Of a stretch of 64,000 bases of DNA, positions 1 to 64,000 are shown piece after piece. Under the pieces are notes generated by a model. That model had not been told where the DNA came from. It ran no database searches and saw only the letters and a program-made list of their open reading frames with translations. Position 1 is the stretch's first letter. Every line of letters begins with the position of its first letter. This stretch comes from Planctomycetota bacterium (lineage in GTDB: Bacteria > Planctomycetota > Phycisphaerae > Phycisphaerales > SM1A02): the NCBI GenBank assembly GCA_026386795.1, contig JAPLMU010000052.1:29506-93505 (forward strand), given 5' to 3'. Position numbers and translations under genes: made by a program.

Positions 1-7
1 GGATGGC

Positions 8-1669
8 ATGCGCTTCGATATGACGGCGCTCGCGGTACGGCTCACCGAATTGGATCGGTTGATGCCAGGCTCTCCATTGGGGCAATATGAAGCTGGAAGA
101 TTCTTAGCGCTCGCGCGGCAGTACGAAGAAGCGTCCACCGCACTTGGTGAGGCAGCGAAGCGTGCGCCGGGATGGAGCGCGCCGGTCGCGGAACTTGGCC
201 TGCTTGAAATGCAGGCTGGCCGCGATGCGGAAGCCCTCAAAGCACTGCGCCTCGCTGTATCGCTCGATGCGTTCGACCAGCGAGCGAGGCATAGCCTGAC
301 TCTTGCAGAGGCATTGGCGGATTGGAAGCACTTCGATGGTCAGCACTTTGTGGTGCGTTGCAAGCCGGGAATTGACGAAGCGCTTGCTGCGTGGATGCCA
401 GCAGCGCTTGATGCGATGCACGGAGATATCACAGAATGGCTCGGGCACGTGCCCGGTCGTCCAACAATCATTGAACTGCATCCAGATCACAAGAGCTTTG
501 CTGTTCGCATTACTGGAATGCCGTGGATTCACACGATTGCAGCAAGCACAGGTCCGCTCATTGCACTGGAAGCGCCGCGCGAGGGCGCTCCGCAACTACA
601 TCTTGGCACATTTGACTGGCTAGAAGTATTGCGGCACGAATATGTCCACACAGTCACACTCGAGCAGACGCGCAACCGGATTCCTCATTGGTTTACTGAA
701 GCACTTGCCACACACTTAGAAACGCGACCACGTTCATGGGACAGCGTGTTGCTCTTAGCGCAAGCGTTTGATTCGGGAACACTCTTTGACCTCGACTCCA
801 TTAATCAGGCATTTGTGCGGCCAAAGAAGAAGACAGATCGAACACAGGCATATGCGCAAGGCGCATGGATGGTGGAATTCATTGAGAAGCAATGGGGGCG
901 CGATGCGATTCTCAAGTTGCTTGCGCTGTACCGCGATGGCACAGTGGAGGGCAGGGCATTTGCTGATGTACTTCAGGTTGATAGAGCGGAATTCATGAAG
1001 CGCTTCGGGGCATATGCAGAAAAAGATTTGCGCTCCTGGGGCATGCTGGCCGAGCCGTCAATGGCGATGATGGTTGATGAGGTCCGCGCGGAAACTGGCG
1101 CTGCAGAAGGAGCGGTGGAAATTGATGCTGCGCGGCTTGATGCGCTACTCGTCAAATATCCGGCGCATCCAGACCTTCTGGAGCTCTGGCTGCGGCGGCG
1201 TCTGAAGGGTGATGCTGCCCCCGACGCCGCAGCGCTGGAGCGTTTGGCTGCCTACTCCGCCCTTCGCCCGATCGACCCATGGCCGCACCGCGTGTTAGCC
1301 AAGGCGGCACTCGCAGCCGGTGATTCGGCGGCGGCGGTGCCGCATCTGGAGATCCTCGACAGTTATTCCGATAATGACGCTAATTTTGCCATGGAACTGG
1401 CACGTATTGAGCGGGCACGGAAGAATCTGCCTTTGGCGCTTGAACATGCCACCAAAGCGGCGAGAATTAGGGCGTATGACCCTGCGGCGCGGGAATTCGT
1501 GGCCGCAATTGCCGTTGAAGCAGGAGATTTGCCGACCGCGCGGTTGCATATTCAGGCGCTGACGTTGTTGGAGCCCAATGTCGACCGGCATCGCCAGCGG
1601 TTGGCGAAGGTGGATGAAATGATTGCGAAATTGCCTGCGAAAGAAGCCCCCGCCGCGCGAACGAAGTGA
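8..1669 (+). CDS. TPR-containing putative gluzincin metallopeptidase (peptidase MA-like), possibly truncated at the window's left edge
   Basis: ORF 553 aa; HExxH motif 'LRHEYVHTVTLEQ' followed by 'PHWFTEALATHLE'; TPR-like helices at both ends. Frame is open to the window edge, so the true start may lie upstream. Confidence 0.7.
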   Translation: MRFDMTALAVRLTELDRLMPGSPLGQYEAGRFLALARQYEEASTALGEAAKRAPGWSAPVAELGLLEMQAGRDAEALKALRLAVSLDAFDQRARHSLTLAEALADWKHFDGQHFVVRCKPGIDEALAAWMPAALDAMHGDITEWLGHVPGRPTIIELHPDHKSFAVRITGMPWIHTIAASTGPLIALEAPREGAPQLHLGTFDWLEVLRHEYVHTVTLEQTRNRIPHWFTEALATHLETRPRSWDSVLLLAQAFDSGTLFDLDSINQAFVRPKKKTDRTQAYAQGAWMVEFIEKQWGRDAILKLLALYRDGTVEGRAFADVLQVDRAEFMKRFGAYAEKDLRSWGMLAEPSMAMMVDEVRAETGAAEGAVEIDAARLDALLVKYPAHPDLLELWLRRRLKGDAAPDAAALERLAAYSALRPIDPWPHRVLAKAALAAGDSAAAVPHLEILDSYSDNDANFAMELARIERARKNLPLALEHATKAARIRAYDPAAREFVAAIAVEAGDLPTARLHIQALTLLEPNVDRHRQRLAKVDEMIAKLPAKEAPAARTK

Positions 1670-1778
1670 GTTCCTGATTCGTAGTACAGGCGATCCGTTT
1701 GGATGAACAGCACGACGTGTGCGAACAACGCGTCCGGCACAACAACAGCGACCGTACCCGCCAGCATTGAATCAACGC

Positions 1779-4160
1779 ATGATTACGAAATTGCAGAGAC
1801 TCCCTTGCCAATGGCGCTCCGCTTGCGAATTGATCGCAGTGGCGACGTTCGCATGGATCGCGCCAGCATCGCATGCAGAGATCGTCTTTGCTGAACCTGA
1901 CTTTTATGTTGAGTGCACTCCGTCGCACTATCCGACACGCGCCCGGTTGTTTGACATGGACGGCGACGGAAAGAAAGACTTAGTCCTACCTGGCCGAGAT
2001 ATTGCAAAGTTACTCAATTGGTGCGCCATCAATGCAGATGGCACTCCAGGTCCTTTGCAGACCATCGTTGTTGATGGTCAAGTTGATGACGCGATCGCCG
2101 CCGATATCAATGGTGACGGTGCAGATGAGTTGGTGCTCGTGATTCGTTCATATTCAGGGCGATTGCAGGTGATGCGTCGTGCTGCAAGCGGACTCATGGG
2201 GGCAGCGGAACTCATACAACTCGATCGTGAGCCGAGGTCAATCGCCAAGGGCGACTTTGATGGCGACGGCGACATTGACTTTGCAGTTTCTTGCTATGGA
2301 AGTGAGCACATCGCGATCCTTCGCAATAACGGTGCCGGAAGTTTCACTGTCTCGCAGCGCATTCGAGTGGATGGGTGGAGCGGCGGCATCCCGGGGCCGC
2401 AAGATGTGCTCGCGGGCGATCTCAACGCCGACGGTCGCACCGACCTCGTTGTTGGATGTATCGGCACGCGGCGTTTTGATGTGTTCTTTGGGCAGGCTGG
2501 TGGAACCTTTCTTCCTCCCACCTCTTGGCTTGCGCCAGACTTCACGGGCATTACTCAGCCGGCCATAGTCACCTTCGACCTTGGCGATGTAGACGGCGAT
2601 GGCGACTTGGACATCCTTGCGCCACTCTTGTCCACAACTCCCGCGCAGCCCATGGTGATCTTTCGAAATGATGGCGCGGGCGGATTTGGTAATGCAGTGA
2701 AGGCAGGCGAAATAACGGGCGGCTATCACTGGGCCGCGCTGCTCGCGGACTTTGACGGCGACGGCGATCTTGACGCAGTCACGAGCACAGTGCTTGGCGG
2801 AAACATCTTGGTGTGGCGAAACGATTCAACCCCCGCGGGTATCGCCTTTGCGGCGCCCATCTCGCTTGGTTATTCCAGTTTCGCGCGGCACTTTCTTGCG
2901 GTGAATATTGATGGCGACTGCGATCTCGATCTGATCGAGGCAGACATCGCTGGGCAGTACGCGCTTGGCTATCGAAATCTTCGTAATTGCGGCGGTGGTG
3001 CATTTACCACTGGGCATCAGAAGCGGACGAAATCCGAGCCGGCGGTGTTGGCAACGGAGTACTCCATCGGCGATTCCCCGGCGTGTGTCATTGCACGTCA
3101 ATTAGCGGGATTTGGTCCTGATCCGGGCGCATTGCCTGCCTCAGCATCGCTCGTTCCGCCGCCCGCATGTGGACCAAGTGGTGGTGGCGGTCGATGCGAT
3201 GAGGTGCATGCGAATCCGGGCTGCTTCACCACGCCATGCTGTGATGCGGTGTGCAGTCTTTCGCCCGATTGTTGCACTGTGACTTGGGATCAAGTGTGCG
3301 TTGACCTTGCCGATGCGGAATGCAATGGTCTTGTGTGTCCCACATACGGTCCGTGCAATGTTGTGCATGCCGATCCCGGCTGTGAGGATCCGGATTGCTG
3401 CGGTCGTGTCACGCCTCTCGATGGATATTGCGATGGCGCAACATGGGATTGGGTGTGCGTTGCTCGAGCGGCAGCGTTGTGTGGTCTTCCGCCCTGCACA
3501 GTCACTATTCCTGTCGGCGCGCGCCCGAATGACGAGCTCTGCTATCTCCACACAAACGATGGAGCCACACGATTCGGATACGTCTCGCAATTGCTAGTCG
3601 GTCAGACTGTAGCGGGGACTTGCACTACTGGTTCACCACGCGATACAGACTGGTACACCCTCGGTGGCGGCACCGGTTCGAGAGTCATTCGCCTCACACT
3701 TGATGCGGAGTTCCCCGCTGAATTGCATCTGATGCGCGGGCCTATGAGTGGTCCCTTGGAGACGCGCTCGATCATGTTCGGCGGTCGATGCTCGCCAATT
3801 GTGCAACAGGTAACGATCACTGGTGGTCCGTGGTATGCGGTGGTTACATTAGGGATGGATGTTGGTCCAATTCGAAGCGGTGAGCCGTGCACCGAGCCAG
3901 ACCCAGCGAATCCGCCGCCACCTGATGATCCACCCGTGCTTCCTGGATTTGATGGAAACAACTACTGGCTCCGGCATGAGTGCCTCTCATGCGCTCCGAT
4001 TGCAGATCTCAATCAGGACGGCTTTGTAAATGGCGCCGACCTAGGAATCCTGTTGGGCGAGTTTGGAACGACGCATCCGCTCATCGGTGACCTGAATTTC
4101 GACGGACAGGTGAATGGTGCCGATTTGGGGCTGCTGCTCGGGCTTTGGTCTCAGGGGTAG
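1779..4160 (+). CDS. Secreted FG-GAP/VCBS-repeat protein with Cys-rich repeats and C-terminal dockerin-like EF-hand pair
   Basis: Repeats such as '[16 protein letters not shown]', '[14 protein letters not shown]', '[13 protein letters not shown]'; C-term '[21 protein letters not shown]...[20 protein letters not shown]'. The ORF track opens at 1719; the ATG at 1779 (MITKLQRL) precedes a signal-like segment and is preferred. Confidence 0.8.
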   Translation: [793 protein letters not shown]

Positions 4161-4227
4161 CCCATCTGATTGGTCTGAATGCACCACTATTGTTGGATTT
4201 TCTGAAGATTTGTGCTAGGTTTCACCT

Positions 4228-5265
4228 ATGACCAAAATGCTATCAACCGTGATTGTCACTGGCATTCTGTTCATGGCCGGTAGTTCCGCCAACGCCACCG
4301 AGACGAGATGGAATTGCACTGTTGCGCCGGCGAGTACCTACTCGCAACAGACGCTCATTCAAATTCCGCTTGTTGGTACTTGGATTGGAAATTACGTTGC
4401 TGTCACCAACGAAACCGGCACGCGCACGCTGCCCGGCCTCTTTGGGGGCTCCGGCAATAACGCGATTCCATTTTCATCCACGGTGAAGCCAAAGGTGACT
4501 ATTACCAATACGCACCCAACGGGAGCGTTTCAGTTTGGCTTCAATCCAGCAACAGGCATTATTGATGTCACGAACCTTCTCGTCGATACGCTCGCTGGTC
4601 AGACCGGAACGATCAGCACCTCGATGCTCCTCACTTACTCATCGTTTCACACTGCGCAGCCGACGTCGACTTTCATTGGATTGACCAATGTGGATATTCC
4701 GGTTGATAGCGGATCATTGACCGCGGCGACTGCCACGCAGTCTGGTCCTGCGATTGGTGCCGCAACACTCAATACGGACGGAACATGGGCGTTCGCCGTG
4801 ACCGTTCCAGTGATGGTCTCAGTGTCCGGGACGGCGCTTGCACAGCCATTCACCAACAGCTCGCCCGCGGCAATGGCTTTGACTGGGACATTCACCATCG
4901 TTGGCAACACCATCAGCCTCACGTCGCAGGGTTCCATCAATGAGACGGTGCCAGTTCCTGCGCCCCCGCCGTTGGTAAGTGCGCCGTTTGACCTTCCAAC
5001 CGTCTTTCCTTCTGGCCAGGTGGCTCACCTACTGATTAGCGGCACGTTCTCCGATGGAACAAGCGCCACCGTTGGAACTTCCAGCTTGGTCATGAATGGA
5101 ATCCCCGCCCCGATCGTTGGCGACATCAACCACGACGGCGTTGTGGATGGAGCCGATCTCGGTCTGTTACTTTCCGGTTGGGGTCAACCAGGACCAACGG
5201 ATTTGAACAACGACGGCACCACGAATGGTGCGGACCTTGGGTTGCTTCTGTCGCACTGGAGTTGA
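4228..5265 (+). CDS. Secreted protein with C-terminal dockerin-like EF-hand pair
   Basis: N-terminal signal peptide '[23 protein letters not shown]'; C-term '[21 protein letters not shown]...[21 protein letters not shown]'. Confidence 0.75.
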   Translation: [345 protein letters not shown]

Positions 5266-5279
5266 GTTGGTAGCGCCTA

Positions 5280-6260
5280 TCAGGCTGGCAGTGCTGACCA
5301 CGGTAGGTGCATCAAGTCAACATTCCCTCCGCAGAGAACACACACCGTAGGCGCGTTCATGTTGCCCCCAGTACGACCAGCGAGGATTGCTGCAACACCC
5401 ACCGCTGCGCTCGGCTCAATGACCAACTGGGCGCGCGTGAAGATGATGCGCATGGCGGCAATGATTTCGTCCTCGGAAACCAACGCAATGTCATCCACGA
5501 GGTCTCGGATGACGGGGAACGTGAGTTCACCAAGCGATGTTCGCAGACCATCGGCAATAGTCACGGGCGGTCGTTGCGGAGCACGCCTTCCGGTGCGCTT
5601 CGACTCGGCGGCATCACCGGCGAGTTCTGGTTCCGCGCCAATGATTCGAATGTCTGGTCGCAAAGCACGAGCAGCGATCGCCATTCCGGCAAGCATGCCG
5701 CCGCCGCCGACGGGAATCACCAGCGTGCCGGCGTTCGGAATCTGCTCCAGAATTTCCAGTGCGATTGTTCCCTGTCCAGCCATGACCCATGGGTGGTCAA
5801 AGGGGGGCACCATAGTGGCCCCAGTGCGCGCCTGAACTTCGGCAGCCATCGCCTCGCGCTCTGCTCCAGAATTTCCACAGGTGACCACATGCGCGCCCGC
5901 TCGCACGACGGCTGCGCGCTTGGATGGCGAGGCGTTCTCAGGCATAACGACGTGCGCTGGCATGCTTCGCTCCGCCGCTGCTGTGGCAAGCGCTAATGCG
6001 TGATTGCCTGAACTATGAGTGACCACGCCGCGCGGGGCATCGGCCTCCAGAATGCTGCGAACCGCGTTGGTTGCCCCGCGAATCTTGAAACTTCCGGTGC
6101 GCTGCATGGACTCGCACTTCAATACCACTGTCCGCCCGGTTAACTCCTGCAGTGCATCGCTGTTGATGGCGGGCGTTCGCCATACGTGCGACGCGATCCG
6201 ATCGGCTGCCGCAGTGACATCCGCGAGAGTGATTGCGTACGGGCTATCCGGCTTACTCAT
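5280..6260 (-). CDS. PLP-dependent threonine/serine dehydratase family protein
   Basis: 'LKCESMQRTGSFKIRGATNAV' PLP-lysine region, 'SSGNHALALATAA', 'PVGGGGMLAGMAIAA'. Start set at MSKPDSPY (6260); the longer ORF to 6455 overlaps the upstream gene. Confidence 0.85.
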   Translation of the reverse strand: MSKPDSPYAITLADVTAAADRIASHVWRTPAINSDALQELTGRTVVLKCESMQRTGSFKIRGATNAVRSILEADAPRGVVTHSSGNHALALATAAAERSMPAHVVMPENASPSKRAAVVRAGAHVVTCGNSGAEREAMAAEVQARTGATMVPPFDHPWVMAGQGTIALEILEQIPNAGTLVIPVGGGGMLAGMAIAARALRPDIRIIGAEPELAGDAAESKRTGRRAPQRPPVTIADGLRTSLGELTFPVIRDLVDDIALVSEDEIIAAMRIIFTRAQLVIEPSAAVGVAAILAGRTGGNMNAPTVCVLCGGNVDLMHLPWSALPA

Positions 6261-6766
6261 GGCGTTGCTTGCGCGAGTTGTTCGCGCCGCCACACGATCC
6301 AACTTGAGTCTGGAAGTGAGTGCCCCATCTGTCGGAACATGAATGAAATCTGTGCGTTGTGATACAGCGCATGTGTTGGCAGTTGCACCAAGACATCGCG
6401 GGCGAGCTGGCGGAACTCCTTGCCGTCTCGAACACGAACGACGACGCGATTGCATTCGGCGTCCGTCAATTGATGGAGATATTCATCCCACCGCCCGCGG
6501 ATCAATGGCCACGCTGTCCGAATCGCGGCGATGGTTGGAAACTCATTGGGAGAAGCCATTGTTGCGGTTGCATCGCCTTGTAGAGCGCCGATCCAAATCC
6601 GCTCCGCTCCCATCAAGTGCGTCAATGTGCCGTGAATGCTTCCGCATCCAATCGGGAAGTCCCGCCGGAAGTCGGTTTCAGGCAAGGCAGCGGCGGCATC
6701 AAGGGTGCGCCCGGTGAGCCAACGCATCCAAGTGTGTGTTTCACGAATGAGTGTGATACTGTCCAT
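6257..6766 (-). CDS. DinB-like / damage-inducible four-helix family protein
   Basis: 169 aa; 'GSIHGTLTHLMGAERIWIGAL', 'RDVLVQLPTHALYHNAQISFMFRQMG' typical of DinB/YfiT-like proteins; 4-bp overlap with the dehydratase. Confidence 0.75.
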   Translation of the reverse strand: MDSITLIRETHTWMRWLTGRTLDAAAALPETDFRRDFPIGCGSIHGTLTHLMGAERIWIGALQGDATATMASPNEFPTIAAIRTAWPLIRGRWDEYLHQLTDAECNRVVVRVRDGKEFRQLARDVLVQLPTHALYHNAQISFMFRQMGHSLPDSSWIVWRREQLAQATP

Positions 6767-6823
6767 GCGACAAACGATAGCCGCAATGTGCGTAGCCGCG
6801 CGCCAAGCATCTTCGGCGCAGTA

Positions 6824-7777
6824 TCACTCCGCGTCCGCAGTGCCCCATGAGAAGTGCTGTCGATACAACTTTCTATGGATGGAAATCTCAATCCAATGGA
6901 CGCCAGGCGTCGCGAGGATTTTCATTCGCAGCTCGTCAAAGTGAGCGTCGTCGCGGACGTTGAATTCCGCCGCAATCTGGAACCGCCCGCTCACTATGCT
7001 AAGAAACGATAGTTCTGGCAGTTTGGCGAGTTCAGCGGCCAACTCGCGCGTTGGAATACTGGTGATGATGTTCACGAGCCCAGAGAGATTCATCGCAATA
7101 CGCGTTGGATCTGGAAGTGTGATGACACGGAGGACTTGGTCACTCATGAGCTTGCGTAATCGATCAGCTGCACTCGTAGCAGAAATGTTCGTGCGAAGCG
7201 CGATATCAGTGAATGACATGCGCGCATCCTGTTGGACGTGGCGAATGATCTGTCGATCAGTGCGGTCGATGTTGCGGGGCTCGCTCTGCGCGATGGGTGA
7301 CGGGTGACCACGTTGCGCGTCGGGAAACTCAAGGACAATATGTAGCTCGGAGTCGTGGATCAATCGGTCGGCAACAATGGCATGATCGATGAGCGAGACC
7401 ATTTCGATCGAGTCGCGCGCTGTTCCGTAAACAATTAAGTCCCACACTCCTAGTGCGGCACTGATGTACGAGAATTGCGGGTGCGCTAGGAGACTCGCGG
7501 CGGCTGCATCGGTGCTGCCATTGACGCGGAGATATGCCATGAACTGTGTCTGTAGCCCGAGGAATTCCGGCGGTACGAAGCCAAGTACCCGAACCGACTT
7601 CTCTTCAATTAAGCGCGCAAGGCGCCGGCTGACATTTGCCTCTGAGATGCCGGTTTGTTGCGCGAGCTCGCGTCCAGAGGCGCGACCATCAAGTTGCAGG
7701 ATTCCAATGATCTTCCGATCCGCTTCGTCGAGTGGTGGAAGTGAAGGGTCTGAAAAGCGTGGCGGGCTGTGAAGCAT
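6824..7777 (-). CDS. Lrp/AsnC-family regulator with two tandem Lrp-type modules
   Basis: Two AsnC-type HTH segments: 'DEADRKIIGILQLDGRASGRELAQQTGISEANVSRRLARL' and 'DRTDRQIIRHVQQDARMSFTDIALRTNISATSAADRLRKL'. Confidence 0.85.
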   Translation of the reverse strand: MLHSPPRFSDPSLPPLDEADRKIIGILQLDGRASGRELAQQTGISEANVSRRLARLIEEKSVRVLGFVPPEFLGLQTQFMAYLRVNGSTDAAAASLLAHPQFSYISAALGVWDLIVYGTARDSIEMVSLIDHAIVADRLIHDSELHIVLEFPDAQRGHPSPIAQSEPRNIDRTDRQIIRHVQQDARMSFTDIALRTNISATSAADRLRKLMSDQVLRVITLPDPTRIAMNLSGLVNIITSIPTRELAAELAKLPELSFLSIVSGRFQIAAEFNVRDDAHFDELRMKILATPGVHWIEISIHRKLYRQHFSWGTADAE

Positions 7778-8172
7778 GGTGTTGGGGGATTGAGCAACGG
7801 GTCCACTGCCAGGCGCGAAACTCGTCCGCGATTGCGGACGCTGCGCTGGCCCCCGGAATTTTTTGCACTTGATACGAATGCAAGTGCTCGAAATGCCCCC
7901 ACTGGATTTCTCCAGCTCCCCGGACGTGGAATACCGTGACCATCAACCGACACCAATAAACACCTATCAAAGCACACAAATTCGACCTCGCCTCGTCACA
8001 TGGAGGCTTTCTTAAGAAGCACGAATTGTGCGTATCGGACGTATGCGAAAGGCACTTGAAGTCTATTCCTATCTGGATAGATGTCAAATTGCAAAGCGTA
8101 ATACCCTTGATAATTGCGCATTCAAGCGTGACTCGTGACCCATCCAACGTGACCTGAGGCATAGACTTTGGT

Positions 8173-8261
8173 CATTCGCTCGGGGCGCGGCCGCACTGGT
8201 GGTCCGCTGAGAAGTACCCGCGGAACCTGACCCGGTTCGTACCGGCGTAGGGAAGCGAATA
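8173..8261 (+). promoter_or_regulatory. TPP (THI-box) riboswitch aptamer upstream of thiC
   Basis: Contains 'CTGAGA...ACCTGA...GTACCGGCGTAGGGAA' THI-box core; P1 ATTCGCT (8174-8180) pairs with AGCGAAT (8254-8260); immediately upstream of thiC. Confidence 0.93.
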
Positions 8262-8356
8262 GCAGTTTCCGCACGCACGCGGGTTGCTATTCATCCTCAT
8301 GCTGGTTTGTCTCGCGGTGAGTGTCGCTTGACCACCATTTCCATGAGGATGAACAC

Positions 8357-10246
8357 ATGATCAGCACCGCAACTGGATACGCCCTTCCCCTTCATGGGGC
8401 ATTCAACCCATCAACCGACGCGCAGGGCACATCGCCTGGAAGCTTTGCGCGGAGTTCTGACATTGGCGGTCCATTGGCCTTCAGTTCACCGGACACGCCC
8501 GGGATGCCTGCGCCAAGTAGTCAAACGGCGTGGGATTTCTTGCCATCAGGGTGGTCATATACGCGCCTGTCCGCGCCCACAACTGGAGGCGCCACCAACG
8601 GCACCCATGGCGCCTCGCATAGTTCGGTGGACTTTGTCAGTGCGCGCGGTGAGTGGATGCGTGTTGCTCACCCCAAGGGGTTTGTGCCAATCACACAACT
8701 CGAAAGCGCACGGCTTGGCATCATCACCGCACAGATGCGTCGCGTGGCAGAGCGCGAGCCGCACCTGTCCGCTGTACAGGTGCGCGACGAGATTGCCGCT
8801 GGTCGCATGGTGATTCCCGCGAACATTGCACACCTTGGCTATGGACTTGATCCGATGGCGATCGGGCGTGCATCGAAGACGAAAATCAATGCCAACATGG
8901 GTGCGTCCCCAGTTTCAAGCGGTACGCATGAAGAGGTGGAAAAGCTGAAATGGGCTGAGAAATGGGGCGCGGATACGGTCATGGACCTTTCCACCGGCGG
9001 CAACCTTGATGAATGCCGCGACGCGTTGATTCGCAATAGCACGGTACCGATCGGCACTGTCCCGATCTATTCGATGATCATTGGGCGCAAGCTAGAAGAC
9101 TTGGACGAGTCCATGATCCTGGAGACGCTTGAGCACCAGGCTCGGCAGGGTGTTGACTACTTCACCATTCATGCCGGCGTGCTGCGCGAGCACTTGCCAT
9201 TCATCAAGCGGCGCCTGATTGGAATTGTCAGCCGCGGTGGATCGCTACTAGCAAAGTGGATGCTGGTGAACAACAAGCAGAATCCAATGTATGACGGTTG
9301 GGAGCGAATCTGCGAAGTGCTGCGCCGGCATGATGTCACCTTCTCAATTGGTGATGGCCTTCGACCTGGCGGACTGGCCGACGCCACGGATCGCGCGCAG
9401 TTGGCGGAGTTGGAGACCATTGGTGAACTCACCGAGCGCGCGTGGCGCATGGGCGTGCAAGTCATGGTTGAGGGGCCAGGGCATGTGCCGTTCGATCAGA
9501 TTGAATTCAACATGAAATTGCAGCGCACGCTTTGTCACGGCGCGCCGTTCTATGTACTTGGTCCGCTCGTCACAGACATCTTTCCGGGCTATGACCACAT
9601 CACAAGTTGCATCGGCGCCACTGCCGCGGGCTATCACGGCGCCAGCATGCTTTGCTACGTGACTCCCAAAGAGCACTTAGGCCTGCCGAAGAAGGATGAC
9701 GTGAAACAAGGCTGTATTGCCTACAAAATTGCGGCTCACGCAGCAGATGTGGCGCTCGGCATTCCAGGCGCGCGCGATCGTGATGATGAACTCACCAAAG
9801 CCCGCGCCGCGTTGAATTGGGAGAAGCACTTTGAGTTGAGCTTTGACCCAGACACAGCCCGCGCGTACCACGATGAGGACCTTGATGTTGATACAGACTT
9901 TTGCGCCATGTGCGGGCACGACTGGTGCAGCGTGCGCATCAGCAAGGAGATTCAAGAATTCGCCAGCGGCAAGGATGAGGAGTACCAGCGCGGCAAGCCG
10001 GTGAAGAGTGCCGCACTGAGCGCGGAGCAGCAGGAGATACTTACGAAGCGCGGCGTATTGAGTCCCGACGAGATTCACAAGCTTGCTTCAAAGACGCGTA
10101 AGGCAGTAGGCGCTGAAGAGGGCAAGGCAAATTGCCACAGCGACTATGTCGATCCCGACGCGGCGAAGGAAGTGCAAGGTGCCAAGCTGGTGCAATTGAA
10201 CACTGCTCCAGCACACAACCTTTCAACTCATGACTCGGTGATTTGA
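8357..10246 (+). CDS. thiC: Phosphomethylpyrimidine synthase
   Basis: '[44 protein letters not shown]', C-terminal Fe-S motif '[12 protein letters not shown]'. ATG at 8357 follows the SD-like GAGGA; the ORF track gives a GTG at 8321. Confidence 0.97.
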
Positions 10247-10283
10247 TATTTCATCGCTAGCAGCCGATGTTTCTCAGCGCTGA

Positions 10284-11501
10284 CTAGGCGGCAGGTCTTC
10301 CGCGCAGCCAGTTTGACTCTTGGCATTGATTCGGTCGCGCTAGGAGCGCGCTGATGGTGGAAGCGACATCGAAAGCAGCGCGTGGATTGCCAGCCGCACT
10401 CGATGCCACACGCATGCGTTGTAATCGTTGCGGGTCAGCGAAGATCGCTGCTGCCACGGATCCAGCATCGGCGGCACGAGAAGTTCGAACGGCAGCGCCG
10501 ATCGCAACCAGCATGTCTGCATTTCGCTCTTCTTGGCCTGGAATTGGCTGCAACAGCACCATTGGTAGTCCTACTGCGCGCGCCTCGGTTGTGGTGAGAC
10601 CTCCAGGCTTGCCGACCATCAGATCTGCTGCCGCCATGAGTTCATGCATGGCATTGGTGTAACCCAGTACGCGCAATTCTGGACCTCGTAAGTCGCCGCG
10701 ACTGCGCTGCGCTTGCAGTGCGGTCATGGCGGTTGCAAGGGGAGCGTTCTTCCCGCACACCACCACGATGGTGCAGTCGATGCTTGTGGCTATCAGTGAT
10801 CGCACTACGGTTGGGATGTCGCCAAGTCCATGCCCGCCACCACAAACCAAGATCATCGGTCGACCGGAATTCGGCGCAGCAAATGACCGCTGATGTGTCA
10901 TGCAGAAATGTGGATCAATGGGTATTCCGGTGATCTCAACTCGTGTGGGATCCATTCCGCCAGCGATTGCGGCGGTGCGAGCGGCGCGACTGGCGACACA
11001 AGTGACATCGACGCCGGCCTGCAGCCACACCGCGTGTGGATGTTCATCAGTAACGACAGTTACCACGGGAGCGCTCAATTCCCCGCGGATTCGCATTCTT
11101 CCAAGGAGTGCGCTCGTGAGAAAGTGGGTGGATACAACTACATCAGCACTGTGAAGAGCAGGATGTGCGCGAAATTTCCCCATCACTGAGTCTTCAAAGC
11201 GGTCGAGTGCTGGTCCGAGTGTTCGCCGGTCTCGGCGCGGAATATCCGTGCTGTTATAGAGAGCACCGACGACGCGTGGTGCGTGGCGGATGGCACGAAG
11301 GTAGCCATCGCGATACACGCTGCTAAACCACCGCGGCGCGTGTTCAAGTGCCTCGATGAAGGTGGCCTCAGAAAGTTGCCCTCGCGCCCGCAATGCGTCA
11401 TGTATGGCTGCTGACGCCCGCGTGTGTCCACATCCGACCGAACTGCTGCAGAATGTGACTCGCATGGGTGTCATTGGTGTCATAGGGGTCATGGGCGTCA
11501 T
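10284..11501 (-). CDS. MGDG synthase/MurG-like glycosyltransferase
   Basis: 'MRVTFCSSSVGCGHTRASAAIHDALRARG' N-terminal MGDG-type fold; 'KPGGLTTTEARAVGLPMVLLQPIPGQEERNADMLV' donor-binding motif. Start is ambiguous among five tandem ATGs (11465-11501). Confidence 0.8.
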   Translation of the reverse strand: MTPMTPMTPMTPMRVTFCSSSVGCGHTRASAAIHDALRARGQLSEATFIEALEHAPRWFSSVYRDGYLRAIRHAPRVVGALYNSTDIPRRDRRTLGPALDRFEDSVMGKFRAHPALHSADVVVSTHFLTSALLGRMRIRGELSAPVVTVVTDEHPHAVWLQAGVDVTCVASRAARTAAIAGGMDPTRVEITGIPIDPHFCMTHQRSFAAPNSGRPMILVCGGGHGLGDIPTVVRSLIATSIDCTIVVVCGKNAPLATAMTALQAQRSRGDLRGPELRVLGYTNAMHELMAAADLMVGKPGGLTTTEARAVGLPMVLLQPIPGQEERNADMLVAIGAAVRTSRAADAGSVAAAIFADPQRLQRMRVASSAAGNPRAAFDVASTISALLARPNQCQESNWLRGRPAA

Positions 11502-11526
11502 GGGACGGTCGGCGAAAGTTCGGCAG

Positions 11527-12363
11527 TCAGTACGCATGTGCACCGTCCTCGGTGATGATGCTGTGTTCAGGAATGTTGATGGTTTCGGGATGTTCCGTTG
11601 GGTCAGGCTTCCAGCCAACAGAGCGCAGAAGGGCCTCAACATCAATGATTTCGAGGCGCCCATCCGCGTGTTCCACGAGCGCCGATGCACGCTCGATCCA
11701 GTCGCCACAGTTGGCATAGATCAGTCCGTCTGCACGCTGTTCAATGCGCGGCTCGTGAATGTGTCCGCAGATCACACCATCAAGCGAGCGCCGCTTCGCC
11801 TCATCAGCCAGAACTTCCTCAAACTTGGAAATGAAAGTGCAAGCACTCTTCACCTTCTTTTTGATCGTCTGCGAGAATGACCAACGTCCAAGACCAACGC
11901 ACGACCGCATGGCATTGGCGATGCGATTTAGTTGCACTAGATAGTCGTATCCATAAGTGCCAAGCAACGAAAGCAACTTTGAATGCTGCACAATGAGATC
12001 GAATTCATCACCGTGGCACACGAGTAGTTGTTGACCGCTGGCAAGGCGGTGGACCGCTTGCTTTGCAATGCGAATGCCAGCAAGTTCCGTGCCCGCGTAT
12101 GGGCGCAGAGAGTCGTCGTGATTGCCTGGGATGTAAATCACTTTCGTCCCGTGGCGCGCGAGCTTCAAAAGGCGCCGTATCACCTGATTGTGAGTGAGTG
12201 GCCATGTCCAGCGTTGGCGCAGTGCCCACATGTCGACGATGTCGCCGACGAGGTAGAGCCGTTCGCATTGCACTCGCTTCAGAAACGCTGCGAATTCCTC
12301 GGCGCGTGCCCCGCGAAATCCCAAGTGGACATCGCTCACAAAGACGGTTCGGTAGGCGAACAT
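11527..12363 (-). CDS. LpxH-like metallophosphoesterase (UDP-2,3-diacylglucosamine diphosphatase family)
   Basis: 'VFVSDVHLG', 'YLVGDIVDMW', 'IPGNHDD', 'VCHGDEFD', 'ICGHIHEPRI' metallophosphatase motifs. Confidence 0.85.
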   Translation of the reverse strand: MFAYRTVFVSDVHLGFRGARAEEFAAFLKRVQCERLYLVGDIVDMWALRQRWTWPLTHNQVIRRLLKLARHGTKVIYIPGNHDDSLRPYAGTELAGIRIAKQAVHRLASGQQLLVCHGDEFDLIVQHSKLLSLLGTYGYDYLVQLNRIANAMRSCVGLGRWSFSQTIKKKVKSACTFISKFEEVLADEAKRRSLDGVICGHIHEPRIEQRADGLIYANCGDWIERASALVEHADGRLEIIDVEALLRSVGWKPDPTEHPETINIPEHSIITEDGAHAY

Positions 12364-12513
12364 ATCTGGTCCTCCCTTAGAAACCGGCCAAAGCCTGGCC
12401 GCGGCGGGAGGCGCGATCCATGCGATCTCCCAACCGGATCATCGGTTGTCTCTATGTACATTCCGTGAGGTAGATGCCGTTCTAAGCCAAGTCTGAACAA
12501 TCCATGAGCAAAT

Positions 12514-13740
12514 TTAGCGCTTCATCGCTTGTTCAACTTCGTCGGCACTGCGCGGGATACCTGTAGTGAGCACCTCATGGCCACTAGTGGTCACTGCGAC
12601 ATCGTCTTCGATGCGGATCCCAACAGACTCCTTGGGAAGGTAGATGCCCGGCTCAATGGTAATGACGGCGCCGACTTCAAGCGGCGCGTCTGGGGAAGCA
12701 TCGTGCGTCTCGAGACCGAGATGGTGGCCCATTCCATGGATGAAGGCGTCCCCAAAGCCGGCGTCCGCAATGACCTTGCGGCCAGCGGCATCAATGTCAG
12801 CAAGCGTTGCTCCGGGCTTTACTGCAGCAATTGCGGCTGCTTGGGAGCGGAGCACCAAGTCATAGAGCTCGCGCTGGCGTGTCGTGAACTTTCCAGAGAC
12901 AGGCAGGGTGCGCGTGACATCCGCTGAGTAGCCCGCGTACTTCGCGCCACTGTCAAGGACCACCAAATCGCCGGCAGCCAAGGCCCGATCATTGGCGTGG
13001 TAGTGCAGGACGGTGGCGTTAAATCCGCCGCCAGCGATGGTGCGGAAAGCCAATTCCCGTGCGCCGTTGCTGCGGTACGCATGCTCCACGGCTTCTTGTA
13101 GATCAAACTCGTTCATCCCCGCTCGCATTGATTTCATTGCGGCTGCAAAGCCAGTAGCGGTAATGCGACCGGCTTCCCGTACGCATGCAATTTCTGCTGC
13201 GCTTTTGGAAGCACGCATCTTCACCAAGAGATCGCTGCGGTCGGTGATTTGCGTTCCTGGAACGCGCTCAGCCTGCGCGCGCAGGATGGCGAAGTCCGCG
13301 GAGACTGGTGCGTTCCAGGCAGCAAGCGGCATGAGGCATGCAAGGGAACGCGAGCGTCGCGTTGCTTCCAAGAGAAGCCTGCTCAGCGTTCCAGTGCGCA
13401 GTACGGTGTCGAAGCCGGTGTTGGTTCTGAGCGCTCCGCCGAGTTCATCGCGGAATCCGTCCCACTTCTCGACCTCTGGGTTGAGTGGTCGCAAGAGCAA
13501 GGTGGCGCGCTTGGATGGCACTGGGTTCGTCGGGTCAAGGAACAGCATCGCGCCTGGTTCATCAGTGATGCCCGTGAGGTATTCAAAGTGCGCGTGCGGT
13601 TTCCACGGATGGTGAAGCGATGGGTCCGCCTCGCCAGCAAGTACTAGTCCAGAGGACCGACCAAGGTCGACAAGAATCTGGTCGCGGCGAGCGCGGAATT
13701 CAGCGTGCGTGATTGACGGCGCTGCGGTGGCGTTGCTCAT
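12514..13740 (-). CDS. pepP: Xaa-Pro aminopeptidase (aminopeptidase P)
   Basis: 'VLDSGAKYAGYSADVTRTLPVSG', 'HGMGHHLGLETHD', 'ITIEPGIYLP', 'GIRIEDDVAVT' metal-ligand blocks. Confidence 0.93.
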   Translation of the reverse strand: MSNATAAPSITHAEFRARRDQILVDLGRSSGLVLAGEADPSLHHPWKPHAHFEYLTGITDEPGAMLFLDPTNPVPSKRATLLLRPLNPEVEKWDGFRDELGGALRTNTGFDTVLRTGTLSRLLLEATRRSRSLACLMPLAAWNAPVSADFAILRAQAERVPGTQITDRSDLLVKMRASKSAAEIACVREAGRITATGFAAAMKSMRAGMNEFDLQEAVEHAYRSNGARELAFRTIAGGGFNATVLHYHANDRALAAGDLVVLDSGAKYAGYSADVTRTLPVSGKFTTRQRELYDLVLRSQAAAIAAVKPGATLADIDAAGRKVIADAGFGDAFIHGMGHHLGLETHDASPDAPLEVGAVITIEPGIYLPKESVGIRIEDDVAVTTSGHEVLTTGIPRSADEVEQAMKR

Positions 13741-13750
13741 ACCGCGAAGG

Positions 13751-16700
13751 TTACTTGGCTGAGTGTGCAGTGTCTCCGTCGTCGGGACCCCAAACGCGGT
13801 CGCGAATCACCACAAGGAGCGCATAGAAGACCGGCACAATGACCAAGGAAAGGAGTGTGGAAACGGCCAATCCAACCATAACGGTCACGCCGATTGAGCG
13901 CCGTGCGCTTGCACCCGCGCCAGTAGCGATTACCAAGGGCGCGACACCCAAGATGAAACTGAGCGCGGTCATGAGGATCGGTCGCAGGCGTAGTCGTGCT
14001 GCGTCCAGAGCCGCCTGTACTGGAGTCAAGCCTCGTTCTGTACCTGCTTTGGCGAATTCCACAATCAGGATGGCGTTCTTTGCGGCTAGTCCAATGAGCA
14101 TGACCAACCCGATCTGTGCATAGATATCAAGTGGCATCCCGGCGGCTCGCAAACCTCCGACTGCTCCGAGAACTGCGAATGGAACAGCGATGACCACAAG
14201 AATCGGAAGCGTCCAACTCTCGTACTGTGCTGCCAAGAATAGGAACACCGCGATGATTGCCAATGTGAACACAATAGGAGCAGCGTTCGCCGAGGTTTGT
14301 TCCTGGAAGACGATGCCGGTCCACTCGTAGGTCATTCCTTGCGGTAGGACTTTGTCACAAATCTGCTCCATGAATGCAGTGGCGTCTCCGGAGCTAATCC
14401 CCGGTGCGCCAGCGCCATTGATGGCAATGGTGTCGGTGACGTTGTAGTGAGTGATGTTGTCTGGGCCAGTGGTGGTGCGTTCATGAGCGAACGCGGAAAA
14501 TGGAATCATTTCCCGCGCGTTGTTCATCACGTAAATCTTGCCGAGGTCCTCGGGGGCCATCCGGTAACGCGCATCAGCCTGCACATAGACCTGATAGACC
14601 TGATTGAATCGGTTGAACTGGTTGACATACGCACTTCCGAAATTCAGCTGCAAAGCAGCGAATGCGTCCGCGACGGTGACGCCTAGTCGCTGCAACTTTG
14701 CGCGATCAATATCGAGCCAAACCTGGGGAACATCCTTCTGGAAGAAGGTGGAAACGCCAAGCAACTTGTCTGGGTATTTGCGCGTCTCGTTCACCACATC
14801 CATTGCCGCCGCGTACAGCGCGTCGGTGCCGAGGCCAGCGCGATCGATCAATTGCAACTGAAATCCACCAACCGATCCGAGTCCAGGAATCGACGGAGGA
14901 TTGAACGGGAATGCCATGCCGCCAGGAATCGTCCAAAGAAGTGGCTGCAGTCGTTGCACAATGGCGCTCGTCGTGTGTTGCAGGCCCTTCCGCTCGGACC
15001 ATGGCTTCAGTACGGGAATCAGCACGCCGCTATTGGACTGCGGTGCATTTGCGATGAAGTTGAGACCGTTGATCTCAATCACTGTGTCAACTTCTGGTTG
15101 TGCGGCGACGATCTTCCGCGCCTCCGCTGCAACGGCATTGGTTCGATCCAGTGGTGAGCCTGCCGGCAACTGATAGGCAACAAAGAAGTAGCCGTTGTCT
15201 TCATCAGGAACGAACGCCGTGGGCGCCGTGGTCACTAACCACAGTGCGGCCGCGATCGCAACGACAAAGATGACGCCAGCTACCACCCAGCGCCGAATTA
15301 GCCAGCCAACAGTGGATTCGTACGCCAGTTCAACACCATTGAATTTTCGGTTGAAAGCACCAAAGAAACCACGATCAGCCATCTTGCGCGGCCGCAAGAA
15401 TATGGCCGCAAGTGCTGGGCTGAGCGTCAGCGAATTGATGCTGGAAAGAACCACCGATATGGCGATGGTCATTGCAAATTGATTGTAGAGCTGCCCAGTA
15501 ACACCAGGCATCAATGCTGCGGGTACGAATACTGCTACCAGTGAGAGCGTGGTTGCAATGATTGGTCCGGCGACCTCCTTCATCGCGGTACTCGCGGCGC
15601 GGTACGGATCAGTCTCGCCACCCTCAAACTTACGCTCGACATTTTCCACCACCACGATGGCATCGTCCACCACGATGCCGATCGAGAGCACGAGGCCAAG
15701 CAGCGTGAGCGTATTGATAGAAAATCCCATCGCCAGCATCACTGCGAATGTTCCAATGATTGACACCGGAATGGCAATCATTGGGATCAGCGTCGTCCGG
15801 AAACTCTGCAGGAAGACGTAGATGATGATCAGTACAAGGAGCGCAGCTTCCCAGAAGGTTGAAACGACTTCTTCAATCGACGCCCGGACGAACTTTGTGG
15901 TGTCGTAGTTGATTCGGTAGTCGACGTCCTCGGGGAAGTCTTTCTTCAGTGACTCCATCGCCGCAGCAACACCTTTGGCAATCTCAAATGCATTCGATCC
16001 CGGCAGCTGGAACACGCCCAGCAGCCCGGTTGCATCGCCGTCTTGCTTGCCAACAGTTGTGTAGCTCGCTGCGCCAAGTTCTACGCGCGCTACATCCTTG
16101 AGAAGCACAGTGCCTTTGTCACTGCTCCGCACCACGATCTGCTCGAACTCTTTCACTTGTTCGAGCCGGCCCAGTGTGTTCACTTGCATAACAAACGCTG
16201 GCACCGCGGTGACAGGAGATGCTCCGGCCTGACCGCCAACCGCTTGGCGATTCTGCTCATCAATGGCCTTGTAGACATCCGTGGGCTCAATGCCGAGTGA
16301 CGCCAGCTTTGGCGTATCCATCCAAATACGCATGGAATATTGGCGGAGACCGAAGTTGGAAACCTGAGAAACGCCCGGGATGCGTTGCAAGGTCTGCACA
16401 ATATTGATGTCTGCGTAATTGGCCAGGAAGTCAGCGTCGTAGGTGCCCTTGGGCGAACGCAGACCGACTACCTGCACAAAGTCGGTTGACTGCTTGCGCA
16501 CAGAGATGCCTTGACGTTGCACTTCGGGGGGCAACTGTGGAATAGCAGTCTGCGCATAGTTCTGTACATCGACAGTACCGATGGAGAGGTCGTAGCCAAC
16601 AGCAAATGTCACGGTGATCACAGCATTGCCACCGTTCACCGAATTGCTCGACATGTAGATCATGCCCGGCACGCCGTTGATTTGACGTTCAAGCAGTCGT

Positions 16701-16885
16701 GTCACTACATCCGAAGTAGTGTCCGCTGATGCGCCCGGATAGAACGCGGAGACCTGCACGGTGGGCGGCGTAATCGGCGGGAACTGTGAGACCGGCATGA
16801 TGGTCATCGACAACCCACCAGCGATCACCATGAGCAGGGCGATCACCGTCGCGAAGATGGGTCGCTTGATGAAGAAGTCGATCAT
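13751..16885 (-). CDS. RND multidrug efflux permease (HAE1/AcrB family)
   Basis: 1044 aa; 'MIDFFIKRPIFATVIALLMVIAGGLS', 'GIVVDDAIVVVENVER', 'AAKNAILIVEFAK'. Confidence 0.96.
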   Translation of the reverse strand: MIDFFIKRPIFATVIALLMVIAGGLSMTIMPVSQFPPITPPTVQVSAFYPGASADTTSDVVTRLLERQINGVPGMIYMSSNSVNGGNAVITVTFAVGYDLSIGTVDVQNYAQTAIPQLPPEVQRQGISVRKQSTDFVQVVGLRSPKGTYDADFLANYADINIVQTLQRIPGVSQVSNFGLRQYSMRIWMDTPKLASLGIEPTDVYKAIDEQNRQAVGGQAGASPVTAVPAFVMQVNTLGRLEQVKEFEQIVVRSSDKGTVLLKDVARVELGAASYTTVGKQDGDATGLLGVFQLPGSNAFEIAKGVAAAMESLKKDFPEDVDYRINYDTTKFVRASIEEVVSTFWEAALLVLIIIYVFLQSFRTTLIPMIAIPVSIIGTFAVMLAMGFSINTLTLLGLVLSIGIVVDDAIVVVENVERKFEGGETDPYRAASTAMKEVAGPIIATTLSLVAVFVPAALMPGVTGQLYNQFAMTIAISVVLSSINSLTLSPALAAIFLRPRKMADRGFFGAFNRKFNGVELAYESTVGWLIRRWVVAGVIFVVAIAAALWLVTTAPTAFVPDEDNGYFFVAYQLPAGSPLDRTNAVAAEARKIVAAQPEVDTVIEINGLNFIANAPQSNSGVLIPVLKPWSERKGLQHTTSAIVQRLQPLLWTIPGGMAFPFNPPSIPGLGSVGGFQLQLIDRAGLGTDALYAAAMDVVNETRKYPDKLLGVSTFFQKDVPQVWLDIDRAKLQRLGVTVADAFAALQLNFGSAYVNQFNRFNQVYQVYVQADARYRMAPEDLGKIYVMNNAREMIPFSAFAHERTTTGPDNITHYNVTDTIAINGAGAPGISSGDATAFMEQICDKVLPQGMTYEWTGIVFQEQTSANAAPIVFTLAIIAVFLFLAAQYESWTLPILVVIAVPFAVLGAVGGLRAAGMPLDIYAQIGLVMLIGLAAKNAILIVEFAKAGTERGLTPVQAALDAARLRLRPILMTALSFILGVAPLVIATGAGASARRSIGVTVMVGLAVSTLLSLVIVPVFYALLVVIRDRVWGPDDGDTAHSAK

Positions 16886-17932
16886 TCAGCGGCCTTGCCC
16901 ATGCGCTTTTGAATCTTGCCTTCGACAGCCTGCAACATCGCCTCGGGCGAGATTGTCTGTGCGCCGTCATGGAGTTTCTGCATACCCTCGATGACGAGCG
17001 TCTCATCGGCGCCGAGACCTTCGGTAATGACGATGCCTGCGCCTCCTCGTGGCCGGTATGGAAATTGCATCTTTGAGTTCGGCCACTTGGAGTTTGACGG
17101 TGACATACGCGCCGGGTGCCATCATCAGATCAGTGTTTGGAACTTCAATTCTCGTACGAATTGTGGAGGTTTCGCGATTGACCGAGTTATCAATGAAGAC
17201 CACCTTGCCGGAGCGGGTCCACGCCCCGCCAGGGAGTGATGCTTGCGTACTTTTGTCATCCGCAAGCTGCATGCGACGCAGTGCGGGAATGTCGGAGTCA
17301 ACTGGTTCAAACTCCACCCAAAGCGGATCCATCTGCCGCACGGTGACAAGCGTGGTTTGTGGCGTAACGGATGTTCCCGCGTACTTGTTCGTTGCACTTA
17401 CCTGACCTGCTACCGGACTAGTGATTCGCGTGAAGGACAGATTCAGGTTTGCTTCATCAAGCGCAGCGTGACGTGCGTCGAGATTTGCCTCCGCAGTTCG
17501 TTGGTTCGCCAGCATTTGGTCGAACGCCTCTTGGGAGATTGCTGAAACTTCAACGAGCGGGCGATTGCGCACCACTTTGTCAGTGGCGTTCTTGAGTTCC
17601 GCCTCTACTACGGCAATATCAGCCTTGGCCTTCTCAACGAGCACGCGGTACGGACGTGGGTCAATCATGTAGAGCATCTGCCCATCAGTGACGGACTGTC
17701 CGTTGCTGAAGCCCTGAGTATCAATCCATCCGCTCACGCGCGGGATAATGTCAACGGTGCGCACGCTCATGGTCATGCCCGGGTATTCGCGGTGGATTGC
17801 CACATCGCTGACCGTTGGCTTGGTGGTGCGCACGGGCGACGGCGGCATGCCGGCCGGTCCCTGCGGTGCGCGGGAGCATGCGGCGGCAGCGAAGATCAGC
17901 GTAAATGCTGCAATAAATCGAGTCTTCTTCAT
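16882..17932 (-). pseudogene. RND periplasmic adaptor (MFP) interrupted by an apparent internal deletion and frameshift
   Basis: The 17003-17956 frame encodes adaptor from lipobox to 'LQVAELKDAISIPAT' then runs into 'RRRRHRHYRRSRRR'. The 16882-17106 frame resumes with adaptor C-term 'GIVITEGLGADETLVIEGMQKLHDGAQTI' and its stop overlaps the permease ATG. Confidence 0.75.
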
Positions 17933-17948
17933 GTTCGTATCTGTCTGC

Positions 17949-19499
17949 TCAGCCATTTGAGCGGCCAGTAGCTGGGCCGCTTGGCGCTAGGAAGTCATTT
18001 GCGGTGGGGGTTGGATTGAATCGCTTTACATCCTCGACAGCGGTCGGCATTGGGCTGTTCTCCCAGCCGCCACCGAGCGAGCGGTACAGCTCAACGCAGT
18101 CTTGTGCAACTAAACCTTCAGCTTGCGCGAGTCCGTTACGTGCGATCACCGATGCTTGTAAGTACTCGATGAGCCGAGCAATATCGATCGTGCCTGCGTT
18201 GTACTGCATGAACGCCAAGTCGTAAGAGGCGCCGATCTCTCTTGCGCTGTCAGAGAAGTTTCCACGGACGGCTCGAGCAGCAGTAAATGAAGTGATCGAT
18301 GATTCCACCTGGTTGATGGCAGTCACCACGGTCAACTGGTAGCGCAACAGTGCATCAGCAGAGCGAGCTTTCGCTTGCTTGACGCGCGCTTCAGCCGCCC
18401 CGGTCAGGATGTTCATGAAATTCCAACTGATCGCCGGCGTGATGCCGTACGTCATGTTCTTGTTGACGTCGGTGAGATCACTGAAATTCGGTGTTTGGAT
18501 GACGAAGTTGCCAGTGAATGTGAAGCGCGGCAAATAGCCAGCCTCAGCCACGCCAATTTCGGCTGTCGCAGCCTGAAAGTTGCGTTCTGCGGCCTGAACA
18601 TCAGGGCGGCGCATCAGCAGTGTTGATGGAATGCCCACCGCAATCGGCATATCCACCGAGGGCACTTTGCCATCGGTTTCCACCATTGCGCGCACGCGTT
18701 CGGGCGTTTCGGCTAGCAGAATGCAGAGTCCAGAAAGTTGCTTGGCGATCATGCCGTCAAAGCGAATGGACTCAGCCAATGCCGAAGACTGGCGTGAGCG
18801 AACCTCGCCGAGTTCCACTTTGGACCCCGCCTGATAGCGAACCTTCTTCTCGATCGCTCCGACCAATTTGCCATAACCCTGCGCAAGGTCTCGGTACGCC
18901 TTGCGCTGCGCTTGGAGTTGTCGAATGGTGACGTATGCCTGCGCAACTTCAGCCCGGATACTCACTAACGCGGCGCGGTAGCCCGCAGCACTCATTTGCA
19001 CGCGCGAAACGCCCGCCTCAATCTGCCGACGGACTGCGCCCCATACGTCGATTTCCCAAGCAGCTGAGGCGACATTCCACTCCCAGTTGTTGAAACTCTG
19101 ACGCAGTGCATCTGGATTTTGGATACCGAGCGCGTTGCCGTTGATTTGCCGGTGGCTGTACGCCAGGCCGGTGTCCATCTCGGGGAATAATTTGGCGAAG
19201 TCAACGGTGTATTGCGCGCGGTATTCCTCAAGCGCAAGAAGCGTGCGGCGCAGATCAATGTTCTGCATGTCCGCGCGCGAGACGAGCTCGTCGAGCACCG
19301 GATCCTTGAAATTCTGCCACCAACGCTCGCTGATTGGCTCGGTGACTGCAAGAGCGGCGTCACTCTTGGCAGTGAATTGCGGCTCAACCGGAACGCGCGG
19401 TTCTTGATAGTCAGGCCCAACTGCGCAACCGCCCAGAAGTGTCGCCGTGCTTGCGATCACAGAGGCCCACAAAGGGCAGAAATTCAGGGTAAGGCGCAT
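17949..19499 (-). CDS. Outer-membrane efflux lipoprotein (NodT/OprM, TolC superfamily)
   Basis: Lipobox 'LLGGCAVGPDYQEP'; 'WWQNFKDPVLDELVSRA'; two OEP repeats. Confidence 0.92.
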   Translation of the reverse strand: MRLTLNFCPLWASVIASTATLLGGCAVGPDYQEPRVPVEPQFTAKSDAALAVTEPISERWWQNFKDPVLDELVSRADMQNIDLRRTLLALEEYRAQYTVDFAKLFPEMDTGLAYSHRQINGNALGIQNPDALRQSFNNWEWNVASAAWEIDVWGAVRRQIEAGVSRVQMSAAGYRAALVSIRAEVAQAYVTIRQLQAQRKAYRDLAQGYGKLVGAIEKKVRYQAGSKVELGEVRSRQSSALAESIRFDGMIAKQLSGLCILLAETPERVRAMVETDGKVPSVDMPIAVGIPSTLLMRRPDVQAAERNFQAATAEIGVAEAGYLPRFTFTGNFVIQTPNFSDLTDVNKNMTYGITPAISWNFMNILTGAAEARVKQAKARSADALLRYQLTVVTAINQVESSITSFTAARAVRGNFSDSAREIGASYDLAFMQYNAGTIDIARLIEYLQASVIARNGLAQAEGLVAQDCVELYRSLGGGWENSPMPTAVEDVKRFNPTPTANDFLAPSGPATGRSNG

Positions 19500-19531
19500 T
19501 GCGCGGAGTGTAGCCGCGACAAGGGGGCGAT

Positions 19532-20395
19532 TTACGCGTTTACGGGTCGCCGCACGGGGTCAAGCAGACGCTGCGCATAGGTATTCATGGCATCGCGCAA
19601 CTGATCAAAACTATCGAGTACGTACAGAATCGGCTGGTAATGGTCGATTTCGAAACTCGTGTTGCAGACCGTCTCGAGGTCAAAGGGTCGACGATCGACA
19701 TCCTTGGAGTCCAGCGCGTGCGCACTTTCGCCAGGGCTCGAAATCAAGCCACTTCCGTACAGTCGATTGCGCCCGCCTTCGCGGATCAGACCGAATTCCA
19801 CGGTGAACCAGAATAGTCGTGACAACCGCTCGACATGGCGCGGGTCATCCGTGTTCGCCGCTGCTTTGCCGTAGGTTTGCAGGAAGTCTGCAAAGACTGG
19901 GTCTGCGTGCAACGGCACATGACCAAAGATGTCGTGAAAGATGTCTGGCTCGGGCAGGTAGTTAATAGACTCACGCGACCGAATCACAATAGTGGTTGGA
20001 AATTCACGGCGCGCGAGACAAGCAAAGAACGCCTTCGCAGGAAGATAGCCAGGTACAGCCTTGCTTTGCCAACCAGTGAGTGGCATCAAGAATGTATTGA
20101 CCGACTGCGGCCCCTCGAGGTAGGGAATGTGGTCGCGTACCAAGTTAATGCTGCGTGCTCCACGGAGGTAGACATCGCTGGCGTTGTTAGCCAAATACGC
20201 CATCTGTCGGTCATAGAGGACGCGCCAAGTTTCTTGGTTCTCCTCGGTGTATCCAACATAATTTTGTCCGATGTATGCCTTGGAAATGTCTGGGAAGCCA
20301 GGTTCGCCGTAATGATTGGCGTACTCCTGAGCGGCCTTGCCTTGTGGGCCATCGATCATCGCGTGGTTCAGATTGCCGGACATGCCTTGACCCAT
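19532..20395 (-). CDS. phhA: Aromatic amino acid (phenylalanine 4-) hydroxylase
   Basis: 'INYLPEPDIFHDIFGHVPLHADPVFADFLQTYG', 'LFWFTVEFGLIREGGRNRLYGSGLISSPGES' match the non-heme iron hydroxylase core. Confidence 0.9.
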   Translation of the reverse strand: MGQGMSGNLNHAMIDGPQGKAAQEYANHYGEPGFPDISKAYIGQNYVGYTEENQETWRVLYDRQMAYLANNASDVYLRGARSINLVRDHIPYLEGPQSVNTFLMPLTGWQSKAVPGYLPAKAFFACLARREFPTTIVIRSRESINYLPEPDIFHDIFGHVPLHADPVFADFLQTYGKAAANTDDPRHVERLSRLFWFTVEFGLIREGGRNRLYGSGLISSPGESAHALDSKDVDRRPFDLETVCNTSFEIDHYQPILYVLDSFDQLRDAMNTYAQRLLDPVRRPVNA

Positions 20396-20468
20396 CGGTA
20401 GTTCCCTTCGTGTTCGTCAGAGTGCTGCTTGCAGCAGTCTAGGCGTGCGCGCTCTCAGAATGAAGTCG

Positions 20469-21080
20469 CTAACTGCCGGCCCGCTCCGTGAGCCACGTCT
20501 TGACCTCATTCGCGGAGGAAATGGCCGGAATGGCTGAAATCCTTGCGATACCCAACTGCGCGCGCGCGTCAATTCCCCATGGATCAACCCCCACTACTTT
20601 GGGGTCAATGAGCAGGTGTTCGCCGGAGACTCGGGCAGCACGAATGACCTGCTCTTGGCAGGAGTTATTGAGTTCCTTGCAGAGTGCCCCTTCATGGGCG
20701 GCAAACGGGTTCTCGCGCATCAGCGCTTGGCCATCGATGAAGTAACCCTTGTAGCGAGCGGCGTCAATTTGAATCCGTGCCCATCGAACATCTGGCGGCT
20801 CGCCGTGATAGATGCACCACCGATCGCAAATGGCGCCTTCCGGTCCGTTCTCGTCAATCTGCTCAAGAGTCACTTGTAAGACCAGCGCGTCATCACTGTC
20901 ATCAGGAAGTTCAAGAACGGTGTCTACCGAACGGAGCATCGCCACCATCACCGACGCCACTAAATGGCCACTCGGCGTGGGCGCCACGCAAATTTCCACG
21001 CGATCCTCGCCGAAGCGGATCTTCCCATGAAGGTGCGTACGCATGAATTGGTAGGCCTCGTCGGCAATCTCGTCGGTCAT
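20469..21080 (-). CDS. Hypothetical protein, 203 aa
   Basis: Intact ORF in a clean slot divergent from aroDE; no family recognised. Confidence 0.55.
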   Translation of the reverse strand: MTDEIADEAYQFMRTHLHGKIRFGEDRVEICVAPTPSGHLVASVMVAMLRSVDTVLELPDDSDDALVLQVTLEQIDENGPEGAICDRWCIYHGEPPDVRWARIQIDAARYKGYFIDGQALMRENPFAAHEGALCKELNNSCQEQVIRAARVSGEHLLIDPKVVGVDPWGIDARAQLGIARISAIPAISSANEVKTWLTERAGS

Positions 21081-21127
21081 TGCATCGAATCCTAACTTCT
21101 AGCGGCGCGCGCCGTAGGATTCCGTTC

Positions 21128-22771
21128 GTGACTCACCTTTGCGTGTCCATTTCCGTTGAAGCCCCGGACGAGATCAATTCTGCTCTTGCCGATGCGCGTC
21201 GCGCGATTGAGCATGGCGCAGATATGGTGGAGTGGCGGGTCGATGTACTGGCGGAGTGCGAGAACGCACTGCACCACGTGCGAACGCTTGTGCGCGAATC
21301 ACCAGCGCCGTGCATTGTGACCATTCGCGGGGCGCGCGAGGGAGGTGATTGGCGCGGCAACGAGGCGGATCGAGTTAGCTTTCTTGAAGCACTCTGCACC
21401 GCTGATGGCGAGCCTGCGCCAACCTATATTGACTTTGAACTTGCCGATGCGCAACGCAGCGCAAATTTGCGGCAGAAACTTGAACTCTGCGTAGCGCATC
21501 CCGGCCAAGTGCGCACCGTCGGTACGCGATTGATTCTGAGTGTGCATGACTTTGAGGGGCGACCCGCGTCACTCCTTCGGCAATGGACCGCGATGGCTGA
21601 GAGTGATGCATGCGCCGTTGCGAAAGTGGCGTGGCGTGCGCGCAGCGTCCGCGACAATATTGAGGCATTTGAGTTGCTTGCCACCCGCGTTAAGCCAGCA
21701 GTAGTGCTCTGTATGGGCGAGCTTGGGCTGATGAGTCGCGTACTCGCGCCGAAATTTGGCGCGTTTCTCACCTTCGCCCACGCGGGCAACGATTCTGATG
21801 CGCAGCGCGCTGCTGCAAACGCTGCAGGCACCGCGCCTGGGCAAGTGTCCGTTGAAGACATGGTCAATCTTTATGGGTTTCGGAGCATTGGTCCCGCCAC
21901 GCGTGTCTTTGGCGTGATCGGTTGGCCAGTCGGTCATTCGCGCAGCCCGCACCTGCACAATGAATGGTTCCGCGCAGCGGGGCGTGATGCAGTGCTGCTT
22001 CCGATGCCAATTCCGCCGGAGTACGAACACTTTAAGGCGACGGTTGCCGAATTGTTGGCGTTTGCGCCGCTTGATTTCCGGGGCGCATGCGTCACGCTCC
22101 CGCACAAAGAGCATCTCGTTCGCTTTGTTCATGAGCACGGCGGACATGTTGATGAGATCGCGGCGCGGATCGGCGCAGCAAACACGCTGTATCTCGATTC
22201 CTCTGGTGCATTGCATTGCACTAATACAGATGCGCCCGCCGCAGTTGACGCTCTCACGCATGGCATGGGTATTCAGCGCGCGGAGCTTCGTGACAAGCGT
22301 GTTGCCGTGCTCGGTGCGGGCGGGGTTGCTCGTGCCGTTGCGGCTGGACTAGCGGATGAAGGCGCTCGTGTTGTGATCTTCAACCGTAACGAAGATCGCG
22401 CGCGACGCTTGTGTGCACAACTCCGAGAAGGTCTGTCACAGCACGGAAGTGGCGCGAAAAACGCTGCAACGGGCAGCGCGAATGAAGGTCACATTGTTGC
22501 AGGCCGTGCCGGTGAAATCAGCTGCGGTTGCTTCCATGCGCTTGTGAACTGCACGCCGGTTGGTATGCAAGGCGGATCGGACCCACAGGGCAATCCACTC
22601 GCAGATGATGTGCATCTTGATGACTCAATCACGGTGATGGATACCGTTTATGCACCTCGCGATACGCCGCTGATCCTTGAGTCACGGTCGCGCGGCGCAC
22701 GCACGGTTGATGGCTGGGCGATGTTTATGAAGCAGGCAGAGCGACAGTTCCGCCTTTGGCATACGGACTAA
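21128..22771 (+). CDS. aroDE: Bifunctional 3-dehydroquinate dehydratase (type I) / shikimate dehydrogenase
   Basis: N-term 'ADMVEWRVDVL', 'VAKVAWRARS' (AroD); C-term 'VIGWPVGHSRSPHLHNEWF', 'GAGGVARAVAAGLADEGARVVIFNR' (AroE). GTG at 21128 proposed; the track opens at a TTG at 21080. Confidence 0.9.
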   Translation: MTHLCVSISVEAPDEINSALADARRAIEHGADMVEWRVDVLAECENALHHVRTLVRESPAPCIVTIRGAREGGDWRGNEADRVSFLEALCTADGEPAPTYIDFELADAQRSANLRQKLELCVAHPGQVRTVGTRLILSVHDFEGRPASLLRQWTAMAESDACAVAKVAWRARSVRDNIEAFELLATRVKPAVVLCMGELGLMSRVLAPKFGAFLTFAHAGNDSDAQRAAANAAGTAPGQVSVEDMVNLYGFRSIGPATRVFGVIGWPVGHSRSPHLHNEWFRAAGRDAVLLPMPIPPEYEHFKATVAELLAFAPLDFRGACVTLPHKEHLVRFVHEHGGHVDEIAARIGAANTLYLDSSGALHCTNTDAPAAVDALTHGMGIQRAELRDKRVAVLGAGGVARAVAAGLADEGARVVIFNRNEDRARRLCAQLREGLSQHGSGAKNAATGSANEGHIVAGRAGEISCGCFHALVNCTPVGMQGGSDPQGNPLADDVHLDDSITVMDTVYAPRDTPLILESRSRGARTVDGWAMFMKQAERQFRLWHTD

Positions 22772-22805
22772 GAAGCAACGACAAGTACACCGCAGTGCTG
22801 CTGGA

Positions 22806-24569
22806 TCACTCGTGGGAAGGATTGGGTCTATCGATTCGCTCCGCGTCGGTGCGGAATGCGTCGCGCGCCGACTTTGGAACTTCCCACAGCGTGAATCTGT
22901 CAGACTGTTTCACAATCTGTGATTCGCGCGGAATCGCAGCGACTGACATCGGCCCACGACCGCCCCCGCCGGGTGGCCCATCCGACCCGCGCCGCGCTTC
23001 CAGTATGTAGAGGCGTTCGTATCGATCAAAGTCCGACTCTTTCAGTGTTCCCCAGCGTGCGTGCGTGTTCATGGCAAATGCAGCCCAGAATTCCAAGCCA
23101 TGTCGCGCAGCAACGACAGCCTGATCGCCGGGTGCAATATCCGCACGCCAAGAACGCAATTCTGCGAAACCATCATCGTCCACCGTTTGCATGAGCCGCC
23201 CATGTCTGCTTGCGTTTGCAGTCACCACGAGTACTGTCGCTGCAATCACGGCTACGGATGTTTGAAGTATCTGCCACCCACGTCGCCGCGGTACACAAAG
23301 CAAGAACGCAGCTATGCACGCGAGTGGTACCGGCTCCATTAGTGCGAGCCGCATCATTTGGTCACCGCTTAAGAGCGGACATGCGAGGCATGCTGCCGTA
23401 AAGAGCAAGCCAAACAGGAATGCCTCATCAGCACGCGCGTGCGTGCACTCCTCTGCATCGGTTCGACGAATGGAACGCGTCGCCCACGTCAGGGCTGCAA
23501 TGCCGAGTGCAAGTGCAGTGATCCAGGCAGTGCCCATCCATGCGCCACTGATCGGTGGACCTGGTGGTCCGCGCATGCCTCGCCGTTCTTCGGGTCCACC
23601 CATGCCTCTCGGCCCACCGGGTCCTCGAGGTCCGTCCATGCCTCTGGGTCCATCCATCCCTCGGGGTCCATCCATACCTCGGGGTCCATCCATACCTCTG
23701 GGTCCACCCATCCCTCCCGAGCCTTCGCTTTCGCCAGAAATCAGCTTCGCGGGCAGCTTTATGACTGCTTCAGCCTTACCTGGCGCTATCCACCACACTG
23801 CACCAAATAGGACAGCGCCAACGACTGTGAATAGCAGCGCAGCGCGCAACGCGTGCTTCGGCGAGATCCCACCACGCACCGCCCACACGACAAGCATGAG
23901 CACACACCCAAGCGCCGTTGCGGCACACGTGCCCGCATGCGTGAGCGCCGTGAGAACGAGCATGACGATGGCCGCTAGCCACCAGTGTAATGAGCGGCGA
24001 CGATCACTCGCGCGCATGGCAGTCCATGTGCATATCCATGTGCTTGCCATGAAGACATATGCCATCGACTGTTTCTCAAAGTCACCGACCATTCGTAACA
24101 GCGGTGGGCTGATGGTGAGTGCAAGACCAACCGCGACTGCGCTCGGAATTGCGCTCCGTGTTCCGCGCCCAAAGATCCACGCAGCCATAAACAATGGAAT
24201 AGCCGCCAACGGCTCTGCAACAGTGTCAATAACGCGTGAAGCCCACAGAGTTGCAGTGTCAATATCCAAACCAAACATCAACATTGTGCATTTGGCAAGT
24301 ACTGCATCGCACAGAAAAGTAAGCGGCACATCGGACCACCGAAGTGCGCCTCGTTCCAGTAGCTCCCGAGCTTGTACCGCGTAGTAGCCAGCATCCATAC
24401 CTGCGGGCACAGCACTGCGAAAGAGCATCGATCCGCGTACGAAAAACGCAAACGCAACAACGGCGACAAGGGCGATGCACCACGCCTGGTCGCGAAACAT
24501 GGCGAGCGGCGAAGTGCAGCGCGTGGGGTGATTGGTGGCTGCTTCGGTTTCGTGGTCGGTACTCATCAT
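22806..24569 (-). CDS. Polytopic membrane protein, GT-C/PMT-like glycosyltransferase-like, with a collagen-like Gly-rich insert
   Basis: Many hydrophobic helices; N-terminal 'VPAGMDAGYYAVQARELLERGAL'; insert 'GGPRGMDGPRGMDGPRGMDGPRGMDGPRGPGGPRGMGGP'. Confidence 0.6.
   Translation of the reverse strand: MMSTDHETEAATNHPTRCTSPLAMFRDQAWCIALVAVVAFAFFVRGSMLFRSAVPAGMDAGYYAVQARELLERGALRWSDVPLTFLCDAVLAKCTMLMFGLDIDTATLWASRVIDTVAEPLAAIPLFMAAWIFGRGTRSAIPSAVAVGLALTISPPLLRMVGDFEKQSMAYVFMASTWICTWTAMRASDRRRSLHWWLAAIVMLVLTALTHAGTCAATALGCVLMLVVWAVRGGISPKHALRAALLFTVVGAVLFGAVWWIAPGKAEAVIKLPAKLISGESEGSGGMGGPRGMDGPRGMDGPRGMDGPRGMDGPRGPGGPRGMGGPEERRGMRGPPGPPISGAWMGTAWITALALGIAALTWATRSIRRTDAEECTHARADEAFLFGLLFTAACLACPLLSGDQMMRLALMEPVPLACIAAFLLCVPRRRGWQILQTSVAVIAATVLVVTANASRHGRLMQTVDDDGFAELRSWRADIAPGDQAVVAARHGLEFWAAFAMNTHARWGTLKESDFDRYERLYILEARRGSDGPPGGGGRGPMSVAAIPRESQIVKQSDRFTLWEVPKSARDAFRTDAERIDRPNPSHE
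23560..23724 (-). repeat. Coding minisatellite, ~18-bp units encoding GMDGPR
   Basis: Plus-strand reads repeated 'GGTCCATCCATACCTCGG'-type units at about 23629-23712, flanked by degenerate GP-rich units. Confidence 0.85.
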
Positions 24570-24728
24570 GCGTACTTCGCTTCGTGTTTCGACAGCGCCT
24601 TTTTCGGTCTAATCTTCCACTTTCATCTCCATCTTCTGCGTGGTGTAGCAAGTGGTTGCCGGCCGCACGAGCCGAGGGACGGACTTGTTTCTCGTTTCAA
24701 TGTCACGGCGTGGATATCCTTGCAACCC

Positions 24729-25895
24729 ATGCTGACCTACCGCACCGCTGGCGAGTCTCACGGCCCCACGCTCCTGGCGTTAGTGGAAGGACTTCCCGCC
24801 GGCCTGGTCGTTGACACCGCGTTCATCAATACTGAACTAGCGCGCCGTCAGGGTGGCTACGGCCGTGGAGCAAGGCAGCGAATCGAAACTGATCAAGTGC
24901 GAATTCTCACTGGAGTGCGTGCTGGAGTGACGCTTGGTTCGCCAGTAGCACTTGAGGTTCCAAACAAGGACAGTCGGCTCGATGACGTGGAGAAGACTCC
25001 ACCATTCACTCGTCCACGGCCTGGTCATGCAGATCTTGCGGGCAGCCTGAAGTGGTTGACCCTTGATTGTCGTGGCACGCTTGAGCGTGCAAGTGCGCGG
25101 GAAACGGCAGCGCGCGTCGCGGCTGGCGCGCTTGCCCGCGTGTTCTTGCGCGAGTTCGGAATTGAAGTCTTTGGATTTGTGAGCGGGGCTATTGATGCCA
25201 CATGCGTCATGGAAGTAGATATGGACACGCTGCCTGAACTGCGTGCAGCTCGTGACGCAAGTGACGTCTACTGTCCAGACCCAGAAACGAGTTCCCGGAT
25301 CATTGACCACATCCACAACGCGAAGGTTGAAAAGGACACGGTAGGTGGACGTGTCGAGGCTTATGTACTTGGCGTTCCCCCTGGTCTCGGCACCTGCGTG
25401 CAGTGGAATGAGCGGCTTGATTCTCGCTTGGCTGCTGCAGTCATGGGCATTCAGGCGTTCAAGGCTGTAGAGATTGGAATGGGTGCTGACTGTGCGTGGC
25501 ACTTCGGTAGCCAGGTGCATGATCCGATCGAATACGACGGTTCGCTTGCCGGAGAGTCGCATCTTGGATTTACTCGCCCCACCAACAATGCCGGCGGACT
25601 TGAGGGCGGCATGACGAACGGCATGCCACTGGTGGTTCGTGGCACGATGAAGCCAATATCAACACTTCTGCGCGGTATGCCAAGCGTTGATTTAACTACT
25701 CATGAATCAGTGCAGAGCCAGCACGAACGCAGTGATGTCAGTGCAATCGCTGCGGCGAGTGTGGTGATGGAGAATGTTGTTGCGTTCGAAGTTGCGGCAG
25801 CATTCATCGCTAAGTTTGGCGGCGACTCTATGGCTGAGGTGCGCGCGCACTTCGACGCCACTATGCAGATGGCTCGTGCTCTCCACGCGAAATAA
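24729..25895 (+). CDS. aroC: Chorismate synthase
   Basis: 'MLTYRTAGESHGPTLLALVEGLPAG', 'RQRIETDQVRILTGVRAGVTLGSPV', 'SARETAARVAAGALAR'. Start at 24729; the upstream extension of the ORF is not AroC-like. Confidence 0.95.
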   Translation: MLTYRTAGESHGPTLLALVEGLPAGLVVDTAFINTELARRQGGYGRGARQRIETDQVRILTGVRAGVTLGSPVALEVPNKDSRLDDVEKTPPFTRPRPGHADLAGSLKWLTLDCRGTLERASARETAARVAAGALARVFLREFGIEVFGFVSGAIDATCVMEVDMDTLPELRAARDASDVYCPDPETSSRIIDHIHNAKVEKDTVGGRVEAYVLGVPPGLGTCVQWNERLDSRLAAAVMGIQAFKAVEIGMGADCAWHFGSQVHDPIEYDGSLAGESHLGFTRPTNNAGGLEGGMTNGMPLVVRGTMKPISTLLRGMPSVDLTTHESVQSQHERSDVSAIAAASVVMENVVAFEVAAAFIAKFGGDSMAEVRAHFDATMQMARALHAK

Positions 25896-25928
25896 CGGTG
25901 GTCATCTCGCTCAGAGAGAAGGTTTCTC

Positions 25929-26384
25929 ATGGCTGAAATCAACAGTGACATTCTTGCGGGGAACGATGCAACGGCGTGCCTTGAGGCGGTCATTCGCATG
26001 TTCAGTGCCGATACTGGGACGCTGCATTTCTTGGGCGCGGATGGCATGCTCCACTTGGCGGCGCTGCATGGCATCATTCCAGCGGCAGTCATGGAGCACA
26101 TCCGCACAATTCCGATTGGTAAGGGCATGGCGGGCGTCTGTGCGGAGTTGAACGAGCCAGTCTCGTGGTGCAATCTCAATAACGACGGATCCGGAGTGGT
26201 TCCGTCCAAAGCGCGCTCAATGGGTCTCGCCGGTTCGATTGTGGTTCCTGTCCGGAATGGGTCGGTGCTCGTTGGAACACTTGGAATCGCTAACAAAGAA
26301 GAGCGGACTTTCTCAGAGGCAGAGACGGTCCTGCTGATGGAATGCGCGTCATCGTTGGCGCGGTTCCATGCAATGCCGCGCTGA
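25929..26384 (+). CDS. Stand-alone GAF-domain protein
   Basis: 151 aa; 'TGTLHFLGADGMLHLAALHG...IPIGKGMAGVCAELNEPV...SIVVPVRNGSVLVGTLGIANKEERTFSEAE'. Confidence 0.8.
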   Translation: MAEINSDILAGNDATACLEAVIRMFSADTGTLHFLGADGMLHLAALHGIIPAAVMEHIRTIPIGKGMAGVCAELNEPVSWCNLNNDGSGVVPSKARSMGLAGSIVVPVRNGSVLVGTLGIANKEERTFSEAETVLLMECASSLARFHAMPR

Positions 26385-26427
26385 ACCGCTGGTGAATTCC
26401 GGGTGGTATCGGTTGGACGCCTTGAGA

Positions 26428-27075
26428 TCAGCGCATCTGCGCGGCAAGCCATGCGCGCGAGAGTGCTAAGTCTCGCTCTACGGTGGCGACTGAAACATTC
26501 AGCAATTTGGCCACGTTGGGGATGGTGATCCCGCCGATCGTGTGAAGCGAGAGCGCTTCGGCTCTGCGCGGCGAAATCTGCGCAAGTTCTGCAAGCTTGT
26601 CGTGCAGCACATCAACATCAGACATATGAGTGGACTCTTCCGCAGGCGAACGCTCGCCGCGCTGTTCAACATCTCCCATTGGTTGTTGCTTTGTGCGCCC
26701 ACCGCGCTTGATTGTCAGACGCCTGCGCCGTCGATCCGCGATGATGCGGACAAAGAGCATCGTTGCGATCGCTGCGAGATGGTCCTGGTTAACAACCTTC
26801 GTCTCTTGTTCGACAAGGCGGCGAAACGTCTCGCCCAGAAGTGAAGTGGGGCTGATGGTTTGCTGGCCAGTTCGGGCGCGTTCGGCTACGAGTTGGCGTT
26901 CGGCCAGTGCACGGAGCGCGTCATAGTGGTCAGCGACGAGGTCGGAGATGCCCTTTTTGAAACTTGGGTTATCGCCTGATTGGCGAGAGTTGCCTTCGCT
27001 AACGTTGTCCGTCCCCTGATTTCCTTGCTCGTCGGCGTGCGGTGTGGTCGGATTCAGATCGGTCGTGCTGCTCAT
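26428..27075 (-). CDS. ECF-type RNA polymerase sigma factor (planctomycete/acidobacterial-type sigma-70 subfamily)
   Basis: 'ALRALAERQLVAERARTGQQTISPTSLLGETFRRLV', 'AIATMLFVRIIADRRRRR', C-term HTH 'ALSLHTIGGITIPNVAKLLNVSVATVERDLALSRAWL'. ATG at 27075 preferred over the longer ORF. Confidence 0.85.
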   Translation of the reverse strand: MSSTTDLNPTTPHADEQGNQGTDNVSEGNSRQSGDNPSFKKGISDLVADHYDALRALAERQLVAERARTGQQTISPTSLLGETFRRLVEQETKVVNQDHLAAIATMLFVRIIADRRRRRLTIKRGGRTKQQPMGDVEQRGERSPAEESTHMSDVDVLHDKLAELAQISPRRAEALSLHTIGGITIPNVAKLLNVSVATVERDLALSRAWLAAQMR

Positions 27076-27359
27076 GCTTCCATGTCCAATAGTGCTTATT
27101 TTTTCTCCTCCCCCCGGATATAACGCGCAATTGCGGGATATTGCCCTCAGTGAATTTTCCTCGAAGGTGAGAATTTTCTTCGATTCAGAGGCGTTCGGTC
27201 GCTTTGCGCCGCCAAGCGTGAACATTGCGAGTGCATCCACCTCAGCGCCGCCAACGAAGCGGTAGCACGAGTGTTGTTATTTGCACTTAAGATCCGATCG
27301 TTGGTCACTTCCTCAACCAAGAGCAGGCGAGGCCGCTCTGTTACCGTGAGACCTTACTT

Positions 27360-27947
27360 ATGTCCAAGAAGATTATTGCATCTGCCCTCGGCGTCGTTTC
27401 CATGGTGACAGGCTTTGGTGCCGGGCAGGCGGTATCTGCGCCAGCCCCCGCCAAGGATGGCAGTTTTTACTCCTTCAAAACCACTGCCCTTGATGGCGCG
27501 GCTGTGGACCTTGCCATCTACAAAGGCAAGGTGGTCTTGGTGGTGAACGTGGCGAGTCGCTGCGGATACACGCCACAGTATGCGGAATTAGAAACCGTCT
27601 GGAAGGAATTCAAGGACAAGGGTCTTGTGGTGATTGGCTTTCCTTGCAATGACTTTGGTGGGCAGGAGCCCGGCACTTCATCGGAGATTCGTGATTTCTG
27701 CACGAAGAACTATGGAGTGACTTTCCCCATGATGTCCAAAGCGCAGACCAAGCCGGGTGAAGGGCAGAGCGCGATCTACGCATTCCTGAGTGCTGGCACC
27801 GGCAAGCTGCCAAGCTGGAATTTCGGCAAGTACTTGGTGGGCAAGGATGGCAAGCCGATCGCGTTCTATGGCTCAGGGGTAAAGCCAACGGGTGAAGAAC
27901 TCCGCAAAGCCATTGAACAGGCACTTGCGGCCAAGCCCGTATCCTGA
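27360..27947 (+). CDS. Glutathione peroxidase family protein (Cys type), exported
   Basis: 'VNVASRCGYTPQYAELETVWKEFKDKGLVVIGFPCNDFGGQEPG', 'WNFGKYLVGKDGKPI'; signal-like N-term. Confidence 0.93.
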   Translation: MSKKIIASALGVVSMVTGFGAGQAVSAPAPAKDGSFYSFKTTALDGAAVDLAIYKGKVVLVVNVASRCGYTPQYAELETVWKEFKDKGLVVIGFPCNDFGGQEPGTSSEIRDFCTKNYGVTFPMMSKAQTKPGEGQSAIYAFLSAGTGKLPSWNFGKYLVGKDGKPIAFYGSGVKPTGEELRKAIEQALAAKPVS

Positions 27948-27951
27948 GCGC

Positions 27952-29700
27952 ATGCATCTGATTTCATCCCCCTTTCGCTCGCGCCCAACCATGGTGTTGG
28001 CTGTCTTGTTTGCCAGCACATCAGCCTTCGCTGGAACTCTTGACGACGCACTCCGGCTCATACCTGCTGACGCGGCGGGGGTGCTCGTGGTTTCAAACGT
28101 CAAGGGCGCGAGTGATGATTTGCAATTAGCGATCGATCGAATGGGGAAGGCAGAGGCGGCACTTGGTGGGCGGCCTATCGACCTCTTGAAGGCACAGGTT
28201 GGCATTGGAGCGGGGTTTGATGATCGTGGGGCATTCGTTGCTTGGGCCGCGCCGCGTGCGACAGAATTCACGAACATCGCCGCGTTTCCAGTGACAGACG
28301 CCGATGCATTCGTTGCAGCAACATTTACTGAAGCGCCGGAACTTGGTGTGGGTGCGATGCGTGCGCGCACTGCGCCTCGGGCGGTTTGGATTCGCAAGAC
28401 GCCAAGCCATGTTCTTGTTGCGGATGCGCCTGATTCACTAGCAACGTGGGAGCCCAAAGAGGGGTTCGCTGCGGTACTCGCCACGCGCGTCGGTCGGCGT
28501 GGGATGGAAATTATCCGAATGAGCGATTGCTTCTCATGGGCATCAGCGCCGGTGATGAAATCGCTCGCGGATATTGCGCGCAAGGCGAGTGAATTGGACA
28601 TCGCGGCTGCCAACATGTTGCCCCGTGGCAAGGAGCCAGAGGCGGCGCCAGCGGCAGCGCTTGAGACCATCGGAAAGAGCCGGGAACGCGGCGCGCAGAT
28701 TCTTGCGCAAGTGACGGACGCGGTATTCGCCGTCGACTTTGATGCCCTTGCTGTTGGAATCCGCGCCTATGCGCGCTTTGATCCCGAAGGTGATGTTGCC
28801 AAGGCTATTCCTGCTGGCGACGCACAGATGCATGACGTGACCGCGTTGCTGAATCGTCTTCCAGACGCCGCGTTCTACGGAGCAGTGGGTGTTGACTTTG
28901 CAGCGATGGGAGGTGCGGCGCGCGTTCGTTCGTTCTTGGCGACAGTACCGGGTAGCGATCGGATCAATCTTCCGCCATGGCTCGACACCGTGCAAGACAA
29001 GATTGATCAGGTGCAAGTCGCCGCGTATCCGAGTCGCCTTGGTATCGCTGTTGGAGGAATTCTCAATGATGCGTCGTTTGTCGTAGTCACACGAGACACG
29101 GCGGCGGTGAAGGGCGCACTGAAGTCGTGGATCGAATCACAGACTGGTGAAATTGCCGGCATTCGCAGCGAGCCGACATGGGAAGAGGCGCGGCAGTTGA
29201 AGGATGGTTCAACCGTCTCTGCATTTGCGGTGAAGGAAGTGATCACGGGTCCGGGTGGTGATTTCATGCAGCGGCTTTCGAAGCAGTTCATCGTCAGTAG
29301 TCGCGGTCTGCACGGATTTGCGCGCGAATTACCCGGCGCTTTGGTGGTCACATACAGCCAGCGGACCGATGTGCTCGATCGTGCGTGTTCCGCCGCGTCA
29401 GGCACAAGCAAGAAGACCCTCGCTACGAACGGCATGGTGCGCGCGATGTCGCCATGGCTGATCGCTGACGCAGATATTGTGGTGTTCGTTGGCGTCGGAC
29501 AATTACTCACCGCGGCGCGACAGGTAGCGGAGTCGTTCCCTGGCGGCGCGGCAGACATGCTCCCCATCGCCCCCGAAGGTCTCGAGCCAATCGCCACAGC
29601 GGTCCGTTCGCGCGATGCCACTTGGGAGTTTGCTGTGGTGATTCCATCGGGCGTTCTTGGCGTTGCCTTTGATGCAGCGAAGTCGCAGGCGCGGCAATGA
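27952..29700 (+). CDS. Exported hypothetical protein (DUF3352-like)
   Basis: Signal peptide 'MHLISSPFRSRPTMVLAVLFASTSAFA'; 'LRLIPADAAGVLVVSNVKGASDDLQ' resembles DUF3352-type proteins. Confidence 0.6.
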   Translation: MHLISSPFRSRPTMVLAVLFASTSAFAGTLDDALRLIPADAAGVLVVSNVKGASDDLQLAIDRMGKAEAALGGRPIDLLKAQVGIGAGFDDRGAFVAWAAPRATEFTNIAAFPVTDADAFVAATFTEAPELGVGAMRARTAPRAVWIRKTPSHVLVADAPDSLATWEPKEGFAAVLATRVGRRGMEIIRMSDCFSWASAPVMKSLADIARKASELDIAAANMLPRGKEPEAAPAAALETIGKSRERGAQILAQVTDAVFAVDFDALAVGIRAYARFDPEGDVAKAIPAGDAQMHDVTALLNRLPDAAFYGAVGVDFAAMGGAARVRSFLATVPGSDRINLPPWLDTVQDKIDQVQVAAYPSRLGIAVGGILNDASFVVVTRDTAAVKGALKSWIESQTGEIAGIRSEPTWEEARQLKDGSTVSAFAVKEVITGPGGDFMQRLSKQFIVSSRGLHGFARELPGALVVTYSQRTDVLDRACSAASGTSKKTLATNGMVRAMSPWLIADADIVVFVGVGQLLTAARQVAESFPGGAADMLPIAPEGLEPIATAVRSRDATWEFAVVIPSGVLGVAFDAAKSQARQ

Positions 29701-30572
29701 GTTCAGCGGTAGGCGGCGTGCTTGTGGCGCGCATGCACCGCTTTGTGTGGGGCGGCGGGGCTGCACCGATCCTCATGGCGGTGGTGAACACCACTCCTGA
29801 TAGTTTCAGTGATGGCGGCCTGCATCATTCGGCAGAAGCAGCAATTGCCCACGGAAAGCAGTGCATTCGTGACGGTGCTGGCATTCTCGATATTGGTGGC
29901 GAGTCGACACGACCAGGCGCAGTTTCAGTTGCCCCGGCTGAGCAAATCGCCCGCACGCATGCAGCGATCGCAGCGCTGGCCGCTCATACACCGGTGTCTA
30001 TCGACACAACAAATGCGGAAGTGGCACGTGCGGCGTTCGCCGCTGGCGCGTGCATCGTGAATGATGTGAGTGCCGCCACCGATGACCCCAATATCGTTGA
30101 TGCGGCCTGCGCCTGTGGCGCCGCTATCGTTCTCATGCATCGTTTGGTCAACCCAGATTCAGACCGGTGGAGTACCGAGCATGATTCGCGGCGTACCTAT
30201 GAAGATGTAGTGCGCGATGTCCGCGACTGGCTTGGCGCGCGCATCGATGCAGTCGTGCGCGCAGGTATGTCGCGCGAGTGCATTGCTATTGATCCAGGGC
30301 TTGGATTCGGTAAGGACGTGCAGCAGAATTTGGCACTGATCACGCGGCTTGATGAGTTCGCGGAGCTCGGTGTTCCGGTACTTGTGGGTGCAAGTCGCAA
30401 GAGCTTTCTTGGCGCAATCACTGCGGAGACAGATCCTGCACGTCGGGATGCAGCGTCGGTGGCGGCGGCGCTGGTGGCTGCATCGAACGGCGCGGCAATT
30501 CTGCGCGTACACGCTGTGCGTGATCACGCGCACGCACTGGCCACATGGTCCGCATTGCGCAGGAAAGACTGA
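29697..30572 (+). CDS. folP: Dihydropteroate synthase
   Basis: 'PILMAVVNTTPDSFSDGGLH', 'DIGGESTRPGA', 'PVSIDTTNAEVARAA', 'IDPGLGFGKDVQQN'. Confidence 0.95.
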   Translation: MSSAVGGVLVARMHRFVWGGGAAPILMAVVNTTPDSFSDGGLHHSAEAAIAHGKQCIRDGAGILDIGGESTRPGAVSVAPAEQIARTHAAIAALAAHTPVSIDTTNAEVARAAFAAGACIVNDVSAATDDPNIVDAACACGAAIVLMHRLVNPDSDRWSTEHDSRRTYEDVVRDVRDWLGARIDAVVRAGMSRECIAIDPGLGFGKDVQQNLALITRLDEFAELGVPVLVGASRKSFLGAITAETDPARRDAASVAAALVAASNGAAILRVHAVRDHAHALATWSALRRKD

Positions 30573-30666
30573 CTAAAAACGCTCGGGCGCCTGCCAGTGG
30601 TAAACGAAGACCGGCAAGCGCCCGACGGGATCGATCGACGCGGTGCGTCGAGACTCGGAGTTTGAT

Positions 30667-31431
30667 TTAAGTGCTGCGTCGACGGCGTCTGTGCAGGCCG
30701 GCAACTCCGAGAAGCGCTATGGCTCCAGGGGCTGGGGTAGATGTTCCATTCAGAATGAATGCCCCTGAGGTACCGTCGGAAATGGGGATCCACGAGCCCC
30801 ATTCGGTGGGGGTATCACCAACAGTGGCGTATGCCTGCGTAGCCGGAACGGATCCATCAGCCACGCCGTCAATCCATGAAAATGCATCACCGTCGGGATT
30901 GTTGAGGATTCCGCCGATCGTGATCATGTAGTTGCCAGAACTCAGCGTGAAATTGCCCGCGAGGGCTGCCGAGATTTGGAGCACGGGGCTGTAGGTGTTG
31001 GCCGTGTAGTTGCCGGTGAGGACCTGTGAAAATTGTCCGGTCTGAATTGACCAACTCTTTACGATCGGAAAGTTTGAACTTCCAGAATCTGTCCGAAGAA
31101 TGGCAATCTGCATCCCAACAATGTTGCTACTGAGCGATGTTTGGTTCCACGGCGCATTGGAGTTGATGTACTCCGACGACCCCCAGAATGTGACAGCGCT
31201 GATAGCTGATGACTGTCCGCTTCCAATACTGAAACTCTGACCGATCGCCTGCGAGTAGTAGTAACTACCTCCGCTCTGCAGCGCGTCAGAGAATGTTCCA
31301 TCTTGGGTGTAGCGACCGGTTGTCGGGTCAGGCACCGCTGGATTTGGCAGGTTCTGTGCGATCACGTCCGCGTGAACAAGGGCCGGACTTGATGCAACAA
31401 TGATGAATACTGACGCTGCGAATGAACGCAT
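30667..31431 (-). CDS. Secreted protein with PEP-CTERM-like C-terminal sorting tail
   Basis: Signal peptide 'MRSFAASVFIIVASSPALVHA'; C-term 'TPAPGAIALLGVAGLHRRRRRST' (P-A-P-G, short hydrophobic helix, Arg cluster). Confidence 0.8.
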   Translation of the reverse strand: MRSFAASVFIIVASSPALVHADVIAQNLPNPAVPDPTTGRYTQDGTFSDALQSGGSYYYSQAIGQSFSIGSGQSSAISAVTFWGSSEYINSNAPWNQTSLSSNIVGMQIAILRTDSGSSNFPIVKSWSIQTGQFSQVLTGNYTANTYSPVLQISAALAGNFTLSSGNYMITIGGILNNPDGDAFSWIDGVADGSVPATQAYATVGDTPTEWGSWIPISDGTSGAFILNGTSTPAPGAIALLGVAGLHRRRRRST

Positions 31432-31474
31432 AGCGAGGCCTTTCCTTCCATAATGACCGCTTCTAGAAAAGAAA

Positions 31475-31527
31475 CGAGCCCAAGCCGTTAGGCTAGGCAG
31501 GGAGAAGGTATCTCCAGAATGGGCTCG
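31475..31527 (-). promoter_or_regulatory. Structured leader or terminator with three-way-junction-like inverted repeats
   Basis: Outer arms CGAGCCCA (31475-31482)/TGGGCTCG (31520-31527); inner hairpins AGCC-GTTA-GGCT (31483/31491-31494) and GGAGA-AGGTA-TCTCC (31501-31515); the minus-strand 3' side is followed by TTTCTTTTCT. Confidence 0.6.
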
Positions 31528-31631
31528 GGCAACTCAAAGCAGCCCGATATTGGCGGAATCGACCATATCTCGAGAGAAGTCGTCCGATAGTGGCGGTCGC
31601 GAGGCGATTTGAGGGGGGTAGTTAGCGGTTC

Positions 31632-33188
31632 TTAACCGCCGCCTGGCCCCTTGCCGCCCGGCTTCGTCATAGACGTGGGGTTCAGCAGCCGGTCGAGCAG
31701 TTTCGGCTCCACCATCTTGTTTCGGAGCACATAGGCGCGGATTGTCTCGCCGCTCTTGTAGGCCTCCTTCGCGGCCTTGGCAGCATTGTCATAGCCAATC
31801 ACGGGCGCCAGGCTGGTGACCATCATCAGGCTGCGCTCCACCGTCTTTGATGCGTCCGGGTGCAGCTCCAAGCCTTCGATGCACTTGTCGCGGAACATGT
31901 CGCAGGCGTTCGCCAAGAGATCGATGGATTCGCACAGGCTGTCAGCGATCATCGGCATGGCAACGTTCAGTTCGAGCAGACTTCCGATGCCGCCGAATCC
32001 ACCCAGAGTGATGCATGCATCGTTTCCAACGACGCGACATGCAACCATCATGACGCTTTCGCAGATCACCGGGTTGATCTTTCCTGGCATGATGCTGCTA
32101 CCAGGTTGCGTTGCCGGAAGCATGAGTTCGCCAAGACCGCAGCGTGGACCGCTACCGAGCCAGCGAATGTCGTTCGCAATCTTGCTCATACTCACGGCGA
32201 TGGTCTTGAGCATGCCGCTTGCTTCGACGACACAGTCGCGCGTTGCCTGTGCTTCAAAGTGGTTGTCAGCCTCAGTAAATGTGATTCCGAGATCTTTACT
32301 GAGAATCGCGCTTACCGTGCGGCCAAATTTTGGATTGGCGTTGATGCCTGTACCAACAGCAGTACCGCCGATTGGCAGGTTGCGCGCGAGCACATCGCGC
32401 GCGAGTTCTGCGCGCGCAACGGCATAGGCAATCGCCGCCGCATAGCCGCCAAACTCCTGGCCAACACGGATGGGAGTTGCGTCCATCAAGTGCGTACGAC
32501 CGATCTTTACATGCTTGTCCCACGCCTTGGCCTTGGCATCGAGCGCTTGATGCAGCCGCTTGAGCGCAGGAACCAATTGTTCGTGGATCGCAACGGCACC
32601 AGCCACCTGCATGGCAGTCGGGAACGTGTCGTTTGAACTCTGTCCGTAGTTGACGTCGTCGTTCGGATGCAGCGGATCCTTGGAGCCGATCTTCTTGCCG
32701 CGCATGACACTTGCGATGTTGGCAATCACCTCATTGACGTTCATGTTGGTGCTGGTTCCGGACCCAGTCTGGAACACATCAATCGGAAAGTGGCGCATCA
32801 CTTGTGCGCGGCGGTCGGCGAAGTCTTCAAGCAGACGTTCGCATGACTCGACGATGTCGGTCGCCTTGGCGCGCTTTATCTCACCAAGCTTGAGGTTGGC
32901 TTGCGCGCAGGCACGCTTCAATTCCAAATAGGCAGCGATGACTTGCGGCGGAAGTGGTCGCCCGCTCACTGGAAAGTTCAGCACCGCTCGTTGCGTGGTG
33001 GCGCCGTGTAGCAGGTCGTGATGGACGTGCATTTCGCCCATGCTGTCGGATTCGACGCGGGTGTTTGAACGGACGGCAGTAGTGGACACAGATTTCTTGG
33101 AGCGCTTGGACATGGTTGTTGGCTTGGTCTTTGGCATGGTCGGGGGTACCGCTTTGGCATTCATCGTAGCGATGGCATGTGAGTACAT
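31632..33188 (-). CDS. fumC: Fumarate hydratase class II
   Basis: 'GSGTSTNMNVNEVIAN', 'NYGQSSNDTFPTAMQVA', 'GSSIMPGKINPVICESVMMV'. The catalytic core begins near 'MGEMHVHHDLLHGATTQRA'; the true start is uncertain. Confidence 0.95.
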   Translation of the reverse strand: MYSHAIATMNAKAVPPTMPKTKPTTMSKRSKKSVSTTAVRSNTRVESDSMGEMHVHHDLLHGATTQRAVLNFPVSGRPLPPQVIAAYLELKRACAQANLKLGEIKRAKATDIVESCERLLEDFADRRAQVMRHFPIDVFQTGSGTSTNMNVNEVIANIASVMRGKKIGSKDPLHPNDDVNYGQSSNDTFPTAMQVAGAVAIHEQLVPALKRLHQALDAKAKAWDKHVKIGRTHLMDATPIRVGQEFGGYAAAIAYAVARAELARDVLARNLPIGGTAVGTGINANPKFGRTVSAILSKDLGITFTEADNHFEAQATRDCVVEASGMLKTIAVSMSKIANDIRWLGSGPRCGLGELMLPATQPGSSIMPGKINPVICESVMMVACRVVGNDACITLGGFGGIGSLLELNVAMPMIADSLCESIDLLANACDMFRDKCIEGLELHPDASKTVERSLMMVTSLAPVIGYDNAAKAAKEAYKSGETIRAYVLRNKMVEPKLLDRLLNPTSMTKPGGKGPGGG

Positions 33189-33218
33189 GGGGGCTGCCGG
33201 GCGGTTTACACTTTCGCC

Positions 33219-35822
33219 GTGAGTCTTTCAAATAATTCAATGATTACTGGGAATGCAGCGCCTCGCACCATGATCGTCGAGGACCTGTTTCTTGCCGCGC
33301 TTGATGTTCCGTCTGTGGAGCGTCCTGCTTGGCTCGCCGCGCATGCGGATGTCACCACTGCGGAGCGCGCAGCCGCATTGGCGATGGTTGTGGCCTTCGA
33401 GTCGGGCGCCGGCCGTGTGAACGCGGCGATGGGCGCCATGCGCATCGAGTTGAGCGACGCAATGGCGCATGGCGACGGTAGTGCTGGCCGGTACGTGCTG
33501 TTGCATCGACTTGGCGCAGGAGGATTCGGTGAAGTGTTCCTTGGTCGCCAAGAGCATCCAGTTCGGCGCCTCGTAGCAGTGAAGGTCTTGCGAGATGTGC
33601 TCTCGTCACCCGTTGCGCATGCGCGCTTCCGTGCGGAGCAACAGGCCGTTGCTTCGCTTGATCACCCTGGTATTGCTGCCATGTTGGAGACGGGTGAAAT
33701 GCCCGACGGACGACCGTGGTTTGCAATGCCATTCGTCCCCGGTCTGCCTATTACCGACTTTGCGCGAGAGCATTCACTGGACGTTCATAGCCGCGTGCGC
33801 ATGGTGACCGCTACATGTGATGCCGTTGAACATGCACACCGCCGCGGTGTGATTCACCGCGATTTAAAGCCTGCGAATCTGCTAGTAACTGACGATGCTG
33901 GAGTGGCTCGACCGCGCGTCATTGACTTTGGTGTAGCCAAATTAGCGGATGCGGCGTTCTTGGGTGCAGGCACCAATACGGTGGAAGGCGCATTAGTTGG
34001 AACACCGGAATACATGTCGCCCGAGCAGGCGGATGCAAATCCACCCGACACGCGCAGCGATGTGTTCTCACTCGGAACCATCCTCTATGAATTGCTCGCC
34101 GATCGTCTGCCACGCAGCTCTGATGCATTGCGCGCCGGCGGGCGCGCGGGACTTGCAGTTGCCATTCGCGCCAACGCGCCAGTTCCACCTTCTGAATTAG
34201 CACCAGCGGCGCGAGCGTTCGATCGTGATCTTGATGCAGTTTGCTTGAAGGCAATTTCTGCCGACGCGGGTGCGCGCTACCAATCCGTGGCTGAGCTGCG
34301 AGCCGATCTCCAACTCTGGAGCGATGGCGAGACGCCATCGGCAGTGCATCCCTCACGTGTTGATCGTGCCATGAGATTTGCGCGTCACCATTGGCGTGGC
34401 GTGGCCATCGCGTCCTTAGTGACGATCGCGCTGCTTTCATCCACCGCGTTCTCAGTGCATCAGGCCTCCGCCGCCGAGGGCGCGCGTGCGCAAGCGCAGC
34501 GTCGTGCTGACCAGAACGCGCGCGTACTTGAGTACATGACGAGCGTGTTTGCCGGTGCCGACCCAACAGCGCAGGGTGGGCGCGAGGATGTCACCGTGCG
34601 CGAGCAGTTGGCCTTGGCAGTTGCGGACCTTGATAGGGGCGCATTGCGCGAAGCTCCAGTAGAAGCAGCGGAAATTCGCTACGCAATCGGTGGGGCATTC
34701 ACGGGGATTGGGCGAAATGATGACGCGTTACTTCAATACCGCGCTGGGTTGGACGCGCTAGAAGCAAGCCACACGGACATGGCTGCACTTGAATGCAAAC
34801 TAGCGATCCAGTGTTCCGCTGGTATTTCCATGGCTAATCGTGGAACCGAAGCGGTCGTTATGGCTCGTCGGGCGCTCGCAGCCGCGGATCGCGCGCAGGA
34901 TGGATTGCTGCGCGGAAGATCGCTTTCGACACTTGCTGATGCGCAACGTGTCGAAGCAATCGACATGCAAGACGCAAAGCGAAACGCTGAAGAGGCGGTA
35001 CGCCTGCTTCGCTCGATTCCCGACGCACCGCGCGATGAATTGTCATCAGCACTCAACAACCTCGGGATCGTGTATTTCATACTCGGGGAAATGGACTTGG
35101 GAATCACTGTTACCGAGGAGGCCATAGAAATAAATCGTGCGCTCGGCAAGGCAAATAGTTACACCGCGATGTTCGATCTCCACAACCTCTCACTGATTGA
35201 ACGAGGCGTTGGTCGGCTCGACGATGCGGAGAAGCACGCGCGCGAGGCGCTCGCAATCATTGAAAAATTGGCTGGAATGAAGCACCCAAACCGAGCCACC
35301 GTGCTTGGCGGTCTGGCTCTCATCAAACGTGCAAAAAAGGAGTTTGCAGAAGGCGAACGGTACACACGCGAAGGCCTTGAGATCTTGAATGAAACAGGTC
35401 AAGGGTCATCGCCCGATGCGGCTATTGCCTATATGAATCTAGCCAGCCTGCTTCGCGATCAAGACAACTATGCAGATGCGGTAGTCACTGGGCGTGAGGC
35501 AGTGCGAATCTTGGATAGCGTCGCCGGTGCCGACCCATGGCTATGCGCTGCGGCGCGGATGGCGCTCGGGCGTGCGCTGACTGCAACGAAGCAATATCCG
35601 GAAGCAGAGAGGCCCTTGCAAGAGGCATGGGCGTTGCTTGAGCCCTTGGGCATTGACCCCAAGCGGCGTTCGTCTGGCTTGCTCGCGTTGTGTCAACTCT
35701 ATAAAGCATGGAATGCCGCCGATCCAGTTGCGTTACCCGCAGAAAAACTAGAGGCGTGCCGGGAGCGCGTGCGTGCCTTTGAGGCAAAGCATCCGGGTTC
35801 AATTCCGGTGAATTCTTATTGA
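33219..35822 (+). CDS. Ser/Thr protein kinase with C-terminal TPR repeats
   Basis: 'GAGGFGEVFLGRQ', 'VAVKVLRD', 'VIHRDLKPANLLV', 'VIDFGVAKL', 'GTPEYMSPEQ'; TM segment then TPRs. Confidence 0.93.
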   Translation: MSLSNNSMITGNAAPRTMIVEDLFLAALDVPSVERPAWLAAHADVTTAERAAALAMVVAFESGAGRVNAAMGAMRIELSDAMAHGDGSAGRYVLLHRLGAGGFGEVFLGRQEHPVRRLVAVKVLRDVLSSPVAHARFRAEQQAVASLDHPGIAAMLETGEMPDGRPWFAMPFVPGLPITDFAREHSLDVHSRVRMVTATCDAVEHAHRRGVIHRDLKPANLLVTDDAGVARPRVIDFGVAKLADAAFLGAGTNTVEGALVGTPEYMSPEQADANPPDTRSDVFSLGTILYELLADRLPRSSDALRAGGRAGLAVAIRANAPVPPSELAPAARAFDRDLDAVCLKAISADAGARYQSVAELRADLQLWSDGETPSAVHPSRVDRAMRFARHHWRGVAIASLVTIALLSSTAFSVHQASAAEGARAQAQRRADQNARVLEYMTSVFAGADPTAQGGREDVTVREQLALAVADLDRGALREAPVEAAEIRYAIGGAFTGIGRNDDALLQYRAGLDALEASHTDMAALECKLAIQCSAGISMANRGTEAVVMARRALAAADRAQDGLLRGRSLSTLADAQRVEAIDMQDAKRNAEEAVRLLRSIPDAPRDELSSALNNLGIVYFILGEMDLGITVTEEAIEINRALGKANSYTAMFDLHNLSLIERGVGRLDDAEKHAREALAIIEKLAGMKHPNRATVLGGLALIKRAKKEFAEGERYTREGLEILNETGQGSSPDAAIAYMNLASLLRDQDNYADAVVTGREAVRILDSVAGADPWLCAAARMALGRALTATKQYPEAERPLQEAWALLEPLGIDPKRRSSGLLALCQLYKAWNAADPVALPAEKLEACRERVRAFEAKHPGSIPVNSY

Positions 35823-35898
35823 TAAGGGCGTCGCCCTAAGAGGGTGTCCGCGCGCTATTCTTCGCTCGTTCCATTTCGCAACACTCAGGAATCAACCA

Positions 35899-36333
35899 AT
35901 GGGCTTCATCAAAGAATTCACGGATTTCGCTGTCAAAGGAAACGCACTCGACCTGGCTGTTGGTGTGATCCTTGGTGCGGCGTTCGGCAAGGTTGTTAAC
36001 TCGATTGTCACTGATATTTTCATGCCACCACTTGGTTGGGCCATCGGCGGTGTGAATTTCACTGACCTGAAGTGGGTCATCAAGCCAGCAGTGGCGGCGG
36101 CGGATGGCGTTGCGGCACAGGCAGCAGTGGCAATCACCTACGGCGCGTTCATCGATACAGTGGTTCAGTTTGGCATTGTGGCATTCAGTGTCTTTGTCGC
36201 TATTCGGTTCTTGAATAAGCTTGCCAATCTCCGCAGCATGGCTGAGATCGCCAAGATTTCCGAGTTAGCAAATCGAGCTACTGATCGCGTAGCCGGCGCT
36301 GTTCGCCCTGGAGACAAGAAGCCCGGCGCCTGA
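35899..36333 (+). CDS. mscL: Large-conductance mechanosensitive channel
   Basis: 'MGFIKEFTDFAVKGNALDLAVGVILGAAFGKVVNSIVTDIFMPPLG'. Confidence 0.95.
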   Translation: MGFIKEFTDFAVKGNALDLAVGVILGAAFGKVVNSIVTDIFMPPLGWAIGGVNFTDLKWVIKPAVAAADGVAAQAAVAITYGAFIDTVVQFGIVAFSVFVAIRFLNKLANLRSMAEIAKISELANRATDRVAGAVRPGDKKPGA

Positions 36334-36338
36334 GCTGC

Positions 36339-37778
36339 TCAGCTGATTCGCCAACTCACGTACTTGAGATCGAGATACTCCTCGATCCCTTGGTGGCCGC
36401 CCTCGCGCCCAAGTCCGCTGTGCTTCACTCCGCCGAAGGGTGCTTGCGCTGTTGCCGGTAGCGCGTCGTTGACGCCGACGATCCCGTATTGGAGCGCCTC
36501 AATCATGCGCATAATGCGGGCACCGTCCGCCGTGAAGAGGTAAGCGGCGAGACCGTACGGCGTGCCGTTAGCGATCTCGAGCGCCTCGGTTTCTGTGTCA
36601 AACGCGCACACCGGCGCAATCGGACCGAAAGTTTCTTCGCGGAAACAGAGCATGGCTGGGGTAACGCCGGTGAGCACCGTGGGAGCCATGAAGCGATCAG
36701 TGCAGCCAGCCACAGTGGCACGCGCTCCGCCCGTTGTCGCGCGTGCGCCGTGCGCTACTGCATCCGCCACATGTGCTTCGGCTTTGCGTAAACCAGCATC
36801 GTCAACGAGCGGTCCAACTTGCGTCCCGGGTGTTCGACCGTCGCCAACTTTGAGGGCGGCGACGGCAGTTGTCAGGCGTTTGACAAACTCATCGTGCACT
36901 CCTCGCTGCACCAGGAATCGGTTGGTACAGACGCATGTTTGCCCTGCATTGCGGAATTTGCTGGCCATGGCGCCCACAACAGCCTTATCGAGGTCCGCGT
37001 CATTGAACACAATGAACGGTGCGTGTCCGCCGAGTTCCAGCGAAACGCGCACGACATTGGCAGCGCTCTTTGCCAAGAGGATGCGACCAACTTCGGTACT
37101 TCCTGTGAAGCTCACATGGCGAACCGTGAGTCCATCAAAGAACGTATCAGCGATCGCGGGAGCATCAAGTCCAGTGACCACGTTGAATACGCCAGCGGGG
37201 AAGCCAGCTTCGATCGAGAGTTCAGCGATCGCGAGCGCACTCAGCGGCGTTTGTTCAGCGGGCTTCACAACTTGCGTGCAACCTGCAGCAAGAGCAGGCC
37301 CCATCTTTCTGGTCACCATGGCGATCGGAAAGTTCCATGGTGTGATCGCCGCTGCCACGCCCGATGGTTGACGCAGAACGAACAAGCGCTTTCCTGGGTC
37401 ACTTGCAGGAATCGTTTCGCCGTAGACACGCTTGCCTTCCTCGGCGTACCACTCGAGAAAGCTTGCCGCGTAGGCAACTTCAACGCGCGCCTCAGCCAGC
37501 GGCTTGCCGCACTCTTGGCTGCAGAGATCGGCTAGTCGCTCCGCGTCGCGCAGCATGAGTTCAGAAAGCTTGCGCAGCGGCTTGGCTCGCTCGATGGCGG
37601 CCAAGTTCTTCCATGCAGAAAAGGCGCGTGCCGCGGCTTCGATTGCTGCACGCGCATCGGCGCCATTGCCATCTGCAACCTGCGCGATCGTTGCGTCCGT
37701 GGCTGGATTGCGGACCGCAAAGGTGTTCCCTGAGCGAGCGGGTACGAATTTCCCATCAATGAAGCACGAGGTCTGCAT
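36339..37778 (-). CDS. gabD: NAD(P)-dependent succinate-semialdehyde dehydrogenase-like aldehyde dehydrogenase
   Basis: 'ITPWNFPIAMVTRKMGPALAAGCTQVVKPAEQTPLSALA', 'VSLELGGHAPFIVF', 'NAGQTCVCTNRF', 'FGGVKHSGLGREGGHQGIEEYLDLKYV'. Confidence 0.88.
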   Translation of the reverse strand: MQTSCFIDGKFVPARSGNTFAVRNPATDATIAQVADGNGADARAAIEAAARAFSAWKNLAAIERAKPLRKLSELMLRDAERLADLCSQECGKPLAEARVEVAYAASFLEWYAEEGKRVYGETIPASDPGKRLFVLRQPSGVAAAITPWNFPIAMVTRKMGPALAAGCTQVVKPAEQTPLSALAIAELSIEAGFPAGVFNVVTGLDAPAIADTFFDGLTVRHVSFTGSTEVGRILLAKSAANVVRVSLELGGHAPFIVFNDADLDKAVVGAMASKFRNAGQTCVCTNRFLVQRGVHDEFVKRLTTAVAALKVGDGRTPGTQVGPLVDDAGLRKAEAHVADAVAHGARATTGGARATVAGCTDRFMAPTVLTGVTPAMLCFREETFGPIAPVCAFDTETEALEIANGTPYGLAAYLFTADGARIMRMIEALQYGIVGVNDALPATAQAPFGGVKHSGLGREGGHQGIEEYLDLKYVSWRIS

Positions 37779-37824
37779 TCGCAGATGGTAAAGCCGGGAA
37801 GATCAAGCCGTCGTGCGGTGGCGG

Positions 37825-38172
37825 TTACGCCCGCAACAGCCCGTGCGCTGCTTCGAGGCTCTCTGCCATGGGCATGATGGTGTCAAGCCGCGAGGTCTTG
37901 ATGGCGCTCGCCACGGTCGCGTTCGGTGCCAGAAGAATGAGGCGTTGCTCGCGCGCGGTCAGTGCTCGAGCGATCTGCACTAGGAGTCCCATGCCTAGCG
38001 ATGCCATGAACGGCACCTCGGTGAGGTCAATGATCGTGTGCTTACGGCGCGTGGCGGTCGCAGCGGTGAGCTTCAGATCGATCGAGCCAACGCCGGCCAT
38101 ATCGAGCGGTCCGATGATCTGCACATGCGTGAACGTATCCGCGGATTCGATGACGGTGATGGTGGTCGGCAC
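37825..38172 (-). CDS. STAS-domain anti-sigma factor antagonist-like protein
   Basis: 'IIDLTEVPFMASLGMGLLVQIARAL' STAS phospho-site region. Confidence 0.85.
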   Translation of the reverse strand: MPTTITVIESADTFTHVQIIGPLDMAGVGSIDLKLTAATATRRKHTIIDLTEVPFMASLGMGLLVQIARALTAREQRLILLAPNATVASAIKTSRLDTIMPMAESLEAAHGLLRA

Positions 38173-38245
38173 GCAGAGAGCCTAGCGTGGCAGGGACTGC
38201 TTCGGCGGCTGCGCCGGGTAGGAGATACTGGCCTCAATGGCACCT

Positions 38246-38282
38246 AAAAAGGCAAGAGGCCAGCATCGTCTGCTGGCCTCTT
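38246..38282 (-). terminator. Rho-independent terminator downstream of tRNA-Ala
   Basis: 12-bp perfect stem AAGAGGCCAGCA-TCGTC-TGCTGGCCTCTT followed on the minus strand by GCCTTTTT. Confidence 0.85.
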
Positions 38283-38292
38283 GTGCTGAGAG

Positions 38293-38365
38293 TGGACCTG
38301 ATCGGGCTCGAACCGACGACCTCTTCCATGCCATGGAAGCGCTCTTCCAATTGAGCTACAGGCCC
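38293..38365 (-). tRNA. tRNA-Ala (anticodon GGC)
   Basis: Minus strand GGGCCTGTAGCTCAATTGGAAGAGCGCTTCCATGGCATGGAAGAGGTCGTCGGTTCGAGCCCGATCAGGTCCA; full cloverleaf; loop ATGGCAT gives GGC; hallmark G3-U70 acceptor pair; discriminator A; CCA not encoded. Confidence 0.95.
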
Positions 38366-38517
38366 AGCGATTGGCACACCAGTAGGTGAGCCGAAGTGAA
38401 CGGAGGATCATACCCGCGCATCCGTCACGCACAAGCGCCGCAGGCGTGAAACACGCGCGCGGCGCTTGGATCAATAACACATGGACAGACAGCGTGTGAA
38501 TTGCGATTCGCGGGCCG

Positions 38518-38847
38518 TCACTGCGCTGCAGTGATCGCGTTCACATAGTCAGCCTTCGGACGAATGCCGATCCACTTGCCAGCGGGCAGGCCATTCTTGA
38601 AGAGGATGACCGTTGGGATCGATTGAATGCCAAGGCTCACAGCCAACTCCTGCGCACTGTCGATATCTAACTTTCCAACTTTGGCTTTGCCCTTTACTTC
38701 GGTGGCAACGAGGTCGATCGTTGGGGCAAGCATGCGGCACGGCCCGCACCACTCGGCCCAGAAGTCCACGAGCACCGGAACGGTCGACTCGAGAACCTCA
38801 GACTTAAAGTTTGCGGCGGTAACAGTGATGGTGTCGGGTCCGGCCAT
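38518..38847 (-). CDS. trxA: Thioredoxin
   Basis: 'VLVDFWAEWCGPCRMLAPTID', 'IQSIPTVILFKNG'. ATG at 38847 preferred. Confidence 0.95.
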   Translation of the reverse strand: MAGPDTITVTAANFKSEVLESTVPVLVDFWAEWCGPCRMLAPTIDLVATEVKGKAKVGKLDIDSAQELAVSLGIQSIPTVILFKNGLPAGKWIGIRPKADYVNAITAAQ

Positions 38848-38991
38848 GGTGGTCGCTCCTGCGGGGTAATGCGCGCGCTTGGTTCCCGTAACGAACGGTT
38901 TACAAGCACGCCCGGGAGGGAAATGGTAGCCCGAGCGAGGAATTAGGGAATTGCACAAAAGTCGGGCATTCCGGATGCCGATGCCCAATCA

Positions 38992-40581
38992 GTGACGACA
39001 CACGCAACTTACGAGCACTGGCTTGTCCACCGCAGCGAGACTGGCGATGTCCGACATCGCTTGCAGGCGCCCGGCATCGTGAGTGTTGGACGCGGGACCT
39101 CCAACATGCTGGTGCTGGCACATCCATCAGTCAGCCGCGACCACGCCGCATTTGAATGGGCGCCGGACGCGACTGGCGGCGGAACGTGGCGCATCACTGA
39201 TCATGGCAGTGCATCCGGCACGCGCGTCAATGATGTGCAACTCGTTGCATTTCAATCGTTGCCACTGTCGCACGGAGATTGCGTTGCCATTGGTCCAATG
39301 GACTTTCAGTTCCAGCGTCCCGCGGCGACGGATTCCCTGACGATCGTCGGTCGGGCCACGCCGCGAGTCGTTGAACGCATCGATGTGCTCGCGCCCGCTG
39401 CACTTGAAGCGAAGCATCTTGATGCAGTGCTTGCAATCGGCGCAGCAATTCACGCAGCAGGGGATGATCAATCAGTTGCCGACGCAGCTGTTGATGCAAT
39501 CGCTCGCATCAGTGGATTTTCTGAAGTGGCGTTTGTTCAGCAATCAACCGCTGATGGAGTATTTGCAGTTGTTGCCTCGCGCGGCCCGCGCGCTGCGCAT
39601 TTGCGCCTCAGTCATAGTGTTCTCGCTCGCGCGCGGCTTGGTCCGGTAGTGGTTTCTGACGGATGCGAAGCGACAGGCAAGCATCACACGCTTGCGCGCT
39701 TGAACCTTTCCCGCGTCGTGTGTGTGCCGGTGGAACTGGGAGAGCGCTTCTTTGGTCTGTTGTACGTGGCTGACGGCGGTGCGTTCCGAACTGCCCTCGA
39801 ACCAGTGGCCGCGCTCGTGCGATCCGTTGCGGCAGTGGCAGCACTCGCCCTTGCCAATCTCGAGCGGCTACGAATGAACTCCGCTCTCGAAGCAGAGCAA
39901 CGCGCCATGTTTGACGGCACCATACAGGCATTGGTTGCGACCATTGATGCGAAGGATCCGTACACGCGCGGTCACTCTGCGCGCGTTGCAGACTTTGCAC
40001 ACCTCTTAGCCGTCCACGCTGGCCTGGACGAAGCCGATACAAATCGTGCTCGACTCTGTGGTCTCGTACATGACATCGGCAAGATCGGCGTCAGCGAAGA
40101 AGTGTTGCGCAAGCCTGGCAAACTCACTGATGAAGAATTTCAGCAGATTGCTGCACATCCAGTCATTGGCCACGACATTCTGCGGGGCATTCCGCGCATG
40201 AGCGATGTCCTGTGTGGAGTCCTGCATCACCATGAACGCTTTGCGGGTGGCGGTTACCCGCACGGAATTTCCGGAGAGAACATTCCGCTCCTCGGGCGAC
40301 TCATTTCGATCGCTGATGCACTTGATGCCATGACCACCAGTCGCACCTACCGCGGAGCGCGTCCCATGGCCGATGCGCTACAAGAAATCACTCGCTGTGC
40401 CGGCACTCACTTTGATCCAGAGTTTGCGAAAGTCATCATCTCGATAGACCGTCGCGCACTACAGAGCGTTGTTGGAATGCATGTATTCGGAGCGCCTGCA
40501 ATTTCTCCCCCGCATGTTGCAAGCAGCGCCGACATTGCGATCGCCCGAATTCACCCGGGTGCGACGCGTCGCACCGCATAA
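38992..40581 (+). CDS. FHA-GAF-HD-GYP signalling protein
   Basis: N-term FHA 'VGRGTSNMLVLAHPSVSRDHAAFEW'; GAF-like middle; 'GHSARVADFAHLLA...LVHDIGKIG...HHERFAGGGYP' HD-GYP. Confidence 0.9.
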   Translation: MTTHATYEHWLVHRSETGDVRHRLQAPGIVSVGRGTSNMLVLAHPSVSRDHAAFEWAPDATGGGTWRITDHGSASGTRVNDVQLVAFQSLPLSHGDCVAIGPMDFQFQRPAATDSLTIVGRATPRVVERIDVLAPAALEAKHLDAVLAIGAAIHAAGDDQSVADAAVDAIARISGFSEVAFVQQSTADGVFAVVASRGPRAAHLRLSHSVLARARLGPVVVSDGCEATGKHHTLARLNLSRVVCVPVELGERFFGLLYVADGGAFRTALEPVAALVRSVAAVAALALANLERLRMNSALEAEQRAMFDGTIQALVATIDAKDPYTRGHSARVADFAHLLAVHAGLDEADTNRARLCGLVHDIGKIGVSEEVLRKPGKLTDEEFQQIAAHPVIGHDILRGIPRMSDVLCGVLHHHERFAGGGYPHGISGENIPLLGRLISIADALDAMTTSRTYRGARPMADALQEITRCAGTHFDPEFAKVIISIDRRALQSVVGMHVFGAPAISPPHVASSADIAIARIHPGATRRTA

Positions 40582-41789
40582 GCCATTCGGCGCAGGCCTA
40601 GGCGCAGCACAAAGACCGTCCATGGTGTATTGCCCGGTCCGCGCAGTGCTTTTTGCCACGCATCCGGATCGCAAGCAGCGCCGCGGGTTCGCACTGTGAC
40701 AATGCCTGCGTCGCGTTCGGCGAGCCATGCTGCCACGGATTGCTCGCGCGCTGGAAGTTCTTCGATGACCTCAAACTGCTCGAACCATTCCGCACAATCA
40801 GACGGTAGCGGAGTGATTTCGTCCTTAGTCAAGATTCCAAGTCCAGGCGCTGCATCCACGGCATTCAAGCGATCGGCAAAGAGTCCCAGTAGCTTGGCGC
40901 GCTCAAGCGCAGGGTCGGGAACCAACAGCATTCGCAACATTCGTGATTCGCCAGTTGGTGCATCCCCAGGAGTTCCACTGACTGATGCACCACTACACGC
41001 ACGCGATGCGGTGTTTGTTCCTGCGGTCCGAACCAACGCTCCCGACCAAAGCACTTGTTGCAACAGTCGACCTGATTCGCTGATGAATTCCAGTTCATCG
41101 CCGGGCGCATGTTCGCTCGCCTCGAGGTCCATTCCTGGTCCAAGCTTGATGGCGTAGCCAATGCGTTCCCGCAACAATTCTCGAAGCGCTTCCAGTGCCG
41201 GCAGTAGATCAGCAGCGCGGAAGATGCGATTGCCACCGAACGAACGGCGCGCTGGATCGGCGTGTGCGAACGGCGCAGTTCCCGGCTCTTGGAGGACATC
41301 GGCAGTTCGCACGCTGACACCGGCGTTGCGTGCAGCCATCCATGCCCGCAGTGGATCAAGGTCAACACCACTGGCTTCTGCAACGCGTGCAAGCTCCATG
41401 AGGTCGCCGCCAATGCCAGTGCACAGGTCGTCGATGCGCAGCGCGCCTGCGGCTTGGAATCGCGCTGCTTTCCAGCGAGCCGTCGCTGGCGAACTCGACA
41501 TTTCTACGCCGCTTCGATCGCACCACAGCGTTTCGGAACGCGCTGCGAACTTTGGACGCGCGCGCAATCGCGCGATGGAAAGTTCTATAGCGGCATTCAC
41601 GGTTTCCGATGGCCACGTTCGGCGCAGGCGCTCAATGACTGCGGCGGATGGTGTGGAATCGATACCGCGCAACGCATCAAGAAGCGGCAGTGCAGCGGGC
41701 GAAGCGAGCGATTCCCAAGCGCTGAGCGCGCTGGTTTCTGTCATCGCTTTACCGCTTCTCCATCTGTCGCGCACTGGCGGCATCGCCAA
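40551..41789 (-). CDS. Class I SAM-dependent methyltransferase with THUMP-like C-terminal region
   Basis: 'IDDLCTGIGGDLMELARVAEASGVDLDPLRAWMAARNA' SAM motif; overall layout like THUMP-like methyltransferases. Confidence 0.65.
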   Translation of the reverse strand: MAMPPVRDRWRSGKAMTETSALSAWESLASPAALPLLDALRGIDSTPSAAVIERLRRTWPSETVNAAIELSIARLRARPKFAARSETLWCDRSGVEMSSSPATARWKAARFQAAGALRIDDLCTGIGGDLMELARVAEASGVDLDPLRAWMAARNAGVSVRTADVLQEPGTAPFAHADPARRSFGGNRIFRAADLLPALEALRELLRERIGYAIKLGPGMDLEASEHAPGDELEFISESGRLLQQVLWSGALVRTAGTNTASRACSGASVSGTPGDAPTGESRMLRMLLVPDPALERAKLLGLFADRLNAVDAAPGLGILTKDEITPLPSDCAEWFEQFEVIEELPAREQSVAAWLAERDAGIVTVRTRGAACDPDAWQKALRGPGNTPWTVFVLRLGLRRMAYAVRRVAPG

Positions 41790-42825
41790 GCAGCACGGAG
41801 AGCGAGCGCAGGTCGTCGGTGGAGTCGAGCACGATCTTCACAATGATGGTAAGTGGAACCGCAAAGAACATTCCGGCAATTCCCAGCAGGTATCCCCAGA
41901 CCACCAATGACAGCAGCACTACGAGCGGCGAGAGCCCCAGTCGGGATCCGAGCATTCGTGGTTGCAGCACGCTTCCAATCAGGACACCCGACAGACCCTG
42001 CACTACAGCCATAGCGATGCCAACGCCCCAGCCATGGGTGACCAGAGCAACCGCCACTACCAAGAGGCTCGCCACAATTGCCCCGATAGTGGGGATGTAA
42101 TTCAGGAAGAACACCAAGAAAGAAAGCAGGAATGCAAATGGAACACCCAGAGAAACACAGGCAATTCCATTAATCACCGCAAGCACCACGTTGAGTTGCG
42201 TAATCACTACGAGAAATGATCGAATCTTGTCGACCACATTTCCAAGGCCGCTGCTCTGCATGGCGTGTGGAAATGCAACGCGCATTTTGGCTGGAAAGCT
42301 CGATGCCTCAGCGATGATGAACGCACTGACGAGCAGTACGAACAAGAAATTCTGAAGCACCTTCGCCATAGAAATCAAGATCACATCAGCAAAGTCAGCG
42401 ATCTTCCATGCATGCGCTTCGCGAAGCAGGCGTTCTGGGTCAATATCAACACCACGCTGCTTGAGTGACTCAAGACCGGAAAGTAATAGCGTGTCAATAC
42501 GCTGCTCGTATTCCGGTAGCAACGGTTTAATGGATGCCGCCGATTGGCTGAGGTAGTAGCCAAGACCAAGTGCGCCTCCGATGGTGAGCAGAAGCACAAT
42601 GAGAAGTGCCAACCAACGCGGTACGCCAAGTTTGCCTTGCAAGAGAGCCAAGGGCAAGATGGCGATCATCGATATGAATGCCGCTGCCAAGATGGGGGTA
42701 ATCACTCCCGCTGCTTCGCGTATTCCTGCGGCAACAACCACGATGGCGGCGAGCGTGACAAGAATCGAAAGTCCACTTCCGGCAGCAGGTGCTGCGGGTG
42801 CGGGGGTTGGTTCCTGGAATGGCAT
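41749..42825 (-). CDS. AI-2E family transporter
   Basis: 'FLVFFLNYIPTIGAIVASLLVVAVAL', 'GSVLQPRMLGSRLGLSPLVVLLSLVVWGYLLGIAGMFFAVPLT'. Confidence 0.9.
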   Translation of the reverse strand: MPFQEPTPAPAAPAAGSGLSILVTLAAIVVVAAGIREAAGVITPILAAAFISMIAILPLALLQGKLGVPRWLALLIVLLLTIGGALGLGYYLSQSAASIKPLLPEYEQRIDTLLLSGLESLKQRGVDIDPERLLREAHAWKIADFADVILISMAKVLQNFLFVLLVSAFIIAEASSFPAKMRVAFPHAMQSSGLGNVVDKIRSFLVVITQLNVVLAVINGIACVSLGVPFAFLLSFLVFFLNYIPTIGAIVASLLVVAVALVTHGWGVGIAMAVVQGLSGVLIGSVLQPRMLGSRLGLSPLVVLLSLVVWGYLLGIAGMFFAVPLTIIVKIVLDSTDDLRSLSVLLGDAASARQMEKR

Positions 42826-42839
42826 GTAATCCTTAGTAT

Positions 42840-43571
42840 TCAGGAGGGTTTCTTGGGAGCAACCGGCGCGGCTGGCACAGTTGGTGCAGCAGGAGCGGCG
42901 GGTACGGTCGGCACAATTGTTGTCGGTAGTGTTTGGATGCGAATGTCTCGGTACTCCACATGGTCACCATGACCAAGGAATCCGATCTTTCCAGTAGTGC
43001 GCCGTGCGCCGGGATGTTCCTTCTCACTCACTGTCCCTGATTTCAGAGCTGCATCAAGATCGACATCAAGGATCACCGTGTGGTTCAGCGTCACCTTTGC
43101 ATGTCTGCCATCAAGGACAATCTCTTCATCGTTCCATTCGCCCACTGGATGCATTGCTTCAGCGGCGCCCTTGGATGGTGCAATACCGTACACGCTGCCG
43201 TGGTGTTGCCAATCCTTTAGCCAGCCTTTGTACTTCTCATTGGCATCATCAAGGACCTGAATTTCCATTCCTTCGTACGCCGCGTCCCCGGCGCCCGGAG
43301 CACGCACGCCGATACCGTTGTTTGCGCCGGCCGAGAGTTTGAAGCGAAATCGCAGCACGAAGTTGGCGTAGTCGCTCACCGTGTAGAGGTCGTTTCCCTT
43401 TGGCCCGCAAGTGATGGCGCCGGATTCCACCGAGTAGCCAGCGGTGTCGCCAGTCCAGCCACTCAGGTCGGTTCCGTTGAAAATCGACACGAATCCCGCC
43501 TCTGTTGTGGGCGGTCCGGCCGTGGTCAGGACCATCAGCGCGGAAAGGAGCGAAGAGCAAGCCATGAGCAT
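42840..43571 (-). CDS. DUF1080 / 3-keto-disaccharide hydrolase-like protein
   Basis: 'GFVSIFNGTDLSGWTGDTAGYSVESGAITCGPKG', 'GAGDAAYEGMEIQVLDD', 'GKIGFLGHGDHVEYRDIRIQ'. Confidence 0.85.
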   Translation of the reverse strand: MLMACSSLLSALMVLTTAGPPTTEAGFVSIFNGTDLSGWTGDTAGYSVESGAITCGPKGNDLYTVSDYANFVLRFRFKLSAGANNGIGVRAPGAGDAAYEGMEIQVLDDANEKYKGWLKDWQHHGSVYGIAPSKGAAEAMHPVGEWNDEEIVLDGRHAKVTLNHTVILDVDLDAALKSGTVSEKEHPGARRTTGKIGFLGHGDHVEYRDIRIQTLPTTIVPTVPAAPAAPTVPAAPVAPKKPS

Positions 43572-43656
43572 GGTGGCACGGTACCACGGGAAATTGCGCG
43601 ATTGCAGTCCGGCGCGAGCAAGTCTGACTCATCCGAGAGGGCTAGGATTGAAGCCG

Positions 43657-44955
43657 ATGACAACAGACCCCCGAACCATTGTGAACAAGTGCCGAACGAT
43701 CGCTCTTGCCTCGTTTGTCGCAGTGTCCGCATCACTTGCAGCAGCAGGTTCCCCTGCGCCGCCGACGACGACCGTAGCTCTCTCAGTAAATGGCGCTACT
43801 CAGGCAGGCAAGGTCGCGAAGCCAGCACCGATGCCGAAGCTCAAATTGCAGCGTGTTGCCCCTGAGGTGGTATTGCGGCGCCCAGTGCAAGTGGTGTTCG
43901 AGCCCGGCAGCGACAAGCGCATGTATGTAGTGGAGCAAGCGGGCCGCATCTTGGTGATCGATCCATCTGACCGTGAGGCAAAAGATGCACCAGTGTTCCT
44001 TGATATGCGTAAGCGGGTGAATAGTCGCGGCAATGAGGAGGGCTTGCTCTCCTTTGTATTCCATCCTGACTTCGCAAAGAATCGAGTCTTCTTCACCTAC
44101 TACACAGCGATGAATGATGACCAAAAGCGTGTGGATGTTCTCTCGCGCTGGACAGTTGATAGTGAGACGCAGGTTGCCAAGCCGGATAGCGAGCAGATAC
44201 TCATCACCGTGGATGATCCGTATTCAAATCACAATGGTGGAACGGTTTTGTTTGGTCGGGATGGAATGCTCTATTTCAGTTGCGGCGATGGTGGCGCTGC
44301 GAACGATCCATTGTTCTCTGGGCAAGATCTTGGATCGCTCCTTGCGAAGGTCTTGCGCATTGATGTTGATCATCCTGAGGGTGACCGCCCGTACGGAATT
44401 CCGAAGGACAATCCATTCATTTCCGTTGCTGGTGCCCGCCCGGAAATCTGGGCGTTCGGATTGCGCAATGTGTGGCGCATGTCATTCGACCGCGTTACTG
44501 GCGAATTGTGGGCTGGCGATGTCGGGCAGAATCAATACGAGGAAGTAGACGTTGTGGTGAAGGGCGGAAATTACGGATGGAATGCACGCGAGGGACTGCA
44601 TGAGTTCCCAGGCGGTCAGGCAGGAAAGTTTGGGAGCGACTACATCAATCCGGTCGTGGAGTACTCGCATAGCGACGGCGTCAGCATCACAGGTGGATAT
44701 GTTTCGCGTTGTGCCAAGTATCCAGCTATGGATGGCGTCTATCTGTATGCGGATCTCGTTTCGTGCCACATCTGGGGATTGCGAGCGGACAAGGGCGCGC
44801 TGTTGGCGGGTCCAGAGATATTGCTCACCACGCACAACCAACTTCCCACGAGCTTTGGGCAGGCGAATGACGGATCGCTTTATCTTGTCACCTTTGAAGG
44901 CAGTCAGGATCCGCGCGCAAAGGGTGCGGTTTGGCATATTGCGCCAGCGCAGTAA
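43657..44955 (+). CDS. PQQ-dependent sugar dehydrogenase-like (soluble GDH / HHIP-like) protein
   Basis: 'NEEGLLSFVFHPDFAKNRVFFTYYT', 'NHNGGTVLFGRDGMLYFSCGDGGAANDP', 'RNVWRMSFDRVTGELWAGDVGQNQYEEVD'. ATG at 43657 preferred over the upstream extension. Confidence 0.9.
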   Translation: MTTDPRTIVNKCRTIALASFVAVSASLAAAGSPAPPTTTVALSVNGATQAGKVAKPAPMPKLKLQRVAPEVVLRRPVQVVFEPGSDKRMYVVEQAGRILVIDPSDREAKDAPVFLDMRKRVNSRGNEEGLLSFVFHPDFAKNRVFFTYYTAMNDDQKRVDVLSRWTVDSETQVAKPDSEQILITVDDPYSNHNGGTVLFGRDGMLYFSCGDGGAANDPLFSGQDLGSLLAKVLRIDVDHPEGDRPYGIPKDNPFISVAGARPEIWAFGLRNVWRMSFDRVTGELWAGDVGQNQYEEVDVVVKGGNYGWNAREGLHEFPGGQAGKFGSDYINPVVEYSHSDGVSITGGYVSRCAKYPAMDGVYLYADLVSCHIWGLRADKGALLAGPEILLTTHNQLPTSFGQANDGSLYLVTFEGSQDPRAKGAVWHIAPAQ

Positions 44956-44972
44956 GCGCATAGACTTCGCGC

Positions 44973-45269
44973 ATGCCCTCACTCGTCGCTCGTTCTCGGA
45001 TTCGAATCGCATCAGGTGCTTTCAGTCGCACTTGCGTTCCGGTGGCTTTGTTGGCACTCTTGTTTGCCTGTGATTCGGAGAATGACGGCGATCTATGGGG
45101 CGACTCCATGTCGCCAACGCAGATACAGCGTGCCGACCAAGGTCCTGGCCCGGGGGGCAATCTCTTCACCACAACGCAGGGCGATAGTGACGATCCATTC
45201 GTGGACGACCAGAACTACCCATTCGTGAGCGGACCGTGGTGGTCAAATCCCGCGTACAACGGCGGCTGA
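44973..45269 (+). CDS. Small putative lipoprotein
   Basis: 98 aa; lipobox-like 'LLALLFACDSEND'; acidic/polar mature part. Confidence 0.55.
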   Translation: MPSLVARSRIRIASGAFSRTCVPVALLALLFACDSENDGDLWGDSMSPTQIQRADQGPGPGGNLFTTTQGDSDDPFVDDQNYPFVSGPWWSNPAYNGG

Positions 45270-45300
45270 GTCCGTCGGTCTGAGTCCGTACACTCCCGAC

Positions 45301-46221
45301 ATGCCGCGGCATCTCCTGCAACTCGAAGGTCTCGATGCGGTCCAGCTCACCGCGCTCCTTGATCGCGCCGAGGCGTTTATTCCAGCCGCCCGTGGCGAGG
45401 TTTCTGCTACCCCGGTGCTTGCAGGGCGCTTGATAGCCAACCTGTTCTTTGAAGATTCCACGCGGACGCGCCTGAGTTTCGAGGCGGCAGCTGCCCGCCT
45501 TGGGGCACGTTCCTTGGCGCTGCAGGGCTCCGGCTCGAGCGCGAGCAAGGGCGAGACCTTTCTCGATACGGCTCTGAATGTTGAGGCCTTAGGCGTCGAC
45601 GCAATTATTGTCAGAACCAACCTCTCTGGCGGTCCCAACCAGTTGGTTCGCCATGTGCGTTGCGCCGTCATCAATGCTGGGGATGGCCGGCATGAGCACC
45701 CAACCCAAGGCCTGCTCGATTGTTTGACGATCCGAAGGGCATTAGGAGCGATCAAGGGCGCAAATGTTGCGATCGTGGGCGATATTGCCAATAGCCGGGT
45801 GGCTCGAAGTGCGCTTCATGCGCTGACGACACTGGGGGCAACAGTTCGCCTCATCGGCCCGCCAACGCTGCTTCCGCGCAGCTTTGCGTCCGTGGCAAAA
45901 AACTCGGAAAATGTATTGATATCACATGATCTTGATTCAAATTTACACGATCTTGATGCGATCGTCATGCTCCGGGTGCAGGTGGAGCGCGCAGCCGGTG
46001 GTGCCATAGCATCGGATTATCGGATTCAATACGGCCTCACCCGCGACCGTGCTGCCCGACTGCCATCACACTGCATTGTCATGCACCCAGGCCCGGTGAA
46101 TCGCGGCGTCGAGGTTGACGACGACGTTGCAGATGACCGCCGTCGCAGCCAAATTCTGCTTCAAGTGACCCACGGCGTGGCTGTTCGGATGGCGGTGCTT
46201 GAGCAGGCTATTACAGGTTAG
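45301..46221 (+). CDS. pyrB: Aspartate carbamoyltransferase catalytic subunit
   Basis: 'FFEDSTRTRLSFEAAAARLGA', 'GDGRHEHPTQGLLDCLTIRR', 'MLRVQVERA', 'HPGPVNRGVEV'. Confidence 0.95.
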   Translation: MPRHLLQLEGLDAVQLTALLDRAEAFIPAARGEVSATPVLAGRLIANLFFEDSTRTRLSFEAAAARLGARSLALQGSGSSASKGETFLDTALNVEALGVDAIIVRTNLSGGPNQLVRHVRCAVINAGDGRHEHPTQGLLDCLTIRRALGAIKGANVAIVGDIANSRVARSALHALTTLGATVRLIGPPTLLPRSFASVAKNSENVLISHDLDSNLHDLDAIVMLRVQVERAAGGAIASDYRIQYGLTRDRAARLPSHCIVMHPGPVNRGVEVDDDVADDRRRSQILLQVTHGVAVRMAVLEQAITG

Positions 46222-46389
46222 ATGTTTGTTCGGGATATGACTTCCATAATCGACCGAGATGAGGGTGAAGGTACCCTACGGTGCTTGCCGATAGCCCATG
46301 CGTCCGCTCGTTTGTTTTCTCGGGTGGCGTGGCGGCGTTGATTCGGTCGGAGATGTTTCCGCCGACCTTCCTACAAGAGGTTTTGTCAT

Positions 46390-48144
46390 ATGACTTTGGC
46401 CAGGACTGCGAAGCCACCCCGATCAGACCAACGTGCCGCGGGCAAAGCAGTTCCCTGTTGTCTTGCGTTCGGACTGGTGTTCACCGTGGCGATCACTGGC
46501 TGTGATTACGACAGCTGGATGGACCCAAGTCGAACCGGTTATTTCGAGCACACCCCCACATCGATCCCCATCCTTCGCAAGATTGATGTGATTGAAGTTG
46601 ATGAGGATGCATTTGCTACTGAAATGGGTCCGCCGACCGCAACCGACTTGGTTGCCGGTTCTCCGGAGTACATCTTTGCTGCAGGTGACGGCATCGAGGT
46701 GCAAATCAATGACCTGTTCCAAGTCGACAAGCCAGAACAATTCAAGCGCACGATCGACCAGTCCGGCAAGATCTTGCTACCGATCGTTGGTTCGATTCAA
46801 GCGGCGGGTATGTCGCAGACAGACCTTGTTGCCGCAATCACCGAAAAACTCCGGCCGATCATTCGCGACCCGCGCGTTGACGTAACCATCACTGAGGGTC
46901 GCGCCTTTACGTTTATGGTTGACGGTGAAGTGCGTAATTCGGGGGTTTACTCACTCTCGCGCCCAGACTTCGACATTGAACAGGCCGTTGCGCTTGCAGG
47001 TGGAGCCAACCAAGGCGTTCGCCGAGTGCGCGTTGTTCGAACGCTCGCTCGCGACGATGCGGCAACGAAGGAAACTGGTACTGGCCCTGCGTCAACATCG
47101 CCTGGAAAACAGGGCGGTGCCGCAGCTGGGCAACCGAACCCAGTAGCAGCGCCGCATTCAAACACCGGCGCGCCAGTCGCTCCAGCGGAACCACCGCCGA
47201 GCGTTGACGACCTCCTCAAGCAGATTCAAGCCCCGACGAGCGCAGTTCCCGCGCCAGCACCTGCTGATCCGAACCAGCCAGCGCTTCCAGTGCCGTCGGC
47301 AACGAAGCCACCCGAGCCGGCTCCTGCCAGCCCTGGCGCGCTCCGCTCGCCATCAATGGTGGTGGATGTTGATCAACTTGAAGCGCCGAAGGTTGCCGAG
47401 ACATCGGTCGTCCATTCGGATGCTGCTGTTCAAAGCGCCCCAACTCAGGTGCCCTCCACTGAGGCGCGGTATGTCTTTGACACTCAGAAGCAGGAGTGGG
47501 TCTTCGTTGCAGCACGTAACGGTGGACCAACCGGTCCTGATACCAATCTGTCCGCTCCCAATTCGCCGGAAGGCGCGCTCACTGGTGGAGCCGCAGCCGG
47601 ATCGGATGGACGGGCATTGAAGCAGCCTGTGAATTTCCGTCTCCCGAACGGACGCAAGACACGCGTCATCATCATCGACTGGGAGAAGTTGCAGAAGGGC
47701 GATTTGACACAGAACGTCTTGGTCCGCCCGGGTGACAAGATCCATGTCGAGAGTGATATCGGTGTCGTGTACATCGATGGTGAAGTGGCGCGACCAGGCG
47801 TCTATAACTTGCCCCCGATTGGCGAACTCACCCTCAGTCGATTGGTCACCGCGGCAGGCGGCCTCGGACAGATAGCCATTCCCCAGCGCGTCGATCTGAT
47901 TCGAAAGATCGCACCTGATCGCGAAGCAGCGCTGCGCGTCAACTTGGCGGCGATCCGCAATAAGGCGGAGCCCGACATTGTTATGCGCGCTGATGACCAC
48001 ATCATCATCGGAACCAACTTCTTCGCAACCCCGCTTGCGGTGATCCGCAACGGGTTCCGAATGACCTACGGCTTTGGATTTCTCATCGACCGCAACTTCG
48101 GAAACGATGTATTCGGACCTCCTCCGTACACGCAGCAGCAGTGA
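46390..48144 (+). CDS. Polysaccharide export (Wza-type, SLBB) protein with a Pro/Ala-rich internal linker
   Basis: 'AAGDGIEVQINDLFQVDKPEQFKRTIDQSGKILLPIVGSIQAAGMSQTDLVAAI', SLBB 'VYIDGEVARPGVYNLPPIGELTLSRLVTAAGGL'; about 170-aa low-complexity insert. Confidence 0.85.
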   Translation: MTLARTAKPPRSDQRAAGKAVPCCLAFGLVFTVAITGCDYDSWMDPSRTGYFEHTPTSIPILRKIDVIEVDEDAFATEMGPPTATDLVAGSPEYIFAAGDGIEVQINDLFQVDKPEQFKRTIDQSGKILLPIVGSIQAAGMSQTDLVAAITEKLRPIIRDPRVDVTITEGRAFTFMVDGEVRNSGVYSLSRPDFDIEQAVALAGGANQGVRRVRVVRTLARDDAATKETGTGPASTSPGKQGGAAAGQPNPVAAPHSNTGAPVAPAEPPPSVDDLLKQIQAPTSAVPAPAPADPNQPALPVPSATKPPEPAPASPGALRSPSMVVDVDQLEAPKVAETSVVHSDAAVQSAPTQVPSTEARYVFDTQKQEWVFVAARNGGPTGPDTNLSAPNSPEGALTGGAAAGSDGRALKQPVNFRLPNGRKTRVIIIDWEKLQKGDLTQNVLVRPGDKIHVESDIGVVYIDGEVARPGVYNLPPIGELTLSRLVTAAGGLGQIAIPQRVDLIRKIAPDREAALRVNLAAIRNKAEPDIVMRADDHIIIGTNFFATPLAVIRNGFRMTYGFGFLIDRNFGNDVFGPPPYTQQQ

Positions 48145-48232
48145 TTCGTCAAATGCGACGAACCCAGCGCGAGGATGGGCGTAGCAACGCTAGCACTGAT
48201 CCTCGGAATGAAGTCGGAGCCTGGATCCTTGC

Positions 48233-49219
48233 ATGACAAGCAGCTCGGCGAACACTCCCCAACCTCGCAATACCGCGCCGAGCGCGGCGAGTGGCGGCGT
48301 TGGCGCGTTGGATTCGTTTGACGTACCAGATCGTGCGGCTTACGCATGGGGCGCACTCTTGGTGGTGGCCTTTATCGCCACCTTCTTCGAATTCTTTCGC
48401 TACCAGTTTGTCCAAGCAACCACCCAGGTCCAGGACTGGGGTCACACACTCCTCATTCCACTGATCGCCGGTTATTTCGTCTATGTGCAGCGCGAGAAAC
48501 TGGCGGTCAAACGGTTCGTGCCGTCCTGGTCTGCGTTCACGCTGCTCTTTCTGGGGCTTGCGATTTACTCGGCGTCCGCATTTGGACCACAGGCGATTCA
48601 ACATCACAATGTTCGCGGCGTCGGGGTGGGATGCGCGCTGCTGGGATGCCTCCTTGCAGTGTTCGGCACCGCATCGTTCCGCTGGCTCTGGTTCCCGTGG
48701 GCGTATTGGTATGTCTTTGGCCAGACCATCTCCGAACGAGTCATGTCGCGCGTGACCGAGCGCTTGCAGGATTGGAGCGCGATCGGCGCGGACATCTTGC
48801 TGAACACATTGGGGATAGACACGGACCGTGTCGGCAACGTGCTCACGGTGCACATGTCAGATGGAACTACGCACCCGCTGAATGTCGCCGAGGCATGCTC
48901 TGGCATGCGCACACTCATGGCGTTTCTTGCAATTGGCGTTGCGCTCGCCGCACTTGGCCTGCCGCGCTGGTGGCAGCGCGTGCTGCTTGTGGTTGCGGGC
49001 ATTCCCATTTCGCTCTTCGTGAATGTGCTTCGCGTTGCGTCGCTGGGAATGCTTTCCATGGTTGACGCGAATTTCAGCACTGGCGAGTTTCACAGCATGG
49101 TGGGGTTGATCTGGCTCGTACCCGCGTTCCTTCTGTTTCTTGGAGTGATGTGGGTGATCCGCAATATGGTGGATGATGGGCAAGTGCCCCCGTCCCCGCG
49201 ATCTGGAGTGAATCCATGA
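48233..49219 (+). CDS. Exosortase
   Basis: Polytopic; catalytic-type 'NVAEACSGMRTLMAFLAIG', 'SLFVNVLRVASLGML', 'FHSMVGLIWLVPAFLL' (Cys, Arg, His triad). Confidence 0.9.
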   Translation: MTSSSANTPQPRNTAPSAASGGVGALDSFDVPDRAAYAWGALLVVAFIATFFEFFRYQFVQATTQVQDWGHTLLIPLIAGYFVYVQREKLAVKRFVPSWSAFTLLFLGLAIYSASAFGPQAIQHHNVRGVGVGCALLGCLLAVFGTASFRWLWFPWAYWYVFGQTISERVMSRVTERLQDWSAIGADILLNTLGIDTDRVGNVLTVHMSDGTTHPLNVAEACSGMRTLMAFLAIGVALAALGLPRWWQRVLLVVAGIPISLFVNVLRVASLGMLSMVDANFSTGEFHSMVGLIWLVPAFLLFLGVMWVIRNMVDDGQVPPSPRSGVNP

Positions 49220-50073
49220 TTCACTTTCAGCCAAAGGTGAAAGCGGTCTACTTCGCTTTGTTAGCCACCCTCGCAGTCGGCGGTCTTGGTCTTCGCATTG
49301 GAATGCAGGCACTTGATGTTTATCTCAAGAAGGACCCGGTTCCGCTACGCGCTGACCTTGGCTCAATACCGACAGTCATGGGTCATTGGCAACGCATCGG
49401 CGAAGACCAGCAAATGGATGCGGCGATGGTTGAGTCGCTCGGCACAGAGAAGTACTTGACGCGTTCGTATGCGATTGATGGTGATCCATCCAAGGGCATC
49501 ATCTCGCTGCATTTGGCGTACTACACAGGCATGATCGATACGGTCCCGCACATTCCCGAGCGCTGCTGGGGCGCCGGTGGATTGGTGCAACTAGGAGATC
49601 CGATCACAATGCCGCTTTCGGTGGAGATGCTTTCGAACATTGCCCCCGATGCGCCGGTGAATCTCGCAACTGGTGCGAAATACCCGACAGCAACGCTGGT
49701 TGATCCGGTGACGCGCATTGAAGAAAAAGTGACATTGCCGGTAGGCGAGTTTGCGATGACTGTTTCTACTTTCCAAGACCCACGCGCTTCACGCGTCGAG
49801 CAACTTGGCGGCTACTTGTTCATCGCAAACGGACGTTCGACTGCCAGCACCTTTGGCGTTCGTGCGCTGGCGTTCAATCTCACTGATCGTTTCGCTTACT
49901 ACTGCAAAGTGCAGCTCTCTGCCCGTTACCCATTGGGCACTACTCCCTCGGCCGTTACCTTTAAGACGAACGCCGAGGATTTCCTCACGCAACTTCTACC
50001 GCCGCTGATGCGGTGCCTCCCCGACTGGCCGTCGATGGAGCGCACCACAGCACGGACGGGCCGCAAGGATTGA
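49216..50073 (+). CDS. EpsI-like exosortase-associated protein
   Basis: Immediately after and overlapping the exosortase by 4 bp; 'ISLHLAYYTGMIDTVPHIPERCWGAGG' EpsI-type motif. Confidence 0.75.
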   Translation: MIHFQPKVKAVYFALLATLAVGGLGLRIGMQALDVYLKKDPVPLRADLGSIPTVMGHWQRIGEDQQMDAAMVESLGTEKYLTRSYAIDGDPSKGIISLHLAYYTGMIDTVPHIPERCWGAGGLVQLGDPITMPLSVEMLSNIAPDAPVNLATGAKYPTATLVDPVTRIEEKVTLPVGEFAMTVSTFQDPRASRVEQLGGYLFIANGRSTASTFGVRALAFNLTDRFAYYCKVQLSARYPLGTTPSAVTFKTNAEDFLTQLLPPLMRCLPDWPSMERTTARTGRKD

Positions 50074-50076
50074 TCG

Positions 50077-53000
50077 ATGGCCAGCAAACTCAACCGTAAA
50101 TTCATCTTCGTCGTCGGCGGGTTCTCCTTGGCCGCGATTCTTCTATTGGTCGCCGTCATCCTGGTGAACCAGTTGTGGCTCAAGAACGCAGAGCGACACA
50201 TCCGCTCTGGTGATGAATTGATGGCGCAAGGGAAGACTCGCGAGGCATATGCCATGTACGGCCGCGCTGTGGGCAAGAAGCCTGATGTTGTGCGCTACAT
50301 CGAGAAGATGGAAGATGCGCTCGGCAAAATCACGGGCGATACGCCGGCGCAATCGGTTGAGGATTATCACAATTTCATGGCCCTGAAGCGCCAGCACACG
50401 CGCGCGCAACCAGGCGACCCTGAGCAGTGGAAGATCTTGATTGCCGCACTTGAAGACGAAGCAGAGCTTTATTCGCGCGGTGATGGATGGATCTCGATTG
50501 AGACCGTCGGCAAGGAAATGAAGGATGTCATGGCTCCGGGTAGTGACGGAATGAAGTTGGCCGAAGAGACGGTGCTGTTTGCGCGCGCGCAGCGCGAGCA
50601 AGTGCTCACGTCTGGCGAGCGCACCGATCTTGAGAAGCAACTGGAAGCATTCCTGAAGGTTGCACCAAAGAGTTGGCGCGGTTGGAACGCACTCGTCACT
50701 TTGCGGATGGCAGATGTTGCGCGCTTGCGCGGTGCTGGGCAGTCACAGGCAGCAACCCGGCGTCTGGAACTTCTTGATAAGTCCATCAGTGACATGCGGG
50801 CAGCAGTGGATCCAAGCGATGCAATTGCACAGAGTTCACTGGCGATCGCCGATCTTGAGCGAGTGCTCCTCGATGCGCGTACTGGTAGTCGCATGGATCG
50901 AACCAAGATTGACACGGCGAAACTTGACGCAGCGTGTCTCAAGGCATCAGAGGTGGCGCTTGCTAGTGGTAAAGGATCAGCTGTACGCGAAGCAGCCGCA
51001 CGAATCGTTGACGCAAAGGGAATTGATGCGGGCGCCAAGCTTCTTGAGGACTGGCTCGCAACGCATCCAACGGACTTGATCACTGCGGGGCTCGATCTGG
51101 AATATGTAAGTCGAACTGGAGATGCCGAGAAGGGATTCGATCGCACCCAGGTAGCCGCGCGGAGAGTTCTTGATCAACCCCGTCTTCCTACTAGTTTGAT
51201 GGCAAGTATCCAATCTGATACACGCGCTCGTGCGCTGCAAGTGCTCCTCGAGGCTGCCATCGTGCAGATTGCGCGCGGCGCCGACGCTACTCAGAAGGCA
51301 AAGCTCGACAAGGAGATTGTGGAACTGCGAGTAAGTTTGTTGGAAGCGCTTCAGAATGACGAAACTGTTCCAGGGATGATCGCCGCTGACGCAAAGATCT
51401 TGCAGTCGCGTATGGATTTGAATGGTGCTGCCAAGAAGTGGGAGCTGTACTTCACGAAGGTTCCGCAACCACCGGCCGATGCATTCCTGTGGGCAACCAT
51501 GGTGTCCCGTGCTCAGAACGATCTTGGACTGGCGATGCAAACGGTGACGAAGGGTTCGGATGCGTTCCCATCGGACCTGCGCCTGGCCATTCAACGCGCA
51601 GAGATTGCTACTCAGCTCGGGCGGTTTGCTGAAGCAGCGTCGTTGTATGAGGCTCTTGCGAAGGCGCTTCCTGAGCAGGAGCAGTATGCGCGCCTGGCGC
51701 AGGACGTTCGATCTCGTGCCGAAGGCGGCCGAAGCGAAGCAGCGCCGGAGATTGCTGGCTTGGAGGCAGCGATGCGCTCCAAGGACTACCCGCGTGCTCG
51801 CGAACTTGCGGCGGCGTGGGTGAAATCTTCCAACGCATCATTACAGGCGATGTACGCGCAGGTGTTGGTTGAACAAGAGGCTGGCGATAAGCCAGCTGCG
51901 CTTGTGTTGTTGCGCGCTGCACTCGAGAAGTATCCAGGGAATCCAGACCTTGCACGCAATGAGGCGCTCTTGGCAACGGAAGACCCAGTGGAGCGAATCG
52001 ACATGATGATTGCGCGGGTCGTCACCGATCCAGCTCAGCGCAACAACGAACGAGTGCGCGCACTCCGTGCATTGCGTGCAGATCTTCAGCGGCAGATCGG
52101 TGACCTTCGTCGGTCAAATTCGCCGGAGCTCGCGCGTAGCGAGGAGTTCTTGAAGAAGATTGATGCCGTGCTTCCTGACGCAGAGAAGAAAGTGGCGGCA
52201 AGCGGCGATGGAGACGCTTCAGCGACCGAGCTAGCGTTCATGGACGCGCTCGCGCGTGGCGACGTTGCCGCCGCAGAGATTCATGTCGCCGCTGCTGCGA
52301 AGTTGACAGCGGTTTCACCAATCTTGGAAACCATTCTTCGTGCGCGTTTGCTTGATTATCAAGGACGCACTGCTGAGGCTATTTCTGTCCTCGAGAAGGC
52401 ACGGCAGGCTGGAAGTAACCAAGCACCGGTCGCGGCGCAATTGGCAATGATTCAGGAGCGCGTCGGCAATGAGCCGGCTGCATTGGCATTGTGGAAGGAG
52501 GCGTATGACCGCCGTCCCAATGACTTGGTCAATGTGCGTGGATACGCGCGTTCCCTCGGTCGATCTGGGCAGGGGCGCACCGCCCTTGACATGTTGCGCA
52601 CGGCAGTTGCGGCAAACTCGAATGATCTCGAAACTCTGACTACCGCCGCGCAGTACGAGGCGGTGTACGGAAGTCGCTCCAAGGCTATCGAGCAGCGGCA
52701 ACGGATCTTGCAGCTTGATTCAGCCAATCGAGAGAACATCGGGGATCTGTACGCACTTCTGTATATGCCCGCGGACTTCGGTTCGGTGCGTGATGCTCAG
52801 GGCCGTCCCCGCTACGACGCACGCGGCTGGTCAACGGTGCCGCCTGACGAGCAACGCCGCTTGCTTGAGGACGCCAACACCATGAATATTGCACTCGCTG
52901 AGCAGTTGTATGAAGCTGCTATGAAGATTGCACCATTTGATGTTCGCTTTGCCGGTCGTAAGGCGTCCGTCATGCGTGAAAACGGCAAGCTGCCGCAGGG

Positions 53001-54867
53001 CACAAAGGCGCTGCAGGATGTTATTGCTCGCGCAGAGGCTGCTGGCAAGACCAACGCGCTGATGTACATGGAGCAAGGTCTTTACCTTGACGATGTTGGC
53101 GACCGCGCCGGCGCAGATGCGTCATTTGTCAAGGCTGCTGCCATACAGGATCCCAAGAAGCGCGAAGTTGATCTTGCGCTCGTCGAAGTGGAAGCTCGGC
53201 GTGGTAATACGGCGCATGCCATCGAATTGCTGAAGAGCGTCCTCGGTGATGCAATGGAACTTCCCGGTCTACTTCGCCTCACAGACTTGCAGGTGGTAGC
53301 GCACCTAAATCCGGATGCAGAGGCGACTCTTGCACGGATCCGCCCGCTCCTTGGTGCATCATCAAACTCCGAACAACAGCGGCAGTTCGAAATGCTTGTT
53401 TCAGCAGTTGCATCTGCTGAAGCTGATGAACTTCGCAACGCCAACAAGATCGATGAATCGAAGGCGAAGGTTGTCGAGGCACTCGCGGCTCTTAGTCGCG
53501 CTGAAACAGTGGCACCCTCGGACCTCTTTGCCCCGCTACGCCGCGTGCAGTTGCTACGTGGTATGGCGATCGCGCAGCAAGATCCATCGAAGCTCGAAGC
53601 GGCGATCGCCGAAGCGGATCGACTTCTTGCGCGCAACGCCTTGTATTGGCCAATGGTGTCCGCGCGCGTTGATTTGTCGCTCGACAAGCGAGATATCAAA
53701 GCTGCAGTGGGCATCTTGGAGCGATTCTTGCAGTCGCAACCCGCCAGCGATGATGCGCGCACCCGTTTGATGGATATGCACGGCGCCATGGGCAATGCGG
53801 CCCGCGCTATTGAAGTTGCACGCGGAGGACTTGAACTCCGGCCACAGGACCCGGTTTGGGCCGAGAGGCTTGGTGATTTGCAGCAGCGCAGCGGCGATTC
53901 AGCTGCCGCGGCGCGAGACTTCGAGCGCGCATTTACGCTCGACCCGAAGTCAACTGTTTACCTGGAGAAGTCAGCGATAGCGCGCCTTGCTTCCGGCGAT
54001 GCAACTGGGACACTCAACCTATTGCGTGGAGCAAATGAGCTTGTAGCGCGCTCGATAGTATTGCGAGCGATCTCAGCCGCGGCATTGGTCAAGTCCGGTC
54101 GTCGCGATGAAGGGTTGGTTGCCGGGCGTGAGGCAGTTGCCGCAGCTCGCGCCCTGCCGGATGGTTCGACAGCCACGGTCGAGCGCACAGTCATGGTGCT
54201 TCGAGACATCTTCCCTATCGATAAGCCTGCTGACTTCGAAACATTCCTCCTGCAGGGCGGTGCAGTACCGTCGGTGCTCGACGAAGCCATTCTTGCAGAC
54301 ACTTGGAATCGCAGTGGCCCGGCTGGTTCAGATAAGGCCCTGGAATGGTGTTCGAAGGTCGAGGCACGGGCTGCAGCGAACGCCGCGTCTGTACCGCCTG
54401 GTGTGGAAGCAGCGGTAGCAATGACGCGCGGAGCAGTCCTTTATGTCAAGCCGGACATGGAAGGCGCGTGCGAGGCATACGTGCGAGCAGCGCAGCTTTC
54501 AAATAAGAATCCTGCCGCACTCAACAATGCCGCCTATCTGCTTTCGAAGGTAAAGAAGGACTATGCCCGGGCATTTGAATTGGCATCGCGAGCAGTGCTC
54601 TACGCTCCGACCCAGCCAGATTACTTAGACACGCTTGGTTTCATTCTTCTGCAGACGGGGCGACTCGCCGAGGCAGAGGATGCGTTGAACAAGTCAGTGG
54701 CAGCTTCGCCGACGACATCAGGTCTATTGCATCTTGCACAGGTCCGTGCCGCGCAGGGAAACATTGGCGATGCTCGGCAGATTCTCGATCGCGCGCGCGC
54801 GCGACCGGGAGACGCAGACAGCACGAAAGAAATCGAGGCGTTTGCAGAAACGCTCAAGGGTAAGTAA
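50077..54867 (+). CDS. Very large TPR protein of the exopolysaccharide/exosortase locus
   Basis: 1596 aa; N-term TM 'FIFVVGGFSLAAILLLVAVILVNQLWL'; TPR-like repeats throughout, e.g. 'AAYLLSKVKKDYARAFELASRAVLYAPTQPDYLDTLGFILLQTGRLAEAEDALNKSV'. Confidence 0.85.
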   Translation: MASKLNRKFIFVVGGFSLAAILLLVAVILVNQLWLKNAERHIRSGDELMAQGKTREAYAMYGRAVGKKPDVVRYIEKMEDALGKITGDTPAQSVEDYHNFMALKRQHTRAQPGDPEQWKILIAALEDEAELYSRGDGWISIETVGKEMKDVMAPGSDGMKLAEETVLFARAQREQVLTSGERTDLEKQLEAFLKVAPKSWRGWNALVTLRMADVARLRGAGQSQAATRRLELLDKSISDMRAAVDPSDAIAQSSLAIADLERVLLDARTGSRMDRTKIDTAKLDAACLKASEVALASGKGSAVREAAARIVDAKGIDAGAKLLEDWLATHPTDLITAGLDLEYVSRTGDAEKGFDRTQVAARRVLDQPRLPTSLMASIQSDTRARALQVLLEAAIVQIARGADATQKAKLDKEIVELRVSLLEALQNDETVPGMIAADAKILQSRMDLNGAAKKWELYFTKVPQPPADAFLWATMVSRAQNDLGLAMQTVTKGSDAFPSDLRLAIQRAEIATQLGRFAEAASLYEALAKALPEQEQYARLAQDVRSRAEGGRSEAAPEIAGLEAAMRSKDYPRARELAAAWVKSSNASLQAMYAQVLVEQEAGDKPAALVLLRAALEKYPGNPDLARNEALLATEDPVERIDMMIARVVTDPAQRNNERVRALRALRADLQRQIGDLRRSNSPELARSEEFLKKIDAVLPDAEKKVAASGDGDASATELAFMDALARGDVAAAEIHVAAAAKLTAVSPILETILRARLLDYQGRTAEAISVLEKARQAGSNQAPVAAQLAMIQERVGNEPAALALWKEAYDRRPNDLVNVRGYARSLGRSGQGRTALDMLRTAVAANSNDLETLTTAAQYEAVYGSRSKAIEQRQRILQLDSANRENIGDLYALLYMPADFGSVRDAQGRPRYDARGWSTVPPDEQRRLLEDANTMNIALAEQLYEAAMKIAPFDVRFAGRKASVMRENGKLPQGTKALQDVIARAEAAGKTNALMYMEQGLYLDDVGDRAGADASFVKAAAIQDPKKREVDLALVEVEARRGNTAHAIELLKSVLGDAMELPGLLRLTDLQVVAHLNPDAEATLARIRPLLGASSNSEQQRQFEMLVSAVASAEADELRNANKIDESKAKVVEALAALSRAETVAPSDLFAPLRRVQLLRGMAIAQQDPSKLEAAIAEADRLLARNALYWPMVSARVDLSLDKRDIKAAVGILERFLQSQPASDDARTRLMDMHGAMGNAARAIEVARGGLELRPQDPVWAERLGDLQQRSGDSAAAARDFERAFTLDPKSTVYLEKSAIARLASGDATGTLNLLRGANELVARSIVLRAISAAALVKSGRRDEGLVAGREAVAAARALPDGSTATVERTVMVLRDIFPIDKPADFETFLLQGGAVPSVLDEAILADTWNRSGPAGSDKALEWCSKVEARAAANAASVPPGVEAAVAMTRGAVLYVKPDMEGACEAYVRAAQLSNKNPAALNNAAYLLSKVKKDYARAFELASRAVLYAPTQPDYLDTLGFILLQTGRLAEAEDALNKSVAASPTTSGLLHLAQVRAAQGNIGDARQILDRARARPGDADSTKEIEAFAETLKGK

Positions 54868-54930
54868 AGCCTGAGGGCCAACGATGCCCTCCGGACAGTT
54901 GACGCTCGGGAACCATCCCTAGGAAACACT

Positions 54931-57126
54931 ATGACCGCCGCGAATCCATCTTCGACTCCACCCGCCGCCGCCCCGCGCTCTCCATCACCTGGTGGTGCGC
55001 CGCGTGGTGGTCGCCAGCAGGCCCCAACCATTGATCCAGTGCGTGTGCTTCGGCAGCATGCTTGGCTGCTTGTGGGATCTGCTGGGGCAGGTCTTGTGCT
55101 CGGCGTCATCGCGCACTTCACATGTCTCTTCCTCTATCCGCTCTGGGGTGGATTGGTTCTCTTTGAGATCCGACCCGAAGTCACCGGCGCCAAGGACGCC
55201 GTGACGCGTGAAATTGTGCAGGACGAAGCCATTGCCCGACTCGGCCAGACCGAATCACAGAAACTCACCTCCAAGTCAGTGCTTGAGGCGGCGATGAAGG
55301 CGCCGGACATTGCTACTACGAAATGGGGTCAGTACTACGACACCGTTGATGAGCGGGTGAAGCAACTCGAAGACACACTCCGCGTTGGTCACCGCCGCGG
55401 CACGCAGCTCTTTACGGTGACTTGGCGTACGTGGGAGAAGGGGGATGTTCCGGTGGTCATGAACCGCGTTGCCGACACATATATGTCTATGCGCGAGAGC
55501 GAAGAAAACGAGCGGTCTGCACGCAGTAAGGCGCAATTTGAAAGCAAGAGGTCTGGCGTTGAGGAGCAAATTCGCACACTCAAGGCAGAAATTCAGGACT
55601 TCATTCGCAAGAACGGCATCACCGCTGGTCGAGAGTCCGATCTTTCTGACCAGCGCTCTACGGAAAATCTAGCGCGCCTTCGTGATGACACCATCCGCGA
55701 TCTGACATTAGCACAAGCGCGATTGGACTCCATTGATCGCAAGATCGCTGACCAACGATTCGAGGACGAGGATCGCCGCAACGCACTCGATGATCAGTCA
55801 ATTCGCGCCATGGAGCGTGACCTTCAACAGTTGCAGGTTGCACTGAATGCCTCTCGCGAGCGCTTTGGTGAAGATCACCAGCAGGTGAAGGATCTGATGC
55901 AGCGCGAGGCTTCCAGTCGGGGGCGCCTTTCAGCAGCGATGAATGAATCAATGTCCCGCAATTTGCTTGCGGACAAGATCAATTTCGCACAGCGCGTAGT
56001 TGGCTTGAAGTCACTCGTTGACAAGCAAACGCTCGATCTGACTACAGGACAGAAGCGTCTTCAGGAACTCACCGCGCAGATCAGTGCGCTTGATGCCCTC
56101 AAAGAACAGCTCGTTCAGAAGGAACTTGAACGCAACGATTTGCAGGACCTGATCTCGCAGCTTGATTTGCTGCAGGCCCGTGAAGATAATCGACGCGTGC
56201 GCATGGTGCAGCGTGCAACCACGCCCAAGGAGTTGGACTTCCCGCAGTTGAAATTCATGGTGCCCGGCGGTGCGGTGTTGGTGCTACTGGTAGTAGCGGG
56301 CATACTGTTCCTTCGGGAATTCCTCGATCAGCGCGTCAAGCAGCCGAGCGATATCGCAGGCATTGGCGGAGCGCGGCTTCTTGGCGTGATCCCAGACATC
56401 ACCGACGATCCATCTGGTCCGAAGTCCGCGGAACTTGTAGTGACTGAACTTCCCGGGTCCACCACAGCAGAGATGTTCCGTCAGTTTGCATCTGCCGTGC
56501 GCAAGTCGATGGATGCGAGCGGACTTCGTTCAATCGCTGTCATGACTCCCCATCCCGGTGGCGGCGCAACAACAACTGCTGTGAATCTCGCGCTGAGCCT
56601 GCACGCCGCTGGTCGAACTGTTGCGATTATTGATGCCAACCTGCGGCGCCCGCGTGTTGCATCGGTCTTCGGTGTTGACCCGGACGCGCCCGGCCTGAGT
56701 GACATGCTGGCAGGTAAGTCTGTTGAGCCACACATGTCGCACGGCATTGCCATCTACGGACCTGGTACAACGGATAGTCGTGTCTACGAGCGCCTAACCA
56801 CCGATGAGATGCGTCGGACGGTGGCGCGGCTCCGCGAGAAATACCAAGTGGTGGTGGTTGATCTTCCACCAACGCTCGTTGCGGGTGAGTCACTCGTGGT
56901 GGCGGATTGCTGTGACTCGGCAATCTTGGTGGTGCGAGCCATGCAGGATCAACGCGGGCTCGTCTCCAAGTTCATCTATCAATTGCAAGAGACGCACGCG
57001 GTTCTCATGGGCACGCTCTTGATGCGTCCTGAACACACCATCGGTGGCTACTTCAAGAAGAACGCTGAGTTGATGGCTGAGTACGCCAAGCCAGTTTCGC
57101 CAGTATCAACGGAGGCAAAGTCCTGA
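54931..57126 (+). CDS. Wzz / BY-kinase-like polysaccharide co-polymerase with degenerate Walker A
   Basis: Two TM segments flank a coiled coil; cytoplasmic P-loop-like 'MTPHPGGGATTTAVNLALSLHAAGRTVAIIDANLRRPRVASVFG' and 'VVVVDLPPTL'. Confidence 0.85.
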   Translation: MTAANPSSTPPAAAPRSPSPGGAPRGGRQQAPTIDPVRVLRQHAWLLVGSAGAGLVLGVIAHFTCLFLYPLWGGLVLFEIRPEVTGAKDAVTREIVQDEAIARLGQTESQKLTSKSVLEAAMKAPDIATTKWGQYYDTVDERVKQLEDTLRVGHRRGTQLFTVTWRTWEKGDVPVVMNRVADTYMSMRESEENERSARSKAQFESKRSGVEEQIRTLKAEIQDFIRKNGITAGRESDLSDQRSTENLARLRDDTIRDLTLAQARLDSIDRKIADQRFEDEDRRNALDDQSIRAMERDLQQLQVALNASRERFGEDHQQVKDLMQREASSRGRLSAAMNESMSRNLLADKINFAQRVVGLKSLVDKQTLDLTTGQKRLQELTAQISALDALKEQLVQKELERNDLQDLISQLDLLQAREDNRRVRMVQRATTPKELDFPQLKFMVPGGAVLVLLVVAGILFLREFLDQRVKQPSDIAGIGGARLLGVIPDITDDPSGPKSAELVVTELPGSTTAEMFRQFASAVRKSMDASGLRSIAVMTPHPGGGATTTAVNLALSLHAAGRTVAIIDANLRRPRVASVFGVDPDAPGLSDMLAGKSVEPHMSHGIAIYGPGTTDSRVYERLTTDEMRRTVARLREKYQVVVVDLPPTLVAGESLVVADCCDSAILVVRAMQDQRGLVSKFIYQLQETHAVLMGTLLMRPEHTIGGYFKKNAELMAEYAKPVSPVSTEAKS

Positions 57127-57133
57127 TTCAGTC

Positions 57134-58159
57134 ATGCCCACACGTGGGGCAGGGACTATGAGCGCAATTCAAACGGGGCGGCGCTTCCTAGTCACAGGTG
57201 GTGCGGGCTTCATCGGCTCGCACCTCTGCGAGACGCTTCTCGCCTTGGGCGGACATGTCACAGTGGTTGACGACCTTTCGACAGGTCGGCGCTCAAATCT
57301 GGATGCCGCGCAGTTGAATTGGGGCGGCAAGATTGACTTGATTGAGTCCACGGTTTCTGCAGCCCTGCCGTCATTCACAGCGCGCCGCTTTGATGCCGTC
57401 TATCACTTAGCCGCAGCAGTTGGTGTCCGGTTAGTGGTTGAAGATCCAGCGCGCGCGGCCGAAACAAATATCTTTGAAACGGCAGCCATTCTGTCGTTTG
57501 CATCACGAACCCGGACGCCGATTCTCTTTGCGAGTTCGAGCGAGGTGTACGGAAAGGGCGTTCGTGCGCCATTCAAGGAAGATGATGATCTCGTCTTTGG
57601 TGCACCCACCGTTTCGCGGTGGTCATACGGTCTGTCAAAGGCAATTGACGAGCAACTCGCGCTTGCCCACGCGCAGCGTGATGGACTTCCAGTGGTGATT
57701 GCGCGCTTCTTCAATACTGTTGGTCCTCGCCAGCGTGGTCGCTACGGGATGGTGCTTCCCCGCTTTGTTGCAGCGGCACTTGCTGGTGCCCCCATTCAGG
57801 TTCACGGCAGCGGTCGGCAAGTGCGCTGCTTCTGCGATGTGCGTGATGTTGCCGCAGCGCTACCAAAGCTGCTTGATCAGAGCGAATGCCACGGCCGCGT
57901 CTTCAATGTAGGCGGAGATCGCCCGGTCACGGTTGAAGATCTTGCGGCGCTCGTGGTACGTGTCACTGGCTCTGCGTCAATCATTGAACATGTGCCGTAC
58001 TCAGAAGTCTTTGGCAATGCATTTGAAGACCTCGCCATTCGCGTTCCTGACATTGCGCGCATTCGCGCAGCAATCGGATTTGATGCGCACATTCCACTCG
58101 AGCGCACCATTGCAGACCTCATCACAGAGCACGCACGCGCTCCGGAGGCGGCCGCATGA
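57134..58159 (+). CDS. NAD-dependent nucleotide-sugar epimerase/dehydratase
   Basis: 'FLVTGGAGFIGSHLCETLLALGGHVTVVDDLSTG', 'ASSSEVYG', 'YGLSKAIDEQ'. The ORF starts at 57134; an in-frame downstream start near 57158 (MSAIQTG) is possible. Confidence 0.9.
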   Translation: MPTRGAGTMSAIQTGRRFLVTGGAGFIGSHLCETLLALGGHVTVVDDLSTGRRSNLDAAQLNWGGKIDLIESTVSAALPSFTARRFDAVYHLAAAVGVRLVVEDPARAAETNIFETAAILSFASRTRTPILFASSSEVYGKGVRAPFKEDDDLVFGAPTVSRWSYGLSKAIDEQLALAHAQRDGLPVVIARFFNTVGPRQRGRYGMVLPRFVAAALAGAPIQVHGSGRQVRCFCDVRDVAAALPKLLDQSECHGRVFNVGGDRPVTVEDLAALVVRVTGSASIIEHVPYSEVFGNAFEDLAIRVPDIARIRAAIGFDAHIPLERTIADLITEHARAPEAAA

Positions 58160-59535
58160 ATTGCGTCTCTATGACAACCGACGCGCGTCTTGAAGGCGTG
58201 ACCTCTTTGTTGATGAATTCGCTTCCTGCGTTGCTTGCAAGTTTTGCAGCAACGGTCGCCACTGTGCCAATTGTCCGTTGGATGGCACACAAGACAGGGG
58301 TGGTCGACGCGCCTGATACTGTGCGCAAGTTGCACGGCCGGACGGTTGCCTATCTTGGCGGCGTTGGCGTCTTTATTGGTGTCTTTGTTGGAATCATCGT
58401 GAGCGCGTTGTTCTCAGGTGGAGATCTCTTGTCGCTGCCGCCAGTGCCATTCTCAGTGGTGTTGGGAATGATCGCGATCACGTTCACGGGCTTGGCAGAC
58501 GACATTTGGAAGTTCGACGCACGCTTGAAGATCGCCGGTCAACTAGTGGCCGCTGCCGCGTTAGCAATTGACGACATCGGCATCAATGTGGCAAGCGGGC
58601 TGCTCTCGCCAATCATGGGTCCACCGAGTGAAACGCTCTTTCATCTTGGCGGATTCGTGATTCTGAATGCCACGGTGTTCTACTGGGTTGGTACCGCACT
58701 TGTTGCTGCATTTGTCCTTGGAGGTAGCAACGCTGCCAACTTGCTCGATGGTCTCGATGGCCTGCTCTCTGGCATCACCGTAGTCATGTGCATTGGGCTG
58801 TTGGCGCTGTCACTTCTCATAGTGTTTGCCCTGCCGCCGGACATGTCAAATGTCGGCGAGATCACACGTTCCATGGCCGGCGCACGCGTCGTGTTGTGTC
58901 TCAGCCTTCTGGGCGCATGTCTGGGATTCCTGGTTTACAACTTCAATCCGGCGACAATTTTCCTTGGTGATGCTGGAAGCCTGCTCATCGGATTCCTTTC
59001 AGTCACCATCATCATGACATTCGCAAACCTACAACCATTCAGTTGTCCGCTGATTGTGCGTGATATCGCTGATGGTGTATCCGCTGTGCCTGGAATGCCG
59101 CCCCCTGTCGCACCAGCGCCCGATGCTGGCTATGAAGGACATTCCACATTGCTAGTGATGTGTGGCTTGGCGATGTTTGGACTGCCGATTTTGGACACCG
59201 CACTCGCCATGATCCGCCGCCGTCGGGCGGGCGTTCCGTTCTCGACCCCTGATGCCAATCACATTCATCATCGGGTCAAGCGTGCCTGCGGAGGTTCAGT
59301 GCGCAAGGCGGTCAGTGCGCTGTACGGGATGGAGTTTGGTCTGGTGCTGATTGGCATTGCAACAGCAGCGTTTGTGCTGGGTATCGGTAGCCGACTTCTC
59401 TGGCCCTTCCTGTTCCTTGTCGGTGTGTTCATTACGCTGTTGGCTGTTGCAACCCGCGGTTCAGGTGCCACTCCAACCGGAGGCCCTCGCGTCGCTCGGT
59501 CATTGGCTGCAGATGGCGCCAAGCGTCGAGCATGA
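58156..59535 (+). CDS. WecA/TagO-type undecaprenyl-phosphate sugar-1-phosphate transferase
   Basis: 'GLADDIWKFDARLKIAGQLVAAAAL', 'NAANLLDGLDGLLSGI', 'IFLGDAGSLLIGFL', 'DANHIHHRV'. Confidence 0.92.
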   Translation: MNCVSMTTDARLEGVTSLLMNSLPALLASFAATVATVPIVRWMAHKTGVVDAPDTVRKLHGRTVAYLGGVGVFIGVFVGIIVSALFSGGDLLSLPPVPFSVVLGMIAITFTGLADDIWKFDARLKIAGQLVAAAALAIDDIGINVASGLLSPIMGPPSETLFHLGGFVILNATVFYWVGTALVAAFVLGGSNAANLLDGLDGLLSGITVVMCIGLLALSLLIVFALPPDMSNVGEITRSMAGARVVLCLSLLGACLGFLVYNFNPATIFLGDAGSLLIGFLSVTIIMTFANLQPFSCPLIVRDIADGVSAVPGMPPPVAPAPDAGYEGHSTLLVMCGLAMFGLPILDTALAMIRRRRAGVPFSTPDANHIHHRVKRACGGSVRKAVSALYGMEFGLVLIGIATAAFVLGIGSRLLWPFLFLVGVFITLLAVATRGSGATPTGGPRVARSLAADGAKRRA

Positions 59536-60476
59536 GCAGCCCGGTTGGCCATCTTCCGGTCTTGCTTGAATCCATCAGTGAGTTGCTTGGTCCACCTCCC
59601 GGCGGCACGATTCTTGATTTGACCGCGGGACGGGGCGGTCATGCAGAGGCCCTGGCTCGGGCGGCTGGCACTGGCGGACGGATCCTCCTCTGTGACCTCG
59701 ATGCCGGGAATCTGGCATTTGCAGAGGCGCGGGTTCGAGCGATCGCCGGAGCCGAGGTCCGAACGATCCACGGTTCGTTTGCCAATGCCGACCGAGCCAT
59801 GCTGGCTGCCGGATGGGCTGCCGACCGTGTCCTTGCCGACTTAGGGTTCGCTAGCAGTCAGATGGATGACCCGGCCCGGGGCTTTAGTTTCCAGAACGAC
59901 GGCGCGCTCGACATGCGGCTTGACCGTTCCCGGGGCGAGACCGCGGCGGACCTGCTGGCCAGGATGTCCGAATCAGCGTTGGCAGACGCGATCTTCCAGC
60001 TTGGCGAAGACCCCTTTGCCCGTCGGATCGCCCGTTCGATTGTGGAGCGAAGGAGCCGGGCGCCATTTCGGACCACCCATGAACTAGCGATCGCAGTCAG
60101 CGCCGCCTACGGCCCGAAGGCCCGAGAGAGCCGGATGCACCCGGCGACCCGGACGTTTATGGCGCTCCGCATCATGGTGAATGACGAATTGGGGGCATTA
60201 CGAGGCCTACTTGAGGCCCTCGGAACTACTGCGAGCAAGTTTCCGGCCACGAGTTGGCTCAACCAAAACGCTCGTGTGGGCGTGATTTCCTTTCACAGCC
60301 TCGAAGATCGACTGGTGAAACACGCCTTCGTTGAATGGGAATCCGCGGGGCTCGGTCGGCGTCTCACCCGCAAGCCGGTGGAGGCGTCCGATGCCGAACT
60401 GCGCGCCAATCCGCGAGCTCGTAGCGCCAAGTTGCGCGTCTTTGAATTTGCTGCCGAAATCGTCGCCCCGCGCTGA
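59532..60476 (+). CDS. rsmH: 16S rRNA (cytosine1402-N4)-methyltransferase
   Basis: 'GHLPVLLESISELL', 'LDLTAGRGGHAEALA', 'DLGFASSQMDDPARGFSFQNDGALDMRLD', 'RTFMALRIMVNDEL', 'VGVISFHSLEDRLVK'. Confidence 0.96.
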   Translation: MSSPVGHLPVLLESISELLGPPPGGTILDLTAGRGGHAEALARAAGTGGRILLCDLDAGNLAFAEARVRAIAGAEVRTIHGSFANADRAMLAAGWAADRVLADLGFASSQMDDPARGFSFQNDGALDMRLDRSRGETAADLLARMSESALADAIFQLGEDPFARRIARSIVERRSRAPFRTTHELAIAVSAAYGPKARESRMHPATRTFMALRIMVNDELGALRGLLEALGTTASKFPATSWLNQNARVGVISFHSLEDRLVKHAFVEWESAGLGRRLTRKPVEASDAELRANPRARSAKLRVFEFAAEIVAPR

Positions 60477-60579
60477 TGAATTTCCGCTTTCCCTGCCGAT
60501 GAACTCGATGGCGTGCGGCCATCGGGTGGCATGCATCGTCGCAATGGATTTCGGCTTTATTCAGCCAAAAAGGTACGCA

Positions 60580-61302
60580 ATGACTCGTGAGAACAAGCTG
60601 GCCCTCGTCATCGGATTCGGACTCATGCTCTTTGTCGGAATCCTGGTTTCCGATCATTTCTCGGCGCAGCGCTTCGACCCAGCAACCGTGGCACAGGCGG
60701 AGAGCGCGGCTCCCGCCGAACCCATCAAGCTTGATGCGTTTAGCAATGATGCGCTCGTGGCCCAGGGTGGCAGCGTTGATCTTGCCAAGGATGGCGCGAG
60801 CGCCCTGCCGGACGCAGCCGGCGTGAACGGGGGCGAGCAGATCGCCACGGACCCCGCGCCGATGCCGATCGAGGTGGCCAAGGCCGACGGAACTCCAGTT
60901 CGTTTCCACAAGGTTCAGAAGGGTGAGACATACTGGTCGATCGCTGCACGCGAATACGGCGATGGTGCGCTCGCGAACAAACTTCAGGAGTACAACAAGG
61001 CCGTCGCGCCCGATGCCGCGAAGTTGACGCTCAATTCAGAACTTCGCATTCCGTCAATTGAAGTGCTGAAGCCCGGTGCAACCGCGCGGACTGCTGTTGA
61101 TGGTGCTGTTGCACAAGCGAAGGTCGAGGCACCAGTGGCTGCTCGCGTTGCCGCGAGTTACACGATCCAGAAAGGTGACACGCCGTACGCCATCGCCCGC
61201 AAGCAGGGAGTCAAGGTTGCTGAACTTCTGAAGTTCAACGGAATCAAGGATCCTTCAGCACTCAAGCCTGGGCAATCGCTGAAGATTCCCACGAAGGGCT
61301 GA
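60580..61302 (+). CDS. Membrane-anchored protein with two LysM domains
   Basis: TM 'NKLALVIGFGLMLFVGILVS'; LysM 'HKVQKGETYWSIAAREYGDGALANKLQEYN' and 'YTIQKGDTPYAIARKQGVKVAELLKFNGIKDPSALKPGQSLKIP'. Confidence 0.85.
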   Translation: MTRENKLALVIGFGLMLFVGILVSDHFSAQRFDPATVAQAESAAPAEPIKLDAFSNDALVAQGGSVDLAKDGASALPDAAGVNGGEQIATDPAPMPIEVAKADGTPVRFHKVQKGETYWSIAAREYGDGALANKLQEYNKAVAPDAAKLTLNSELRIPSIEVLKPGATARTAVDGAVAQAKVEAPVAARVAASYTIQKGDTPYAIARKQGVKVAELLKFNGIKDPSALKPGQSLKIPTKG

Positions 61303-61361
61303 TCGTGAGTGTGTGAGTGAATGTCCCGACGGATTGATGGTCTGAATGAGCACTGCATCTC

Positions 61362-61799
61362 ATGCGCCTCTTCTCAAAGCTCTTCTTGATCTTGATTGCG
61401 CTCGGCGCTATGGGCCTCGGTCTGTTGGCACTCCGTCAGCAGCGCTATGAGGTCTCGAACGAGATTTCCCGAGCACACAATCGCATTGTGGAGCAGGAGC
61501 GCGCGCAGTGGCGCATGCGCGCGGAGATAGCGAGCCGCAGCGATCCAGCTGATATTCGTTCATATGCCAGCAAGCTGAAATGGGAATTGATTCCGGCAGG
61601 CGAGTCTGCGTTGCTTGCTGCAACACCCGCTGACACGGCTCTTGGTGGGCAAGTGGTTTCGAAAGTTACAAGTTCAGAAGCGGTCATCAAGGCAGCAACG
61701 ACAAAGCCCGGCACCGCAACGACGCCCGCAGCAAAGAAGTCCAGCGGTTCGAAGTCTTCCACCACTGGCAATGCGAAAGCAGGCACGCGTGAACGCTGA
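61362..61799 (+). CDS. FtsL-like small bitopic cell-division protein
   Basis: 145 aa; N-terminal TM 'LFLILIALGAMGLGLLAL' then coiled-coil-like segment; position between rsmH and ftsI. Confidence 0.6.
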   Translation: MRLFSKLFLILIALGAMGLGLLALRQQRYEVSNEISRAHNRIVEQERAQWRMRAEIASRSDPADIRSYASKLKWELIPAGESALLAATPADTALGGQVVSKVTSSEAVIKAATTKPGTATTPAAKKSSGSKSSTTGNAKAGTRER

Positions 61800-61827
61800 C
61801 GGAACACTTCATCAAGACACCGCAACC

Positions 61828-63669
61828 ATGGCGAGTGGCGATCAATCATTGCGCACCCGTCGTTGGGCTCGAGCAATGGTTGCTTGCACAGCCGTAGCGC
61901 TGACGCTGACCGTGGTTCGTGTAACGCAACTGAAGTTAATGCCTCCCGCGCAACTCGATGCTGCCGCTGGCCGGCGCACCAGCGTGCACAAGGAACTCGC
62001 GCAGCGTGGCGAAGTGCTTGACCAGCGCGGTCGCCCGCTCGCTATGAGTTTGGTGGGATACAAACTTTATTGTGACCCCGCCTTTATCTACGAAAGTGGC
62101 TGGGCCAAGGCAAAGAAGGCTTCCAAGACTGACCCGAATGCAGTCGCTGAGTGTGATCCATTCCGCGATGCGGCCATTGCGCTCGCGCCGGTCTTGCGTC
62201 GGGCGCCTCAGGCCATCGACGAACTTCTCAAGAAAAATGCTGAACGCCGCTATGTGATGCTCGCGCAGGAAATTGATGAAGCACAAGTCGACACGCTTCG
62301 GCAACTCGACATCGACGGTGTGGGGCTCGAGACCAAGCGAGTACGCGACTATCCGTCTGGAACGCTCGCGAATCAGTTGATCGGTAAAGTTGGCTTTGAG
62401 CACACCGGCCAAGCAGGGGTCGAGTTTTCATTCAATAAGGAATTGGCTCCCGTCGACGGCCGCGTGAAGGCGCTGCGCGATGCGTTTGGGCGGACATTAT
62501 GGATCAACCGTGACGACTACGTGCCCGGTGATGACGGGCAAGATGTCCGGCTCTCCATTGACCTTGCAATTCAGGAAATCGCAGAGCGGCATCTTGACAA
62601 GGCCGTAAAGGATTTCAACGCCGGTGGCGGGCGAGTCATTGTTCTCGACTCTTGCAACGGCGACATCTTGGCGATGGCTGATTTCCTACAGGAGCGACCG
62701 GGTTGGAAGGAAGCGACCCACGATCCATCACGGAAGATCCATCCATCATTGGGTCGCAATCGAAATTTCACCGATCCGTATGAGCCAGGCTCGACGATGA
62801 AGAGTTTCGTTTGGGCACGGGCCACGCAGCTTGGTCTTGCGAAGCCCACAGACATCATTCAGATGCCCGTCGGATCGCCCGTTGTTACCCCGTTTGGGCG
62901 CGTCATTCACAACGCCGAGGGCGATCCATACAAGTCGTATTCGTGGAAAGATGTGCTCGTCCACAGTGTGAACACGGGTATGGTGACTGTTGGTCTACGC
63001 ATGAGCCACGTGCAGATGCAAGATATGGTGCACGACTTCGGATTTGGTACGAAAGTAGCCATTGGCATCCCCGGTGAGAGCGCAGGTATTGTCACGCCGG
63101 CATCACGCTGGTCGGGCTACACGCAGTCATCAGTGGCGTTTGGTCATGAAATCGCAGTGACGCCGATTCAGATGGTCCGTGCGTTCAGCGCATTCGCCCG
63201 AGCGGACGGCACTATGGTGGCGCCGCGGCTTGTGTTGCCGCGCGGAACCACCACAAGCGAAGATTGGCTTCCTGGCTCCAAGCGAGTCATTGATGCAGAA
63301 GTACTCGTCGAAGCGAAGGACGCAATGTCGAGTGTTGTTGAATCGGGAACGGGTCGTAAGGCGCAGAGCGACAAGTACCGGATGTATGGCAAGACTGGTA
63401 CTGCTGAATTGTCGATACCCGGCACCAAGGGCTATGACCGTAGCCGCTACACGGCGAGTTTCCTTGCGGCTGCGCCACTCGAGACATCACGGATCGTGGT
63501 GTTGTGCGTGATTGATGACCCGGACAAGAAGAAGGGGCACTTCGGCGGAATGATCGCGGCGCCGGTCGTGCGCGATGTCGTTACCGAGACGCTTGAGTAC
63601 CTCGGCGTGCCGTACGACCAGGTGATGGAGAAGCGCTCGAAATCCGGTAGCAAAGTCGCGACGCGCTGA
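61828..63669 (+). CDS. ftsI: FtsI-type class B penicillin-binding protein
   Basis: 'EPGSTMKSFVWA' (SxxK), 'HSVNTGM' (SxN), 'YGKTGTAEL' (KTG); N-term TM. Start ATG at 61828 or GTG at 61789. Confidence 0.93.
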   Translation: MASGDQSLRTRRWARAMVACTAVALTLTVVRVTQLKLMPPAQLDAAAGRRTSVHKELAQRGEVLDQRGRPLAMSLVGYKLYCDPAFIYESGWAKAKKASKTDPNAVAECDPFRDAAIALAPVLRRAPQAIDELLKKNAERRYVMLAQEIDEAQVDTLRQLDIDGVGLETKRVRDYPSGTLANQLIGKVGFEHTGQAGVEFSFNKELAPVDGRVKALRDAFGRTLWINRDDYVPGDDGQDVRLSIDLAIQEIAERHLDKAVKDFNAGGGRVIVLDSCNGDILAMADFLQERPGWKEATHDPSRKIHPSLGRNRNFTDPYEPGSTMKSFVWARATQLGLAKPTDIIQMPVGSPVVTPFGRVIHNAEGDPYKSYSWKDVLVHSVNTGMVTVGLRMSHVQMQDMVHDFGFGTKVAIGIPGESAGIVTPASRWSGYTQSSVAFGHEIAVTPIQMVRAFSAFARADGTMVAPRLVLPRGTTTSEDWLPGSKRVIDAEVLVEAKDAMSSVVESGTGRKAQSDKYRMYGKTGTAELSIPGTKGYDRSRYTASFLAAAPLETSRIVVLCVIDDPDKKKGHFGGMIAAPVVRDVVTETLEYLGVPYDQVMEKRSKSGSKVATR

Positions 63670-63690
63670 GTCGGGCGCGTTGTTGCATCA

Positions 63691-64000
63691 CGGCTCTCTT
63701 ACTGGCTCGCAATCGCCTTACGAGGACGGCCGCTGAGCGCGGCCCTGTCCTCTCCGGCGAGTGCGGCCAGGGGTGGCGTTTTCCAAACCGGCTCTCTTAC
63801 TGGCTCGCAATCGCCTTACGAGGACGGCCGCTGCGCGCGGCCCTGTCCTCTCCGGCGAGTGCGGCCAGGGGTGGCGGTTTCCAAACTGGCGTTCGTACTG
63901 GTTCGCAATCGCCTTACGAGGACGGCCGCTGAGCGCGGCCCTGTCCTCTTCGGCGAGTGCGGCCAGGGGTGGCGGTTTCCAAACTGGCGTTCGTACTGGC
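63691..64000. repeat. 98-bp tandem repeat array (three full copies plus the start of a fourth, truncated by the window)
   Basis: Units start at 63691 (or 1 bp earlier), 63789, 63887, 63985; invariant core AATCGCCTTACGAGGACGGCCGCTG.GCGCGGCCCTGTCCTCT.CGGCGAGTGCGGCCAGGGGTGGCG.TTTCCAAAC. Confidence 0.95.

Follow-up and report, generated by a model that had tools for sequence, protein, structure and literature searches.

A tandem hairpin array downstream of ftsI as a probable site of a genus-restricted modular repeat in freshwater Phycisphaerales

A 98-bp hairpin array between ftsI and rsmA

Near the right end of the window, i.e., the whole 64,000-nucleotide stretch of DNA analyzed here, ftsI, encoding a peptidoglycan transpeptidase, occupies positions 61615–63669 of the forward strand (longest open reading frame; true start uncertain). 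Its stop codon is followed, after 21 bp, by a tandem array that runs to the last base of the window (63691–64000; period 98, 95% match, 3.2 copies), confirming the three full units and the start of a fourth that had been read from the sequence in the original prediction. The intervening 21 bp (63670–63690, forward strand) form a 5′ leader, GTCGGGCGCGTTGTTGCATCA, with a block in common with the first copy at other sites (GTTGTTGCATCACG). All units lie on the forward strand: unit 1 (63691–63788) consists of a hairpin, hereafter H (63702–63770, from the fold), and a linker, and is followed by unit 2 (63789–63886; hairpin 63800–63868), unit 3 (63887–63984; hairpin 63898–63966), and the first 16 bp of unit 4 (63985–64000). 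Two positions separate unit 1 from unit 2, and seven separate unit 3 from either; no open reading frame was found inside the 98-bp units.

The last base of the window is also base 93,505 of the 93,505-base contig C104, so that a continuation of the array past the window, as originally proposed, cannot be read directly; a 50-bp overlap with a second contig does add one unit. Contig C72 (L182) starts with the last 50 bp of the window's contig, and continues with the rest of unit 4, a tail ending GGCACCTATTT, and then rsmA (TIGR00755) and rny (TIGR03319), both on the strand opposite to ftsI. Four units are the simplest array size at the ftsI–rsmA site, a count that is not proven because the 50-mer overlap region recurs elsewhere. 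The next gene is thus the convergent rsmA and not the expected mur gene, and the proposed attenuator or structured array ahead of such a gene is not borne out, given the convergent gap, a sister species without the array, and the lack of a U-tract. Elsewhere in the window, we noted a TPP riboswitch (RF00059, 68.9 bits) at 8171–8270, and an 18/36-bp tandem repeat at 23593–23716 whose period is a multiple of three and which is probably coding.

Fold and structural conservation

The H of unit 1 folds with a minimum free energy of −52.1 kcal/mol (z = −3.8 versus dinucleotide shuffles), and the reverse strand of the unit folds equally well. From the base upward, the stem comprises a CTGGC/GCCAG foot, GCA/TGC, TCGCC/GGCGA, an unpaired TTAC/TCC internal loop, GAGGAC/GTCCTC, a CT bulge, GGCCGC/GCGGCC, and the loop TGAGC. 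The stems first drawn at 63713–63760 were correct, but represent the inner part of a longer hairpin that extends from CTGG to CCAG (63702–63770). Likewise, the differences between hairpins mostly fall at unpaired positions, as first noted (A/C in the loop, C/T in the internal loop), except for a C-to-T change at unit position 16 in the lower stem, which gives a G-U pair. Within the main family, exchanges were seen at two inner-stem pairs, i.e., C-G/U-A and G-C/A-U.

Conservation of the fold was settled by comparison with a sister family, H′, represented by about 40 full copies in a congener (G007) and one in another (G003), which is recovered at full length by a model built solely from H sequences (E about 1e-11). 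In a joint alignment of 11 sequences from H and H′, pairing holds in 98.5% of cells, against 88.6% when shuffled, and the covariation score reached 0.257, compared to 0.094 ± 0.016 for shuffled alignments and no more than 0.089 when the structure was slid. Six stem pairs are altered on both sides between H and H′, each representing few independent events since the comparison is essentially one divergence, while no change is seen in the foot (ACTGG/CCAG), in CGCC/GGCG, or in the unpaired TTRC facing YCC. Within H alone, the count of paired cells was no higher than in shuffles, because a spurious pair (13–62) was included and H varies little. Given the two-sided changes at six pairs and the retained internal loop, we read the hairpin fold from these alignments as truly conserved. 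Copies elsewhere keep their pairing through compensatory changes, and the stem-breaking substitutions named in the original prediction as grounds for abandoning the stem were not what these copies displayed.

A family restricted to one genus

A search for the 98-bp unit in the genome and its relatives, as initially suggested, uncovered a dispersed family. The source genome alone contains 40 matching places by BLAST, a number that excludes a chance origin, and 53 copies with a 70-bp core query, lying between genes either singly or in same-orientation arrays. With the same core query, copies were detected in 8 of 14 genomes of the genus (weakly in G007), so that at least eight genomes carry the family. 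Structure-model searches, free of the bias of exact matching but strictly filtered, found H in one genus out of 45 in the family and one out of 163 sampled across the order. A scan of 84,980 genomes with a pattern that demands exact inner-stem matches, which biases its list, returned only a handful of metagenome assemblies, mostly labeled Phycisphaerales, Phycisphaera, or Planctomycetaceae, along with one labeled Chitinophaga that we take as a mislabel. Phages, plasmids, and viral contigs yielded no H match, and Rfam 15 gave no relevant covariance-model match for the window and eleven other loci with H or its associated module E184 (see below). H is thus a genus-restricted family of a freshwater Phycisphaerales genus, as sampled through metagenome assemblies, all fragmented and broken at these very repeats.

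Across this family, a single hairpin out of 167 lay inside a predicted open reading frame. Gaps with H were convergent in 25 cases, divergent in 7, and codirectional in 30, versus 38, 53, and 152 for gaps without H (Fisher p = 4e-4, an optimistic value, the genes having been called with a simple home-made tool and part of the sites being orthologous). The median distance from H to the nearest stop codon was 53 bp. Neighboring copies always shared one orientation, and 20 of 30 codirectional copies were in sense orientation, a bias that is not significant.

H as one module of a longer element

In relatives, H forms part of a longer, multi-module element. A 184-nt structured module, E184, is found about 20–40 bp after H in four genomes (G002, G006, G009, and G010), between which it is 95–100% identical; examples include L228 (about 370–553), L210, L212, and L216. 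The upstream neighbor of E184 is H in 32 of 38 cases, while all readable downstream neighbors were either REP-type sequence (15) or another H (16, of which 14 were scored by script and 2 by eye). The RAYT-type REP that follows E184, GGGGACAGGGGTGAACGGCACCTATTT, also occurs on both sides of RAYT genes in three genomes. Relatives of E184 with ~70–75% identity exist in G003, G005, and G007, in the latter directly after H′, and they display about nine compensatory pairs between two clades. Most E184 copies have been lost or truncated in the window's clade, where amplification has instead affected the 98-bp H-plus-linker unit. In this genus, the inverted repeats that flank RAYT-like Y1 transposase genes (L034, L149–L162) are of several kinds, among them AAATAGGTGCCGTTCACCCCTGTCCCC, AAATTGTGTCCGGGGTATCCC, and a near-perfect palindrome of 59 bp.

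Site sharing, copy number, and homogenization

The flanks of 22 sites of the source genome (G000) were sought in three relatives, G012 (~95% identity to G000 at one compared locus), G010, and G009 (both ~85%). Where both flanks lay on one contig, H was present in 10 of 12 cases in G012, 4 of 8 in G010, and 6 of 9 in G009 (hand-read from search tables and alignments), an occupancy greatly exceeding the few per cent that random gaps would give. This high level of site sharing between species could stem from site-targeted insertion or maintained function and not from old insertions. Between clades, orthologous copies were no more alike than copies at shuffled sites (similarity of 0.931 versus 0.932, and 0.938 versus 0.939), whereas within a clade they were (0.970 versus 0.950, p = 0.002), a contrast based on about 67-nt cores at few sites. 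These similarities suggest that sites may be inherited with their sequences homogenized within clades, or may be repeatedly retargeted.

Copy number also changed at orthologous sites, with three copies versus one and two versus one between the source genome and its ~95%-identical sister G012. G012 carries no element at ftsI–rsmA or at L024b, the latter presence/absence amounting to 97 bp between imperfect direct repeats, GGCGKA(G)TTGCA; no clean target-site duplication was found. In G005, the ftsI–rsmA gap (L143) has a long inverted repeat with no relation to H, GAAATCCGTACC...GGTACGGATTTC, where H would be. At one further locus (L189; G009:C19:35300-36800), the flanks of two sites that lie on separate contigs in the source genome (L022 and L030) meet around H copies, which suggests a chromosomal rearrangement or recombination between H copies.

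Interpretation and alternative explanations

Taken together, we consider it likely that the array after ftsI is one site of a new, genus-restricted, non-coding modular interspersed repeat of a BOX/BIME-like kind, with a putative mobilizer acting in trans. Single elements would have arrived long ago by transposition, in trans because the element encodes no protein, and arrays would then grow and shrink through recombination or replication slippage between linker repeats, with copies kept alike through conversion or continued turnover. Selection would purge insertions from genes and promoters, so that those at 3′ ends remain, where the hairpin may be a tolerated or mildly useful RNA 3′-end or cruciform structure. 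We observed no gene family recurring beside H as an autonomous carrier would, the few matches resembling ordinary paralogues or fragments. It is also conceivable, if improbable, that the linkers themselves (GGTTTGCAAACC-type palindromes in the window's clade, GTTGTTGCATCACG in the sister clade) serve as both target and junction for a recombination or HUH-type system not yet described. Such a system would insert single hairpin units beside an existing linker in one orientation, producing directional arrays at fixed gene-end sites, homogenized within species and with sites inherited across species.

The main rival holds that H is a functional 3′-end RNA element, either a bidirectional terminator or an mRNA 3′ stabilizer, maintained by selection at fixed positions, which we regard as possible but unlikely. 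The proximity to stop codons, the enrichment of convergent gaps, the sites common to species of ~85% identity, and the compensatory changes that keep the stems are all in line with such a role, as is the excess of sense-oriented codirectional copies, were it significant. However, the hairpins have no following T-run, H is absent from orthologous gaps of close relatives, i.e., at ftsI–rsmA and L024b in G012 and at L005 and L023 in both G009 and G010, and a different GC-rich hairpin (GGGGCGGTGTTTCAACCGCCCC) adjoins H at the L008 site.

A direct tie to the Y1/HUH (RAYT-type) transposases of the genus, with H as their recognition hairpin and actively mobilized like REPs, seems quite improbable: the inverted repeats flanking these genes are of other types, with no H within 1.5 kb at any of the 15 loci scanned, the H-rich G006 and G009 show no RAYT while H-free genomes do (all genomes being incomplete), and H has neither a GTAG nor a CGTC tag. 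This holds even though RAYT genes were found in 9 of 14 genomes, the REP that flanks them also follows E184, and H keeps unpaired stem bases as REPs do. We give hardly any credence to an assembly artifact or a chance local tandem duplication, even though the array sits at the end of a contig in a metagenome assembly of 203 contigs, since the units carry distinguishing differences, arrays of three units lie inside contigs at an orthologous site of G012 (C30), assembled independently, and single and double copies are seen throughout. For the family as a whole, an artifact is refuted by the within-contig arrays, the unit differences, and the dispersed copies.

A modular repeat with a mobilizer in trans would add a structured interspersed family to the Phycisphaerales, none having been described there in the literature searched, with two independently diverged versions, H and H′, indicating that the fold itself is preserved. 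Shared sites and clade-homogenized copies would make it a natural system for the spread, tandemization, and concerted evolution of small bacterial repeats, and the repeat explains the ends of many contigs in these freshwater genomes.

Comparison with known systems

Several known element types were considered. Intrinsic terminators were rejected, the hairpins being GC-rich without a T-run and no terminator site being found in the array. An integron attC array was likewise rejected, as RYYYAAC/GTTRRRY core sites are absent and the units hold no cassette open reading frame; by direct reading, the only AAC of the unit is in TCCAAAC, and GTT occurs solely in forms such as GTTTCCA. MITEs are marked by terminal inverted repeats and a target-site duplication that match a resident insertion sequence; the comparison with them comes down to the one near-clean 97-bp presence/absence with its imperfect direct repeats, for which no insertion sequence with these ends was found. 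ERIC copies are mostly single, unlike the H arrays, and are likened to H here by description. ERIC/RU-type enterobacterial repeats (PMC2759123) and the H unit are alike in being about 100–130 bp, imperfectly palindromic, intergenic, and non-coding.

A REP-like element came closest among the four options first proposed (multi-hairpin RNA, attenuator, protein-binding array, or REP-like element), in that H is a dispersed intergenic hairpin family, but the defining features of REPs are missing. H and REPs/BIMEs (PMC3733652, PMC2817692) are both high-copy extragenic palindromes with many dispersed copies near gene ends, unpaired stem bases, stems kept by complementary mutations, and mosaics with other motifs, and true RAYT-type REPs adjoin H in this genus. 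REPs are defined by a GTAG/CGTC tag, a 20–40 bp palindrome, arrangement as inverted dimers or alternating BIMEs, and, for the GTAG type, a flanked RAYT (PMC3733652). In contrast, nearly all 205 trimmed H copies have the foot (K)TAC|TGGC...GCCAG|G, with rare single-base variants and no GTAG/CGTC tag; the conserved hairpin, at about 70 nt, is about twice as long; neighboring copies form same-orientation arrays; and H was within 1.5 kb of a RAYT at 0 of the 15 Y1_Tnp loci of the genus, in genomes that are incomplete. On tag, size, orientation, and RAYT flanking, REP membership is thus ruled out.

The closest functional analogue is the BOX element found in Streptococcus pneumoniae and S. suis (PMC3049150), with BIMEs (PMC2817692) next, a likeness of organization by which we do not claim BOX membership and in which no relation at the sequence level is expected. 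H differs from BOX in its other modules (H of about 70 nt, the 184-nt module, and REP-type ends), in being GC-rich, and in its occurrence in Phycisphaerales. Both are short modular intergenic elements with genus-level restriction and no encoded protein, with one stem-loop module that forms tandem runs of a single orientation, in numbers that vary between strains: BOX is organized as boxA-boxB(n)-boxC, with boxB in variable tandem number (PMC3049150), and H is likewise one stem-loop module of variable tandem number inside a multi-module element.
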